From contig WRAW01000008.1 of NCBI GenBank assembly GCA_009780015.1, positions 1 through 52,361 of the forward strand: a DNA stretch of 52,361 bases, in the 5' to 3' direction. Positions within the stretch are counted from its first letter, which is position 1. Each line of letters opens with the position of its first letter. Below, one piece after another: positions 1 through 52,361 of this stretch. This stretch comes from Defluviitaleaceae bacterium. GTDB lineage: Bacteria > Bacillota > Clostridia > Lachnospirales > WRAA01. A model generated the notes under the pieces. The model saw only the letters and a list, made by a program, of their open reading frames with translations, ran no database searches and was not told the origin of the DNA. The translations under genes and the position numbers were made by a program.

Positions 1-123
1 CCTCTGAACGTATTTCGCAGATCATGTCTCTGCTTAATAATCGTCCCAGAAAATCGCTTGGTTTTAAAACTCCTGCTGAACTGTTGCTCTTGACTTGACA
101 ATTCACCGTCCCCACGAAGCCCG
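1..123. repeat. Contig-terminal inverted repeat, left copy (IS30-type end)
   Basis: These bases are the exact reverse complement of the last 123 bases of the window (52239-52361). The repeat contains the 3' end of an IS30-type transposase gene and the non-coding tail behind it. Identity ends inside the loop of a hairpin at 110-140. A repeat at both contig ends in inverted orientation is what an assembler leaves when it cannot cross a multi-copy insertion sequence. Confidence 0.9.
3..98 (+). CDS. IS30-family transposase, C-terminal fragment (cut by contig edge)
   Basis: Frame 3 reads about 31 residues including SLLNNRPRKSLGFKTPAELL and then a TGA stop. LNxRPRKxLGxKTPAE is the typical C-terminal end of IS30-family DDE transposases (integrase core). 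Only the tail is present because the contig begins inside the gene. A mirror copy lies at the right edge. The family assignment rests on this motif alone, but the motif is characteristic. Confidence 0.8.
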   Translation, partial: SERISQIMSLLNNRPRKSLGFKTPAELLLLT

Positions 124-140
124 ATTTGGGCTTCGTGGGG
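110..140. other. Hairpin at the IS30 end
   Basis: CCCCACGAAGCCC pairs perfectly with GGGCTTCGTGGGG around a 5-base loop. The same arms occur at the right edge (52222-52252) with a different loop. It could be part of the IS end, a terminator behind the transposase, or part of the palindromic element the IS entered; the window does not decide. Confidence 0.7.
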
Positions 141-188
141 TGGAATTCGACCGCCAAGACGGCATTCCCATCCTATGAACACAGGTTC
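141..188. mobile_element. Half of a MITE-like element (GAACCTGT family), cut by IS30
   Basis: The sequence CGCCAAGACGGCATTCCCAT and the end GAACACAGGTTC followed by TAA closely match the right half of the complete element at 30341-30416. The left half is absent because the IS30 end sits directly upstream. This indicates that the insertion sequence entered a resident copy of the element. Confidence 0.65.
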
Positions 189-217
189 TAATTATGCTGA
201 AAGTCTAAGGAGACAAA

Positions 218-1318
218 ATGAGGTTCTTCAACGACAAAATATCGGTGCGGCAGTTGCAAGTCCTGCTGATATTGGACATATTCGGCACGGGCGTGATCGT
301 TATGCCGCGCATAGCGGCGACCATTGCCGGTGAGAACGGCTGGCTGGTCGCAATATTCGCGATGCTGGCTACAGCGGCGTTCGCGTATGTGGCGGCCAGT
401 GTCGGGCGTAAGTTTCCGAGAACTACATTTGTGGACTATACGCGCCGCCTGCTGGGGAACCCCCTGGGGCTGGCAGTAAGTCTTGGGCTTGTAGCTAAGA
501 TAATGTTCAGCATATCTATGGAGATGCGTTTTTTCATCGAGATAGTGCGTGAGACGATGCTGTTTCGGACGCCCTACATCGTAATATTCGCGTGTATGAT
601 TTCTGTTGCTGCGTACGCGGCGGGCAAAGGTCTGGAGGTTCGGGCGCGGCTGTGCGAGATATTGGTCGTACTGGCGCTTGTGCCGTTCGCTATAGTTCTG
701 CTGATGGCGGGGATGGATGCGGACTACAGCAACCTTCTGCCGGTGATGCGGCGTTCACGCATGTCCGACGTGGTAGCCGGAGGGCTGTTCGTCGGCGCTA
801 CGTACAGAGGGATCGAATTCCTTCTGCTCGTGTACCCATATGTGGACAGGCCGCGTGACGTACGCCGGGGCGCCGTCAAAGCCATGGCGTTTGTCGGCGT
901 GCTTATCGCGGCGGCTACGGTGGTGACTATCGCCAAGTTCGGCGCGGACGGGCTGACGCGCCAGCGCTGGCCGTTTCTCGAGATAATGGATACAATCAAT
1001 TTTCCCGGCAGCTTCATAGAGCGTCAGGACGCGCTGATGATGAGCATATGGATAATATCGGTGTTCGCGATTCTCAGCTCGGGGATGTTCTTTTCGGCGG
1101 TGATATTGAAGGATATCGCGAAAGTAGGGGAGCGTTTTCACTACGTACTGGCCATGATTCCGGTTGTGCTGGTTATATCGGCGCTTCCCGACAACATAAT
1201 TACGATTGATAATCGGCTAGACATTGTATTCGCGGCGCTGGGGCTGCTGTACATGCTTGTTGTGCCGCTGCTGCTTCTGATTTTGGCCAAGCTGAAGAAA
1301 ATAAAGGGGGAGACATGA
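218..1318 (+). CDS. GerAB-type spore germination permease
   Basis: A 366-residue, almost wholly hydrophobic protein with about ten predicted membrane segments, the usual size and shape of the B subunit of GerA-type germinant receptors (APC-like transporter fold, spore inner membrane). The N-terminus (ISVRQLQVLLILDIFGTGVI) and the loop MRFFIEIVRETML are typical of the GerAB/YndE family. The ATG at 218 follows AAGGAGAC at good spacing. Its stop overlaps the start of the next gene (ATGA), so the two are translationally coupled. The A subunit gene expected beside it is not in the window; it may lie beyond the IS30 copy just upstream. The germinant cannot be inferred. Confidence 0.9.
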   Translation: MRFFNDKISVRQLQVLLILDIFGTGVIVMPRIAATIAGENGWLVAIFAMLATAAFAYVAASVGRKFPRTTFVDYTRRLLGNPLGLAVSLGLVAKIMFSISMEMRFFIEIVRETMLFRTPYIVIFACMISVAAYAAGKGLEVRARLCEILVVLALVPFAIVLLMAGMDADYSNLLPVMRRSRMSDVVAGGLFVGATYRGIEFLLLVYPYVDRPRDVRRGAVKAMAFVGVLIAAATVVTIAKFGADGLTRQRWPFLEIMDTINFPGSFIERQDALMMSIWIISVFAILSSGMFFSAVILKDIAKVGERFHYVLAMIPVVLVISALPDNIITIDNRLDIVFAALGLLYMLVVPLLLLILAKLKKIKGET

Positions 1319-2457
1319 GGTACGTTTACGTAATCTGCCTGTTGTGCGTATGCCTGGCCTCCACGGGGTGCTGGGACAAGGTGCAGCTTGAGAACAGGGG
1401 CTTTGTGAGCGCATTTGGAGTGGACGCGTATGACGCCGAACTGGTAAGCGGTTCGGCTCTGCGCCTAAGATCGCCAAATTCTGCCGAACGTTTCGTCGTA
1501 ACTGTGTGTATGCCAAGCTTTGAGGGGTCGGAAGGCGGAGGCTCGGTAAAGCTTACGGCCGCCGCGGACGCGCTGATGCCCGCGCTGTCCCTGATCCGTC
1601 TCGGCACTTCCCAAGAGCCGTACTACGGCCAGGCCAAGGCTATAATACTGGGCGAAGGACTGCTTGACGACTCCGCTCTGCTGGCCCAGGCCATCGACGC
1701 CATGGAGCGCAACCGCGAGATATCACGAAAGGTCGTAATGCTGGCCTACCGGGGCGACTCGGCAGACATACTGCGCGCCGATACCGAGGGCGAACAGCTT
1801 GGGATGCACATTTCAAACTTCTATAGCAAAAGCGGCGTAGCCCTGGGCGTCGCGTTCAAAAAGGACTTGGAGAGCGTCCTTAAAGACCTGCGAAGCTTCG
1901 GCGGAACGGTAATTCCGTTAATAGCGGTGGAAGACGGCTTAATATCCCTGTCCGGCGCGGCGCTGGTCAGTGATTTCAGGCTGACGGGCTGGCTCGACGA
2001 TTCTGAGGTTCGCGGGCTGATGCTGGCCCGGGGCAGTGGGAAGGGAGCCCATCTGACGGCTGACTTCGATGGGACGCGCGTGCCTCTGCGTCTGTCGTAC
2101 CAGCGCGCGCGCCTTAAATTCGACCGCGACGAGCGTGGGTTGGTCTGTGTGCTTGACATACGCGCCAAGGGCAGCGTGGAGGAATACAACGCCAACTCTC
2201 GCAAAGACATCAGCTCGCCCGAGAACGTGGCCAAGCTTAACGAGCTCTTCGCCCACGCCATAGAGCGCGAAGTATCGGCCGCCCACACCCGTCTTGCCCA
2301 AAGCGGCGTAGACGGCTTCGGCCTGCTTGAGCGCCTGCGCAAATTTAACTATGATCTATATGAAGAATTCGTTACAGAGGGCAAAATCTGTATATCAGAT
2401 ATCACAATCATTCCTATTGTTGATGTACGCGTCACCGATGTAGGTGCAACCCGCTGA
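1315..2457 (+). CDS. Ger(x)C-type spore germination lipoprotein
   Basis: 380 residues. The signal peptide ends in STGC with Cys19 as the predicted lipidated residue, directly followed by the family hallmark CWD (CWDKVQLENRGFV). Length and the C-terminal helix-rich domain (FNYDLYEEF) fit the C subunit of GerA-type receptors, which sits on the outer face of the spore inner membrane and is needed for receptor function. The ATG overlaps the gerAB-type stop by four bases. A bidirectional terminator hairpin follows at 2481. The -3 lipobox position is Ser rather than Leu, which is tolerated in this family. Confidence 0.92.
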   Translation: MRYVYVICLLCVCLASTGCWDKVQLENRGFVSAFGVDAYDAELVSGSALRLRSPNSAERFVVTVCMPSFEGSEGGGSVKLTAAADALMPALSLIRLGTSQEPYYGQAKAIILGEGLLDDSALLAQAIDAMERNREISRKVVMLAYRGDSADILRADTEGEQLGMHISNFYSKSGVALGVAFKKDLESVLKDLRSFGGTVIPLIAVEDGLISLSGAALVSDFRLTGWLDDSEVRGLMLARGSGKGAHLTADFDGTRVPLRLSYQRARLKFDRDERGLVCVLDIRAKGSVEEYNANSRKDISSPENVAKLNELFAHAIEREVSAAHTRLAQSGVDGFGLLERLRKFNYDLYEEFVTEGKICISDITIIPIVDVRVTDVGATR

Positions 2458-2480
2458 CAGTACTAAAAATATCATTAAAA

Positions 2481-2518
2481 TAACAATGCCGCAAAAAGAA
2501 TTATTTGCGGCATTGTTA
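2481..2518. terminator. Bidirectional terminator between convergent genes
   Basis: TAACAATGCCGCAAA pairs perfectly with TTTGCGGCATTGTTA around an 8-base loop. It lies between the convergent gerC-type gene and the large surface protein gene and can serve both. Confidence 0.75.
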
Positions 2519-2529
2519 AGTCTTGTTTG

Positions 2530-5500
2530 CTATCTTATAATTTCGATTGTACGAGTGCTATCGTTAAAGTTTACCGTTGAATTAAAGAACTCTGATACAA
2601 AGCGGATTGGTACCATTGTGCGACCGTTAACAATTTGCGCGGGAACGTCCATTCCGGGCGCCATCTCGCCAATAGCAAACTGTAGTGTGCGTCCGCCGTC
2701 TGTCAGGGTAACGGTTCTGGTTGCATCGTCCCAGCCGACTTGAGGTAGTCCGAGGACATCTTCCGTAATATAGCGTATAGGGACAAGAGTTCTGCCTTCT
2801 ACCACCATAGGTGATGTGTCCATGCTTCGGCGCGCACCGTTTCCGGTCAGGTCGGTAATCACAGGGGATCCGAGCTGCAAGGTTGCCCTGCGAAGGGACG
2901 GCACATATGCGACGGTATAGTTAGCCGTAGTCGCCATTGTCTGAAACTCGAAGTATTCGCCGTTATACGAACCGCCGATATTTTGCCCTTGAGAGTTCAC
3001 CGCCGTAATACGATTCATGTTCCTGTTAGAGCGGTCAATGTCGGATATATTTGCGAGAATGCTAACAGGAATGCCAAGAGAAGTAACTGTCACGTTGTCT
3101 GCGCTAACGCTGATTTGGACGGTAGCCAAGGTGTTTCCATCGGCTCTGCTTGGCGCAAGGCTGAATGTGAACGTGTCTCCGCCTTGTGAATCCAACGACC
3201 TGATAAGCTCTGTTGGGAATGCGGCATATACATTGCCGTTAACCAGTCTTAGCGAAGCCCCAGCTTCTACCATTGCTCTAAGAGTTGCCGCATAAACAGA
3301 CGTGCTTGCAGTGCCTTCTGAAAGCGTCAAGGTGATTGTCGAAACACCCCTGTTTAGCTGTGTTCTTATGGATTGGTCATTGACGGATGCCTCAGATACT
3401 GTTTGACGTGGGGCGGATGCGGGAGCAAATGTTGGTGCGGGTGGGCGGCGTCTGCCGTCGTTGTTATTATTGTTGTGACCGCCGCCGATATTGCCGCCGC
3501 CAGTGCTCGTACCGGTCACGGTAACTTCAATGGTTGCGGTTTGATTGCCGTCAACGGTGGTTACGGTAATTGTTGCGGTTCCGGCTGAAACCCCGCGTAC
3601 AAGGCCGCTTTCGGAAACAGTGGCTACAGAGGCGTTGCTGGTAGACCAGCGTACGTTGTGGTTCGTGGCGTTTGACGGGTAGATAACAGCAGAAAGCTGG
3701 TGCGTGCTGCCAGCCGCTAAGGCAAAGTTGCCCTGAGCGACTGCGACACTCTCCACGTGTACGGTGATAGGTCTAATCGTTAGGTTAATTGATTCACTGA
3801 CGCCGATTGAGTTTGTAGGCTGGGTATCGGTGGGACTGCGCAAGAACGCAACCAGACTATATGTGCCGCTATGCTCCAGTCTCGCGGTGTCGTCATCAGA
3901 AAGCCCCCAGAAAGGAAACACAAATGTGACGCCTGTAAGCTTTGCCGGGTCGGATGGGTCTATTCCTTTATCCATCAAAAACCAGGAGCCAGCGCTTCCA
4001 GGCGCCCAAGTCTGGGTAATTTCGTTGCGCCACCAAAAATCTATTATATATTGATCGGTCATACCTGTATTTGGCGCTACGGTTATGGTGGCCGCAATCG
4101 GGGCATTACCCCACCAATAAGGGTCGCCAACGGTAAGTGTACTATCTCTTTGCAGAGTATCGAAGGTGGTTGCGGCGAGTTGACCGGGGCCGGGTTGTAT
4201 CAATGGGGGGAGCGTGAAAGATATTGGGTCGCTCCATTCAGAAGTATCAGCCATGATAGACGACAATGCACGTACACGTATCTGATAAGTTATGCCCTGA
4301 TTGAGTGGAAAGGTTCTCGGTGCAAAAAAGTTACGATCACTCCAAGCAAAGTAATGGCCATCTATTTCTATTTCGTAAGACCCGCTTGAACCGATCCATC
4401 TAATAATTGAGCCATCGAGGGTAAGGATTGGGGTTTCGTATCTTGGCGCGTCGCTTCCGTCGGGGGTGTAGTTCACGGTATTGCTTGGAAGTGAGTTGAA
4501 GTGGCTGATGTTATTGCCCATTGCAACCATGTGCAGTTGGTAGGTTTCACCTTCTTCAAACTCCCATACAGTCCTTAGATCGACTTGAAGATGACTTGAG
4601 CTAAATATACTAACTGGCCAATCTGAGCCTTGTATATACAATGCGTAGAATTCAGCTCCCGCAATACGATTCCAACTAAGAACACTGTTATTGATGGTTA
4701 AATTGGGAGCGGGAAGTCTTGGTAAGTCCGATTGGGTAAATGTGACAGAGTTGCTTAGCTCAGACATAGCCCAAACACCAACAAGTGTCCATATATTAAT
4801 GAAATCAAAATCAGCGCCAACGGCTCTTACTTGGATTTCATAGTCACCTGCTTCACCAAACCAACCGCTGTCGCTTACACTAACTGAAGTGTTGTTGCCA
4901 ACAGTCTGCCTGGCCTCTCCATCGACCAAGATGGCATAGTTCAACGCATTTGGTACGGCAGTCCATGACACGGTGTCGCCTGTAATGGATATTACGGGTG
5001 CGGCAAGGGTTGTTGGCACTTGAACTGGCAACAGTGCCCAGTTGGAAAATGTATTTGTGTCACGGTTTTCTGCTCTTACAGAAACTTCCCAAGTGTTTGT
5101 AGTTAAAAAGGATGGGTAAGACAGGCCGTGACGAAGGTCAAGCGAGTTAGTCTGTGTGCCTGAAAAATCAAACCAAGTACCATTAATGAGAACGCCATAA
5201 TTGGTGATGCCGGGTACGGCATCCCATGTAAGAAGACCGTTCTGGTCTACACTAAGGTTTGTTGGCGCAGGCAGTCCGGCCTCTCCGGTGATTTCCTCCA
5301 GATTTTTTCCGTCATTGTCACCTTGGCTGGACGAAATCACAAAGTCTATGGATGTGCTTAACTCTGAATGAGCCCTAGAATTGACATTGTCGCTCAAGGC
5401 TCGTACCTGAACGCGGTATGTGCCGCTATCCAGGTTCAACGTGAGCAAGTTAAACGATGGGGTTAATCTTTCAACGTTCGCCTTGTGCGTACCATTTACA

Positions 5501-5793
5501 TATACCCTATAGGCAGATGAGTGTTCCACCTTGCTCCAGGTCAGAAGCCCGTCATTGAGGTTAAGCCATGTTGGTGCACCAAGTTGAGCGTTTTGAGGTT
5601 CGGGCTCTGGTTCTTCCTCTGGTTCCAATGTAGCTCTGGCGGGTGTTTCTCGTTCCGGCGCTGGCTCTGGAGCTTGTTCCGTGTATACCGGAATACTCCC
5701 GTACACAGCTATTGTAGATGACGCAACAACACCAAGTGCAATTGCAGACGCCAAAAACATGGCAAGCAATCGCCGCTTCGCACTTTCAAACAT
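2530..5793 (-). CDS. Large secreted surface protein: FnIII-like repeats, Big2, CuAO-like domain
   Basis: 1087 residues from the ATG at 5793, which has GGGAGGAAA at good spacing; the ORF-track start 16 codons upstream has no such site. After a signal peptide (LLAMFLASAIALGVVASSTI) and a short acidic Glu/Pro stretch come about five fibronectin-III-like units, each with a phrase such as LLTWSKVEHSSAYRVYVNG or LLTWDAVPGITNYGVLING. A Big2-type Ig-like domain follows (LSAVIYPSNATNHNVRWSTS), then an Asn-rich linker. The C-terminus is a copper-amine-oxidase N-terminal-like domain in two halves (GRTLVPIRYITED and GRTMVPIRFVSEF). That domain is a common wall-associated module in Clostridia and does not imply amine oxidase activity. 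A role in adhesion or polysaccharide binding is inference. It is read toward gerC and diverges from spoIIR. Confidence 0.85.
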   Translation of the reverse strand: MFESAKRRLLAMFLASAIALGVVASSTIAVYGSIPVYTEQAPEPAPERETPARATLEPEEEPEPEPQNAQLGAPTWLNLNDGLLTWSKVEHSSAYRVYVNGTHKANVERLTPSFNLLTLNLDSGTYRVQVRALSDNVNSRAHSELSTSIDFVISSSQGDNDGKNLEEITGEAGLPAPTNLSVDQNGLLTWDAVPGITNYGVLINGTWFDFSGTQTNSLDLRHGLSYPSFLTTNTWEVSVRAENRDTNTFSNWALLPVQVPTTLAAPVISITGDTVSWTAVPNALNYAILVDGEARQTVGNNTSVSVSDSGWFGEAGDYEIQVRAVGADFDFINIWTLVGVWAMSELSNSVTFTQSDLPRLPAPNLTINNSVLSWNRIAGAEFYALYIQGSDWPVSIFSSSHLQVDLRTVWEFEEGETYQLHMVAMGNNISHFNSLPSNTVNYTPDGSDAPRYETPILTLDGSIIRWIGSSGSYEIEIDGHYFAWSDRNFFAPRTFPLNQGITYQIRVRALSSIMADTSEWSDPISFTLPPLIQPGPGQLAATTFDTLQRDSTLTVGDPYWWGNAPIAATITVAPNTGMTDQYIIDFWWRNEITQTWAPGSAGSWFLMDKGIDPSDPAKLTGVTFVFPFWGLSDDDTARLEHSGTYSLVAFLRSPTDTQPTNSIGVSESINLTIRPITVHVESVAVAQGNFALAAGSTHQLSAVIYPSNATNHNVRWSTSNASVATVSESGLVRGVSAGTATITVTTVDGNQTATIEVTVTGTSTGGGNIGGGHNNNNNDGRRRPPAPTFAPASAPRQTVSEASVNDQSIRTQLNRGVSTITLTLSEGTASTSVYAATLRAMVEAGASLRLVNGNVYAAFPTELIRSLDSQGGDTFTFSLAPSRADGNTLATVQISVSADNVTVTSLGIPVSILANISDIDRSNRNMNRITAVNSQGQNIGGSYNGEYFEFQTMATTANYTVAYVPSLRRATLQLGSPVITDLTGNGARRSMDTSPMVVEGRTLVPIRYITEDVLGLPQVGWDDATRTVTLTDGGRTLQFAIGEMAPGMDVPAQIVNGRTMVPIRFVSEFFNSTVNFNDSTRTIEIIR

Positions 5794-5909
5794 TCGATTT
5801 CCTCCCAAATTATAAGTTTTTGTACAGCTTTTATGAAACAAGCTAACTAACCTATCACCCCTCAGGCTAAAATACGAAATGTAAATTGTGCGTTTATAAA
5901 CTATAAATA

Positions 5910-6057
5910 GGTAGGGCTTTTTAGAAACATCGATAATTGAGTAAATATTTGCGAAAATGTAATTGAATTGACTCTTGAATATTGTTTGTTTTTTTGCTAC
6001 ACTTACAAAATATTGAATGTATCAGTGCGTTATTGATGGGCTATAAAAAGCCCTACC
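5910..6057. mobile_element. Palindromic MITE-like element (GGTAGGGCTTTTTA ends)
   Basis: GGTAGGGCTTTTTA at the left is matched by its reverse complement at the right, and the similarity extends imperfectly for about 27 bases to a shared ATCRATAA. The interior is AT-rich with no ORF and lacks the hairpin core of the other elements here. It lies in the 434-base gap between two divergent genes. Confidence 0.55.
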
Positions 6058-6071
6058 TTCTTAGATAGTTC

Positions 6072-6135
6072 ATCGAGAAAAACCCCTTACCTCATTGCGA
6101 TTAAGATTGCAATGAGGTAAGGGGTTTTTCTCGAT
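6072..6135. other. 27-bp perfect palindrome with 10-base loop
   Basis: ATCGAGAAAAACCCCTTACC (27 bases in all) pairs without mismatch with its reverse complement ending in GGGGTTTTTCTCGAT. It looks like a strong factor-independent terminator, with a T-run inside the 3' arm, but it lies upstream of two divergent genes where no transcript is expected to end. It may insulate the spoIIR promoter, act as an attenuator, or be another mobile palindrome. Confidence 0.75.
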
Positions 6136-6153
6136 ACATGTGACATATGAATG

Positions 6154-6186
6154 GTATAAATTTCTTTGCGCTGGTGGATAATACTA
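6154..6186 (+). promoter_or_regulatory. Possible forespore sigma-F-like promoter for spoIIR
   Basis: GGTATA is followed 17 bases later by GGATAATACT, about 45 bases before the spoIIR start. spoIIR is known to be sigma-F dependent in Bacillus. The boxes only partly match the sigma-F consensus and the spacing is slightly long, so this is tentative. Confidence 0.25.
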
Positions 6187-6227
6187 TTACAAAGGTTGCG
6201 GAGAAAGATATGTCATGAGGTGATATC

Positions 6228-6923
6228 GTGTCCGATAAGATTAAGAAGACGCTGCTGGGCGAAGCCCGAATATTATTGATATCTTTGGGAGCGGGGCTTG
6301 TGTTTACGCTGATGTTCGCGCTGGTGACGCGGCTTTACGCGTCGGAGGTACAGGAAGAGATATCGTCCGAAATGCTTCGCTTCCACGTGCTGGCGCATTC
6401 CGACGGCGAGGACGACCAGGCCCTGAAGCTGCATGTGCGCGATGCCGTTCTCAAGAAGTACGGCGAAGTAATGACAAACGTGGATGATCGCGCCGCGTCG
6501 GTTGAGATCATCCGCGCGGAGCTGGCCGGTATCGAGAATATCGCCGCAAGCGTTGTGGCGGAAGCCGGCTTGGATCATGATGTCCGTGCGGGTCTGTCGA
6601 GGCAGTTCTTCCCGACGCGAGCTTACGGAGGGCTTAGGCTGCCGCCCGGGATGTACGACGCCCTGACTATCCGCATCGGCGACGCCGCGGGCGAAAACTG
6701 GTGGTGCGTGGTCTTCCCGCCGCTGTGTTTTGTGGACGAGGCGCAGACCGAGCTCTCAGAATCCAGCCATGACCAATTCGCCGACTTGCTGAGCGAATCC
6801 GCCTACGAACTGATATCCCAAAGCGAGAGCGTAAATGAAGTCCGGGTACGATTCGCCATTGTGGAGTGGTGGCAGAACCGGTCTTCCGGCCGTGAAGCGG
6901 AAATTCAAATTGTCCTTAATTAA
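6228..6923 (+). CDS. spoIIR: Stage II sporulation protein R
   Basis: 231 residues starting at a GTG that follows TGAGGTGAT. One N-terminal membrane or signal segment (LLISLGAGLVFTLMFALVTR) precedes the family signature RFHVLAHSDGEDDQALKLHV, and the C-terminal half has FPTRAYGGLRLPPGMYDAL and NWWCVVFPPLCFVD. SpoIIR is made in the forespore and secreted to trigger SpoIIGA processing of pro-sigma-E in the mother cell. Length is normal. Its TAA stop is also the left target-site TAA of the MITE that begins at the next base. The gene stands alone, with its own promoter region behind a strong palindrome. Confidence 0.95.
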   Translation: MSDKIKKTLLGEARILLISLGAGLVFTLMFALVTRLYASEVQEEISSEMLRFHVLAHSDGEDDQALKLHVRDAVLKKYGEVMTNVDDRAASVEIIRAELAGIENIAASVVAEAGLDHDVRAGLSRQFFPTRAYGGLRLPPGMYDALTIRIGDAAGENWWCVVFPPLCFVDEAQTELSESSHDQFADLLSESAYELISQSESVNEVRVRFAIVEWWQNRSSGREAEIQIVLN

Positions 6924-7087
6924 GAACACATCCTCAATAAGTTCAACATCGCCTTGACACGACTTGACGCCGACACAACTCTTTTACGGCTCCTAGCGGA
7001 CCGCATCGGGTACGCGTCGTCGCCGCAAAAAAGCTGTGACGACGCCAATTCGCGCCAAATCGACGTTGAATTATTGAGGATGTGTTC
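6924..7087. mobile_element. MITE-like element A (GAACACATCC ends, shared hairpin core)
   Basis: 164 bases bounded by GAACACATCCTCAATAA and its reverse complement; the inverted repeat extends to about 26 bases with one gap. TAA occurs directly outside both ends, consistent with a 3-bp target duplication, and the left TAA is the spoIIR stop codon. The interior carries the core CTAG-CGGACC...GGGTACGCG-TCGTCG found in other elements of this window with different ends. There is no transposase ORF. Confidence 0.75.
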
Positions 7088-7116
7088 TAACTCAACTACA
7101 TCAGGGAGTGAACATC

Positions 7117-8163
7117 ATGAGGAAGTTAATTACATTCGCGGTTACAATGTCGGCGGCTATGTCCTTAGCAATGCCGACACTGGTAGGGGCCGCGCTACTG
7201 CTTGACGAACCGGTGGAATTGCAGTTTGACCGCATAAATGTCAACATCGTCAGCGTAAACGAGAGGAACGGCCAGGTCACAGTGCGCACGGTAGCTGACG
7301 AACGCACCATAATACTTAACGTCAGCGACGAAACATTTGTGGTGGACTCGGTTAACGGCCTTAACACCACCATTGAGGAGCGCGTCAACAACCAGGCGGA
7401 GGTTTATCACAGCCCCGTAATGACGCGCAGTGACCCGCCGATTACAAACGCCATCGCGATGGTCATAAACATTCCCGATGATTATACTCCGCCGCGCTTC
7501 CACATTGTCGAAAGGATCGCGTCCTACAACGGCGACTTGCGCGTCAGCGTGGACAGCGGAGGCCTGATAGTCACCCTTAGCGAAGACAGCGACGTCACCG
7601 CGCCGCTTATGACCTCGACAGGCAAGAGCGCCGGTTATTCACAGATACGCGAGGACAGCAAGCTGCTGCTATGGTACACGATTGTAGCCATGAGCCATCC
7701 CGCTCAGACGACGGCTACTCGCGCGGTGTTGCTGGTACGCGAAGGCGAGTGTGAGGCATACGAGCCCAAGTCCGACGAGTACAAGCCTGCCGAGGCCGAT
7801 ATAAGCGAAATCGAGCCTGATGAACATTATGCCCATGAATACGAGCCGCAAGAGCCGGGCGCGTATCATACGGCCGAAACCGAAGCTGTCTCGGGCTATA
7901 CCCTGCATATGTCGGGCACGCGTGAACTGGGAAGAGGCATATTGATTCCTCTGCGCCAGGTAGCCGAGGGTCTGGGCTACACAGTGATCTGGAACGAGGC
8001 TGACCGAAGCGTCGCGGTCACGCTGAGAGGCGGCAATTCAGCCCGTGTGGTAATCGGACAGAATGGCGAGCTCCTTGACGACAGGACATACGTAAGCATC
8101 GACTTTTTCGAGACTTATTCCGGCCGCGCCGAGCGCGTCAATGATGTGATCGTATTCTATTAA
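7117..8163 (+). CDS. Secreted CuAO-N-like domain protein, function unknown
   Basis: 348 residues from the ATG at 7117, which has GGGAGTG six bases upstream; the ORF track begins at the GTG inside that site. A signal peptide (LITFAVTMSAAMSLAMPTLVGA) is followed by about 200 residues of beta-rich sequence without a motif I recognise, a repetitive Glu/Pro/Tyr-rich linker (HYAHEYEPQEPGAYH), and a C-terminal half of a copper-amine-oxidase N-like domain (GILIPLRQVAEGLGYTVIWN). Such proteins are usually exported and wall-associated. The gene lies right behind MITE A and ahead of a terminator. No enzymatic role can be assigned. Confidence 0.8.
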   Translation: MRKLITFAVTMSAAMSLAMPTLVGAALLLDEPVELQFDRINVNIVSVNERNGQVTVRTVADERTIILNVSDETFVVDSVNGLNTTIEERVNNQAEVYHSPVMTRSDPPITNAIAMVINIPDDYTPPRFHIVERIASYNGDLRVSVDSGGLIVTLSEDSDVTAPLMTSTGKSAGYSQIREDSKLLLWYTIVAMSHPAQTTATRAVLLVREGECEAYEPKSDEYKPAEADISEIEPDEHYAHEYEPQEPGAYHTAETEAVSGYTLHMSGTRELGRGILIPLRQVAEGLGYTVIWNEADRSVAVTLRGGNSARVVIGQNGELLDDRTYVSIDFFETYSGRAERVNDVIVFY

Positions 8164-8184
8164 TACAGCGCTCCGCAGACATTC

Positions 8185-8217
8185 ACAGCCGCCTGAATTG
8201 ATTCGGGCGGCTGTTTG
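8185..8217 (+). terminator. Rho-independent terminator
   Basis: ACAGCCGCC pairs with GGCGGCTGT followed by a short T-run, 22 bases behind the CuAO-like gene. Confidence 0.7.
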
Positions 8218-8232
8218 CGCGGGCCAGAAAAT

Positions 8233-8284
8233 TTGACATTTAGCAAATTTGCAGTGGTAATTATACAAAAGTATGTGTTATAAT
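8233..8284 (+). promoter_or_regulatory. Candidate promoter region for the RCC1/SLH gene
   Basis: TTGACA at 8233 and a perfect TATAAT at 8279 both lie here, but they are too far apart to form one promoter. TTGACA could pair with GGTAAT 17 bases on, and TATAAT with a weak -35. Either would produce a leader ahead of the GGGAGGG site at 8340. Confidence 0.35.
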
Positions 8285-8351
8285 ACGGAAAGAGCGACAC
8301 CAACACAAAATTTACGATTTCTCAAACAATCATATAACGGGAGGGTTTACC

Positions 8352-11300
8352 ATCAGAACGAAAAGACGGCTTACGGCCTTTGTGCTTGCCCTTGCAATGG
8401 TCTTTGGGAGTGTTTCCGCGTCGGAGGCGCTTGGCGCGGCCTGGGGTTCGCCGACAGGCGTACCGCTTTCGACAGGGCCGGAGGCAATACGCGTAATATC
8501 GACTTTCGGCGCGCATACCATGGCTATAAGGATGGACGGTACGCTTTGGGGTTGGGGACGCAACGATGTGGGTCAGCTTGGCATCGGGTCTAATATCCCC
8601 GCAATACAAAATACACCTGAGCAGGTTGAAACTGACAATGACTGGGCTTATGTATCCGCTGGTGAATTCCACACCGTCGCTATCAGGACTGACGGTACGC
8701 TTTGGGCTTGGGGCAGTGATTCTGAAGGCCAGAGTGGGCTTGGCGGAGGTGGAGCCAACACTATACCCCTACAGGTCGGTACTTATAGCGACTGGGCAAG
8801 CGTGGCGGCGGGGAGCGACCATACTGTCGCCGTAAAAACCGATGGCAGCTTATGGGCTTGGGGGAGAAATGACCTAGGTCAGCTTGGCATAGGCTCGACA
8901 GTGATTAATTACAACACGCCACAGCGAGTCGGATTAGATTACGATTGGGAGTTTGTAACGGCAGGTTTCACCCACAGTCTAGGCATCAAAACAAATGGCG
9001 AACTTTGGGCTTGGGGGAATAATGGCTCTGGCCAGCTTGGGCTTGGAGATAACAATCAACGGAATGCTCCTGTACAGGTCGGTGTATTTACGGACTGGGA
9101 AAGTGTGTCGGCAGGTAATGGATACACCGCAGCAATACGAAGCGGCGAAGGGCTTTATGTCTGGGGGGATAACAACTACGGCCAGCTTGGGATTGGCAAT
9201 AACACGCCCAGATTCGCCCCTGTACAAGTCAGCCCCGGTTACTTATGGTCAAGTGTATCGGCAGGAATGAACCATACCTTGGCTGTCAGAGACGATGGAA
9301 CCCTTTGGGTATGGGGATATAATAGTAATGGACAGCTTGGACTTGGCAACAATATAAGTCACAACACCCCTCAGCCGCTCAGGGGAATAGGCTGGGAAAA
9401 TGTGTCGGCGGGCGGAGCTCACACGGTAGCAATCCGCAGCGGCGGTGGTATTTGGATATGGGGAAACAACTCGTCGGGGCAGCTTGGAAATGGTTTGACC
9501 TCTAACGTATCCATCCCTACGCCGATATTCGTCCCGTATGCTCCGTTTGTACCGGTAGACCGCATCAAGAACTATCCGACTTCCGGTACGGTAAATGTAG
9601 CCCTGCCTCTTTCTGCGGCTGTGGTTCCGACGGGGGCTTCGCTCCAGGTTATCGAATGGAGCACGTCCGCGCCGGGGGCCGCGATTGCCAATAATCAGAT
9701 AACGGCGACAGTGGCCGGAAACGCTGTCGTAACAGCAACTATCGTCGCCGGAGCCGGAGGCGGCGTGGACTTCACTCAGAATATCACAATTAACTTCACT
9801 GCCCCCGGCGGCGCCGTGCCTGTAAACTGGACAGGTTTGACCGCCAACGGCACAAGCGGCAGCGTCACCACAACACAACTGACACTGACATTCAGCGCCG
9901 GCCCTGCCACGCTTACCGCGAACAACATAACGGTAACAGGAGCGACGAGGGGAGCGCTGGCGGGGTCGGGCAACACCCGCACCCTTGTCATATCGGATAT
10001 CACGGTCGAAGACGGCGAAGACATACGCGTAAGCATCTCAAATCCGGCCGGGTTTACAATCAATCCGTCACTTCGTGATGTCGCGGTGTTTGTAGCGGAT
10101 ACCGAACCGTCGTTCATAGAGGTGGTAAGGATCGACGACCTGCCCACAACGGCGGTGGCCGGGACGACCCTGACCCTGACGGGCACGGTATACCCCCCGA
10201 ACGCCACAAACCGAACCATCGTATGGAGCATCCCGCCGGGAACGACAGGCGCGACAATCACGGGCGACGTTCTGAACGCCGCGGTGATGGGTACTATAAC
10301 CGTCCGGGCCTCGGTTGTGAACGGCCTGCTGAGCGGACTCCCGTTCACATATGATTTTGAAATCACCGTAACATCCGACGAAGACTTTGTTCAGGTAACG
10401 AATATTACATTGACATCGGCCGCAACCGTTCAGGCGGGAACGCCCCTTGTCCTTGCGGGCGCGGTAGTTCCCTCGGACGCCACAAACACAGCTATTTCAT
10501 GGAGCGTTGTAGATGTCGGAACCACAGGCGCGACAATCACCAGAAGCAGCCCGTACACCCTAAACACCACGGCGGCGGGTACGGCAACCATACGGGCGTC
10601 GGTTTTGAACGGCACGCCGACAGGGCTGGCGTTTACGCGGGATTTTGACATCACCGTTACGGAAGGGGCGCCTCCGCCGAACAGAAACGTCGGCGTTACA
10701 TTCACACCCGACGGCGCGCAATACATTAATGTACCGCTGGGCGGGGTAGTACACCTCCCCATGACCGTAAACGTTATCGTTACAGACCCGTCGGCCTTCG
10801 CCGCGGCGGAAACGCTCAGCTTTCAATGGCTGAGGGACGGATCGCCTGTCGGCACGCCGAATACGGCGCGGGTAGTTTCCGCGCAGGTTCCAGCTTCAAT
10901 TTCAAGGCCAAACGCGAACCCCGGAGACAGCGGCATGTATGCTCTCAGGGTGTCGCTGGGTAATACGCACATCGCAACAAGCCCCGGCCACAGGCTGACC
11001 GTTCAGCCCTTTATGCCGGGGCCAGGGCCGGGGCCGTGGGCTCCGGGGCCCGGCCCAACGCCGACTCCAGCTCCCGCGGTAACCCCCGCGCCGGCTCCTG
11101 CTCCGACCCCTGTACCGGTGGTCGGCCTGCCGAACGAAGGCGAATTCTTCCAGGGGCGCATCGGCTTCGCGTTTGCGCCGGGCGCGGCGGTAACGCGCGG
11201 CGAACTGGCGCAGGCCATATTTAACCTTCATGCCGGCAGAATAACACCCCCCGGTACGCCCGTACCGTTCAGCGACATTGCCGCGTCTCAGCATGGTCAT

Positions 11301-11693
11301 GCGGTAAACTTCGTCTCGGCAATGGGCTTTATGAACGGCTTTCCGGACGGCACATTCAGGCCGGACGAACAGCTAAGCCGCGGAGAGGCCGCGGCGGTGC
11401 TCTCCCGAATTTACGGGCTATCGGGCTTCGGGGTTGCGCAGTTCACCGATACGAACAACCATTGGTCGTTCAACTACGTGGCGCTCTCGGCCGACCGTTC
11501 CATCATCAACGGTTATCCCGACAACACCTTCCGCCCCAATAACCCGCTGTCCCGCGCAGAAGCCACAGCCCTGCTGGTTCGCGCCGACGGCAGGAATCCA
11601 ATGTCGCACATTCAGCAACAGCACTTTGTAGACGTACCCGCGACGCATTGGGCATTCAACTATATCATGAGCGCTTCCGTGCCCAGGCAATAG
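8352..11693 (+). CDS. S-layer-anchored RCC1-repeat (beta-propeller) protein
   Basis: About 1113 residues. Seven RCC1-type units of about 51 residues (for example LWGWGRNDVGQLGIGS) fill residues about 45-390 and should form a seven-bladed propeller. Ig-like/Big2 units follow (TLTGTVYPPNATNRTIVWSI and a second copy), then a Pro/Gly/Ala linker (PTPTPAPAVTPAPAPAPTPV) and three SLH domains (GFPDGTFRPDEQLSRGEAAA; GYPDNTFRPNNPLSRAEATA), which anchor proteins to pyruvylated wall polymer. The start is unusual. The ORF track opens at GTG 8382, inside the signal peptide and lacking its basic residues. In frame upstream, RTKRRLTAFVLALAMVFG is preceded by ATC at 8352, six bases behind a perfect GGGAGGG site. 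A non-standard start or a base error (ATG to ATC) is likely. A terminator follows. Confidence 0.88.
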   Translation: MRTKRRLTAFVLALAMVFGSVSASEALGAAWGSPTGVPLSTGPEAIRVISTFGAHTMAIRMDGTLWGWGRNDVGQLGIGSNIPAIQNTPEQVETDNDWAYVSAGEFHTVAIRTDGTLWAWGSDSEGQSGLGGGGANTIPLQVGTYSDWASVAAGSDHTVAVKTDGSLWAWGRNDLGQLGIGSTVINYNTPQRVGLDYDWEFVTAGFTHSLGIKTNGELWAWGNNGSGQLGLGDNNQRNAPVQVGVFTDWESVSAGNGYTAAIRSGEGLYVWGDNNYGQLGIGNNTPRFAPVQVSPGYLWSSVSAGMNHTLAVRDDGTLWVWGYNSNGQLGLGNNISHNTPQPLRGIGWENVSAGGAHTVAIRSGGGIWIWGNNSSGQLGNGLTSNVSIPTPIFVPYAPFVPVDRIKNYPTSGTVNVALPLSAAVVPTGASLQVIEWSTSAPGAAIANNQITATVAGNAVVTATIVAGAGGGVDFTQNITINFTAPGGAVPVNWTGLTANGTSGSVTTTQLTLTFSAGPATLTANNITVTGATRGALAGSGNTRTLVISDITVEDGEDIRVSISNPAGFTINPSLRDVAVFVADTEPSFIEVVRIDDLPTTAVAGTTLTLTGTVYPPNATNRTIVWSIPPGTTGATITGDVLNAAVMGTITVRASVVNGLLSGLPFTYDFEITVTSDEDFVQVTNITLTSAATVQAGTPLVLAGAVVPSDATNTAISWSVVDVGTTGATITRSSPYTLNTTAAGTATIRASVLNGTPTGLAFTRDFDITVTEGAPPPNRNVGVTFTPDGAQYINVPLGGVVHLPMTVNVIVTDPSAFAAAETLSFQWLRDGSPVGTPNTARVVSAQVPASISRPNANPGDSGMYALRVSLGNTHIATSPGHRLTVQPFMPGPGPGPWAPGPGPTPTPAPAVTPAPAPAPTPVPVVGLPNEGEFFQGRIGFAFAPGAAVTRGELAQAIFNLHAGRITPPGTPVPFSDIAASQHGHAVNFVSAMGFMNGFPDGTFRPDEQLSRGEAAAVLSRIYGLSGFGVAQFTDTNNHWSFNYVALSADRSIINGYPDNTFRPNNPLSRAEATALLVRADGRNPMSHIQQQHFVDVPATHWAFNYIMSASVPRQ

Positions 11694-11700
11694 CACAAAT

Positions 11701-11737
11701 AAAAAACGAGAGAGGCGCAAGCCGTCTCTCGTTTTTT
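11701..11737. terminator. Bidirectional terminator
   Basis: AAAAAACGAGAGA pairs with TCTCTCGTTTTTT around an 11-base loop, with T-runs on both strands. It separates the RCC1/SLH gene from the convergent peptidase gene. Confidence 0.9.
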
Positions 11738-11759
11738 GATAGAATGCATCGCTGACTTC

Positions 11760-12584
11760 TTACACATTGTCTACCAGTCTGTATATAAACAAATTCTGAA
11801 GCTTGAATATGGTTTTGGCGTCACCCTTGTAGCGAATGGTACGCGGCGCAACGCGCTCCACTCCGGGAACCAGGCAGGCGGTATCAGCCATGCTGGTTTC
11901 CTTATAATCTATTTCAAGGGTGATAAGCTCTCCAAGGTCGAGGGGAGCTATCTCGGAAGCCCTCGCAAGAGCGGCGCTGACGCCCTCATAGATCATTTTA
12001 TCGCACATCTTAGGGTGATAGGATATCGCGCAGTAACGTGAAAGCCCTTCCTTAACCGCTATTCCCTCGCAATTAGGCACGAATTCTTTTACTTCGCGGC
12101 AAACGGCGCTGTCGCCTATTACGGCTATGAGAGGAATGCCATAATGCCCGGCAATAGTGGCGTTGACCACAGTTTCCGTGTTCATGGTCTGGCCGTTCAA
12201 ACGGAGATTATATATTTTACCGCCGTTATAACAGTGGTTAAGCACGCCGTCAATATTTAGCCCCGCGCCTGAGTGTCCAAAAGATATGTACGCGTCATAC
12301 CCCATCCCGATGCCTTCCATCTGAAGACTTGAGCGTATGGAGCCTGAAATAAGCCTTATACGCGGATCCAAGTCCTCGATAATGAGGTTTTCCATATCCG
12401 CGTGGCCTTCGCAAATTGTTACGTCGCTGCACCCAAAATCAAAGCAGGCCCGCACAGCGGCATTTATTTCATTTGCGAAGCGCTTTCTGGCAGCCGCGAA
12501 GTCGTTGCCGCTGCGCAGAGCCGAAATACCTGTAACTATGTCCGAAATCCCCTCAATGTCCGCCGAAATATAGATTTTCTTCAC
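11760..12584 (-). CDS. M55-family D-aminopeptidase (DppA-like)
   Basis: 274 residues from the GTG at 12584, preceded by AAGGAGTG; the 17 codons the ORF track adds upstream have no site. The zinc-ligand pattern of the DppA decamer family is kept: ISADIEGI at the N-terminus (Asp and Glu), CEGHADMENL, FGHSGAG, NHCYNGG and NTETVVNA. DppA of Bacillus releases N-terminal D-alanine from peptides and is linked to peptide uptake. Here the gene is not next to the dipeptide-type transporter, which lies 16 kb away. The usual first-His motif DAHGDMRN appears as EGHADMEN. It is monocistronic, ending at the bidirectional terminator. Confidence 0.85.
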   Translation of the reverse strand: MKKIYISADIEGISDIVTGISALRSGNDFAAARKRFANEINAAVRACFDFGCSDVTICEGHADMENLIIEDLDPRIRLISGSIRSSLQMEGIGMGYDAYISFGHSGAGLNIDGVLNHCYNGGKIYNLRLNGQTMNTETVVNATIAGHYGIPLIAVIGDSAVCREVKEFVPNCEGIAVKEGLSRYCAISYHPKMCDKMIYEGVSAALARASEIAPLDLGELITLEIDYKETSMADTACLVPGVERVAPRTIRYKGDAKTIFKLQNLFIYRLVDNV

Positions 12585-12659
12585 ATTTATCCACTCCTTG
12601 ATATTTTCTTCAGAGTAACATAAAAAACAGCGCAAATCAAGCGTATTGATGTGTTTTCC

Positions 12660-12688
12660 TTGACTTTTCGGCTGGGATGTGGTACTTT
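12660..12688 (+). promoter_or_regulatory. Probable sigma-A promoter of the toxin-antitoxin pair
   Basis: TTGACT, 17-base spacer, TACTTT, 32 bases before the toxin start codon. Confidence 0.5.
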
Positions 12689-12719
12689 TGTTTTATATCG
12701 CTTATAGGATGATGGGCAA

Positions 12720-12956
12720 GTGCAAATCGAGTATTCCAAGCAAGCCGCAAAGTCCATCAGCGAGATAAACAATCACTTCAAGAAAAATATAAGAGAAGCT
12801 ATCGAGAAGCTTCCATCCGGCGATGTAAAAAAGCTTAAAGGTTACTAGAATGCATACCGGTTTCGTGTTGGCGATTATCGCATACTGTATGACTTAATAG
12901 ATGATAATATTGAAATTACTAACATACTCCCTCGTGGAGAAGCCTATAAAGAGTGA
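12720..12956 (+). pseudogene. RelE/ParE-type toxin with in-frame amber codon
   Basis: Starting from GTG 12720 (AGGATG upstream), the frame reads VQIEYSKQAAKSISEINNHF, then IEKLPSGDVKKLKGY, TAG at 12846-12848, then NAYRFRVGDYRILYDLIDD to TGA. LKGY-x-xxYRxRVGDYRILY is the conserved central block of RelE/ParE mRNA-interferase-fold toxins, so the TAG takes the place of a single residue, commonly Glu or Asp in such proteins (GAG to TAG is one change). Everything else is intact. TAG is a normal stop for many genes in this window, so the toxin is most likely inactivated. The antitoxin-like gene follows 13 bases later. Too short in either half for the ORF track. Confidence 0.8.
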
Positions 12957-12969
12957 AAGGGGTATATTA

Positions 12970-13167
12970 GTGAATACAAGCAGGCAGCAGCTCCATTACA
13001 TCATTAATATGGTTGATTCAAAAGAGCTAGACGTACTGTACCGTGTGCTTGTTAAGTTTATTCCCGAAGATGAGCCGTTGCCTGATGAGATTAAAGCCAT
13101 ACGTATAGGACGTGAAGAGATTTTGCGCGGCGAAATTGTAAGCCATGATGATATTGATTGGAGTTAG
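12970..13167 (+). CDS. Probable cognate antitoxin (small acidic protein)
   Basis: 65 residues from the GTG at 12970 with GAAAGGGG upstream; the longer ORF-track version runs back through the toxin gene. The sequence is acidic and helical, ending AIRIGREEILRGEIVSHDDIDW, a style common at the C-terminus of RelB/Phd-like antitoxins that wrap the toxin. I do not recognise the N-terminal domain (QQLHYIINMVDSKELDVLYR), so the family is uncertain. Toxin-first order is less common than antitoxin-first. A strong terminator follows. Confidence 0.6.
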   Translation: MNTSRQQLHYIINMVDSKELDVLYRVLVKFIPEDEPLPDEIKAIRIGREEILRGEIVSHDDIDWS

Positions 13168-13175
13168 CTCCATTA

Positions 13176-13206
13176 AAAAGACGCTCCCAAGTTGGGAGCG
13201 TCTTTT
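13176..13206 (+). terminator. Rho-independent terminator
   Basis: AAAAGACGCTCCCAA pairs with TTGGGAGCGTCTTTT around one base, eight bases behind the antitoxin gene. Confidence 0.9.
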
Positions 13207-13255
13207 GTGGTTTTTGATAGACTTGTGTTTCGATCTGGCAAGGAATAAACTGAGA

Positions 13256-13284
13256 TTGAAATTTATCGTGCGCTATTGTATAAT
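13256..13284 (+). promoter_or_regulatory. Sigma-A promoter for the activase gene
   Basis: TTGAAA, 17-base spacer, TATAAT. The start codon is 51 bases further on. Confidence 0.7.
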
Positions 13285-13335
13285 TCGATTGTAAAGCTTG
13301 TATGGGCAGAGTTTCTAATAATGGGAGATATGATT

Positions 13336-16300
13336 ATGTATATACGAAATGACAGCCCTTATAGGCTGGGGGTAGACGTGGGGTCGACCACGGTTAAGCT
13401 GGCCGTCGCGGACGGGGACGGGAAACTTGTGTTCTGGCGGTACAGGCGGCATCACAGCAATATCGCGGACACGCTGCAGGGGCTTGTCAGAGAGGCTCTT
13501 GAGGAACTTGGGAACATTGACGTCGCGGCGATGATTACCGGGTCGGGTGGACTGTCTCTGGCAAACTGGGCCGGGCTGGGGTTTGTGCAGGAGGTTGTTG
13601 CCGTGTCGGCCGCGATACAGCGGCTGTGCCCCGGCGTGGATGTTGCTATAGAGATAGGCGGAGAGGACGCCAAGATAATATATTTTGACAACGTAAGCGG
13701 CGGCATGGAGCAGCGCATGAATGGCATATGCGCCGGCGGTACGGGCAGCTTTATCGACCAGATGGCGACTCTGCTCAAGATGACGCCCGGCGAGATGAAC
13801 GAGTCCGCCAAGGAGCATACCGTGGTATATCCCATCGCGGCGCGCTGCGGCGTATTTGCCAAGTCGGACATACAGCCGCTTATTAACGAGGGGGCGGCAC
13901 GGTCTGATCTGGCGATTTCGGTGTTTGCCGCGGTTGTCAGCCAGACTATATCCGGGCTTGCGTGCGGAAAGCCGATACGCGGGCGCGTGGCGTTCCTTGG
14001 GGGGCCGCTGCACTTTTTGCCGGAGCTTAGGGCGCGGTTTTCGCAGGTATTAAAGCTTGCGCCGGAGGACGCCGTATCGCCGGAAAATTCGCATCTTTTC
14101 GCTGCGCTTGGCGCGGCCATGTCCTCCGAGGAGGAAGAGGTAATCACGCTCAGTACGCTGCTGGACAATCTGTGCAGGCAGAAGGTGGTGGACTACGAGA
14201 TAGCGCGGATGGCCCCGCTGTTCGAGAGCGGCGAGGACTACGAAGAGTTCTGCGGCAGGCACAATTCCCAAGCCGTGGCGCGGTGTGAGCTTGCGGGATA
14301 CAGCGGAGACGCGTTCCTGGGTATCGACGCGGGTTCGACTACCACCAAGCTTGCACTTATTACACCGGCGGGCGAACTTCTGTACAGCAAGTACGCCGGG
14401 AACGAAGGAAATCCGCTGGACGTTGTCGTCCGCTCTTTAAAGGAGATATACGCCGCGCTGCCGGATGACGTCCGCATTGCGGGCTCCTGCGTGACGGGCT
14501 ACGGAGAGGGGCTGATAAAGGCCGCCCTTGACGTGGATATAGGCGAGGTGGAAACAATCGCTCACTACAAGGCCGCGGCGCATTTCTGCCCGGAAGTGGA
14601 CTTCATACTCGACATCGGCGGGCAGGACATGAAGTGCATCAGGATAAAGAACGGCGTTATAGACAATGTGCTTCTTAACGAGGCGTGCTCCGCCGGGTGC
14701 GGGTCGTTTATCGAGACGTTCGCGCGGTCGCTTGATATGGACGTCGCGGAGTTCGCGCGGATCGCGCTGTTTGCTGAAAACCCCATTGATCTTGGGTCGC
14801 GCTGTACGGTGTTCATGAATTCGCGCGTGAAGCAGGCTCAGAAAGAAGGCGCGGAGGTTGCCGATATATCGGCGGGGCTGTCGTACTCCGTTATAAAGAA
14901 CGCGCTGTTGAAGGTCATTAAGATTACCGACCCGTCGCAAATGGGCAAGGCTGTCGTTGTGCAGGGCGGAACGTTCTACAATCAGTCGGTGCTGCGCGCG
15001 TTTGAGATGGTCAGCCGGGCGCAGGCGGTTAGGCCGGATATTGCCGGACTGATGGGAGCGTTCGGCGCGGCGCTGATTGCGGCCGAGCGGATGAGCTCAG
15101 GCACGGCGGACGCAGGCGCCGGCGAGGCTGCGGCGGCCAGCGAGACCGCGATTGCGGCCGGAGCTGCGGCGGCATCCGCTTCCACGCTGCTTCCCGAGGC
15201 CGCTCTTGAGACGTTCAGCGTGTCGACGCGGCATACGCGCTGCAGCGCCTGCGAGAACAACTGCCTGCTGACAATCAATATGTTCGCCGGAGGGCGGCGC
15301 TTCATATCGGGCAACCGGTGCGAGAGGGGTCTCGGCAAGCCCGCGGAGCGGAGCGAGGCCGAAATCCCCAACATCTACGAATACAAACTGCGAAGATCGT
15401 TTAACTACGAGCCTCTTGCGCCGGAAAAAGCGTCGCGCGGCGAAATGGGAATACCTCGCGTGCTTAATATATACGAGAATTATCCGCTGTGGCACACATT
15501 TTTCACGCGGCTTGGGTATCGCGTGATACTTTCGCCGCCTACGACGCGAGAGGTGTACGAGAAGGGGCTGGAGTCGATACCCAGCGAGTCGGAGTGCTAT
15601 CCGGCGAAGCTGGCTCACGGTCACATTATGGCTCTGATCGAACAGGGTGTGCCGGTCATTTTCTATCCCGGCGTGGCATATGAATTAAAGGAGATAGAAG
15701 CCGCCGACAATCACTATAACTGCCCAATTGTCACAAGCTATCCCGAGAACATCAAGAACAACGTCGAGGAACTGCAATCCGGGGATGTGAGCTTTATCGC
15801 GCCCTTCATATCACTGCACAGCCTGGACGTGCTTAAGCGGCGTATGCGCGAGACATTCCCGCACATACCGGCCGTCGAGATAGACGCCGCCGCCGAAGCC
15901 GGATGGGACGAGCAGCAGGTATACCGGCGTGATCTGCGGCTGAAAGGCGAGGAGGTTCTCGAGTATATACGCGCAAAAGGTATACGGGGCATAGTCCTTT
16001 CGGGGCGGCCGTACCACGGAGACCCGGAGATAAACCACGGCATACCGGAGCTGATAACGAGCTATGGAGTGGCCGTACTGTGCGAGGAAGCCGTGGCGCA
16101 CTTGGGCGAACACTTGGTTGAGAGGCCGCTGGCGGTGCTCGACCAGTGGGCATACCATTCGCGGCTGTACGCTACGGCGTCATACGTGGCCACACGCGAC
16201 GATCTTGAACTCATACAGCTCAATTCGTTCGGATGCGGACTTGACGCCGTGACCACCGACGAGTGCAAGGACATTCTCGAACGTCACGTCAAAATATACA

Positions 16301-17718
16301 CGTGCCTCAAGATAGACGAAGTAAGCAACCTGGGGTCGGCCAGGATACGCGTGCGTTCGCTTCTGGCGGCTCTGGCCGAAAAAGAGAGAGCGCAAAGCGC
16401 GGCGTGCGCGTTAGAGTTAACCGAAGAGAGCGGCAGAGCCGACAAAGACACAGGTGTCCTGCCGCGTCCCGTCTTTACCCGGGAAATGCGGAGAACGCAT
16501 ACGATACTGTGTCCGCAGATGGCGCCGATACACTTCCGGCTGGTGGGCCCGGCTTTGCAGTCCTGCGGCTACAATGTCGAGGTTATGCCGGAAATTGAGC
16601 GTGACGCCGTCGATATAGGGCTGGCCTACGTCAATAATGACGCCTGTTACCCCGCGCTGATAGTTGTCGGCCAGGTTCTCAAAGCTCTTCAATCCGGCAA
16701 GTACGACTTGGACAAGGTATCCATATTCATGAGTCAAACCGGGGGCGGCTGCCGCGCAACCAACTATGTGGCATTCTTCCGCAAGGCGCTGCACAGCGCC
16801 GGTATGGGACACGTACCGGTAGTGGCGATCAGCGCGATGGGCCTTGAACGCAACCCCGGATTCAAACCCACGCTGAAGATGTTCAACAAAGCGGTGCAGG
16901 GGCTGGTATACGGTGATCTGCTGATGCGCGTGCTCTACCGGACGCGCCCTTACGAGCAAGTCGAAGGTTCGGCGAATGCTCTGTATGAGAAGTGGAACGC
17001 GATATGCGAGGCCAGTCTGCGAAAGTGGCGCTTCGGCGATTTCAAGCGCAATATCTACGGAATCGTCAGGGACTTCGATGAGTTGCCGCTTACGGACGCC
17101 GTAAAGCCAAGAGTGGGCGTAGTGGGTGAGATATTGGTCAAGTTCCATCCCACGGCCAACAACGACATTGTCACATTGCTTGAAAACGAGGGATGCGAAG
17201 CCGTCGTGCCTGATCTTATAGACTTTTTCACATATAGCTTCCACAACTCGATTTATAAGGAAAAGTACTTTGGAATGCCCAGAATCAACGTCATTAAGGC
17301 CAATGCCGTAGTAAGCGTAATCGACATGTACCGCCGGCACATGCGCCGTGCCTTGGCCCGGAGCAGCCGCTTCAAGCCGCCGGAGACAATCCACGAGCTT
17401 GCGCGCTACGCCGAGCCTATTGTATCCCTGGGCAACCAGACAGGCGAAGGCTGGTTTCTCACCGCCGAGATGGTCGAGCTGCTGCACAACGGAGTCGACA
17501 ACATCGTCTGCACCCAGCCGTTTGCCTGCCTTCCAAATCATGTCACCGGCAAGGGGATCATAAAGGAACTCAAGCGTCGATACCCCAAGGCCAACATAGT
17601 AGCCGTGGACTACGATCCCGGCGCGTCGGAAGTCAACCAGCTAAACCGTATCAAGCTTATGCTGGCCGGGGCCAAGGCCGCGCTGAAAGCGGGGAATCAC
17701 AAAGCAGCCGGAACATAG
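13336..17718 (+). CDS. Fused acyl-CoA dehydratase activase / HgdB-like protein
   Basis: 1460 residues from the ATG at 13336, the best placed behind GGGAG; two in-frame ATGs upstream are weaker. Two BcrA/HgdC-type ASKHA ATPase modules come first. Module one has [21 protein letters not shown] and CAGGTGSF; module two, from about residue 330, has [21 protein letters not shown] and CSAGCGSF. The Cys before each GGTG/GCG loop and the Cys of RCGVFAKS and RCTVFMNS are the [4Fe-4S] ligands that bridge the dimer in HgdC. After an Ala-rich linker comes a Cys motif (CSACENNC) and a DUF2229/2-hydroxyacyl-CoA dehydratase-like half ([32 protein letters not shown]). This architecture is a known family of about this length whose substrate is not established. 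It is expressed alone. Confidence 0.88.
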
Positions 17719-17736
17719 GATTTATGAGCAACTATA

Positions 17737-17784
17737 AAACCTGTACTCAATGAAGCGGCGCTTCGCATCATTGAGTACAGGTTT
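17737..17784. repeat. 17-bp palindrome resembling a minimal MITE / bidirectional terminator
   Basis: AAACCTGTACTCAATGA pairs perfectly with TCATTGAGTACAGGTTT around a 14-base GC-rich loop. The arms resemble the GAACCTGTGTTCAAT terminal repeats of the elements elsewhere in the window. It lies between two convergent genes, where it may also end transcription. Confidence 0.65.
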
Positions 17785-17812
17785 AATGTTGCAACATATG
17801 CTATTGACAATA

Positions 17813-18319
17813 TTAACACCTGCTCAGGTTGAGGAAGTCTTCAAGCTGCTTCTTTGTTATGCCTACCCCGGCTGACGCAACTAGCCTGTGGCTGTCCATA
17901 CGAAAATCAGGAATTACCCAGACGCCCGACTCCTTATAAGCATAGGCGTTGGCGTCATGCAGATTCTGGGCATATTTGCCGCTTTTCAGCGCATGGCGCA
18001 AACCATCGGCGTCTAGCAGGCTCCCCAGAGAATCGGCCAGCACGTCGATATCTTCAACGTCTATTTTATCTTCATGATACAGTGTGAACATTTTTTTGTG
18101 ATACAGCATCAAATCCACGCCGCTTTGAGCGGCGAAAAACATCCCCTGAATACACAGGTCGCTGTGCTTTCCGTACCCTTCCTCCGGGCGGGGACGGGCT
18201 TCACAAAAATGCCATACCATTTCTATATCGGGGTAATTGGGCAGAAGCTCAATCAAGTCATTATATCCCGAAAGACAGAAAGGACAGGCATAGTCAAAAA
18301 ACATTTCAATTTTAACCAT
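17813..18319 (-). CDS. DsbA-family thiol oxidoreductase (FrnE/HCCA-like)
   Basis: 168 residues, no signal peptide, so cytoplasmic. The N-terminal FFDYACPFCLSGY gives the thioredoxin-fold CPFC active site, and GVWVIPDFRMDSHRLVASAG supplies the cis-Pro loop (VIP) and C-terminal strand typical of DsbA/FrnE proteins. Such proteins act in disulfide exchange or as glutathione-S-transferase-like isomerases; the partner is not known. It is the last gene of the minus-strand redox run, 42 bases behind pgl, so probably co-transcribed. The family is slightly short here, but both ends of the domain are present. Confidence 0.82.
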   Translation of the reverse strand: MVKIEMFFDYACPFCLSGYNDLIELLPNYPDIEMVWHFCEARPRPEEGYGKHSDLCIQGMFFAAQSGVDLMLYHKKMFTLYHEDKIDVEDIDVLADSLGSLLDADGLRHALKSGKYAQNLHDANAYAYKESGVWVIPDFRMDSHRLVASAGVGITKKQLEDFLNLSRC

Positions 18320-18361
18320 AATTTAGATACGCTCCTTTGTAAGATAAAGATCATATATTTT

Positions 18362-19180
18362 CTAATCAATTGACAGCTTAGGGTATCGTCTTAGTGATAT
18401 CCTTCCAACCCCGTTGGCGTCTGTGGCAGGCAGCCGCGCAGCCGCATCACCATCCAATAAAAAGAGCAGTCTGTCGTTGTTGGGCTGAATCAATTGGGAC
18501 GGTAATATTGACGGCTCATAAGGGTCTTGCAAAACACGCCGCAAAGGTTCGGCTTTGTCCTTTCCGCCAATCAGGAAAAAAACCTCGGCGGCGTTGTTAA
18601 TGGCAGTCTTAGTCAGAGTTACGCGCCATGCGGATTTTTGCGGCACATAGTTGGCTACGGCAATCCGATGCCGCTCATGAAGCGCGTCGGTATGGGGAAA
18701 GAGAGAAGCGGTATGTCCGTCGTCGCCCATTCCAAGCTGCACTACGTCAAAACCAGGTAATTCCGCTTGTTGTAGCCCCAACCGGCTTCGGATGGCGGAC
18801 TCATACTGAAAAGCGGCTTCTTCCGGTATCAATTCTCCTTTAATGCGGGTGACCTGTTCGGGCGTAAGTGGAACATGACCCAGCATGGCTTCCCTCGTCA
18901 TATTATAATTGCTGTCTTGATCGTCAGGCGGAACCATTCGTTCATCCACAAAAAAGAGCTGTAATTGCGGCCAGGGCATTGCGCTATAGTATTCTCCCGT
19001 GGGGACCGCCAGCTGCGCGAACATATTTTTGGGCGTATTCCCGCCGGAAACAGCAATGTTCGCACAGCCTTTTTCCGCAACGCTTTTCATCGCAATTTCC
19101 ATAAGATGCGAAGCGGCAGCTTTGGCTAAGGCATCTGGATCGGGATACACGCGGTATTCTACTTCAATGAGTTTTTCCAT
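18362..19180 (-). CDS. pgl: 6-phosphogluconolactonase
   Basis: 272 residues. VSGGNTPKNMF near residue 45 (sugar-phosphate loop), LFFVDERMVPPDDQDSNYNM and QLGMGDDGHTASLFPH are the three signature blocks of the DevB/NagB-like 6-phosphogluconolactonases. The enzyme hydrolyses 6-phosphoglucono-1,5-lactone, the product of Zwf, in the cytoplasm. It starts 19 bases behind zwf with AAAGGAATG ahead of the ATG. Together the two genes form the oxidative entry of the pentose phosphate pathway; no 6-phosphogluconate dehydrogenase is in the window. Confidence 0.95.
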   Translation of the reverse strand: MEKLIEVEYRVYPDPDALAKAAASHLMEIAMKSVAEKGCANIAVSGGNTPKNMFAQLAVPTGEYYSAMPWPQLQLFFVDERMVPPDDQDSNYNMTREAMLGHVPLTPEQVTRIKGELIPEEAAFQYESAIRSRLGLQQAELPGFDVVQLGMGDDGHTASLFPHTDALHERHRIAVANYVPQKSAWRVTLTKTAINNAAEVFFLIGGKDKAEPLRRVLQDPYEPSILPSQLIQPNNDRLLFLLDGDAAARLPATDANGVGRISLRRYPKLSID

Positions 19181-19198
19181 TGATACACATTCCTTTGT

Positions 19199-20734
19199 TT
19201 ATGGATTATTCCATTTTCGTCCGTCGCGGCCAATCAGACTGTCCGCGGCCTTAGGCCCCCAAGAGCCGCTTGGATAGTTTGGAAAATCCCGGGGTCTGGT
19301 CTGGGCCCACGCTTCCAGTACCGGCGTGTACAAAGCCCAGGACGCTTCCACGCCGTCACGGTGGGCAAACAGGGTTTGGTCGCCCATGAGGGCGTCCAGA
19401 AGCAGGCGCTCATAGCCGCTGGCAGAACTGGCGCCAAAGGCTGTGGCATACTGGAAATCCATTACCACAGGGCACACGTTTGTAAATGGCCCGGGAACTT
19501 TCGCGCCGAACCGCAGAGAAATGCCTTCGTTTGGCTGAATTCGCATAATTAGCAGATTGGGCTGGATTTCACTGTCCTGATTCATGTGAATACGGTCAAA
19601 AAACAACATGGGCGGCTGTTTAAACTGGATTGCGATTTCCGTTACGCGTTTTGCCAGTCGTTTTCCGGCCCGCAGATAGATTGGCACTCCGGCCCAGCGC
19701 CAGTTTTCGATTTCCAGATTCAAGGCGGCAAAGGTTTCTGTGGCGGAGTCCGGGTTTACCCGGTCTTCCTCACGATAGCCCAGCAATTGATGGCCGTCTA
19801 AATTGCCCAGCGCGTATTGTCCGCGTACCGTGTTTTCTATAGCTATAGGCTTTATGGCTCGCCATACCTTTAATTTCTCGCTGCGCACGGCATCCGCTTC
19901 CAGGGAGATCGGGGGTTCCATAGCTACAAGTGAAAGCAGCTCCATAATATGGTTCTGAACAACATCCCGCAGCGCCCCCGCTTTTTCATAAAAAGAACCT
20001 CGGCCTTCCACGCCCAGGGTTTCCGCCGCGGTAATTTGAATATTGTCAATATAATTGCGGTTCCATACCGATTCAAAAATACCGTTGGCAAAACGAAACA
20101 CCAGGATGTTTTGAACAGTCTCCTTGCCAAGATAATGATCGATGCGGAAAATCTGATCCTCATTGAAAACCTGGTTTACATGGTCGTTCAACTGCTTGGC
20201 CGACACCAAGTCACGGCCAAAAGGCTTCTCAATAATAATGCGGGCGTAACCTTTTTCAGAACGGGCCAGACCATGTCCGCCAAGCTGCCTGACAATGCCG
20301 GCAAAATATTCAGGCGCCACAGCCAGGTAAAAAAGACGATTGCCTGCGGTGCCGCATTCTTCGTCGATTTTTTCAAGGATATTTTTCAATTGAGTGTAGC
20401 CGTCGTCGTCGTCAAAGTCCATCGTATGGTACGTAAGCTTTTGAGCAAAGGCGTCGAGCGCTTCCGCCTCTTTTTGTCCGCCGGCGAACTGAATGATACT
20501 TTCCTTGATATTGGCGCAAAAATCCAAATTGCGGCGAGCTACGCCGACAATGGCAAGATTGGAGGGCAATAGACCTTGCTGTCCCAGATGAAAAAGCGCG
20601 GGCAGCAGCTTGCGCTTCGTTAAGTCGCCGGACGCGCCGAAAATAACGATTACAGCGGGATCCGGGACTCGCTCGCTTTTTGGCAGGGCCACATTTTCAA
20701 TTTCCGGTGCAATTCTTATTTCCCGTGCGGCCAT
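19199..20734 (-). CDS. zwf: Glucose-6-phosphate 1-dehydrogenase
   Basis: 511 residues from the ATG at 20734, placed eight bases behind GGAGAAGG; the GTG start of the ORF track touches that site. The coenzyme loop IFGASGDLTKRKLLPALFHL and the catalytic RIDHYLGKETVQN are both intact, as is the C-terminal glucose-6-phosphate domain. It oxidises glucose-6-phosphate and produces NADPH, or NADH in some lineages. The gene starts 22 bases behind the flavoprotein-rubredoxin gene and ends 18 bases before pgl, so a shared transcript is likely. Setting it inside an oxygen-stress cluster suggests it supplies reductant for detoxification. Confidence 0.96.
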   Translation of the reverse strand: MAAREIRIAPEIENVALPKSERVPDPAVIVIFGASGDLTKRKLLPALFHLGQQGLLPSNLAIVGVARRNLDFCANIKESIIQFAGGQKEAEALDAFAQKLTYHTMDFDDDDGYTQLKNILEKIDEECGTAGNRLFYLAVAPEYFAGIVRQLGGHGLARSEKGYARIIIEKPFGRDLVSAKQLNDHVNQVFNEDQIFRIDHYLGKETVQNILVFRFANGIFESVWNRNYIDNIQITAAETLGVEGRGSFYEKAGALRDVVQNHIMELLSLVAMEPPISLEADAVRSEKLKVWRAIKPIAIENTVRGQYALGNLDGHQLLGYREEDRVNPDSATETFAALNLEIENWRWAGVPIYLRAGKRLAKRVTEIAIQFKQPPMLFFDRIHMNQDSEIQPNLLIMRIQPNEGISLRFGAKVPGPFTNVCPVVMDFQYATAFGASSASGYERLLLDALMGDQTLFAHRDGVEASWALYTPVLEAWAQTRPRDFPNYPSGSWGPKAADSLIGRDGRKWNNP

Positions 20735-20756
20735 ATTAAGCACCTTCTCCGAATTT

Positions 20757-21359
20757 TTATATTTTTACAAAGTGGTTTGCGCCATGCTTACATATTGGGC
20801 AGATAAAATCCTGCGGCAGAGTTTCACCTTCAAGCTCGTAATTGCAAATATTGCAGCGATAGCCCTTTTTCTGAGTACTCTGCGGCTTGGGTTTAATATG
20901 CTGCTGATAATATGAATAGGTAACGCTTTCAGCCTTGCTGAAAACCTCGGCGTTTGTAATATCTGCCCTGAACATTGTGTGAGTGCCGAAATCAATAGTT
21001 TGCGTGACTTGAAATGAGATATACGAGTTAGTGTGTTCCGATAAATAAGCAACGCCGTTGCCGCTTCTTGAAAACCCATTGAAATCGGCGAATTTGTCAA
21101 CATCCCTGCCGGACTGGTATCCAAAGCGTTTAAATATTTCAAACGGAACCTCTGTCGTCAGCAGCGAAATGTTAAATTTATTTGTACGTGCGATGACATC
21201 GTGAGTATAGTTGCTTTTGCTGACCGTAATAACGCCGACAAGCGGATCCTCCGTTACTTGCAGCAGTGTGTTGATTATACATCCCGTATCTTTATTGCCG
21301 TCATTTGCCGTTAAAACATAGAGCCCATACCCTATTTTAAACAACGCCGCTTTATCCAT
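20757..21359 (-). CDS. Flavin reductase-rubredoxin fusion (high-molecular-weight rubredoxin type)
   Basis: 200 residues from the ATG at 21359 with GGAGAG at good spacing. Residues 1 to about 150 are a flavin-reductase/FMN-binding domain (KIGYGLYVLTA, GCIINTLLQVTEDPLVGVIT). Residues about 163-200 are a complete rubredoxin with paired Cys motifs (YRCNICNYELEG and FICPICKHGA). The arrangement matches the high-molecular-weight rubredoxin (Hrb) known from acetogens, which hands electrons from a reduced donor to oxygen- or NO-reducing flavoproteins. Here it lies between pirin and zwf, near rubrerythrin and superoxide reductase, both rubredoxin-dependent. No FprA-type flavodiiron partner is in the window. 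Confidence 0.88.
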   Translation of the reverse strand: MDKAALFKIGYGLYVLTANDGNKDTGCIINTLLQVTEDPLVGVITVSKSNYTHDVIARTNKFNISLLTTEVPFEIFKRFGYQSGRDVDKFADFNGFSRSGNGVAYLSEHTNSYISFQVTQTIDFGTHTMFRADITNAEVFSKAESVTYSYYQQHIKPKPQSTQKKGYRCNICNYELEGETLPQDFICPICKHGANHFVKI

Positions 21360-21458
21360 CAATACCACTCTCCATGAAATTTTTCCACAGCAATCATAAC
21401 ATTCCGTTCAGTCAATAGCAAGCTGAGATTTCATCAAGTGTGGATTTATATATATTTT

Positions 21459-22160
21459 TCAAGCCTTCTTCATTTCTATGAACAGCAGATGGGACTTAGT
21501 TATTGCTTTAATACGCAAATCTTCTTCTACGACCTCCATAGCGTCTCTTTCCTTTAATTCAACTGAATTAATGTCGGTTGAGCCCTCGACTTGTACAATG
21601 TAACATTGCCTGTCTTCTGCTACGGAAAAATCAAGAGTTTTGCCCTGTTCGAGCTCTGTAGCGTACATGTTTACGTCTTGGTTGAGTCTGACAGGAGCGT
21701 CGCCGTTACTGCCGGAAACTATGTGCAGTAATTTATTCTCCCGCGCCGTCCACTCGAATTTGTGGTCGCCATAGCCGGGCTCCAGATTTTTGGCGTCGGG
21801 CAGTATCCATATTTGCAGCAGTCTGACCGTTTCGTCGCCCTCGTTTATTTCAGAGTGAAGAATACCTCTTCCTGCGCTCATATATTGAACTTCGCCGCGA
21901 CGTATCACACCTTCGTTTCCTAAAGAATCCTTGTGTGTAAGGGCTCCTTTCACTAGGTATGACACGATCTCCATATCCTTATGGGGGTGGGTGTCAAAGC
22001 CCGAATGCCCGCTGATTAAATCATCGTTTAATACACGAAGAGCCCCAAAATTTACATTGTCTTTGTTGTAATAATCGGCGAATGAAAAGTGATGAATAGC
22101 ATCCAGCCAATTCATTGGTCTGGCTCTGTGCAGGTTTTCAACAGGTATATGTCTTATCAT
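21459..22160 (-). CDS. Pirin family protein (bicupin)
   Basis: 233 residues. The N-terminal cupin keeps the metal ligands of YhhW/pirin proteins in THPHKDMEIVSYL (two His) and GRGILHSE (His and Glu). The first segment RARPMNWLDAIHHFSFADYY is typical of the family. Some bacterial pirins show quercetin 2,3-dioxygenase activity, and pirins are often stress-induced, but a substrate cannot be assigned. It sits between hydA and the flavoprotein-rubredoxin gene, same strand, with about 100-140 base gaps on both sides, so it may have its own transcript. Confidence 0.9.
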   Translation of the reverse strand: MIRHIPVENLHRARPMNWLDAIHHFSFADYYNKDNVNFGALRVLNDDLISGHSGFDTHPHKDMEIVSYLVKGALTHKDSLGNEGVIRRGEVQYMSAGRGILHSEINEGDETVRLLQIWILPDAKNLEPGYGDHKFEWTARENKLLHIVSGSNGDAPVRLNQDVNMYATELEQGKTLDFSVAEDRQCYIVQVEGSTDINSVELKERDAMEVVEEDLRIKAITKSHLLFIEMKKA

Positions 22161-22247
22161 AATAATAGCCTCCTGATAAATGTTGAATAATATATGTGAG
22201 CGGATATAGTGATAGCTATAGCCGTGCTTTATTCAATCTACGGAAGC

Positions 22248-22279
22248 GGGGTTACTGACATCGCACCATCAGCAACCCC
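22248..22279 (-). terminator. Hairpin behind hydA
   Basis: GGGGTTACTGA and TCAGCAACCCC form an 11-bp stem with one G-U pair in the minus-strand transcript, 19 bases behind hydA. There is no clear T-run, so it may rather stabilise the 3' end. Confidence 0.4.
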
Positions 22280-22297
22280 ACCAACAAGTTGATATTA

Positions 22298-23824
22298 CTA
22301 ATTAACAGTATTGACCATTAATTTAAAATTTTCCTTTGTAACTCCGCAAACAGGGCAAATGAAGTCGTCAGGTAAATCTCCCTCGTGTTCATAGTTGCAA
22401 ACAATACAGAGATGCTTCACGGCGTTGGAAAGCGCCTTCTCAACAATGCCCTTGGGGCCAAGGTCATTGCTGCGGCTGTAAAAGCCGGTGTGAAGCATAC
22501 GTTCGGCTACCGGGCTAAGCGGCTTATCGTACTGCTCTTTATACACCGCTATGATGTCCGGGTTGTCGTGGCTAAAACGCAGCGTCATGTCGCTGTCCTT
22601 CTTGAAAAGAGCCGCTATGCGCGCTTTGCGGATGTCGTCGGACATTGGTACGATTGTCTTGGGCTGTCCTCCGCCGCCAATGCAGCCGCCCCTGCAGGCC
22701 ATGACCTCCATAAAGTCGAAGTCGCGCTTTCCCGCGGCTACATCTTCCAGCATCTTCTTGGCGTTGTCGATGCCGTGTACAACCGCTACGCGCACAGGGG
22801 TCCCGGCAATGTCTACCGTTGCGCTGCGGATGCCGTTCATGCCTCGAAGCTCGCGCTTGTTAAGGAAATCGCCGGAGGGATTTTCGCCGGTCACATAATA
22901 ATACGCGCTTCTGGCCGCGGCTTCCATTACGCCTCCGGTGTTGCCGAAGATAACGCCTGCGCCGGAAGCGGCGCCCATCAAGCCGTCATAATTGCTGTCC
23001 TGCAGGGCGTCGAAGTCGACGCCTTCCTCTCTGAGCCACTTGGCAAGCTCCCTGGTGGTCATGACGTGATCCATGTCCCGCATATCCGGTATGCCAAGCT
23101 CCTTGCCCGCGTCGCACATTTCTTCGCGGCGTATCTCAAACTTCTTGGCGGTGCACGGTGTAACCGCGACATTTACGATCTTCCTGGGGTCTATATTCTG
23201 CTTCTTGGCGAAGTAGGTCTTCACGGTCGGGCCTTGCATTCCGATAGGGCTTTTTACGCTGGAGACGTGCGGCAGCATATCCGGGAAGAAGGTTTCCACA
23301 AACTTTACCCACGCGGGGCAGCAGCTTGTAAACTGAGGCAGCGGCTTGGACTTGTTCACAAGCCTGTCAACCAGCTCGGAGGCTTCTTCCGTGATGGTCA
23401 GGTCGGCGGCGAAGTTGGTGTCCAGAACATAGTCCGCGCCCAGCGCACGCAGAGCCGCCACCACTTTTCCCTCTACGAAGGTTCCAGGCTCAAGCCCGAA
23501 TTCCTCTCCAAGACCAACCCTAACCGATGGAGACGTGTTGAAGATTACAATCTTGTCGGGATCTTTTATGGCTTCTTTGATGTCGGGATATTCATAGCGT
23601 TCGGTGATCGAGTTTGGCGGGCACACATTGGCGCATTGGCCGCAATGGACACAAATCGGAAGGTCGCCGGTACTTTCCAGATCATAAAGCCTTCCTACCG
23701 CGATATCGGTTTCGCATACGCGCCTGCAAGCGCCGCATTTGATGCAGAGCTCTTCGTGACGCATTATGGCGGGATTATTTGGGTCAATAGGTATACGAAT
23801 ATCAATAAACGAATGGATGCTCAT
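22298..23824 (-). CDS. [FeFe] hydrogenase with C-terminal rubredoxin domain
   Basis: 508 residues from the ATG at 23824, eight bases behind AAAGGAG; the ORF-track start seven codons earlier is a TTG without a site. An N-terminal ferredoxin domain has two [4Fe-4S] motifs (CIKCGACRRVC, CVHCGQCANVC). The H-cluster domain keeps all three signatures: TSCCPAWVKF (second Cys is the proton-transfer residue), TPCTAKKFE and MACRGGCIGGGGQP. The last 40 residues are a full rubredoxin (LCIVCNYEHEG, FICPVCGVTKENF). The enzyme interconverts protons and H2 in the cytoplasm. A fused rubredoxin suggests exchange with rubrerythrin, superoxide reductase or the flavoprotein-rubredoxin encoded alongside. A separate HydEFG maturase set is not in the window. 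Confidence 0.93.
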   Translation of the reverse strand: MSIHSFIDIRIPIDPNNPAIMRHEELCIKCGACRRVCETDIAVGRLYDLESTGDLPICVHCGQCANVCPPNSITERYEYPDIKEAIKDPDKIVIFNTSPSVRVGLGEEFGLEPGTFVEGKVVAALRALGADYVLDTNFAADLTITEEASELVDRLVNKSKPLPQFTSCCPAWVKFVETFFPDMLPHVSSVKSPIGMQGPTVKTYFAKKQNIDPRKIVNVAVTPCTAKKFEIRREEMCDAGKELGIPDMRDMDHVMTTRELAKWLREEGVDFDALQDSNYDGLMGAASGAGVIFGNTGGVMEAAARSAYYYVTGENPSGDFLNKRELRGMNGIRSATVDIAGTPVRVAVVHGIDNAKKMLEDVAAGKRDFDFMEVMACRGGCIGGGGQPKTIVPMSDDIRKARIAALFKKDSDMTLRFSHDNPDIIAVYKEQYDKPLSPVAERMLHTGFYSRSNDLGPKGIVEKALSNAVKHLCIVCNYEHEGDLPDDFICPVCGVTKENFKLMVNTVN

Positions 23825-23857
23825 AGACAGCGCTCCTTTAACCAAGCGATATAATCA

Positions 23858-23901
23858 AAGCACGACAGGTAAATCATACTGCTTATTTACCTGCCGTGCT
23901 T
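23858..23901 (-). promoter_or_regulatory. Hairpin in the hydA leader
   Basis: AAGCACGACAGGTAAAT pairs with ATTTACCTGCCGTGCTT (one G-U) around 10 bases, 34 bases ahead of the hydA start. In the minus-strand transcript it would form a 17-bp stem followed by CTTTGATT. It could be an attenuator for hydA or the end of the upstream transcript. Confidence 0.55.
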
Positions 23902-23940
23902 GTTGGCACAAATTATAAATTAGAATTTGTATTCAATACA

Positions 23941-24324
23941 CTGGGGTGTGTCGACAATAGATTTTTCGGAATCTTTTTGGTCGATTATCTGCCACTCTTC
24001 GTCGGTTCCTCCTAGGGCGTGTTTTCAAACCCCATTTGGGCGTAATTTTGGTCAATTTTTCGCTGGACGTTGTCAGCGCCTCCTCTTGCGCTGGCGCTCC
24101 AGATGCTAAACGTGTGCCACCGGCACACAGCATCCTAGCAGAATCATGCCATTATGCGTCGTCGGCGCTTCCTAGCCCAGCAAAAAATTGCCTCAAAACT
24201 TCACCCAAAGCGGGTTTGAAAACACACCCTAGCGTACCACTGCGGGTACGCGGCGTCGTTACCTTCTCGATTGGCGAAAATCGCCTCAAAAATCTTCTCG
24301 AAAAACTATTGTCGACACACACTA
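23941..24324. mobile_element. MITE-like element G (GGTGTGTCGACAATAG ends), interrupted by another
   Basis: The left end GGTGTGTCGACAATAG and its reverse complement at the right bound a copy of the element also seen at 40346-40506: the flanks GCCACTCTTCGTCGG and CGTACCACTGCGGGTACGCG and the arm CCTCAAAAATCTTCTCGAAA agree almost base for base. A second element (24016-24228) splits it at the CTAG of its core. It fills the gap between hydA and ferritin. Confidence 0.8.
24016..24228. mobile_element. MITE-like element nested in element G (GGGYGTGTTTTCAAACC ends)
   Basis: 213 bases bounded by GGGCGTGTTTTCAAACCC and its near-perfect reverse complement, with CTAG directly outside both ends as target duplication. 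Removing it and one CTAG restores the continuous core of element G. The interior has its own hairpin (GTGTGCCACCGGCACAC) and a GCGTCGTCGGCGCTTCCTAG stretch related to the shared core. No transposase ORF. Confidence 0.8.
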
Positions 24325-24337
24325 GCAGAGTCTGGAT

Positions 24338-24850
24338 TTACTGCGCCGGAAATGGGTCTACAAAAACCCTTGCTCCCAGTTCATTATCGAGAGCCAGCAG
24401 CATACCTTTGTTTTCGCCGATGAATCTAAGCTTATCCAGGATATCCGTTGCGCTGGCCTCTTCCTCGACCTGCTCGTTTACAAACCACATCATAAATTGA
24501 TAACAGGCATGATCCGATTCCTGCATAGCAATGGTAGCAATGTTGTTGATGCTCTGAGTGACTTTTTGCTCATGCTCAAGAACCATTCCGAACATTTCAG
24601 GGACATCCGCAAAAGAAGTGGGGGGAAGATCGATGGCTGCAAAGGCCGGGGCGGCGCCTCGCTCTAAAATATATTGATAGATGCGCGTTCCATGAGCCAT
24701 TTCTTCCTGAGCTTGTATAAACAGCCAGTTTGCGATGCCTTTTAGTCCCATTTGATCGGCTGAGGCCGACATGGCAAGATACAGATACGCCGAATAGTAT
24801 TCGGCATTTACCTGATTGCTCAATGCGCCCAGTAATTTTTCACGTAACAT
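24338..24850 (-). CDS. Non-haem ferritin
   Basis: 170 residues, the normal length for FtnA-type ferritins. The four-helix ferroxidase residues are visible in NQVNAEYYSAYLYLAMS (Glu and Tyr), AQEEMAHGTRIYQYI (Glu-Glu and His) and the later Glu/Gln pair in NEQVEEEA. It stores iron as ferric mineral and removes Fe(II) that would feed Fenton chemistry. The ATG has AAGGAG upstream and the gene follows the superoxide reductase gene by 12 bases, so it is the last gene of the perR-rbr-dfx-ftn run. Confidence 0.94.
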   Translation of the reverse strand: MLREKLLGALSNQVNAEYYSAYLYLAMSASADQMGLKGIANWLFIQAQEEMAHGTRIYQYILERGAAPAFAAIDLPPTSFADVPEMFGMVLEHEQKVTQSINNIATIAMQESDHACYQFMMWFVNEQVEEEASATDILDKLRFIGENKGMLLALDNELGARVFVDPFPAQ

Positions 24851-24862
24851 AGCTAATCTCCT

Positions 24863-25240
24863 TTAACGGACTTCGGTTTTCCACAGACCGTGGAGATTAC
24901 AGTATGCGTAAACCTCTAAAGATTTGTCTCCGGTACAGCAGAACTCGGCTTCGGGGGATTCGCCAACGGCAAGGTTTACCCGTTGACCGCCTTTTTCTGT
25001 CTTAACATAGATAAAGTCGATATAGTGTTCCTCCACCATGGGGTGCAAAACGCTTCCGACGCTTACGCTAAGGCCGTGTTCAGTCTTTTTTACGTCGGGA
25101 AGATGCTTTTCCTGGCTGGCCTCAACGGTGTTCGGCACAAGAAGGGTCATGCCCTTGCCGCAGCAGGCCAGAGGGCCGCCTTTGTCTTTTACCATTCCTA
25201 CGATATTGCCGCAGATATCACAAATAAAAAACTTTGCCAT
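24863..25240 (-). CDS. dfx: Desulfoferrodoxin (superoxide reductase, 2Fe type)
   Basis: 125 residues. The N-terminal desulforedoxin domain binds one iron through CDICGN and ACCGK. The catalytic domain keeps EKHLPDV, LHPMVEEHYI and CNLHGLW, the His4Cys site with the Glu-Lys pair that reduces superoxide to peroxide without releasing O2. Electrons come from rubredoxin. The gene lies 11 bases behind rubrerythrin and 12 before ferritin, the classic anaerobe combination in which rubrerythrin removes the peroxide formed. Confidence 0.96.
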   Translation of the reverse strand: MAKFFICDICGNIVGMVKDKGGPLACCGKGMTLLVPNTVEASQEKHLPDVKKTEHGLSVSVGSVLHPMVEEHYIDFIYVKTEKGGQRVNLAVGESPEAEFCCTGDKSLEVYAYCNLHGLWKTEVR

Positions 25241-25251
25241 GTTCTTCCTCC

Positions 25252-25794
25252 TTAATAGTTGATAACACGCAGTTCGAAATATGCCTGAGGATAGTCACAT
25301 ACCGCACAAAGGCTTGGCGCGGAGTTCGCGTCCACAATATGGCCGCAGTTTCTGCATATCCACACAGATTTTTCCGTCTTGCTGAAGACTTGTTTGTTGT
25401 TTACATTGTCAAGGAGCTTGAGATATCTTTCTTCATGATCCTTTTCAATATCAGCAACGCCTTGGAATAGGAATGCAAGTTTGTCAAAGCCTTCCTCTTT
25501 GGCTTCTTCAGCCATTCGCTTGTACATGCATGTCCATTCTTCGTTTTCACCTGCCGCAGCCGCTTTCAAGTTTGCGTCCGTCGAGGGGAATTCCCCGCCG
25601 CAAAGAAACTTAAACCAAAGCTTAGCGTGCTCTTTTTCGTTGTTGGCGGTTTCTTCAAATATTGCGGCAATTTGTTCGCAGCCTTCACTCTTAGCCTTGT
25701 CCGCGAAGTATGTATACTTGTTGCGAGCCATAGACTCCCCTGCAAAGGCTTCCCATAAGTTCTTTTCCGTTTTTGTTCCCTTTAAATCCGGCAT
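25252..25794 (-). CDS. rbr: Rubrerythrin
   Basis: 180 residues from the ATG at 25794 behind GAGGAGGAA; the ORF-track version adds 18 untranslated codons. The ferritin-like di-iron domain ([40 protein letters not shown]) is followed by a C-terminal rubredoxin ([10 protein letters not shown] and [13 protein letters not shown]). It reduces hydrogen peroxide to water with electrons from rubredoxin or a reductase. It is preceded by the PerR-like gene, about 60 bases upstream, and followed closely by dfx. Confidence 0.96.
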
Positions 25795-25854
25795 AACGTG
25801 TTCCTCCTCAAAGATTATATTTTTTAAGGCTTGTGGCCTATAAAACAAAATGAA

Positions 25855-26262
25855 TTAAATTTCTTCGGGGGTGGTCTTTTTGGCGTCAGTACAGTTCGAG
25901 CATACGCCAAAGAAATCTATCTCGTGCCTATTGGTCTTAAAGCCGTATTTATTCATGATAATATCAGCGAACTTATCATCGCAGTCTATCTCTACATCGA
26001 AAATTCCTCCGCAAACTTCGCAGATAAAATGATAATGAAAGCCAGTCTTTTTGTCATACCGAACCACGCCATCAATAACGATTTGCGAAATAACACCATC
26101 ATCTACGAGCTGGCGCAAATTGCGGTAAATGGTTGATTTGCCGACGATAGGGTGCTTTTTCTGAATTTCAAGATACAGTTCCTCTGCCGACAGGTGCTTA
26201 CCGAGGGATTTTATGGTATCCAAGATAATTTGACGCTGCAAAGTGCTGCGCTTCGTACTCAT
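25855..26262 (-). CDS. Fur-family regulator, PerR-like
   Basis: 135 residues. A winged-helix DNA-binding half (GKSTIYRNLRQLVDDGVISQ) is followed by the dimerisation half with RYDKKTGFHYHFICEVCGG and GVCSNC. The two CxxC pairs form the structural zinc site. His residues and an Asp in the YDKKTGFHYH segment match the regulatory metal site of PerR, whose oxidation by peroxide releases DNA. Position at the head of rubrerythrin, superoxide reductase and ferritin genes supports PerR rather than Fur. The promoter region carries a perfect dyad over the -10 box, so autoregulation is likely. No recognised site lies in front of rbr itself. Confidence 0.88.
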   Translation of the reverse strand: MSTKRSTLQRQIILDTIKSLGKHLSAEELYLEIQKKHPIVGKSTIYRNLRQLVDDGVISQIVIDGVVRYDKKTGFHYHFICEVCGGIFDVEIDCDDKFADIIMNKYGFKTNRHEIDFFGVCSNCTDAKKTTPEEI

Positions 26263-26339
26263 TTGAGAGAATCACCAACTCCCTAAATAAAGGCAAGGCC
26301 AGTCATGAAAATATATCTTTCACTTTTTAAGAGAGACTA

Positions 26340-26386
26340 ATTCTCATTTGCATAATAATAATAAATGAGAATCACAATCCTGTCAA
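26340..26386 (-). promoter_or_regulatory. Promoter with overlapping PerR/Fur-type dyad
   Basis: On the minus strand TTGACA (26386-26381), 17-base spacer and TATTAT (26363-26358) form a good sigma-A promoter. A perfect inverted repeat, ATTCTCATTT-N13-AAATGAGAAT (26340-26372), covers the -10 box and part of the spacer. The AT-rich dyad with TGAGAAT arms resembles Fur/PerR operators. It would control perR and the stress genes behind it. Confidence 0.72.
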
Positions 26387-26438
26387 CACCTTTTTTTACC
26401 TGAGATTTTGCCGCCCGGCATCGGCAAATTATGATAAT

Positions 26439-27197
26439 TTATATGGAATTAACTACTTCTGAAATCTTTTGTGCGGAAGTGATCTCTATTATATCTTCAC
26501 GCGGATACAGCGCTCCGCCAAAGTATATGCTGCGATTGTTTGCCACGGAGGGCTCGACCCTGTTTTCCAGAGCCGCAAAGTGAATCTGTGTAACGCCGGT
26601 ATAGCTGACTATGCGGGACACATTGGCAGGGGTAATCCCTGCTCCCGGCAGTATCTCTATCCTTCCCGCAGCGCGGCGCACGAGTTCCTTTATCAGTTCC
26701 ATGCCCTCGAATACCGAAGGGGCCTGTCCGCTTGTTAAAATGCGTGTAACTCCGCATTTAATCAGACTTTCGAGCGCTGCGAACGGATCCGGTGTAACGT
26801 CAAATGCGCGATGGAATACCGTGTCTCTGTTTCCGGCAATATCTACAAACTCGCGCGTGCGATCCTCGTCGACAGTTCCATCCTTATGCAGAAAGCCGAA
26901 GACGATACCGTCGGCATCGTTCTCAAGGAATATTTTGGCATCTTCCTTCATCTCATCGTACTCATAGTTGCTGTACGCGAAGCCGGCCTGGCGCGGACGC
27001 ACCATCGGTATCACCTTTATATCGGTCACATTTTTCTTGCACAGACGCAAACTGCCTAATGACGGAGTAAGACCGCCCAGGAACAGCGCCGAATTCAGCT
27101 CAACCCGGTGCGCCCCCGCCTGTTTTGCCGCGACGACATCCTCATAAGACCCGCAACAGACTTCAATCGTAACTTTCTTGTCCTCATCGACAGCCAT
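26439..27197 (-). CDS. cutC: CutC family protein
   Basis: 252 residues from the ATG at 27197 with AGAAGG six bases upstream. The TIM-barrel family pattern is clear: EVCCGSYEDVVAAKQAGAHR near the N-terminus, IPMVRPRQAGFAYSNYEY, VFHRAFDVTPDP, ILTSGQAPSVFEG and ILPGAGITPANV. CutC was first tied to copper tolerance, but its biochemical role is not settled. The gene stands apart, with its own promoter, between the oxygen island and the divergent ROK regulator. Confidence 0.93.
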   Translation of the reverse strand: MAVDEDKKVTIEVCCGSYEDVVAAKQAGAHRVELNSALFLGGLTPSLGSLRLCKKNVTDIKVIPMVRPRQAGFAYSNYEYDEMKEDAKIFLENDADGIVFGFLHKDGTVDEDRTREFVDIAGNRDTVFHRAFDVTPDPFAALESLIKCGVTRILTSGQAPSVFEGMELIKELVRRAAGRIEILPGAGITPANVSRIVSYTGVTQIHFAALENRVEPSVANNRSIYFGGALYPREDIIEITSAQKISEVVNSI

Positions 27198-27278
27198 TAT
27201 TAACCTTCTTTCATGTATTTTTGAATCCGCATTCATGGAGGGCATTGTTATCTGTGCCATGAATACAGGTTCTTAGGC

Positions 27279-27307
27279 ATTATAGCATATCAGTCCTATA
27301 TATACAA
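27279..27307 (-). promoter_or_regulatory. Sigma-A promoter for cutC
   Basis: On the minus strand TTGTAT (27307-27302), 17-base spacer, TATAAT (27284-27279). A lone MITE-type end, GAATACAGGTTC, lies between this and the cutC start. Confidence 0.55.
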
Positions 27308-27363
27308 CATATGTATCGCTCATCGTGAGCTATACGAGCCGCAAGAAAAATTAAAACTTAGTG

Positions 27364-27392
27364 TTGACTTATGACTCTTGTTGTTGTAATAT
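27364..27392 (+). promoter_or_regulatory. Sigma-A promoter for the ROK-transporter operon
   Basis: TTGACT, 17-base spacer, TAATAT. Just downstream GTAATATTATTG is mirrored by CATAATATTAGTG, an AT-rich dyad that could be the ROK operator. The rest of the 336-base gap holds the cutC promoter and no further ORF. Confidence 0.6.
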
Positions 27393-27533
27393 TATTGTAA
27401 TGAAATCAATTAATGCATAATATTAGTGTTATTGGTTATATATGCGCTGGTATAAATGTGTTATATGTTCAAAGTTGACATATTTGCTTTCATGATGAAA
27501 TTAAAGTAGCATTTCGCCATAAGGGGTATTTGA

Positions 27534-28721
27534 ATGAAAAAAAACGTAAAGGATGTGAGCAGCAATTACCTGGTGCTGAATTCAATCAGGCTGCACTACC
27601 CTGTCGCCAGAAATGAGATATGCGCGATTACGGAGCTTAGTACGCCGAGCGTATCCAGGATCGTAAACAAGTTTATAGAAGACGGATGTGTAAAGGAATA
27701 TGAAGCCGACAGCACGGGGGTGGGGCGAAAAACAAAGCTGCTGGACATAGAGGAAATGGCAGTACTGACCGCCGGCGGGGAATATGACGGCAAGACCCTT
27801 AAAGCCGCGATAATCGACGCGAAAGGAAGGCTGATCCGCTGTGACGAAACGAATTCGCAGTGCGTGACGGCCCTCGAAATGCCCGGAGCTTCGCCGGATG
27901 AGCTTACACGCGCTATATTTGCCGAGGTTCAGAAATTGATTGCCCGCAAAGGTATAGGTATTGACAAGCTCTTTGGTATAGGGGTCGCGATGCCCGGCAT
28001 AATCGAAAACGAGAGCGGCGTGGTACGCTTTTCGGCGAGCCTGTCATGGGAAAATGTACCGTTTAAGGCCATGCTTGAAAAAGTGTCAAAAGTTCACTGC
28101 GTTATAGACAACGACATCAAGGCCGCCGCTTACGCCGAGTATAGCAGTCGTGACTATAACTCTAAGATAACAGCTCTGCTGTATGTTGACGAAGGCATTG
28201 GTTCGGCCGTAATTGTGGACGGTGTTATCCTGCGCGGTATTACTAACAGCGCCGGCGAAATAGGCCACATTACCCACGATGTTATGGGAATGCTCTGCGG
28301 TTGCGGCAAGATCGGGTGCTACCAGACGAACGTCATTAACTCATTCCTGCTTGCGGAGGCAAGAAAATTCTCGAATATCAGAAGCGCGCGCGAAATATTT
28401 CAGCCGCAGATACGCAAGAATACCTGGGCAAGACGGATCGCCGAGAAATACATACACAACGTTGCGCGCTTGCTTGACAACATTGTGTGCGTATACAACC
28501 CCGACACAATCATTATTCTTGGCGAACTGATAAACGACGTGCCCATGCTATTTGAGGAGGTTTGCGAGGAATACCGGAACAACTCCGCCAGTAGCTATCT
28601 GCAGTACCCCTTATCAATTAAGAAATCCAAGTACAACGGCCACTCCCCTCTAATAGGAGTAGGAGTGCTGGCATCTGAAAAATTCTTCAGAAATGTAGCT
28701 CAGGAAAATCAAAACAGCTAG
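27534..28721 (+). CDS. ROK-family transcriptional regulator
   Basis: 395 residues. An N-terminal winged helix (EICAITELSTPSVSRIVNKF) precedes the ROK sugar-kinase fold (GIGVAMPGIIENESGVVRFS, VIDNDIKAAAYAEYSS, NSAGEIGHITHDVMG) and the ROK zinc motif CGCGKIGC. NagC/XylR-type ROK proteins repress sugar-uptake genes and are released by a sugar or sugar phosphate. The Glu after the last zinc-motif Cys is replaced (GCYQ), and the ATP-phosphate loop looks weak, as usual in regulators. It is 12 bases upstream of the transporter genes and should control them, which suggests a sugar-containing ligand for the transporter. Confidence 0.9.
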   Translation: MKKNVKDVSSNYLVLNSIRLHYPVARNEICAITELSTPSVSRIVNKFIEDGCVKEYEADSTGVGRKTKLLDIEEMAVLTAGGEYDGKTLKAAIIDAKGRLIRCDETNSQCVTALEMPGASPDELTRAIFAEVQKLIARKGIGIDKLFGIGVAMPGIIENESGVVRFSASLSWENVPFKAMLEKVSKVHCVIDNDIKAAAYAEYSSRDYNSKITALLYVDEGIGSAVIVDGVILRGITNSAGEIGHITHDVMGMLCGCGKIGCYQTNVINSFLLAEARKFSNIRSAREIFQPQIRKNTWARRIAEKYIHNVARLLDNIVCVYNPDTIIILGELINDVPMLFEEVCEEYRNNSASSYLQYPLSIKKSKYNGHSPLIGVGVLASEKFFRNVAQENQNS

Positions 28722-28733
28722 GAGGAATATTCA

Positions 28734-30332
28734 ATGAAGAGATTTGCGAAAATCGTAGCTCCGCTTATGGTCGGTCTGTTTGTATTAGGCGCATGTGCCG
28801 CCCAGCCGCCGGCTCCGGCCGCAACCACGGACCCCGCCGCCCCGGCGGAAGCGCCGGCAGTTTCCGATGCTGATGATAACGAAAACAGAGACATAGTAAT
28901 TGCTCTTAACAACAACATAATCACGCTGGACGCCCACGACGCGCGCGACGCCCTGTCAAACAACGTTATCGCCGCAATGGCCGAGTCGCTGGTAGACTTC
29001 GACCACAACATGGGAATAATACCATCTCTAGCGGAATCCTTCGAGGTTTCGGAAAACGCTCTGTCTTACACATTCAACCTGAATCGCGGCATAAGCTTCC
29101 ACGATGGAACGCCTTTTAACGCCGAGGCCGTAAGGGTTAACGTACAGCGCATCATTGACTCCGAAGGCGGACTGCGCCAGGCCAGAACCTTTGAACAGCT
29201 CGACAGCATGGAAATAGTCGACGATTACACGATTATATTCCATCTGTCCGATCCGTTCATGCCTTTCCTGGAAAGACTTCAAGCGTTCAGGCTGCTTTCC
29301 CCGGAAGTCATACTTAACGATGTGGGAAGCCTCGCGAGGCATCCCGTCGGTACGGGTCAGTTCATATTTGAGGAATGGGTTGACGGCGACCGCATGGTAA
29401 TGACGCGCAACCCCGAGCACAGGAATTCTCACCTTATCGGTGTTGACAGCGTGACCTACCGCTTTGTAATGGAAAACGGCACCCGCGTGGCAATGCTGCA
29501 AACCGGCGAAGCCGACCTGATCTACCCTATGCCGCCCGAGATGATTCCGATGGTTCAAGCTGACCCCAGCATCGAGATAGAAGTCAGAAGCTCGACGGTT
29601 GTCCGTTACGTCACCATGAACCAGAACGTCGAGCCTTTGAACGACGTGCGCGTACGCCGCGCCATGAATCACGCCATCGACGTAGACGCGTACATTAATG
29701 TCGTAAGGGGCGGGTACGCTGTGCCGCTTAACTCCGCGATGTCTCCGATACTGCCGTTTTACTATGAAAACGAACCGTTCGAGTTTAACCTGGACTTGGC
29801 GCGTCAATTGCTGGCGGAGGCCGGATATCCCGACGGCTTTAGCGTAACGATATGGGCCAGCACTTCTTCGTCCGATATCAGAGGCATGGAGTTCATAGCC
29901 CAGCAGCTTGGGCAGGTCGGCATAGAGGTCGAGGTAATGCCTATGGAGGAAGGAACTCTCTCCGCGGCGGTATACCAGACCACTCCTGAAACAACCGAGC
30001 TGCAAATGTGGTACGTAAGCTGGTCCGCGTTCGACCCGGACAACGCGCTCAGGAGCACGTTTGTGTCATACATGCATCCTCCGACAGGCGCAAACACAAA
30101 CTACTACGTAAACCTTGCCGTGGACGAGGCGATAAGAAACGGTAACAGAGCCGCCGACTTCGACACCCGTTTCGAGTACTACGCTCAGGCTCAGAGGATG
30201 ATCTGGGATGACGCCGTGTGGCTGTTCCTCGGCGCCGACGAGACAGTCATGGCAATGAACACCCGACTGACAGGCGCGCGCCTGCAGCCTACCGGCGCAT
30301 GGCTTGACCTCCGCGAGGTTGGCGTAAGGTAA
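28734..30332 (+). CDS. ABC transporter substrate-binding lipoprotein (SBP family 5, Dpp/Opp-like)
   Basis: 532 residues. Signal peptide with lipobox LGAC (Cys21), then a low-complexity Ala/Pro linker, then a full SBP_bac_5 domain: MAESLVDFDHNMGIIPSLAE, YTFNLNRGISFHDGTPFNAE, DVRVRRAMNHAID. It is tethered outside the membrane and delivers ligand to the permeases encoded behind it. Family members bind peptides, but also nickel, haem or oligosaccharides; the ROK regulator in front favours a glycan-derived ligand. AGGAGG precedes the ATG. A MITE-type element and a hairpin separate it from the permease genes. Confidence 0.93.
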   Translation: MKRFAKIVAPLMVGLFVLGACAAQPPAPAATTDPAAPAEAPAVSDADDNENRDIVIALNNNIITLDAHDARDALSNNVIAAMAESLVDFDHNMGIIPSLAESFEVSENALSYTFNLNRGISFHDGTPFNAEAVRVNVQRIIDSEGGLRQARTFEQLDSMEIVDDYTIIFHLSDPFMPFLERLQAFRLLSPEVILNDVGSLARHPVGTGQFIFEEWVDGDRMVMTRNPEHRNSHLIGVDSVTYRFVMENGTRVAMLQTGEADLIYPMPPEMIPMVQADPSIEIEVRSSTVVRYVTMNQNVEPLNDVRVRRAMNHAIDVDAYINVVRGGYAVPLNSAMSPILPFYYENEPFEFNLDLARQLLAEAGYPDGFSVTIWASTSSSDIRGMEFIAQQLGQVGIEVEVMPMEEGTLSAAVYQTTPETTELQMWYVSWSAFDPDNALRSTFVSYMHPPTGANTNYYVNLAVDEAIRNGNRAADFDTRFEYYAQAQRMIWDDAVWLFLGADETVMAMNTRLTGARLQPTGAWLDLREVGVR

Positions 30333-30340
30333 TAATGTAA

Positions 30341-30416
30341 GATACCTGTGTTAATAGGTGGGGATGGCGGAAAATCGATCGCCAAGACGACATTCCCATC
30401 CTATGAACACAGGTTC
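30341..30416. mobile_element. MITE-like element C (short GAACCTGT family)
   Basis: 76 bases with left end GATACCTGTGTTAATAGGTG and right end CCTATGAACACAGGTTC, imperfect inverted repeats, and TAA directly outside both ends. The core hairpin is missing; only GGCGGAAAATCGATCGCCAA remains. The right half is nearly identical to the half-element at 141-188. It starts six bases behind the SBP stop codon. Confidence 0.7.
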
Positions 30417-30442
30417 TAAGTAAAAAAATATCCACACTACAC

Positions 30443-30476
30443 ATCGACGCAAGACGCTTATGCGTTTTGCGTCGAT
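30443..30476 (+). promoter_or_regulatory. Intercistronic hairpin between SBP and permease genes
   Basis: ATCGACGCAAGACGC pairs with GCGTTTTGCGTCGAT (one G-U) around a 4-base loop, ending 19 bases before the permease start. Hairpins here often protect the binding-protein message or reduce read-through into the permeases. No T-run follows. Confidence 0.55.
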
Positions 30477-30495
30477 TCCGCATAGGGTGAACATC

Positions 30496-31416
30496 ATGCT
30501 CAGATACTTCATAAAGCGCGTCTTGCAAATGATTCCGCTGCTTATCGTGGTGTCATTTGTGATATTCATGTTTATACGTATGATTCCGGGGGATCCGGCG
30601 CGGCTTATCGCGGGCTTTGACGCCACTTATGAAGAAGTCGAGGCCATAAGGCGCATGCACGGGCTTGACGACCCGCTGATCGTTCAGTACGCGCGGTACA
30701 TGACCAATTTGCTTTCGGGCGACATGGGCACGTCCTTGCGCACTGGCCGTCCTGTGGCGGAAATGCTGCTGCCGCGCTACGCCCCAACTATGACCCTGGC
30801 TTTCACATCGATGCTGTGGGCGCTTGCGTTCGGGCTTATAATCGGTATATTTTCAGCCATATTCAGAGGCAAGTGGCCTGATTATATGGGGATGCTGCTG
30901 GCGGTTACGGGCATATCGATTCCCGCGTTCTGGATGGGGCTGATGCTGATTCAGAATTTTGCCGTGGTTATCCCGATATTCTCGGTTATAGGCTTGCAGA
31001 ACCCGCGGGACTATGTTCTGCCTTCAATCACGCTGGGGGCGGGAATAATGGCCATGCTTGCTAGAACGTCCCGTTCGGAAATGGTGGACGTCATGAGCCA
31101 TGACTACATACGTACTGCCAGGGCGAAGGGCCTAAGCGAGTTTGAGGTTATTACACGGCATGGATTGCGCAACTCAATGGTACAGATAATGACTATCGTA
31201 GGTTTGCAGTTCGGCTTCCTGCTTGGCGGCTCCGTAATTGTGGAGCGCGTATTCGGCATCGCCGGGCTTGGCGGGCTGTTGGTCGATTCCATATTTTTCA
31301 GGGATTATACCGTTATTCAGGCACAGCTTATCATATTTTCGACACTGTTCATTTTCGTTAATCTGGCGGTAGATATCGCCTATGGCTTCCTTAACCCCAA
31401 AATTCGTTACAATTAG
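30496..31416 (+). CDS. ABC transporter permease, DppB/OppB type
   Basis: 306 residues from the ATG at 30496, six bases behind AGGGTG. The N-terminus MLRYFIKRVLQMIPLLIVVS is typical of DppB, six membrane segments can be counted, and the coupling-helix motif occurs in RTARAKGLSEFEVITRHGLR (EAA loop). It forms the inner-membrane channel with the next gene product. The start of the next gene is 18 bases after its stop. Confidence 0.94.
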   Translation: MLRYFIKRVLQMIPLLIVVSFVIFMFIRMIPGDPARLIAGFDATYEEVEAIRRMHGLDDPLIVQYARYMTNLLSGDMGTSLRTGRPVAEMLLPRYAPTMTLAFTSMLWALAFGLIIGIFSAIFRGKWPDYMGMLLAVTGISIPAFWMGLMLIQNFAVVIPIFSVIGLQNPRDYVLPSITLGAGIMAMLARTSRSEMVDVMSHDYIRTARAKGLSEFEVITRHGLRNSMVQIMTIVGLQFGFLLGGSVIVERVFGIAGLGGLLVDSIFFRDYTVIQAQLIIFSTLFIFVNLAVDIAYGFLNPKIRYN

Positions 31417-31434
31417 AACTGCAAGGGTGGCATT

Positions 31435-32286
31435 ATGGAAAACTTTAAAAACACTCCGTTTGGGGAATTCTTGAAAAAATTTCTTAGGCGCAAGACTGCC
31501 GTTGTCGCTCTTGCTTTTATTCTGGCTATGTTCTTTGTGGCCATATTCGGTATGCAGATTGCGCCGTATGACCCCAGAGAATTCGACTACGGCAACATAT
31601 TGCAGTCCCCAAACGCCGACAATATATTCGGCACGGATGAATTCGGGCGTGACATATTTTCGCGCGTGCTGGTTGGGACTCGGCTCACGCTGTCCGTGTC
31701 TCTGACGGCCGTCACGTTCGCGATGGTGTTCGGTACTATTCTGGGCCTTGTCAGCGGTTATCTCGGCGGTATATTCGACAACATATTCATGCGTATCTGT
31801 GACGTAATGTTCGCATTCCCCGATATTATACTGGCTATCGCAATAGTGGCCGTACTTGGGCCGGGCTTGCAGAACGTCATCATAGCCGTGGCTGTTTTCG
31901 GCGTGCCCACATTCGCGAGGATAATGCGCGGCGCCATGCTATCACTGAAACAGAGCCTTTATGTTGAAGCGGCGCGCTCTATTGGCGTCAGCAGCTTTCG
32001 GATAATATTCGTACATATATTCCCGGGCGCGTTCTCCACGATGATTGTCAATTACACCATGCGCATCGGTACGGCCGTGCTGGCGGCGGCTTCACTCAGC
32101 TTCCTTGGTCTTGGAGCTAGCCCGACCGAGGAAGAATGGGGCGCAATGCTTAGCATAGGCCGTAATTATCTTGGCGTCGCTCCGCACGCGGTGCTGTTTC
32201 CGGGGCTTGCGATACTGCTTACGGTGCTGGCTTTCAACTTGCTTGGCGACGGTCTTCGCGACGCCCTTGATCCCAAGTATAAATAA
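31435..32286 (+). CDS. ABC transporter permease, DppC/OppC type
   Basis: 283 residues. The N-terminal segment FLRRKTAVVALAFILAMFFV is followed by the GTDEFGRDIFSRVLVGTRLT block that marks DppC/OppC, and the EAA loop VEAARSIGVSSFRIIFVHIF. It pairs with the DppB-type subunit. Its TAA stop is also the left target TAA of MITE E, which begins at the next base, so the mobile element joined the operon without altering the protein. Confidence 0.94.
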   Translation: MENFKNTPFGEFLKKFLRRKTAVVALAFILAMFFVAIFGMQIAPYDPREFDYGNILQSPNADNIFGTDEFGRDIFSRVLVGTRLTLSVSLTAVTFAMVFGTILGLVSGYLGGIFDNIFMRICDVMFAFPDIILAIAIVAVLGPGLQNVIIAVAVFGVPTFARIMRGAMLSLKQSLYVEAARSIGVSSFRIIFVHIFPGAFSTMIVNYTMRIGTAVLAAASLSFLGLGASPTEEEWGAMLSIGRNYLGVAPHAVLFPGLAILLTVLAFNLLGDGLRDALDPKYK

Positions 32287-32450
32287 GAACCTGTGTTCAA
32301 TACCGCTCAACGCTGTCCAGAAGGTCGATTTTCCGCCACTCGTCGTCAATTTCTCCTAGCGTACCGCTTCGGGTATGCGTCGTCGTCATTTCCTAGATTG
32401 GCGAAAAATCGCCACTTCTGGCCAGCATTTCAGGTATTGAACATAGGTTC
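32287..32450. mobile_element. MITE-like element E (GAACCTGTGTTCAATA ends, full core)
   Basis: 164 bases from GAACCTGTGTTCAATACC to GGTATTGAACATAGGTTC, flanked by TAA on both sides. The core shows TCGTCGTCA..CTCCTAG, the hairpin CGTACC-GCTTCGG-GTATGCG and a second TCGTCGTCATTTCCTAG as a direct repeat, framed by arms GGTCGATTTTCCGCC and GGCGAAAAATCGCC. It sits inside the transporter operon between the second permease and the first ATPase gene. No ORF for a transposase. Confidence 0.85.
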
Positions 32451-32474
32451 TAACTGAGGAGGTATGCCACAAAC

Positions 32475-33476
32475 ATGCAAAACGAAAAAGTGTTAGAGCT
32501 GACAAACCTCAGGACTCAGTTCATCACAAAGGACAGCACGTCCACTGCGGTTAACGGCGTTTCGTACCATATAAAGCGGGGAGAGGTGCTTGGGCTCGTG
32601 GGCGAGTCGGGGTGCGGCAAGAGCGTTACCGCCCTTTCCATAATGCGCCTTTTCAGAGACACGCCCGGTAGGATAACGGGTGGCGCCGTGATGTTTGGCG
32701 GGCGCAACATCACCGAAATAAGCGAACGCGAGATGGCCAAGATCCGCGGCAAGGAAATAGCGATGATATTCCAGGAGCCGATGTCCAGCCTAAACCCTAC
32801 AATGAAGATAGGCAAGCAGTTGACGGAGGTTATACTAAAGCACAGGCACATCAGCGTGCGGGAAGCCAAGGAGCTCGCGCTGGACATGCTGCGCCAGGTA
32901 GGCATACCCCGCGCGGAACAGCTTATGAACGAGTTCCCCCATCAGTTGTCGGGGGGGATGAACCAGCGAGTAATGATCGCTATGGGAATGAGCCTTAATC
33001 CGTCCGTACTGATCGCGGACGAACCCACGACCGCCCTTGACGTAACCATCCAGGCTCAGATACTTGAGCTCATGAAGTCGATAAACGAAGAGCACGGCAT
33101 GAGTATACTGCTGATTACCCACGACCTGGGCGTGGTTGCGGAAATGTGCCATCGCGTAGTGGTAATGTACGCCGGAAGGGTAGTTGAAGAGGCAGACGTA
33201 CACAGCCTGTTCGCGAAGCCGCTGCATCCGTATACGCATGGGCTTATCGACTCCACCCCGGTAATAGGCGCGCGTATTGAACGGCTCAAGTCGATACGCG
33301 GGAATGTTCCATCCCTGGACAACATGCCGGAGGGCTGCGTATTCGGCCCACGGTGCGACAGCTTTGAAGATCGCTGCGGCCGGGAAGAACCGCCCGTTTT
33401 TCATATCGAGCAGCAAGGCGTCCTGCGCAAGTGCCGGTGCTGGACTGCCGAAAGCCAGAGCGTGGGGAAGGATTAA
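32475..33476 (+). CDS. ABC transporter ATPase, DppD/OppD type
   Basis: 333 residues. Walker [10 protein letters not shown]-loop [11 protein letters not shown], signature LSGGMNQRV, Walker [13 protein letters not shown] and the H-loop ITHDLG are intact. The C-terminal oligopeptide-type tail has the Cys pattern [22 protein letters not shown], which in some family members binds an iron-sulfur cluster. GAGGAGG lies 12 bases before the ATG, a rather long spacing, just behind the end of MITE E. Its stop is two bases before the next start. Confidence 0.94.
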
Positions 33477-33478
33477 CG

Positions 33479-34444
33479 ATGGAGAAGCTTGTAGAGGTAA
33501 TCGACATAAAGAAGCACTTCCCCGTGCGAAGCGGCCTTCTGGGAAAGAAGCAGTCTGTAAAAGCGGTGGACGGCGTAAACTTTCACATCGCCAAGGGCGA
33601 GGTGCTTAGCCTCGTGGGGGAATCAGGCTGCGGAAAGAGCACGACCGGCCGTCTTGTGGTGCGCCTGCTGCCGCTCACCGGCGGCCGGGTTATATTTGAC
33701 GGCGCGGACATAACCGACATAAGCGAACCCAACATGCGCCCCAAGCGCAAGGATATGCAGATGATCTTCCAAGATCCTTATTCGTCCCTTAACCCGAGGA
33801 TGAAGGTGAAAAGGCTGGTGAGCGAGCCCCTTCTTGTACATACGGATATGGACGAAGCGGCACGCCACAAGCGGGTAGAAGAACTGCTTGAGGTCGTAGG
33901 GCTGCCGCGGGGCAGTATAAATAAATATCCCCATGAGTTTTCCGGCGGCCAGCGCCAAAGGATTGGCATAGCGCGCGCCATCTCCGTGAATCCTAAGCTG
34001 ATCGTCGCGGATGAGCCTGTGTCCGCGCTGGATGTGTCGGTACAGTCCCAGGTGCTGAATCTGCTGCAAGACCTGCAGAAAGACTTGGGCCTTACGTATC
34101 TGTTTATCTCCCACAACCTCAGCGTCGTCGAGCACATCAGCGACAGGATATGCGTAATGTATCTCGGCAAAATAGCCGAAGTAGCCACGCGCGACCAGCT
34201 TTATGAAAATCCCATGCATCCTTACACGAAGGCTCTGCTCTCGGCCGTGCCGATACCCGACCCGTCCAAGAAACGCCGGAGAATCATACTCAAGGGCGAC
34301 ATCCCAAGCCCCGTGAATCCCCCGGCGGGCTGCAACTTCCATACCCGATGCCACGAATGTATGGACGTTTGCAAGCACGAGCCCCCTCAGCCCAAGGACG
34401 TCGGCAACGGACATATTGTCGCATGTCACCACCACCTATGTTAA
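33479..34444 (+). CDS. ABC transporter ATPase, DppF/OppF type
   Basis: 321 residues from the ATG at 33479 with GGGGAAGGA upstream. Walker [14 protein letters not shown]-loop IFQDPYSSLNP, signature FSGGQRQRIGIA, Walker B LIVADEPVSALD and H-loop ISHNLS are all present, and the C-terminal tail again carries Cys residues (CNFHTRCHECMDVCKHEPP). It completes the heterodimeric ATPase of a five-component Dpp/Opp importer. A terminator begins at its stop codon. Confidence 0.94.
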   Translation: MEKLVEVIDIKKHFPVRSGLLGKKQSVKAVDGVNFHIAKGEVLSLVGESGCGKSTTGRLVVRLLPLTGGRVIFDGADITDISEPNMRPKRKDMQMIFQDPYSSLNPRMKVKRLVSEPLLVHTDMDEAARHKRVEELLEVVGLPRGSINKYPHEFSGGQRQRIGIARAISVNPKLIVADEPVSALDVSVQSQVLNLLQDLQKDLGLTYLFISHNLSVVEHISDRICVMYLGKIAEVATRDQLYENPMHPYTKALLSAVPIPDPSKKRRRIILKGDIPSPVNPPAGCNFHTRCHECMDVCKHEPPQPKDVGNGHIVACHHHLC

Positions 34445-34486
34445 AAAGACCTCCTATCGCAAAATGAAAGCGATGGGAGGTCTTTT
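34444..34486 (+). terminator. Terminator of the transporter operon
   Basis: AAAAGACCTCCTATCGC pairs with GCGATGGGAGGTCTTTT (one G-U) around nine bases. The same stem core, CCTCCTATCG, recurs in the terminator at 35207. Confidence 0.9.
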
Positions 34487-34520
34487 ATTGGGTTGAAGCT
34501 ATCCACCTGCGAAGAGGTGT

Positions 34521-34739
34521 TTATTTACGTTCAGGGTTGTCCGACCGCCCGACAAGGTAATCTATCGAAACGTCAAAGTAATCAGCAAGTCTCTCGATTA
34601 TGTCAGAATCGGGTTTGCGTTCTCCTCGTTCATAGTATTGGTATGCCCGTAATGATATATTGTTATCTTTTGCAATGTCTTTCTGCATAAGCTTTTTTTC
34701 TGTTTTTAGCTGTATCAATCTATCGCTTAAAGTTGGCAT
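34521..34739 (-). CDS. Small XRE-family (Cro/CI-type HTH) regulator
   Basis: 72 residues from the ATG at 34739, which has AGGAGTG at good spacing; the track's longer version runs through the promoter region. It is a single helix-turn-helix domain: LKTEKKLMQKDIAKDNNISLRAYQYYERGERKPDSDIIERLADYFDVSIDYLVG is the standard five-helix pattern (shown here in part: LRAYQYYERGERKPD). It diverges from the small gene at 34909, and the gap between them has two repeated operator-like sites, so it probably represses that gene and perhaps itself. Confidence 0.88.
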   Translation of the reverse strand: MPTLSDRLIQLKTEKKLMQKDIAKDNNISLRAYQYYERGERKPDSDIIERLADYFDVSIDYLVGRSDNPERK

Positions 34740-34768
34740 CAAAAACACTCCTGAAATTAAAAAAGCTA

Positions 34769-34832
34769 TTGACAAGCACATATGTGCATGATAATATATA
34801 CTTGACAAGCACAAACGTACACGCAATAATGT
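34769..34832 (+). promoter_or_regulatory. Tandem promoters with repeated operators between xre and the DUF6809-like gene
   Basis: Two TTGACAAGCACA units start 33 bases apart. The first gives TTGACA-N17-TAATAT, with the palindrome GCACATATGTGC in the spacer. The second gives TTGACA with AATAAT or TAATGT 17-19 bases on and the related GCACAAACGTAC in the spacer. The equal spacing suggests two bound dimers of the divergent XRE regulator on one face of the DNA. Confidence 0.65.
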
Positions 34833-34908
34833 ACTTGCTTTAGACATAACCCTACCACACCGTCCGCAAAAAGTCAAGGGTGGAAAGGGTGGACAAAGGA
34901 GAATGCAT

Positions 34909-35199
34909 ATGCAAAATATTTTAGAAAAGCTGTATTTCGCGATGGGCCACCAAAATTCTGAGCTTCACGCTAAAGACCCGGATTATATCGAAAATCTCCA
35001 ATTGAAAGAAGTCAACTACGAAAAACTGTTGGCCATGTTGAATGAAGAGGAGAAGGACCGGTTTGAAAAATTTCTTATAGCGGATAAGGATTTGAAGGAA
35101 GCGGATGATTACAACACATTTTTGTATGCGTTTAAGTTGGGGGCATTGTTGGTGATTGAGATTTTCACGGACAAACACCAAGCAATGGGGGAAAGATAG
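34909..35199 (+). CDS. Small DUF6809-like protein
   Basis: 96 residues from the second ATG, seven bases behind AGGAG. Acidic and helical: QNILEKLYFAMGHQNSELH at the start, EKLLAMLNEEEKDRFEKF in the middle and FKLGALLVIEIFTDKH at the end. This pattern matches small Firmicutes proteins annotated as DUF6809 as I remember them; no function is known. They are often found next to HTH genes in accessory DNA. It has its own terminator and is flanked by two terminators of similar sequence. Confidence 0.65.
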   Translation: MQNILEKLYFAMGHQNSELHAKDPDYIENLQLKEVNYEKLLAMLNEEEKDRFEKFLIADKDLKEADDYNTFLYAFKLGALLVIEIFTDKHQAMGER

Positions 35200-35206
35200 G
35201 TTAAAT

Positions 35207-35245
35207 AAGGCCTCCTATCGTAAAATAAACGCGATAGGAGGCCTT
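35207..35245. terminator. Terminator (bidirectional)
   Basis: AAGGCCTCCTATCG pairs perfectly with CGATAGGAGGCCTT around 11 bases. It serves the small gene on the plus strand and the convergent kinase-like gene. Confidence 0.85.
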
Positions 35246-35260
35246 AATATGGGTAAGGTA

Positions 35261-36634
35261 TTATAGACTGGCCGCGGCCACGCTCTGCCCCACGCGCCTG
35301 GATTTTTCACTTGGCATATGGATGTTAAAGCTGTATCCGCCGTATTCGTCGGCAATGACCGACTTTGCCGTATCCAAAATAATATTTCCGCCTTCCCCGG
35401 ACATGACCCTGCCCAGTAGCAGTACATGCTTAAATCTATAAAAATCCCAATAATAAGGCAGTGTGTGACCCAGATAGACGCCTATAGAGCGGTAAATATC
35501 CCGAATTACATCACTATTATCGCCATTTTTCAACATTTCTTGAATAATTTTTAACTTCTCTCCGGGGGGCAGGCTTTCGTCAAAAGAGATACCCGCTTTT
35601 CCCGCCAGCTTTATTACGCCGTCTTGTGAGAAATACTTAGCTCCGCAGCCGATATCACCCGACCAATCATCCTCCATAGCATCCGGCGACGCGTCCAGGG
35701 GGACGAAGGCAAGCTCGTTAAGCCAGCCCTTGATGTTTCCATTTTCGTCTATATATCCGCAGGCCTGGCTTGTGCCCATCGCTATGCCCAAAACATTATT
35801 GTCGCCAAACTCAATGGTTCCGGCCAAAGCCGTCACGTCGCCGTCGTTGACCACGGCCAGCGGCACGTCTCCGATCTCTTTTGCGGCGCGGATATAGATG
35901 TCCTTGACCTTTTTCTCGAAATCTTCCGGTGAAACTTTCAGAAACAGGGATGCTACCATGGTTCTGTTGTCAATATAAATTCCGGCGGAGCTTACGCCGA
36001 TGGAATCTACCCGGGGCATTTTAGACGCGGCTTTTCTCAGAGCCTCCACAATGCCGTCGAAATGATAATCGGGATCGGTCATTGTTTTGGGATGCCATAC
36101 TACTTCCTCACTAAATACAACATCACCGTCGATCACCGCCGAAACCTTGCGGTCACTGCCTCCGGCGTCGAAGCCGATCCGGCAGCCGGCGGTTTTTCCG
36201 CCGATAGACTTAGACTGCTCGTTTCCCGGCGGTTTTTCAGACAGCGGCAAGTACAGCGCATCAAAGGGACTTTCATACACTTTCGCCATAAAGCTGCTGT
36301 CAAAAGCGCGTTTTCCGGTCGGGGAGTATGTATCCCGTATGTACGCGGCTATGCCTTCGTCTCCGCAGATATAGACCTTAAAACCGCCTCTTGCCCACAA
36401 CAGATACTTGACCAGCCGTTCAACATAGTACTGATCCGCCTCGGTGTTTGTACCGGTAATGAAAGTATCATATACGGTTCTAAGCCCGCCGTTGCGTTCC
36501 ACACAAACAGAAACAGGCTTCGTTGCCTGTTTCAGAAACTCACGGTTAAACAGAGCTAAGGGAATGTAACCGGGATCGTAAAGCGGGAGGTTTTTAAATG
36601 ATATTTTAATGCCTAAAAATTCTATGACAGCCAT
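35261..36634 (-). CDS. ASKHA-fold sugar-kinase-like protein (BadF/ROK-like) with N-terminal extension
   Basis: 457 residues from the ATG at 36634, eight bases behind AAGGAG. The C-terminal 290 residues have the ASKHA ATPase fold: CRIGFDAGGSDRKVSAVIDG (phosphate-1 loop), IGVSSAGIYIDNRTMV, LAVVNDGDVTALAGTIEFG and VLGIAMGTSQACGYI. The acidic-residue VVNDGDV block and the GTSQACG loop suggest a glucokinase/N-acetylglucosamine-kinase-like role. The first 150 or so residues are an extra domain I do not recognise (LPLYDPGYIPLALFNREFL). Substrate unknown. It stands alone between two terminator or promoter regions. Confidence 0.75.
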   Translation of the reverse strand: MAVIEFLGIKISFKNLPLYDPGYIPLALFNREFLKQATKPVSVCVERNGGLRTVYDTFITGTNTEADQYYVERLVKYLLWARGGFKVYICGDEGIAAYIRDTYSPTGKRAFDSSFMAKVYESPFDALYLPLSEKPPGNEQSKSIGGKTAGCRIGFDAGGSDRKVSAVIDGDVVFSEEVVWHPKTMTDPDYHFDGIVEALRKAASKMPRVDSIGVSSAGIYIDNRTMVASLFLKVSPEDFEKKVKDIYIRAAKEIGDVPLAVVNDGDVTALAGTIEFGDNNVLGIAMGTSQACGYIDENGNIKGWLNELAFVPLDASPDAMEDDWSGDIGCGAKYFSQDGVIKLAGKAGISFDESLPPGEKLKIIQEMLKNGDNSDVIRDIYRSIGVYLGHTLPYYWDFYRFKHVLLLGRVMSGEGGNIILDTAKSVIADEYGGYSFNIHMPSEKSRRVGQSVAAASL

Positions 36635-36788
36635 GTACATTGCTCCTTGCATTAATTTAGCGGCTATGTAAATAAAGATAGCATAATTCCAGGCTTTTGT
36701 CAATTCGTACTTCCCATTGCGCCGACGGGTTGGGGTTTTGTCCTATGCAGGAACCGGTATAGAATTGAATGATTCCAGTTTGTTGGTA

Positions 36789-36817
36789 TTGATTTTCGGA
36801 GAGAATGGCATTATAAT
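36789..36817 (+). promoter_or_regulatory. Sigma-A promoter for zapA
   Basis: TTGATT, 17-base spacer, TATAAT. Confidence 0.65.
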
Positions 36818-36869
36818 GTATGTTAACAAGTAAGTCGCGAGTGCGATGTACGAAGCGAGTTGGTTATGC

Positions 36870-37577
36870 ATGACGCACAGGAATAATCCAGATGACAGCA
36901 AAACAAAGCTGCAGGTTGTGATAGCCGGCGAGGTTGTTGTGCTTACAGGCGAGGAAAGCCCGGAATACATCCAACGCGTGGCGCGCTACATTGATAAAAA
37001 GATGCATGAGCTGGGACGGACGAAGAAGGTCGTCTCGTTCAATTCCTTTTCAAAGACCCTCCTTATTGCGATAAATATTGCCGACGACCTGTTCAAGGAG
37101 ATCGACGCAAACGAGAAGATCAGGCTGGAATATGCCAAGCTCCAAACGGATCACACCTTGATGAGCGACGAGTTCGACCTGCTAAAGAGCTCGGCGCGCG
37201 TGGCCAATCAAAAGCTGGAAGAACAGCTAAACGCGAACGCCAGGCTTTACAAAGAGCTCGGCGCGCTAAAGGCGCACGCGGCCGAGTTTGAATCGCAGAA
37301 GATCACCCAGAGCGCGGATTACAACGCGCTTATGCAGGAACGCCAAGCCGCTCTGGTCGAGATCGAGGGACTGCAAAAGGCAAACGAAAGCCTTTTCAGG
37401 AACAATCAGTCTCTGTCGTCCAAGCTGGAAGAGCTGCAAAAGATCAATCAGTCGCTGAAGGAAGATTTAGCGCGCGCAGGCTCCGAGGTAGAGTCGGCCC
37501 GCCGTGAACTTGACGACTACATAGATACCTTTGCCGAAAAGGGCGCTCCTAAAAAGGTTTACAAATTTAAGAAATAG
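36870..37577 (+). CDS. zapA: ZapA-like cell division protein with long coiled coil
   Basis: 235 residues from the ATG at 36870; an ATG at 36846 is also possible and neither has a strong ribosome site. Residues 1 to about 95 match ZapA (KLQVVIAGEVVVLTGEESPE, IQRVARYIDKKMHELG, LLIAINIADDLFKEID), which cross-links FtsZ filaments at the division ring. The remaining 140 residues are a heptad-rich coiled coil, much longer than in model ZapA proteins but common in Clostridia. The neighbouring U32 peptidase, ftsW and PBP genes fit a cell-envelope context. Confidence 0.85.
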   Translation: MTHRNNPDDSKTKLQVVIAGEVVVLTGEESPEYIQRVARYIDKKMHELGRTKKVVSFNSFSKTLLIAINIADDLFKEIDANEKIRLEYAKLQTDHTLMSDEFDLLKSSARVANQKLEEQLNANARLYKELGALKAHAAEFESQKITQSADYNALMQERQAALVEIEGLQKANESLFRNNQSLSSKLEELQKINQSLKEDLARAGSEVESARRELDDYIDTFAEKGAPKKVYKFKK

Positions 37578-37593
37578 CGGGGCGGACTCGGAG

Positions 37594-37701
37594 TATAGGA
37601 ATATGCAGCTCAATCTGCATCACGCGTCGGGGTAAACAGCACGGAATCTTGCGATTCCGCGCACCCCTCCTTTGATGCAGTTTCGCAGTCATATTCCTAT
37701 A
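37594..37701. mobile_element. MITE-like palindromic element (TATAGGAATATG ends)
   Basis: TATAGGAATATG and CATATTCCTATA bound 108 bases that are inverted-repeat-like throughout, with an inner hairpin (CGGAATC-TTGC-GATTCCG). The core of the other elements is not present. It lies between zapA and the U32 gene. Confidence 0.65.
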
Positions 37702-37790
37702 TAATGGCCCGGAACACCAGTGTTTCGGGTGATTTTTGAACGCAAAGGATTTTTTGAGAATTGTTTGATATATTAGACGGAGGTGGTATT

Positions 37791-40280
37791 ATGCGAGAGC
37801 GACAAACAAGCATTCCCGAGCTGCTGTCCCCGGCGGCCGACATGCAGTGCCTGATCGCGGCTGCCGAGAATGGTTGTGACGCGGTATATATAGGTGGCAA
37901 GAATTATTCGGCGCGCCGGGGCGCCACCAACTTTACGCGTGAGGAGCTGCACCGCGCAATCGAGTACTGCCACCTGCGCGGTATCAAAACCTATGTTGCG
38001 ATAAATACGCTTTACAAACAGGACGAACTGGACGATCTGTACGAGTTCATAGAAGATATATACACCGCCGGGGCAGACGCGTTTATAACGGCGGATTTTG
38101 GCGTTTCCAAGCGGATTATAAAGATATTCCGGGATATTGAGATTCACGCGAGCACGCAAATGTCCGTCAGTACGTACGACGGCGCGTCATTCATGCAGAC
38201 CAACGGCTTTTCGCGGGTGGTTCTGGCGCGCGAAATGCCGCTGGAAGATGTACGCCGGATAACAAGCGGTCTTAAAATTTCCACGGAAATATTTGTGCAC
38301 GGTTCGCTTTGTTATTCCTACTCAGGTCAGTGCTTCATGTCAAGCATGATAGGCGGGCGAAGCGGAAACCGGGGTCAGTGCGCGCAGCCGTGCCGGCTCA
38401 AGTATACCATGGCCAGGGAAGGCAAGCAGCTTGCCGACGGCAACTTGCTCTCGATGCGCGATTTGTGTACTCTCCCGATACTTCGTGAAATAGTGGAGTC
38501 CGGCGTGACGTGCCTCAAGATCGAAGGCCGCCAAAAGAGCGCGCAGTATGTAGCGGCAGCCACAAGAGCTTACCGCCACGCGCTGGATGCTATCGCAAAA
38601 GGCAAGGACGACGACAAGCACGCGGCCGAGGATAAGGAACGCCTGGCGCGTGTGTTCTGCCGCGGCGGGAAGTTTACCCAGGGGTATCTCAAACCCGGCA
38701 GCACATCCGACTTGATGTGCGAGGCGACTCCCAAGCACCTTGGCCCCATAGTCGGCCGAATAACTAAGGCAAGCCGGTCTTCAAAGCCAAACGGCGTCGG
38801 AACTTATGTCTTCAATACGACCGAGGAACTGGTTCCCGGCGACGGTATAGAGACATTTGACATATATGGCGAAAGCGTGGGCTCAGCGGTTAATTCCGGC
38901 GTGGCGGCCGGAGGCAGTTTCGAGTTCAAGCTGGACGCCGCCGTTGATGTTGGCGCGCCTGTTTACAAATCATACGACAAAGCCGTGATGGACTCGCTTG
39001 TCAAAACCTTCAACCGCTCTAAGCGTAAGCTCACTATTTACGCCGACGTATCGGCCAAGCTTGGAGAAAACTTGGTGTTTAGCCTGAGCCTTGGCGATAT
39101 ATGCGTATTTGCCGAAGGCGGGTCAGTCCAGCCTTCCAAGAGCGCTCCGGTATCGCGCGAAGTCATTTTGGAAAAACTGTCTAAGACGGGCGACACTCCG
39201 TTTCGTATCGAATTTGTGTATGTGGATATCGACGACGACATATTTGTCCCAGTATCGCAGTTGAACAATCTGCGCCGTATGCTGTGTGAAACTTTCACTG
39301 AAGTCTTCCTGAATTCTCATAGGCGTGAGCCGGCTTTCGGCGCTTACGCTTTCTCATACGGCGCAATAGGCGACAACTCTGCTTCACAAGAGGGCCGGAC
39401 GCCACCGGACAAGCTGCTGACCGTATATACCTACGAAGCCGAGCAATTGGACGCGGCCCTGACAGTGCCAGGAGTAGCAAGGTACTATTGCGAGGCCCGT
39501 CCGACCCTGCTCCAGAACCTGGACTCATATACAAGCCGCGCTCACAGCGTCGGCGCGCAGTTTTTTGTAGCGTTGCCGGAAGCCGGCGACGACTCTGCCG
39601 TCCGGCGTATTGTCGAACAGGTCGAGGCTTCCGCCGCCGATGGTTACTTAATTACCAATTGGGGGCACTTCACCGCCGTTGGTGAAAGCCCAAAGCTGTG
39701 CACTGCCGGATCGTTTTTAAACGCGCTAAATCATGCCACATGGCTGGAGCTGCATGACATGGCCTCCACTGTTACGCTGTCCTCAGAACTCATGCTGGAC
39801 GAAGCGTATACCTTCGCCGACTCTTCCTGCGAAATAATTGTTCACGGGCATCTCATGTCGTATATTACAAAGATGTGCCCGGTCGGCCGCAGGGACGGAC
39901 ACAGGGTCGGAGACTCCGCAAGCTGCGGCGTTCGGGGCAAGGCTCTCAGTTTTGAGGACAACTACGTTCTTATAGACCGCAAAGGACTAAAACTCCCAGT
40001 TTTGCGAAGCTGTGAGCACTGCTACACAATTATACTATACGGCCAGTGCCTGTCTATGCTTGACAGGCTGTCCGACCTTGACCGCCTGCGCGCCGGATAC
40101 TTGCGCCTTTTGTTTACCACCGAGCCGCCGGATGTCGTAGCGAGCGTTACGGTCGCGTACGCCGGGGCAATGGCGGACAGGCGCGCCGGAAAGCCCGGCC
40201 GGCCAAGTTTCGATTCAATAGTCAAACGCCACTATGCCGAAAACTTCACTCACGGAAACTTCGACAGGGGAATAACTTGA
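37791..40280 (+). CDS. U32 family peptidase (large form with C-terminal extension)
   Basis: 829 residues from the ATG at 37791 behind GGAGGTG. The U32 core shows LLSPAADMQCLIAAAENGCD, AVYIGGKNYSARRGATNF and the Cys-containing signature HGSLCYSYSGQCFMSSMIGG-RGQCAQPC. In Escherichia coli the relatives YhbU and RlhA act in tRNA or rRNA hydroxylation and others are proteases; Cys clusters suggest an iron-sulfur site. A large second half (DUF3656-like) follows and ends with another Cys region (CGVRGKAL, RSCEHCYTIILYGQC). The zapA-U32 order is common in Clostridia. Which reaction this member performs cannot be read from sequence. Confidence 0.88.
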   Translation: MRERQTSIPELLSPAADMQCLIAAAENGCDAVYIGGKNYSARRGATNFTREELHRAIEYCHLRGIKTYVAINTLYKQDELDDLYEFIEDIYTAGADAFITADFGVSKRIIKIFRDIEIHASTQMSVSTYDGASFMQTNGFSRVVLAREMPLEDVRRITSGLKISTEIFVHGSLCYSYSGQCFMSSMIGGRSGNRGQCAQPCRLKYTMAREGKQLADGNLLSMRDLCTLPILREIVESGVTCLKIEGRQKSAQYVAAATRAYRHALDAIAKGKDDDKHAAEDKERLARVFCRGGKFTQGYLKPGSTSDLMCEATPKHLGPIVGRITKASRSSKPNGVGTYVFNTTEELVPGDGIETFDIYGESVGSAVNSGVAAGGSFEFKLDAAVDVGAPVYKSYDKAVMDSLVKTFNRSKRKLTIYADVSAKLGENLVFSLSLGDICVFAEGGSVQPSKSAPVSREVILEKLSKTGDTPFRIEFVYVDIDDDIFVPVSQLNNLRRMLCETFTEVFLNSHRREPAFGAYAFSYGAIGDNSASQEGRTPPDKLLTVYTYEAEQLDAALTVPGVARYYCEARPTLLQNLDSYTSRAHSVGAQFFVALPEAGDDSAVRRIVEQVEASAADGYLITNWGHFTAVGESPKLCTAGSFLNALNHATWLELHDMASTVTLSSELMLDEAYTFADSSCEIIVHGHLMSYITKMCPVGRRDGHRVGDSASCGVRGKALSFEDNYVLIDRKGLKLPVLRSCEHCYTIILYGQCLSMLDRLSDLDRLRAGYLRLLFTTEPPDVVASVTVAYAGAMADRRAGKPGRPSFDSIVKRHYAENFTHGNFDRGIT

Positions 40281-40345
40281 TAAATTGCGTAGTACTTCGT
40301 TTTGTCGGGTTTGCCTTGCAGATCAGGCGTTTTCCAATTTCCTAG

Positions 40346-40506
40346 GGTGTGTCGTCAATAGTTTTTCGAGAAGATTTTTGAGGCGATTTTTCGTCAATCG
40401 AGGAGGTGACGACGCCGCGTACCCGCAGTGGTACGCAAGGAGGAGCCGACGAAGAGTGGCGCAAAATCGGCAAAAATATTCCGAAAAACCTATTGACGAC
40501 ACACCC
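40346..40506. mobile_element. MITE-like element H (GGGTGTGTCGTCAATAG ends, shared core)
   Basis: Bounded by GGGTGTGTCGTCAATAG and its reverse complement with TA on both sides. The core GTACCCGCAGTGGTACGC with GACGACGCCGC and the arm GTCAATCGAGGAGG is nearly the same as element G at 23941 and related to elements A, E and J. It separates the U32 gene from ftsW, and the ftsW ribosome site starts right at its right boundary. Confidence 0.82.
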
Positions 40507-40519
40507 TAAGAGGTCTAGC

Positions 40520-41896
40520 ATGTTCGATATACTTGTACTGATCTCGCGCTACTTCTTTGTGGCGTATATCTTGATATTTTTGCTGCAGGGCGCGCTGTAC
40601 ATCCGTGCCGAGCGCTCACCTCCGTCCACGCCTGACGAAAGTACACGCAAGCGCAGGCTGACAATCGAGGAGCGCATGTCCGGCGCAGTGAGTTCTCAGC
40701 GCGGGTTATTGGTTGCGATGCACGTTCACGCATACTTGATTATCGCAAACATACCCGGCAGCTTTAGCTTTGACGCTCAGATACTTACGATGGGCGCGAC
40801 CGCGCTTGGTTTTCATTTGGCGGCCATGGTCGCGGTGGACTTGGTTTACAAGAACAGTTGCCGGCTGTTGTGGAACTGTATGCAGTTCCTGCTGGCCGTC
40901 GGTCTGATAATGCTGCAAAGACTTGGGACGACTTTCCCCGCGCTGCCGCAGTTGCAGCTTACGTGGTTCGTGGCGGGCTTTGCGGCTGTGCTGGTGATAC
41001 CGCTTGCGCTTAGGGTAATCCCTCATTCTGAAAAGCTTGAGCTTGCGTACCTTGGCGCGTCGGGCGTACTGCTGTTTATTCCGCTCGTATGGGGAACGGA
41101 GGTCTACGGCGCGCGGCGGGTGTGGGAACCGGTCGAGGGCGTCAGCTTCCAGCCTTCAGAGCTGGTCAAGTTCCTGTTCGTATTCTATCTCGCCTCGGCG
41201 CTGCGTACGCGCAAGGGAATCCGCGGGCTTGTAGCGCCGGGAGCGGCGGCGGCGGCGATGGTGCTTCTGCTTGTGCTGGCGGTTGACCTGGGCGGCGCTC
41301 TGATCTTTTTCATGACGTTTATGATAATGCTGTACATTTCGACGGGCAACGTGCTGCTGGTGGGCAGCGGCCTGGCGGCCGTGTCGGCGGCGTCGGTCGC
41401 GGCATACCAGCTTTTCGCGCACTTACGGCGAAGAGTTGTGGCATGGCTCGACCCATTCGCTCACATTGACAACGAGGGCTTCCAGATCGTCCACGCGCTG
41501 TTTGCCATAGGTACGTTCGGGTTGTTGGGCTCGGGACTTACACGCGGAGCGCCCGAGCGCATACCCGTGGTCGTCAGCGACTTCATATTCGCCGCCATAG
41601 CCGAGGAATTCGGCGCGATCTTCGCAATTGGCCTGATCGGAATATACATCCTGGTATTTTACCGCGGATGTCACATCGCTCTGAGGTGTGCAAAGCCGTA
41701 CTACGCGCTTCTGGCCGCCGGATTCACGGGACTGCTGGCATTCCAGACATTCATGATTTTGGGCGGCGTCACGCGCCTTATACCGCTTACCGGAGTCACC
41801 CTGCCGTTTGTGAGCTACGGAGGGTCGTCAATCGTGGTCAGCGTCATGATGATCGGGATACTTCAATGGGTATACCTGTACAATCGAGCCAATTAA
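40520..41896 (+). CDS. FtsW/RodA/SpoVE-family peptidoglycan polymerase
   Basis: 458 residues from the ATG at 40520, five bases behind AGAGGT; the ORF track begins inside MITE H and adds 38 artefact codons. About ten membrane segments are visible. Family blocks include FQPSELVKFLFVFYLASALR, the WLDPFAH loop, GFQIVHALFAIGTFGLLGSG, FIFAAIAEEFGAIFAIGLIG and LPFVSYGGSSIV near the C-terminus. SEDS proteins polymerise glycan strands together with a class B PBP, encoded next. Its TAA stop is the left target TAA of MITE F. Confidence 0.93.
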   Translation: MFDILVLISRYFFVAYILIFLLQGALYIRAERSPPSTPDESTRKRRLTIEERMSGAVSSQRGLLVAMHVHAYLIIANIPGSFSFDAQILTMGATALGFHLAAMVAVDLVYKNSCRLLWNCMQFLLAVGLIMLQRLGTTFPALPQLQLTWFVAGFAAVLVIPLALRVIPHSEKLELAYLGASGVLLFIPLVWGTEVYGARRVWEPVEGVSFQPSELVKFLFVFYLASALRTRKGIRGLVAPGAAAAAMVLLLVLAVDLGGALIFFMTFMIMLYISTGNVLLVGSGLAAVSAASVAAYQLFAHLRRRVVAWLDPFAHIDNEGFQIVHALFAIGTFGLLGSGLTRGAPERIPVVVSDFIFAAIAEEFGAIFAIGLIGIYILVFYRGCHIALRCAKPYYALLAAGFTGLLAFQTFMILGGVTRLIPLTGVTLPFVSYGGSSIVVSVMMIGILQWVYLYNRAN

Positions 41897-42023
41897 GAAC
41901 CTGTGTTCAATACCCGAAATGCTGGCTGGAAGAGGCAGTTTTTCGCCAATCTAGGAAGTGACGACGACGCGTGGCGGAAAACTGACCTTCTAGACAGAGT
42001 TGAGCGGTATTGAACACAGGTTC
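41897..42023. mobile_element. MITE-like element F (deletion derivative of the E type)
   Basis: 127 bases from GAACCTGTGTTCAATACC to GGTATTGAACACAGGTTC with TAA outside both ends; the left TAA is the ftsW stop. On the opposite strand to element E it matches base for base over most of its length, but 37 bases (hairpin plus one direct repeat) are missing between two TGACGACGA copies. It sits between ftsW and the PBP gene. Confidence 0.85.
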
Positions 42024-42054
42024 TAAGTACATGATCCAGGCGGGAGGGACGCGT

Positions 42055-43479
42055 GTGGACGACGAAAAGAAATTCACAGATACGGTTAACCACGCGCTCA
42101 AGATGCGCGCCAACATACGCCATGTGTTCTGGCTGTACTTTGTGATGTTTGCGATGCTGGTCGGCAATATTGCACATTTTGTGCTGATAGAGGCCGGGGC
42201 GGTCGTGGTTAACCCGTTCAACCACCGTGTTACCGGCGATTCGGATGCTCTGCGCGGGGACATATTGGATAGCGGCGGCAGCCTCCTGGCTTTTACCGAA
42301 CCGACTGAGGAGCGGGTCTACACGCTTGACCGCGACTTCGTACACATCATAGGTTACGACGGTTTTGGGCGTTCCGGGGTCGAGTCGCGTCATAACCTTG
42401 CGCTGACGACTATTTCGTGGGAAATCAGCCAAAGGGCGAATTATTTGCTGACGGGCCGCCCACCGCGCGGCAACAGCGTCGTACTGACAGCCGACTACCG
42501 GCTTCAGCGGCTTGCCGTGTCCGAGCTGAACCGAAGCCGCGGCGCCGTCGTTGTAATGGAGCCGTCTACCGGCAAGGTATTGGCCATGGCTTCATATCCC
42601 GACTTTGACCCGAACACCCTGGCCGCCGACTGGAGCGCGCTTATCGCCGACGATCAAAATTCTCCGCTGCTCAACCGCGCGGCGCAGGGGCTGTATCCTC
42701 CGGGGTCGGTATTCAAGATACTGACAGCGGCGGCGGCGTACCATCATATGGAAGGCTACGCCGATTTTACGCACGAGTGTACCGGAGAAGCCTTCTTCGA
42801 CGGCATAAGAATACAGTGTTACAACGCAACCGCCCACGGTACGGTCGATCTGGCGCGAGCCTTTGCCGTGTCGTGCAACACATACTTCGCAACCGTAGCG
42901 ATGGAAATGGGCCCTGAAAGCCTGGCTGAAATCGCCGAACGCACCTGGTTTAACACCGGCCTGGACTTTGAACTGGCCTCCGTTTCGTCTTCATTTGTGA
43001 TGGACGGCTTAGCTCATACAGGCGAAATCATTCAGACGTCAATAGGGCAGGGCCGCACACTGGTCACGCCGCTGCACATGGCCATGATAACGTCGGCGGT
43101 AGCCAACGGCGGCATAATGATGCAGCCATACGTAGTTGACCACGCCCTGACAAGTATCGGCCGCGTGACCGGCAAGAACATGCCGCGCGCCTTGGGTCGC
43201 GCGTTCGATATAAGCGAGGCCGCGCTCCTTACCGACATAATGGTGGAGGCCGTGGAAAACGGCAGTGCTTGGCCGGCGCGTATCGACGGCGTTTCCGTGG
43301 CGGCCAAAACCGGTACGGCTCAGAATGCCGCCGGCGACGATCACGGATGGTTCGTAGCCTTCGCCCCCGCCGAAAATCCTCAGGTCGCCGTTGCCATAGT
43401 GCTGGAACACTCCGGCGGCCCCAGGCGCGCCATGCAAATGACGCGGAACATCATTCAGCACGTATTGAACACAAACTGA
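42055..43479 (+). CDS. Class B penicillin-binding protein (transpeptidase)
   Basis: 474 residues from the GTG at 42055, six bases behind GGGAGGG; the ORF-track start lies inside MITE F. One membrane anchor (HVFWLYFVMFAMLVGNIAHF) precedes the short N-terminal dimerisation segment with NHRVTGDSDALRGDILD. The transpeptidase domain has PPGSVFKI (SxxK), SCN (SxN) and AAKTGTAQN (KTG). It cross-links peptidoglycan outside the membrane and pairs with the SEDS polymerase just upstream. The length is close to the PbpA-type PBPs that lack PASTA domains. Confidence 0.93.
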   Translation: MDDEKKFTDTVNHALKMRANIRHVFWLYFVMFAMLVGNIAHFVLIEAGAVVVNPFNHRVTGDSDALRGDILDSGGSLLAFTEPTEERVYTLDRDFVHIIGYDGFGRSGVESRHNLALTTISWEISQRANYLLTGRPPRGNSVVLTADYRLQRLAVSELNRSRGAVVVMEPSTGKVLAMASYPDFDPNTLAADWSALIADDQNSPLLNRAAQGLYPPGSVFKILTAAAAYHHMEGYADFTHECTGEAFFDGIRIQCYNATAHGTVDLARAFAVSCNTYFATVAMEMGPESLAEIAERTWFNTGLDFELASVSSSFVMDGLAHTGEIIQTSIGQGRTLVTPLHMAMITSAVANGGIMMQPYVVDHALTSIGRVTGKNMPRALGRAFDISEAALLTDIMVEAVENGSAWPARIDGVSVAAKTGTAQNAAGDDHGWFVAFAPAENPQVAVAIVLEHSGGPRRAMQMTRNIIQHVLNTN

Positions 43480-43530
43480 TTACGTACTTCTCTGGAAAGG
43501 AGTGCTGCCGTTATAGCTACAGACACCTAC

Positions 43531-44370
43531 TTGCGCGCGATTGGCATAAGCCGGACCGACATAAACGCGCTGATGGCAATTGTGCGGGAAACGCCCGACA
43601 ACTACTATGCGCAGTCGCGCGACAGCGAAAGAATATATGTGGAGTTTGACAAGGTCTTCGGCAAAGGCTTTGGAGTTAGGCTTCGCTACGCACTAAACGG
43701 CAGTGAGGAGCTGATCGGATACGAATATCAGCCTTACTATTCCGGCGACACTTCAAAGGGCTATGTAAATATCGAGATACAGAGCATGGACGGAGAGCAT
43801 GTCGTAATCGCGGAGGACTTCGACAACGGAAACGAACTGGTATTCAGCCTTCAAAATCCGCTGGAATACGCCGACGGAGTCAGCGTGCTGGACAGAGCTA
43901 CAATCAAGCTTGCGGGCCTGTCCTGCGACGCCACTATAATACTGCCGGTCGTAAAGGACGATCTCAGCGAGGAGATGCGCCGCGAGGAAGAACTCGAACG
44001 CCGCGAGCAATTGCTCAAGGCTCGCCAAGGCGACACCGAAGCTATCGAGAGCCTTGAGATGGCCGAAGAGGAGACGAGCAGCATTATTCAGGAGCGCCTG
44101 GCGCACGAGGACTTCCTTACCGTGGTCGAAGGCTTTTTTATGCCCGCGGAAGACGACGATACTCAGTACTGTATCCTTGGCGACATAACCGATGTGACAG
44201 AGCGCACAAACACGCTTACCGGCGAACGTCTCTACATTCTTTCTCTGAACGTAACGGGTTCGCCCATCGACATATGCGTCAACGCCGACGATGTGGCCGG
44301 TATGCCCAGCGTCGGTATGCGATTCCTTGGTACGTGCTGGCTGCAAGGCAGTCTTGAAACTGCGGTATAG
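43531..44370 (+). CDS. DUF3881-like protein of unknown function
   Basis: 279 residues in the track, opening at a TTG 28 bases from the only ribosome site (AAAGGAG at 43496). The same frame is open upstream and reads VIATDTYLRAIGIS, so translation may begin at GTT 43510 or ATA 43513, neither a standard start. YLRAIGI and the layout (beta-rich domain, a charged helix EEMRREEELERREQLL, then FLTVVEGFFMPAEDDDTQYCILGDIT) match proteins I recall as DUF3881. They are cytoplasmic, without a known role. It follows the PBP gene by about 30-50 bases and probably shares its transcript. Confidence 0.7.
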   Translation: MRAIGISRTDINALMAIVRETPDNYYAQSRDSERIYVEFDKVFGKGFGVRLRYALNGSEELIGYEYQPYYSGDTSKGYVNIEIQSMDGEHVVIAEDFDNGNELVFSLQNPLEYADGVSVLDRATIKLAGLSCDATIILPVVKDDLSEEMRREEELERREQLLKARQGDTEAIESLEMAEEETSSIIQERLAHEDFLTVVEGFFMPAEDDDTQYCILGDITDVTERTNTLTGERLYILSLNVTGSPIDICVNADDVAGMPSVGMRFLGTCWLQGSLETAV

Positions 44371-44412
44371 TAGCGACAACGTTCGGCATAATTTATGCAG
44401 CAGGAGGAATAT

Positions 44413-44952
44413 ATGCTCAAAGAAATATTATCAAGAAGAAGCGTCAGAAAGTATATTGATAAGCCTGTAGATGATGAAAAAATAATGCAGTTGCTTGAAA
44501 GCGCCAGGTTAGCCCCTTCGGGAAGCAATACTCAGCCGTGGAACTTTATCATTGTCAAATCTGAAACCACAAAGGAAAAGATAGCCGAAATCGATGGGAA
44601 TCAAATTTGGATGAAAAGCGCGCCTGTTTTCATTGTGTGCGTAGCTGATATTCGCTGTCGAATTAAGGGTGAAGCGGCGATTTTGTTAGATGAGGAAAGC
44701 GGTTTAGTCGAGCTTAAACAAATCATCCGTGATACGGCTGTTGCCATAGAGCATATTCTTTTAGAAGCGGAGAGCATAGGGCTGTCAAGCTGTTGGACAG
44801 CGTGGTTTGTTCAGGGCGATATAAGGCCAATTTTAGAGATTCCGAGCGATAAGTATGTTGTCGGTGTTATAACGATAGGTTATTCTGATGGGCAGGGAAA
44901 GGCTGCTCCCAGAAGGCCGCTTGAAAGCATGGTACGGTTTGAAAAGTGGTAA
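44413..44952 (+). CDS. Nitroreductase family protein
   Basis: 179 residues from the ATG at 44413 behind AGGAGG. EILSRRSVRKYIDKPVD and LAPSGSNTQPWNFIIV are the FMN-phosphate and isoalloxazine loops of the family, and AIEHILLEAESIGLSSCW is the dimer-core helix. Such enzymes reduce nitro, quinone or flavin substrates with NAD(P)H; the specific substrate is unknown. The codon use looks more AT-rich than in neighbouring genes, which may indicate recent transfer. It ends 20 bases before the adenine deaminase start. Confidence 0.92.
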   Translation: MLKEILSRRSVRKYIDKPVDDEKIMQLLESARLAPSGSNTQPWNFIIVKSETTKEKIAEIDGNQIWMKSAPVFIVCVADIRCRIKGEAAILLDEESGLVELKQIIRDTAVAIEHILLEAESIGLSSCWTAWFVQGDIRPILEIPSDKYVVGVITIGYSDGQGKAAPRRPLESMVRFEKW

Positions 44953-44972
44953 AGTTGACACGGAGGTACGAC

Positions 44973-46703
44973 ATGTATAAACAGACCAGTAACATGATAA
45001 AGGTCGCCAAGGGCGACGTCCCGGCCGATCTGGTGCTTAGAAACGCGCGAATCGTCAATGTGTTTACAGGCGAGGTAGTGGATGGAGATATCGCCATTGC
45101 GGGAGGCTTTATAGCCGGCGTCGGTAAGGGGTATTCGGGTGTGCAGGAGGTTGATCTTGGCGGATATGTCGCCGCGCCTGGCCTCATTGACGCTCACGTG
45201 CATATCGAGTCGTCGATGCTCAGTCCGCTGCAGTTTTCGCGGGCGATTTCGGCGCACGGCGTTACGACGGTGGTGGCAGACCCTCACGAACTGGCCAACG
45301 TGATGGGGCTCGAGGGCATAAATTACATAATCAGTTCTATCCGGCGCGGTTCGCCTGTAGATATATTCATAATGCTGCCGACGTGCGTGCCGGCTACTCG
45401 GTTCGAGACGTCCGGCGCGGAACTTAACGCCGCGACATACCGCGAGATAATCAATGAACCGGAGATACTCGGCCTTGGTGAGATGATGAACTATCCGGGC
45501 GTAGTGGCAACCGACGACGAGATTCTGTCCATGATCGAGCTGGCAGCCCCGCGCGGCTTTATGATTGACGGTCACGCTCCGCACCTGACCGGCAAGGATC
45601 TGACGGCCTATATAGCAGCGGGAATACGTACGGATCACGAGTGCGAAACCGTGGAAGAACTGCGCGAGCGCGTGTCCCAGGGCATGTATGTGCTGCTGCG
45701 CGAAGGCTCGGCGGCCAAGAATGTGGCAAGCCTGGTAAAGGGTGTAACAGACGCCAACATCCATCGCCTGATGTTCTGCACGGACGACCGCCATCCCGAG
45801 GATATCCTGCACAACGGCAGCATCGACAATAATATACGCGTGGCCGCGGCAAACGGCCTGAGTCCCGTTACGGCAATCACCATGGCGACGCTATGCCCGG
45901 CACAGGCGTATGACCTGAAATGGCGCGGCGCGGTTGCGCCGGGATACATTGCCGACATCGCTGTTTTCGACAACTTGCAAGACCTTAACGTAGTCCAAAC
46001 ATATAAGAACGGCGTGTTAACTGCCAGGGGCGGAGAGTGTCTGCGTGATTTCTACGAAAAACCAAACACCCCTGGCAACAGCGTTCACCTGGCGCCTATA
46101 TCCGCCGAAGACATAGCGCTTCCGCCGTCATATGCCACAGGACAGGCCGTAAGCGTGATAGGCGTCAAGCCCGACAGCATCCTGACCAGGCACGTGCGCG
46201 TTCCCGCCGGGCAGTTACAGGTAGAAGACGGCATGGTGACGCATCCCGCGGACGTGCTCAAGCTGGTCGTTGTCGAACGCCACTACGCCAGCGGCAATGT
46301 GGGCGTCGGACTGGCCGCAGGCTTTGGCATAAAGGGCGGTGCAATAGCCTCTACCGTGGCTCATGACTCTCATAACATAATTTGCGTCGGCGACAACGAC
46401 GCCGACATACTTGCCGCCATTGCCGAGCTGGAGCGTGTGCACGGCGGCGTGACCGTCGTGCGAAACGGCAAAGCCGTCCACACGCTCGCGCTTCCAGTGG
46501 CAGGACTGATGTCGCCCCAAACCCTTGAGAGCGTGGCCGCCGATATGCAGCGCCTTAAAGAAATTGCCCGCGAAATGGGCGCGGCCGCTGGGCAAAATCC
46601 GTTTATGGCGCTCTCGTTCCTGGCCCTGCCCGTTATCCCGGAACTGCGCCTGACCGACCGCGGACTATTCGATGTGCAGCGCTTCGCGTTCGCGGAATTA
46701 TAA
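44973..46703 (+). CDS. ade: Adenine deaminase
   Basis: 576 residues from the ATG at 44973 behind GGAGG. Amidohydrolase metal motifs are intact: GLIDAHVHIESSMLSP, DPHELANVMGLEGI, DGHAPHLTG and CTDDRHPEDI. The C-terminal domain (GLAAGFGIKGGAIASTVAHD, HNIICVGDNDAD) is specific to the Ade/AdeC family and distinguishes it from adenosine deaminases. It converts adenine to hypoxanthine and ammonia in purine salvage. Length is normal. No other purine gene is nearby. Confidence 0.95.
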   Translation: MYKQTSNMIKVAKGDVPADLVLRNARIVNVFTGEVVDGDIAIAGGFIAGVGKGYSGVQEVDLGGYVAAPGLIDAHVHIESSMLSPLQFSRAISAHGVTTVVADPHELANVMGLEGINYIISSIRRGSPVDIFIMLPTCVPATRFETSGAELNAATYREIINEPEILGLGEMMNYPGVVATDDEILSMIELAAPRGFMIDGHAPHLTGKDLTAYIAAGIRTDHECETVEELRERVSQGMYVLLREGSAAKNVASLVKGVTDANIHRLMFCTDDRHPEDILHNGSIDNNIRVAAANGLSPVTAITMATLCPAQAYDLKWRGAVAPGYIADIAVFDNLQDLNVVQTYKNGVLTARGGECLRDFYEKPNTPGNSVHLAPISAEDIALPPSYATGQAVSVIGVKPDSILTRHVRVPAGQLQVEDGMVTHPADVLKLVVVERHYASGNVGVGLAAGFGIKGGAIASTVAHDSHNIICVGDNDADILAAIAELERVHGGVTVVRNGKAVHTLALPVAGLMSPQTLESVAADMQRLKEIAREMGAAAGQNPFMALSFLALPVIPELRLTDRGLFDVQRFAFAEL

Positions 46704-46760
46704 TTCCCTGGTATGAAATGCCTTGTAAAGATTATGTCAGATATAGTGGAGTTGAAAAAT

Positions 46761-47714
46761 ATGCTAAAATCAGATTTAATTTTAACAGATCAATATTCGA
46801 CCAGGGCTGATATTGTCTTAGAACGCAATGATGCGGTTGAGTTTACAAAAAAACTTCGTGACGAGTCCGTTCATCTCATTGTTACTTCTCCTCCGTATAA
46901 TATTGGGAAGTCCTATGAAGCGAGGGTATCTATTCATGATTACTTAGATACACAAGCCGGATTAATCAAAGAGCTTGCTCGTGTACTGCACTCAAACGGA
47001 AGCATTTGCTGGCAGGTTGGAAACTATATAGAAAAGTCGGAGGTTTTTCCTCTTGACATATATTATTACCCTATTTTTAAGGATGCCGGGCTGAAACTTC
47101 GTAATCGAGTCGTCTGGCATTTCGGACATGGCCTCCATGCGAACAAAAGATTTTCGGGACGATATGAAACTTTGTTATGGTTTACCAAGACTGACGATTA
47201 TGTATTTAATCTTGATGATGTTCGAGTTCCGTCAAAATACCCCAGCAAGCGCCATTTTAAAGGCGATAAAAAAGGCGAATTGTCAGGAAATCCGCTAGGT
47301 AAGAATCCATCGGACTTCTAGGGCCGTATTCAAGAAGACTTTGATAGCGGGCTATGGGAGATTCCGAATGTGAAGTCCAACCATGTGGAAAAAACCGAGC
47401 ACCCCTGCCAATTCCCCGTGGAGCTGGTTGAGAGGTGTGTTCTGGCCCTGACCAACAGGGGTGATACTGTATTTGATCCGTACGCCGGAGCTGCTTCTTC
47501 TTTATTAGCTGCGGTAAAGCACGGACGTAAAGCATTAGGAGTTGATAAATCCGAAGAATACATTAAAATCGGCAAAGATCGTTTGCAACGGCTACTGCAA
47601 GGCATACTGGAAACAAGGCCCATCGGAAAACCCGTGCATGAACCCACAGGAAGCGAAAAAATAACTCAAGTGCCGGTTGAATGGTTACAGCTCGAAAGGA
47701 GCGTATACAAATGA
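46761..47714 (+). pseudogene. Type II DNA methyltransferase (N4/N6, beta-like) with in-frame amber codon
   Basis: VHLIVTSPPYNIGKSYEARV carries catalytic motif IV (SPPY, typical of N4-cytosine enzymes) and, after the break, DTVFDPYAGAASSLLAAVKH carries motif I. The reading frame is continuous except for TAG at 47319-47321: GKNPSDF, stop, GRIQEDFDSGLWEIPNVKSN. Comparable methylases have Trp here, so TGG to TAG is the likely event. The ORF track splits it into 46713-47321 and 47370-47714. The start at 46761 has GGAG nine bases upstream. Its TGA overlaps the ATG of the endonuclease gene. Without read-through the protein lacks its cofactor-binding motif. The base composition is lower in GC than the surrounding genes. 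Confidence 0.85.
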
Positions 47715-48506
47715 AAATAGTATACGAGCATTCGCATTTGAATGGAAAAGAATTCTTGCAAGTACGGCGTCCGGCGGAGTTGCAAGAAATAATTGATGTT
47801 ATTACGAGCATTAACGGAGATGTGTGGAAGAAATCAAGTGAAGAATCAAAAAATAAAAGGGCGATAAAAAATGGACAACCTTTTGCTAAAGTATACGACC
47901 AGAAAAGCATAAACCGGCAATTCAAGGAATCTTTCAGAACACATGGCTGGAGCAGAAAATTGCATAAATACTTTGCTACGCCTGATGAACGTGTGGCGCG
48001 TGAGATTATGGGCTTGCCGCCAGGTCAAGCAAAAGAAATAATAGAATCATATCAATTAACACCATACAGACGAAGCAACGAAACAGACTTTATGAAAAAT
48101 GGGATAGCTATTGAGGTGCAGCTTGGCAAATATTCTTTTGTCGCCTATGACTTTTTTGTAAAGCATATGGCCTTTTTTATATCTGGAGATATATAGTTAA
48201 CTCCCTCTGAAACAGTAACAAATAACTAGTCTTTTTTCCGCAAATCGTCGTCATCTCCTTCTAGCGAACCACTGCGGGTTCGCGTCGTCGTCGATTCCTA
48301 GCTTTGCGAAAAAAATCCTGCGTTCTTTGCTACTGTTTCAGAGGGAATTAACTATAGATGTAGGCGTTGAAATAATACCGACTGACAAGATGCTAAAATA
48401 CATGGACAGCGGACCGGCGAACTATGAAGGTGAAATATTCAATCTTTACAGGCAAGGAAGAAGCACGCCTGCGGTTCCCTTGTGGGTTCTAGGAATTGAG
48501 CCCTGA
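47711..48506 (+). pseudogene. BglII-family restriction endonuclease, disrupted by a MITE
   Basis: The first part (47711-48193, start behind AAAGGAG) ends in SNETDFMKNGIAIEVQLGKY, whose D-x8-E-x-Q spacing matches the BglII catalytic residues Asp84, Glu93 and Gln95. Directly after FFISGDI a 163-base palindromic element introduces TAG. Behind the element the frame resumes as DVGVEIIPTDKMLKYMDSGP and runs to VPLWVLGIEP, TGA 48504. Removing the element joins GGAGATATA to GATGTAGGC in frame and gives a protein of about 210 residues, near the size of BglII. Truncation removes the C-terminal strand region, so activity is probably lost. It is paired with the methylase gene through an ATGA overlap. Confidence 0.85.
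48194..48356. mobile_element. MITE-like element J inserted in the restriction gene
   Basis: TAGTTAACTCCCTCTGAAAC at the left is mirrored by GTTTCAGAGGGAATTAACTA at the right; TATA occurs at both borders. The interior repeats the shared core: TCGTCGTCATCTCCTTCTAG, hairpin CGAACC-ACTGCGG-GTTCGCG, then TCGTCGTCGATTCCTAG. The ends are unlike those of elements A, E or H. The host gene can be restored by excising it, which shows that it moved. Confidence 0.88.
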
Positions 48507-48563
48507 TTATACCTGTTGTAAGCCTCTTGTCGATACGTCTTAAAAACGGGCTATAATTTTCTA

Positions 48564-48592
48564 TTGTAAATAGGGTTCGCTTTCGGTATAAT
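48564..48592 (+). promoter_or_regulatory. Sigma-A promoter for the C39-like peptidase gene
   Basis: TTGTAA, 17-base spacer, TATAAT, 50 bases ahead of the ATG. Confidence 0.6.
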
Positions 48593-48641
48593 ATACTTAG
48601 GAGAGTATTATCGCAGATGTGATTGAAGAGATGTGATTGCC

Positions 48642-49739
48642 ATGAAAAAAGTTATAATAGCGCTTGTTGTGCTGGTAATTCTTGCGGGGTCGGGCCTTGG
48701 GGTTGCGGTCTTGTTTGTTATACGCGGCGATTATGGGAACGGTGAACCTGTGCTTGCGGCAAATCAAGTTCCTGTCTATCGGTTGGGCGCGGCTGAGCAG
48801 ATATCTATGGAACTGCTTGCCAATCCTCCCGAGTCGCCTCAGCGCGGCATGTACCAAGTGTTTGTGGCGGGGCTGCTCCTGGGTGAGTTCGAGACGATAG
48901 TTCAGGCGCACGACGCGGCCAGCAGTTTCGACAACGTGTTCATCAGGCAGGTCGGGAGTCATAGTGCTGTGTGGGATAATTACCCGCCTTTTTTCGTATT
49001 TTTTGATGAGACTACATATGATGAGTTTTTAGACTTTGGTGAAGCTGTGGCATACGCGCGCCGGAGTCCTGTTTCGTATATCTATCATAGGCGGGATCAG
49101 TCGCGGATATGGTCGCACGAGGAGGCGCGCGGACTGCCGGAGTCGCATATGATATATGGTGTGCCGCAGATATACCAGCTGCCTGCGCTGCCGCGGGGGT
49201 GTGAAGTTACGTCTCTGGCAATGATATTGAATTTCCGCGGGATATATGTCGACAAGATGCAGCTTGCCGACGAGGTTCGCCGTGATCCGACACAGGGAGG
49301 TATTGTTAACGGGCGCGTGTACATGGGCGACCCAAACTATGGCTTTATCGGTAACATGCACGATATTACCGAATTTGGATACGGCGTGTACCACCGCCCC
49401 ATATTTGATCTGTTGCGCAGCTATTACCCAAACCAGGCCGTAGACCTGACGGGTGCGGAGTTTGACGACTTGCTGCAGTTTGTTGCGCGTGATATACCCG
49501 TATGGATCGTTACAAATACTAGATTCCATTACTTACCTTCATATCAATTTTTTACGGCGCACACTCCCGGTGGAGAGAGAAGCGCGACTTGGCGGATGCA
49601 TGCCGTGGTCATCACGGGTTACGATCAGTCGCATATATTTTTCAACGATCCGCTTGGTAACGCAACATTCGCCCCGCGTTCGTCGTTTGAGGCCGCGTGG
49701 GTACAGATGGGAAGCCAGGCCGTCGCGCTGTCCAGATAG
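48642..49739 (+). CDS. C39-like (papain-fold) peptidase, membrane-anchored
   Basis: 365 residues from the ATG at 48642 (weak site GAGATG). An N-terminal membrane segment (VIIALVVLVILAGSGLGVAV) anchors it outside the cell. The C-terminal Peptidase_C39_2 domain has the catalytic Cys in LPRGCEVTSLAMIL, the His in MHAVVITGYD and the Asn/Asp in IFFNDPLG. The middle region (residues about 60-160) is unassigned and may be a ligand-binding or inhibitory domain. In Clostridia such proteins are often near envelope genes; the substrate is unknown. Confidence 0.88.
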   Translation: MKKVIIALVVLVILAGSGLGVAVLFVIRGDYGNGEPVLAANQVPVYRLGAAEQISMELLANPPESPQRGMYQVFVAGLLLGEFETIVQAHDAASSFDNVFIRQVGSHSAVWDNYPPFFVFFDETTYDEFLDFGEAVAYARRSPVSYIYHRRDQSRIWSHEEARGLPESHMIYGVPQIYQLPALPRGCEVTSLAMILNFRGIYVDKMQLADEVRRDPTQGGIVNGRVYMGDPNYGFIGNMHDITEFGYGVYHRPIFDLLRSYYPNQAVDLTGAEFDDLLQFVARDIPVWIVTNTRFHYLPSYQFFTAHTPGGERSATWRMHAVVITGYDQSHIFFNDPLGNATFAPRSSFEAAWVQMGSQAVALSR

Positions 49740-49745
49740 AGTATA

Positions 49746-49908
49746 GGGCATGTTGACACTGATGTCCCGCACGTCTTTGCGGTTGGGATTTCCACCATGC
49801 GGTGTCCCATCTTCACTTGTATGACTTTGGGCACACGGCGTCACCGGCTTCTTGCCTGTTGAAAACCCGCGTCGCAAATCCACACGGTTCATTAGTGTCA
49901 ACACGCCC
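49746..49908. mobile_element. MITE-like element K (GGGCRTGTTGACACTRATG ends)
   Basis: 163 bases bounded by GGGCATGTTGACACTGATG and its near-perfect reverse complement, with TA on each side. The interior is a variant of the common plan (GTGACGCCGTGTGCCCAAAG) but without the CTAG hairpin. A lone GAACCTGTTCTTA, like another family's end, follows at 49911. It lies between the C39-like and CPBP genes. Confidence 0.75.
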
Positions 49909-49939
49909 TAGAACCTGTTCTTATTAGCAAGGAGATACT

Positions 49940-51052
49940 ATGCCAAAATATTCACCTCGCCGCGCAAACAACTTCATGCTTCTGAGTATACTGCTCGGTA
50001 ACGTGCTGGTATCCCTGATATACTTTACAGCGGGCTACATACTACAAATATCCGGCGAGGCCGGCGTGGCACTGGTAAGCCTGATTTTGCAGCCCGGCGT
50101 TGCTATCATAATCGGGCAGCTTAGTGTGACTATTATACCGTTCTTTGTTTATCTGCTGGTGACGGGCCAGCGTATAGCGGATGTGCTGCCGCTCAAGCCG
50201 ATTGGCCCGCTCAACCTGTTCCTCATAGCGTTGATTACGGTCACACTTATGCCGCTCGCCACATTACTTAATATAATTACTATGTTCTTCATGGGCATTG
50301 ACAACAATGTCGCAGAGATCGTCGGCGAGATAAGCCAGACAAACTTCGGTCTCGCGTTCATAATTATTGCCATTATGCCGTCAATATTTGAAGAAATTGC
50401 CTTGCGCGGCGTAGTCCTCAGCAACTACCGAAACGTCGATATTCACAAGGCCGCCTTGGTAAACGGTCTCTTCTTCGGCATATTCCATCTCAATCCGATC
50501 CAGTTTCTGTACGCCTTCCTGCTTGGCTATGTCTTCGCGTTGATGGTGTTCTATACTAAGAGCATCTATTCCGCGATATTCGCTCACTTTGTGTTCAACG
50601 GCACGCAGATACTGCTTGTGCGTTTCGCGCAGCAATATCTGCAGCATCAGGCGGCCCAGGGGGAAGTTATCCCCATGCCTGATGTGATGTCGCCTGAAAT
50701 GCTCATCACATCAATGATCTCATATGCGATCGTTGCCGCGATCTTCACGCCTGTAGCCGTAATATTGTTCAAGTCGTTCAGGAGTATAAACCGCAAGAAC
50801 TTCCTCAAGGAGGAATTCGAGACGCGACCTCTGGAAACGGGAGGAGCCAATGACCATGGCGGACTTGCGGTTTCGACCTGCGGGACAGGCGGATTCGATT
50901 CCGCTGACTTTGATACGGCGCACGTAAAGCTGCCCGATGCCGACCCAAGCACACAAGACGGGTTCCAAGGCGATCAGCGCATAATAACGGCGGGCTTCGT
51001 GCTTACTATAGTCCTTTACATCGTATTTGTAATTATTGTTGTAACGTCATAG
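49940..51052 (+). CDS. CPBP-family intramembrane metalloprotease (CAAX protease-like)
   Basis: 370 residues; AAGGAG precedes the ATG. Seven or eight membrane segments. The family motifs are SIFEEIALRGVVL (EExxxR), LFFGIFHLNPIQ (FxxxH) and FAHFVFNG (HxxxN). Relatives process prenylated proteins, take part in peptide maturation or in bacteriocin self-immunity; the target here is unknown. After the protease domain comes a soluble linker of about 90 residues and a final membrane helix (FVLTIVLYIVFVIIVVTS), an uncommon tail. Confidence 0.9.
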   Translation: MPKYSPRRANNFMLLSILLGNVLVSLIYFTAGYILQISGEAGVALVSLILQPGVAIIIGQLSVTIIPFFVYLLVTGQRIADVLPLKPIGPLNLFLIALITVTLMPLATLLNIITMFFMGIDNNVAEIVGEISQTNFGLAFIIIAIMPSIFEEIALRGVVLSNYRNVDIHKAALVNGLFFGIFHLNPIQFLYAFLLGYVFALMVFYTKSIYSAIFAHFVFNGTQILLVRFAQQYLQHQAAQGEVIPMPDVMSPEMLITSMISYAIVAAIFTPVAVILFKSFRSINRKNFLKEEFETRPLETGGANDHGGLAVSTCGTGGFDSADFDTAHVKLPDADPSTQDGFQGDQRIITAGFVLTIVLYIVFVIIVVTS

Positions 51053-51205
51053 GCCGGATGTATCGCGGTTCCGTATGAAAATCGGCCTCTAGCTATGCTG
51101 GAATTGATTCAAAGCCGTAAATTCCACACTCGCTTTCGGCCGTTTTCGGATCGGAGCTGCTGTATTGGTTGAATACAGGTTCTGAAGATATTAGGAGGGG
51201 ATGAC
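51053..51205. other. Spacer with decayed palindromic element ahead of asd
   Basis: The 153 bases hold TCCGTATGAAAATCGGCCTC and a loosely mirrored GGCCGTTTTCGGATCGGA, and end in GAATACAGGTTC (51171-51182), like the ends of the TAA-targeting elements. It may be a worn copy. I see no riboswitch and no clear promoter boxes. Confidence 0.4.
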
Positions 51206-52207
51206 ATGAATTTAGCAATTGTCGGTGCGACGGGGGTTGTTGGCCGAGAGTTCATCAAGATTATCGAGCAGAGGGACTTTGTTTATGACAGTCTTCGCTT
51301 ATTTTCATCGGCTCGCTCGGCCGGTAGCAGTATGACGGTAAAGGGCAAGGATTACATCGTCGAAGAGTTGACCGAAGATTCGGGCGCGGAAATTGATATC
51401 GCGCTGTTTTCAGCCGGAGGCGGTACATCGAAACGCTTCGCGCCGATTTTCGCCGACAAGGGCGCGTTGGTCATAGACAACAGCTCTGCCTGGCGCATGG
51501 AGCCGGACGTGCCGCTGGTCGTACCGGAGGTCAACCCGGCGGACGCCGTACTCCACAAAGGCATTATCGCGAACCCAAACTGCTCTACGATACAGGCTGT
51601 TGTGGCACTCAAGCCTCTTCAAGACTCCTACGGCCTCAAGCGGGTGGTATACTCCACATACCAGTCGGTTTCGGGCGCGGGCGCGGCAGGCATACGTGAC
51701 CTGGAGCAGGGAATACTCGGCAATTCTCCCACCAACTTCAAGTATCCGATTGCGGGCAACCTTATTCCGCAAATAGATTCCTTTCTTGAGAACGGCTATA
51801 CAAAGGAGGAGGTCAAGATGGTCAATGAAACCCGTAAAATCATGGGCTTGCCCAACTTGCGCGTGACTGCCACAACCGTACGCGTCCCAGTGGTCAGCGC
51901 GCACAGCATTTCCATCAATGTCGAACTAGAACGTACATTCGATCTGCCTGACGTATTCAGAGCGCTGCGCGAGGCCAAAGGCATTATCGTACAAGACGAC
52001 CCTTCCGCCGGCGTATATCCCATGCCGATAACGGCCGCCGGACGCGACGAGGTCTTTGTGGGCCGGATCCGCCGCGACGAAAGCGTTGAAAACGGGCTGA
52101 ACATCTGGTGCGTGGCCGACAATATCCGAAAGGGTGCGGCCCTAAACGCGGTTCAGATAGCCGAATTGATTAAGAACCAGCGGTCAATAACACTCAACGC
52201 TGTCTAG
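51206..52207 (+). CDS. asd: Aspartate-semialdehyde dehydrogenase
   Basis: 333 residues behind TAGGAGGGGATGAC. NADP loop IVGATGVVGREFIKII, catalytic Cys in NPNCSTIQAVV, substrate and His region VRVPVVSAHSISIN, and DEVFVGRIRRD near the end. It reduces aspartyl phosphate to aspartate semialdehyde for lysine, diaminopimelate, threonine and methionine synthesis. The conserved protein ends at about NAVQIAELIK. The last ten residues (NQRSITLNAV) are encoded by the left end of a MITE-like element, which also provides the TAG stop. Enzyme function should not suffer since the tail is past the fold. Confidence 0.95.
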   Translation: MNLAIVGATGVVGREFIKIIEQRDFVYDSLRLFSSARSAGSSMTVKGKDYIVEELTEDSGAEIDIALFSAGGGTSKRFAPIFADKGALVIDNSSAWRMEPDVPLVVPEVNPADAVLHKGIIANPNCSTIQAVVALKPLQDSYGLKRVVYSTYQSVSGAGAAGIRDLEQGILGNSPTNFKYPIAGNLIPQIDSFLENGYTKEEVKMVNETRKIMGLPNLRVTATTVRVPVVSAHSISINVELERTFDLPDVFRALREAKGIIVQDDPSAGVYPMPITAAGRDEVFVGRIRRDESVENGLNIWCVADNIRKGAALNAVQIAELIKNQRSITLNAV

Positions 52208-52221
52208 AAGGCCGAACTCCA
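52174..52221. mobile_element. Half of a MITE-like element at the asd end, cut by IS30
   Basis: GAACC-AGCGG-TCAATAACACTCAACGCTGT-CTAGAAGG aligns with the left end of element E (GAACCTGTGTTCAATACCGC, then TCAACGCTGTCCAGAAGG) with about eight changes, and TAA stands directly before it. The right half is missing because the IS30-type end follows. Confidence 0.7.
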
Positions 52222-52238
52222 CCCCACGAAGCCAGAAG

Positions 52239-52361
52239 CGGGCTTCGTGGGGACGGTGAATTGTCAAGTCAAGAGCAACAGTTCAGCAGGAGTTTTAAAA
52301 CCAAGCGATTTTCTGGGACGATTATTAAGCAGAGACATGATCTGCGAAATACGTTCAGAGG
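52239..52361. repeat. Contig-terminal inverted repeat, right copy (IS30-type end)
   Basis: Exact reverse complement of bases 1-123. The hairpin arms CCCCACGAAGCC and GGCTTCGTGGGG overlap its inner border (52222-52252), as on the left. Confidence 0.9.
52264..52359 (-). CDS. IS30-family transposase, C-terminal fragment (cut by contig edge)
   Basis: Minus-strand mirror of the fragment at 3-98, with the same LLNNRPRKSLGFKTPAELL tail and TGA stop. The gene runs off the right end. Both flanking IS copies point their 3' ends into the window. Confidence 0.8.
   Translation of the reverse strand, partial: SERISQIMSLLNNRPRKSLGFKTPAELLLLT

Follow-up and report, generated by a model that had tools for sequence, protein, structure and literature searches.

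A rubredoxin-tailed [FeFe]-hydrogenase of the HydR branch lies near a perR-rbr-dfx-ftn gene run in a gut-type anaerobe

Introduction

Which partner does a hydrogenase serve when its chain ends in a rubredoxin, and what does its place near genes for oxidative-stress proteins say about its role? The 52,361-nt contig analyzed here (hereafter the window; WRAW01000008.1 of assembly GCA_009780015.1), from a Defluviitaleaceae bacterium that is a gut-type anaerobe, encodes an [FeFe]-hydrogenase with a C-terminal rubredoxin-like domain (HydA-Rd). A preliminary description proposed that this tail links H2 to rubrerythrin and superoxide reductase in an H2-fuelled oxygen defence. The idea as such is not new, since the fused enzyme of Clostridium perfringens, CperHydR, was shown biochemically in 2025 to be an H2-dependent H2O2 reductase (PMC11926857). 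Such a chimera had been predicted by Calusinska et al. 2010, according to the citing passage in PMC11926857, and a rubredoxin-rubrerythrin-rubredoxin domain sub-class of [FeFe]-hydrogenases is listed in PMC6984386. These fused proteins (HydR) have the layout HydA-Rd-Rbr-Rd, with a diiron rubrerythrin (Rbr) and a second rubredoxin on the same chain. In them, oxidation of H2 at the H-cluster powers the reduction of H2O2 at the diiron site.

Results

Domain structure of HydA-Rd

The gene occupies the coordinates first assigned to it, to which we add the minus strand, and encodes 508 amino acids with the following features:

22298-23824, minus strand: HydA-Rd, [FeFe]-hydrogenase with a C-terminal rubredoxin-like domain (open reading frame and profile matches)
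23603-23767, minus strand: two [4Fe-4S] ferredoxin-like cluster sites, residues 20-74 (Cys 27/30/33/37 and 58/61/64/68)
22670-23554, minus strand: H-cluster domain Fe_hyd_lg_C, residues 91-385 (303.5 bits; L2 motif TPCTAKKFE)
22472-22639, minus strand: small-subunit-like segment Fe_hyd_SSU, residues 396-451 (59.6 bits)
22322-22408, minus strand: rubredoxin-like domain RUBY_RBDX, residues 473-501 (29.6 bits, cut-off 26.5)

All three H-cluster motifs are intact (L1 TSCCPAW, residues 166-172; L2 TPCTAKKFE, 222-230; L3 EVMACRGGCIGGGGQP, 373-388), and together with the Cys ligands they place the protein among the group A [FeFe]-hydrogenases; TIGR02512 is matched with 461 bits against a cut-off of 406. 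The assignment as an [FeFe]-hydrogenase with complete H-cluster residues and a C-terminal rubredoxin is thus borne out by the motifs, the profile scores and the match of the tail. The host can be expected to make the H-cluster, because HydG is confirmed elsewhere in the genome (603.7 bits, G000:C56) and HydF- and HydE-like open reading frames, named from sequence with no profile score, adjoin it.

The tail, earlier called a complete rubredoxin, does have all four ligands (Cys 473/476/490/493, CxxC-13-CxxC) and the fold in an AlphaFold model, but it is of the short rubrerythrin type rather than the classical one. The classical Rubredoxin profile PF00301 covers its second half only and scores just below threshold (22.2 versus 23). 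The model, built from 28 relatives, has a mean pLDDT of 88, with about 80-87 in the tail; the best Foldseek matches to it are hydrogenases only, none of which aligns over the tail. As in HydR, the rubredoxin follows straight after the HydA/SSU part. The chain, which stops at 22298, has neither a diiron rubrerythrin domain nor a second rubredoxin. An assembly frameshift hiding a rubrerythrin past this stop was considered and rejected, since none of the frames in the 137 bp before the downstream pirin gene encodes one.

The L2 motif of HydA-Rd is exactly that of CperHydR as printed (TPCTAKKFE), with TPCTAKKYE given for CpII, and the extreme bias of CperHydR toward H2 oxidation is tied to this CpII-like motif (PMC11926857). 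The bifurcating HydA of the same genome carries an MPC-type motif, MPCLAKKHE. This genome also holds a long bifurcating-type HydABC cluster with a hydrogenase-like protein in a 583-aa open frame (L117, G000:C15, 3975-17317).

Relatives fused to rubrerythrin

Relatives of about 680-722 aa do not end at this rubredoxin but go on into a whole rubrerythrin. Over HydA-Rd these single-chain HydR proteins are 55-63% identical to the window protein. In about ten of them the first rubredoxin, which acts as the linker, matches the window tail in register, which excludes a chance origin of the tail. In a same-order sample of 392 genomes, nine HydA-Rd-Rbr-Rd matches were full-length and a further two ran off contig ends; examples of the layout measure 703 aa (L006, G031) and, from a Lachnospiraceae metagenome-assembled genome found in a scan of named genomes, 697 aa (L035). 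Many other relatives are HydA-only. One genome, G358, holds both a full HydR and a free-standing Rd-Rbr-Rd of the HydR-domain lineage that lacks the hydrogenase part (L133, G358:C25, 143-892). A second structure model, made for the full HydR (P0002), reached a pTM of 0.63 and was left out because of this low confidence.

Hydrogenases with a C-terminal rubredoxin were thus mostly fused onward to rubrerythrin; HydA-Rd alone is rare. Roughly 1,180 genome searches yielded three such genes including that of the window, and none of 399 genomes of the phylum added another. The protein from genome G219 (505 aa) stops right after its rubredoxin. The one closest to the window (L098/L110, G695:C35, 1080-2603) has a frameshift inside the rubredoxin, through sequencing error or real decay; the motif resumes in the shifted frame up to the stop, and the next gene begins less than 200 bp beyond it.

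Phylogeny of the hydrogenase and rubrerythrin parts

In a tree computed on the HydA part without the tail, the branch that holds all HydR and HydA-Rd proteins is set apart from the outgroup (100/100). The window and G695 proteins are sisters (100/99), and the G219 protein joins two HydR proteins (100/100). Nested among the HydR proteins are also HydA-only forms, for instance those from Butyricicoccus and G326. A single clade of HydA-Rd is rejected (AU test, p = 1.4e-5), as is one of all rubredoxin-bearing hydrogenases (p = 1.9e-5), so HydA-Rd has at least two independent origins. Fusion, truncation and loss have thus occurred repeatedly in this branch. A clade of HydR, HydA-Rd and the nested HydA-only forms is compatible with the data (p = 0.18), so the window and G695 proteins may stem from a HydR that lost its rubrerythrin or from a pre-fusion form. 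By its L2 motif and its grouping in the HydR/CpII-like branch, the window protein reads as a HydR without the catalytic rubrerythrin part.

The rubrerythrin encoded nearby could be the missing half of a HydR split into two genes. This is not supported: it falls outside the clade of HydR rubrerythrin domains (AU p = 0.024), and its fit as a partner of HydA-Rd therefore cannot be assumed. A clade made up of the HydR domains by themselves fails the test too (p = 0.006), because the free Rd-Rbr-Rd protein of G358 nests among them.

Gene neighbourhood and control sequences

Upstream of hydA, on the same strand, lie ftn, dfx, rbr and a gene for a PerR-like regulator:

25855-26262, minus strand: Fur-family regulator, PerR-like (Asp in CGGIFD at the PerR/Fur-diagnostic position)
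25252-25848, minus strand: rubrerythrin rbr (diiron EKEH/EKDH motifs and a C-terminal rubredoxin; RuberyRbr 238 bits, cut-off 200)
24863-25240, minus strand: desulfoferrodoxin/superoxide reductase dfx, a possible second acceptor (profile match)
24338-24850, minus strand: ferritin ftn (profile match)
20757-21368, minus strand: flavin reductase-rubredoxin, HRb type (profile match)

The rbr gene, whose likely start Met is at 25794, lies about 1.4 kb upstream of hydA, and a second rubrerythrin is encoded elsewhere in the genome. Downstream of hydA follow pirin, the flavin reductase-rubredoxin and G6PD, the last named from sequence. The flavin reductase-rubredoxin carries the same short rubredoxin type as the HydA-Rd tail and may be a second donor to rubrerythrin.

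The rubrerythrin and superoxide reductase genes had been described as lying next to the hydrogenase gene. They are near it and on its strand, but ftn and a repeat of about 385 bp intervene. Conservation of the rbr/dfx neighbourhood had been set beforehand as a test of the idea, and the relatives do not show it: wherever the flanks of hydA-Rd or hydR were examined, rbr and dfx lie close by in the window alone. Nor did a HydA-Dfx fusion turn up, the known fusions being to rubrerythrin alone.

The control sequences and the repeat are as follows:

26386-26358, minus strand: sigma-70-like promoter TTGACA-17-TATTAT of the perR-rbr-dfx-ftn run (from sequence)
26340-26372, minus strand: perfect 10-nt inverted repeat ATTCTCATTT/AAATGAGAAT over this promoter, a candidate Fur/PerR operator
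23941-24325, no strand assigned: nested MITE-like repeat between ftn and hydA (outer arms 23941-23979/24287-24325)
23908-23930, minus strand: 11-1-11 palindrome ACAAATTCTAA-T-TTATAATTTGT upstream of hydA, in a candidate hydA control region
23858-23901, minus strand: 17-bp hairpin upstream of hydA (RNA fold of 23824-23945, z = -3.5)

The repeat lies within the 513-bp gap between ftn and hydA and is nested: a second element, at about 24012-24232, splits an outer one whose inverted ends are 39 nt long. It is dispersed across the genome, with 77 matches on dozens of contigs. Since it recurs so widely in this one assembly, a chance linkage of contigs in the metagenome-assembled genome is unlikely. 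The palindrome and hairpin (23858-23930) are a candidate control region of hydA itself, possibly an operator, attenuator or terminator. As they stand between the repeat and hydA, the gene may have its own promoter; given this and the repeat-bearing gap, co-transcription of ftn and hydA is no more than a possibility.

PerR-like regulators near hydrogenase genes

The PerR-like gene is the only FUR gene found in the window's incomplete assembly. Three of 25 other genomes also have one within 1 kb of the hydrogenase, next to a HydA-Rd (G219), a HydR (G031) and a HydA-only form (G326); at the observed density of FUR matches (63 in 26 genomes, 0.91 per Mb), chance would place 0.046 of them this close across the 25 genomes (Poisson P = 1.5e-5). 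In G084 the distance is 3 kb. The copy beside hydR in G031 has an in-frame stop that leaves 97 aa (L084, G031:C1, 4110-4448). Asp at a diagnostic position separates PerR from Fur, and it is present in all four hydrogenase-linked proteins (window, G219, G326 and G031). None of these reaches the NCBIfam PerR cut-off, and B. subtilis-type PerR boxes gave three matches, against 2.3 by chance. Runs of perR and reverse rubrerythrin(-rubrerythrin) recur in same-order relatives (L136, L137, L138, L140 and L141). In several relatives perR adjoins rubrerythrin genes without hydA, so the genes in the window look like an oxidative-stress run of this kind with a hydrogenase gene added.

Discussion

The HydA-Rd of the window is genuine and its features cohere: it represents a rare form, in two pieces, of an H2-driven peroxide reductase that is already known. 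Most likely it passes electrons from H2 through its rubredoxin to a separate rubrerythrin, and possibly to the superoxide reductase; we infer both transfers. We consider it probable, though well short of certain, that the two proteins form a two-piece H2-dependent peroxide reductase, in which an uptake hydrogenase donates via rubredoxin to a free-standing rubrerythrin. HydA-Rd would then be an H2-uptake enzyme that belongs to the HydR/CpII-like branch and has retained HydR's first rubredoxin but no rubrerythrin. Its H-cluster would split H2, and the electrons would reach the tail rubredoxin by way of both [4Fe-4S] clusters; the tail would dock on the free-standing rubrerythrin, and the latter would turn H2O2 into water. 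All electron-transfer steps would be downhill by textbook potentials. The two-piece enzyme would probably be induced under peroxide stress by the adjacent PerR-like regulator. The path from H2 through rubredoxin to rubrerythrin is strongly supported because relatives continue from this very rubredoxin into rubrerythrin within one polypeptide. For the proposed oxygen defence, the rubrerythrin route is therefore backed by the fused relatives and by CperHydR (PMC11926857), whereas what speaks for the superoxide reductase route is gene proximity.

The main rival reading takes the tail to be a vestige: an ancestral HydR would have shed its rubrerythrin, leaving a hydrogenase that simply recycles H2 into ferredoxin, as is thought for CpII. 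The repeated loss of rubrerythrin, and even of rubredoxin, in this branch means that the tail could be such a leftover. The two or more origins of HydA-Rd (AU p = 1.4e-5), the HydA-only forms nested inside the HydR branch, the frameshifted tail of G695 and the lack of a nearby rbr beside the G219 gene all fit this reading. Yet the window tail keeps its four Cys and its fold despite a diverged HydA part, the gene adjoins perR-rbr-dfx-ftn, and the G219 HydA-Rd too is beside a PerR-like gene; on balance we regard a vestige as unlikely. Rubredoxin is an established donor to superoxide reductase in anaerobes, and this role, with dfx in the same gene run, would also suit a tail that acts as a general donor whose main partner is desulfoferrodoxin, or desulfoferrodoxin and rubrerythrin together, so that H2 drives the removal of both superoxide and peroxide. 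That hydA lies near dfx in the window and in no relative examined, and that the fusions seen point to rubrerythrin alone, makes this improbable. Least credible, and very improbable in our view, is an ordinary H2-evolving or H2-sensing hydrogenase with a regulatory tail and no part in oxygen defence: other HydA-type enzymes do bifurcation in this cell, which leaves room for a specialized role, but the L2 motif and phylogeny point to the uptake-biased CpII/HydR group, and the C-terminal Cys motif is that of a rubredoxin, not the Cx2Cx4Cx16C of HydS/M2e (PMC6984386).

A broader version of the donor reading is possible but doubtful, namely that HydA-Rd is the center of a soluble, two-piece H2 antioxidant hub that serves both free rubrerythrin and superoxide reductase, with gut H2 clearing peroxide and superoxide. 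The fusion in HydR would in that case be just one layout among several that can replace one another (HydA, HydA-Rd, HydA-Rd-Rbr-Rd and free Rd-Rbr-Rd).

H2-driven peroxide reduction is already published for the one-chain enzyme; the HydA-Rd layout and its place beside perR-rbr-dfx-ftn are new. Should the tail pass its electrons to a separate rubrerythrin, defence against peroxide with H2 would be possible without a chimera, and genomes with a TPCTAKKFE-type hydrogenase and a rubrerythrin may have such a defence where no fusion is visible. As a natural HydR minus rubrerythrin, HydA-Rd could help to trace the uptake bias of CperHydR and its 400-mV overpotential shift to HydA, rubredoxin or the diiron site, and it ties the H2 abundant in the gut to the oxygen tolerance of strict anaerobes.

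Comparison with known systems

HydR (CperHydR; the Rd-Rbr-Rd sub-class in the Calusinska/Land nomenclature) shares with the window protein two [4Fe-4S] clusters, L2 TPCTAKKFE, a short rubredoxin and the same HydA branch; it differs in carrying a diiron rubrerythrin and a second rubredoxin on the chain, where the window encodes a rubrerythrin of another lineage nearby. Hydrogenase II of C. pasteurianum (CpII), likened here by motif alone, has a TPC-type L2 linked to H2-oxidation bias (PMC11926857), whereas the C-terminal rubredoxin belongs to the window protein. Sensory HydS/M2e hydrogenases (Tam-HydA) resemble it in an M2 core with a C-terminal four-Cys segment, but that segment reads Cx2Cx4Cx16C (PMC6984386) against CxxC-13-CxxC. 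Systems that drive rubrerythrin with NAD(P)H or flavin (NROR/Rd/Rbr; flavin reductase-rubredoxin) likewise supply it from a rubredoxin-level donor; in the window, by contrast, the electron source would be H2.
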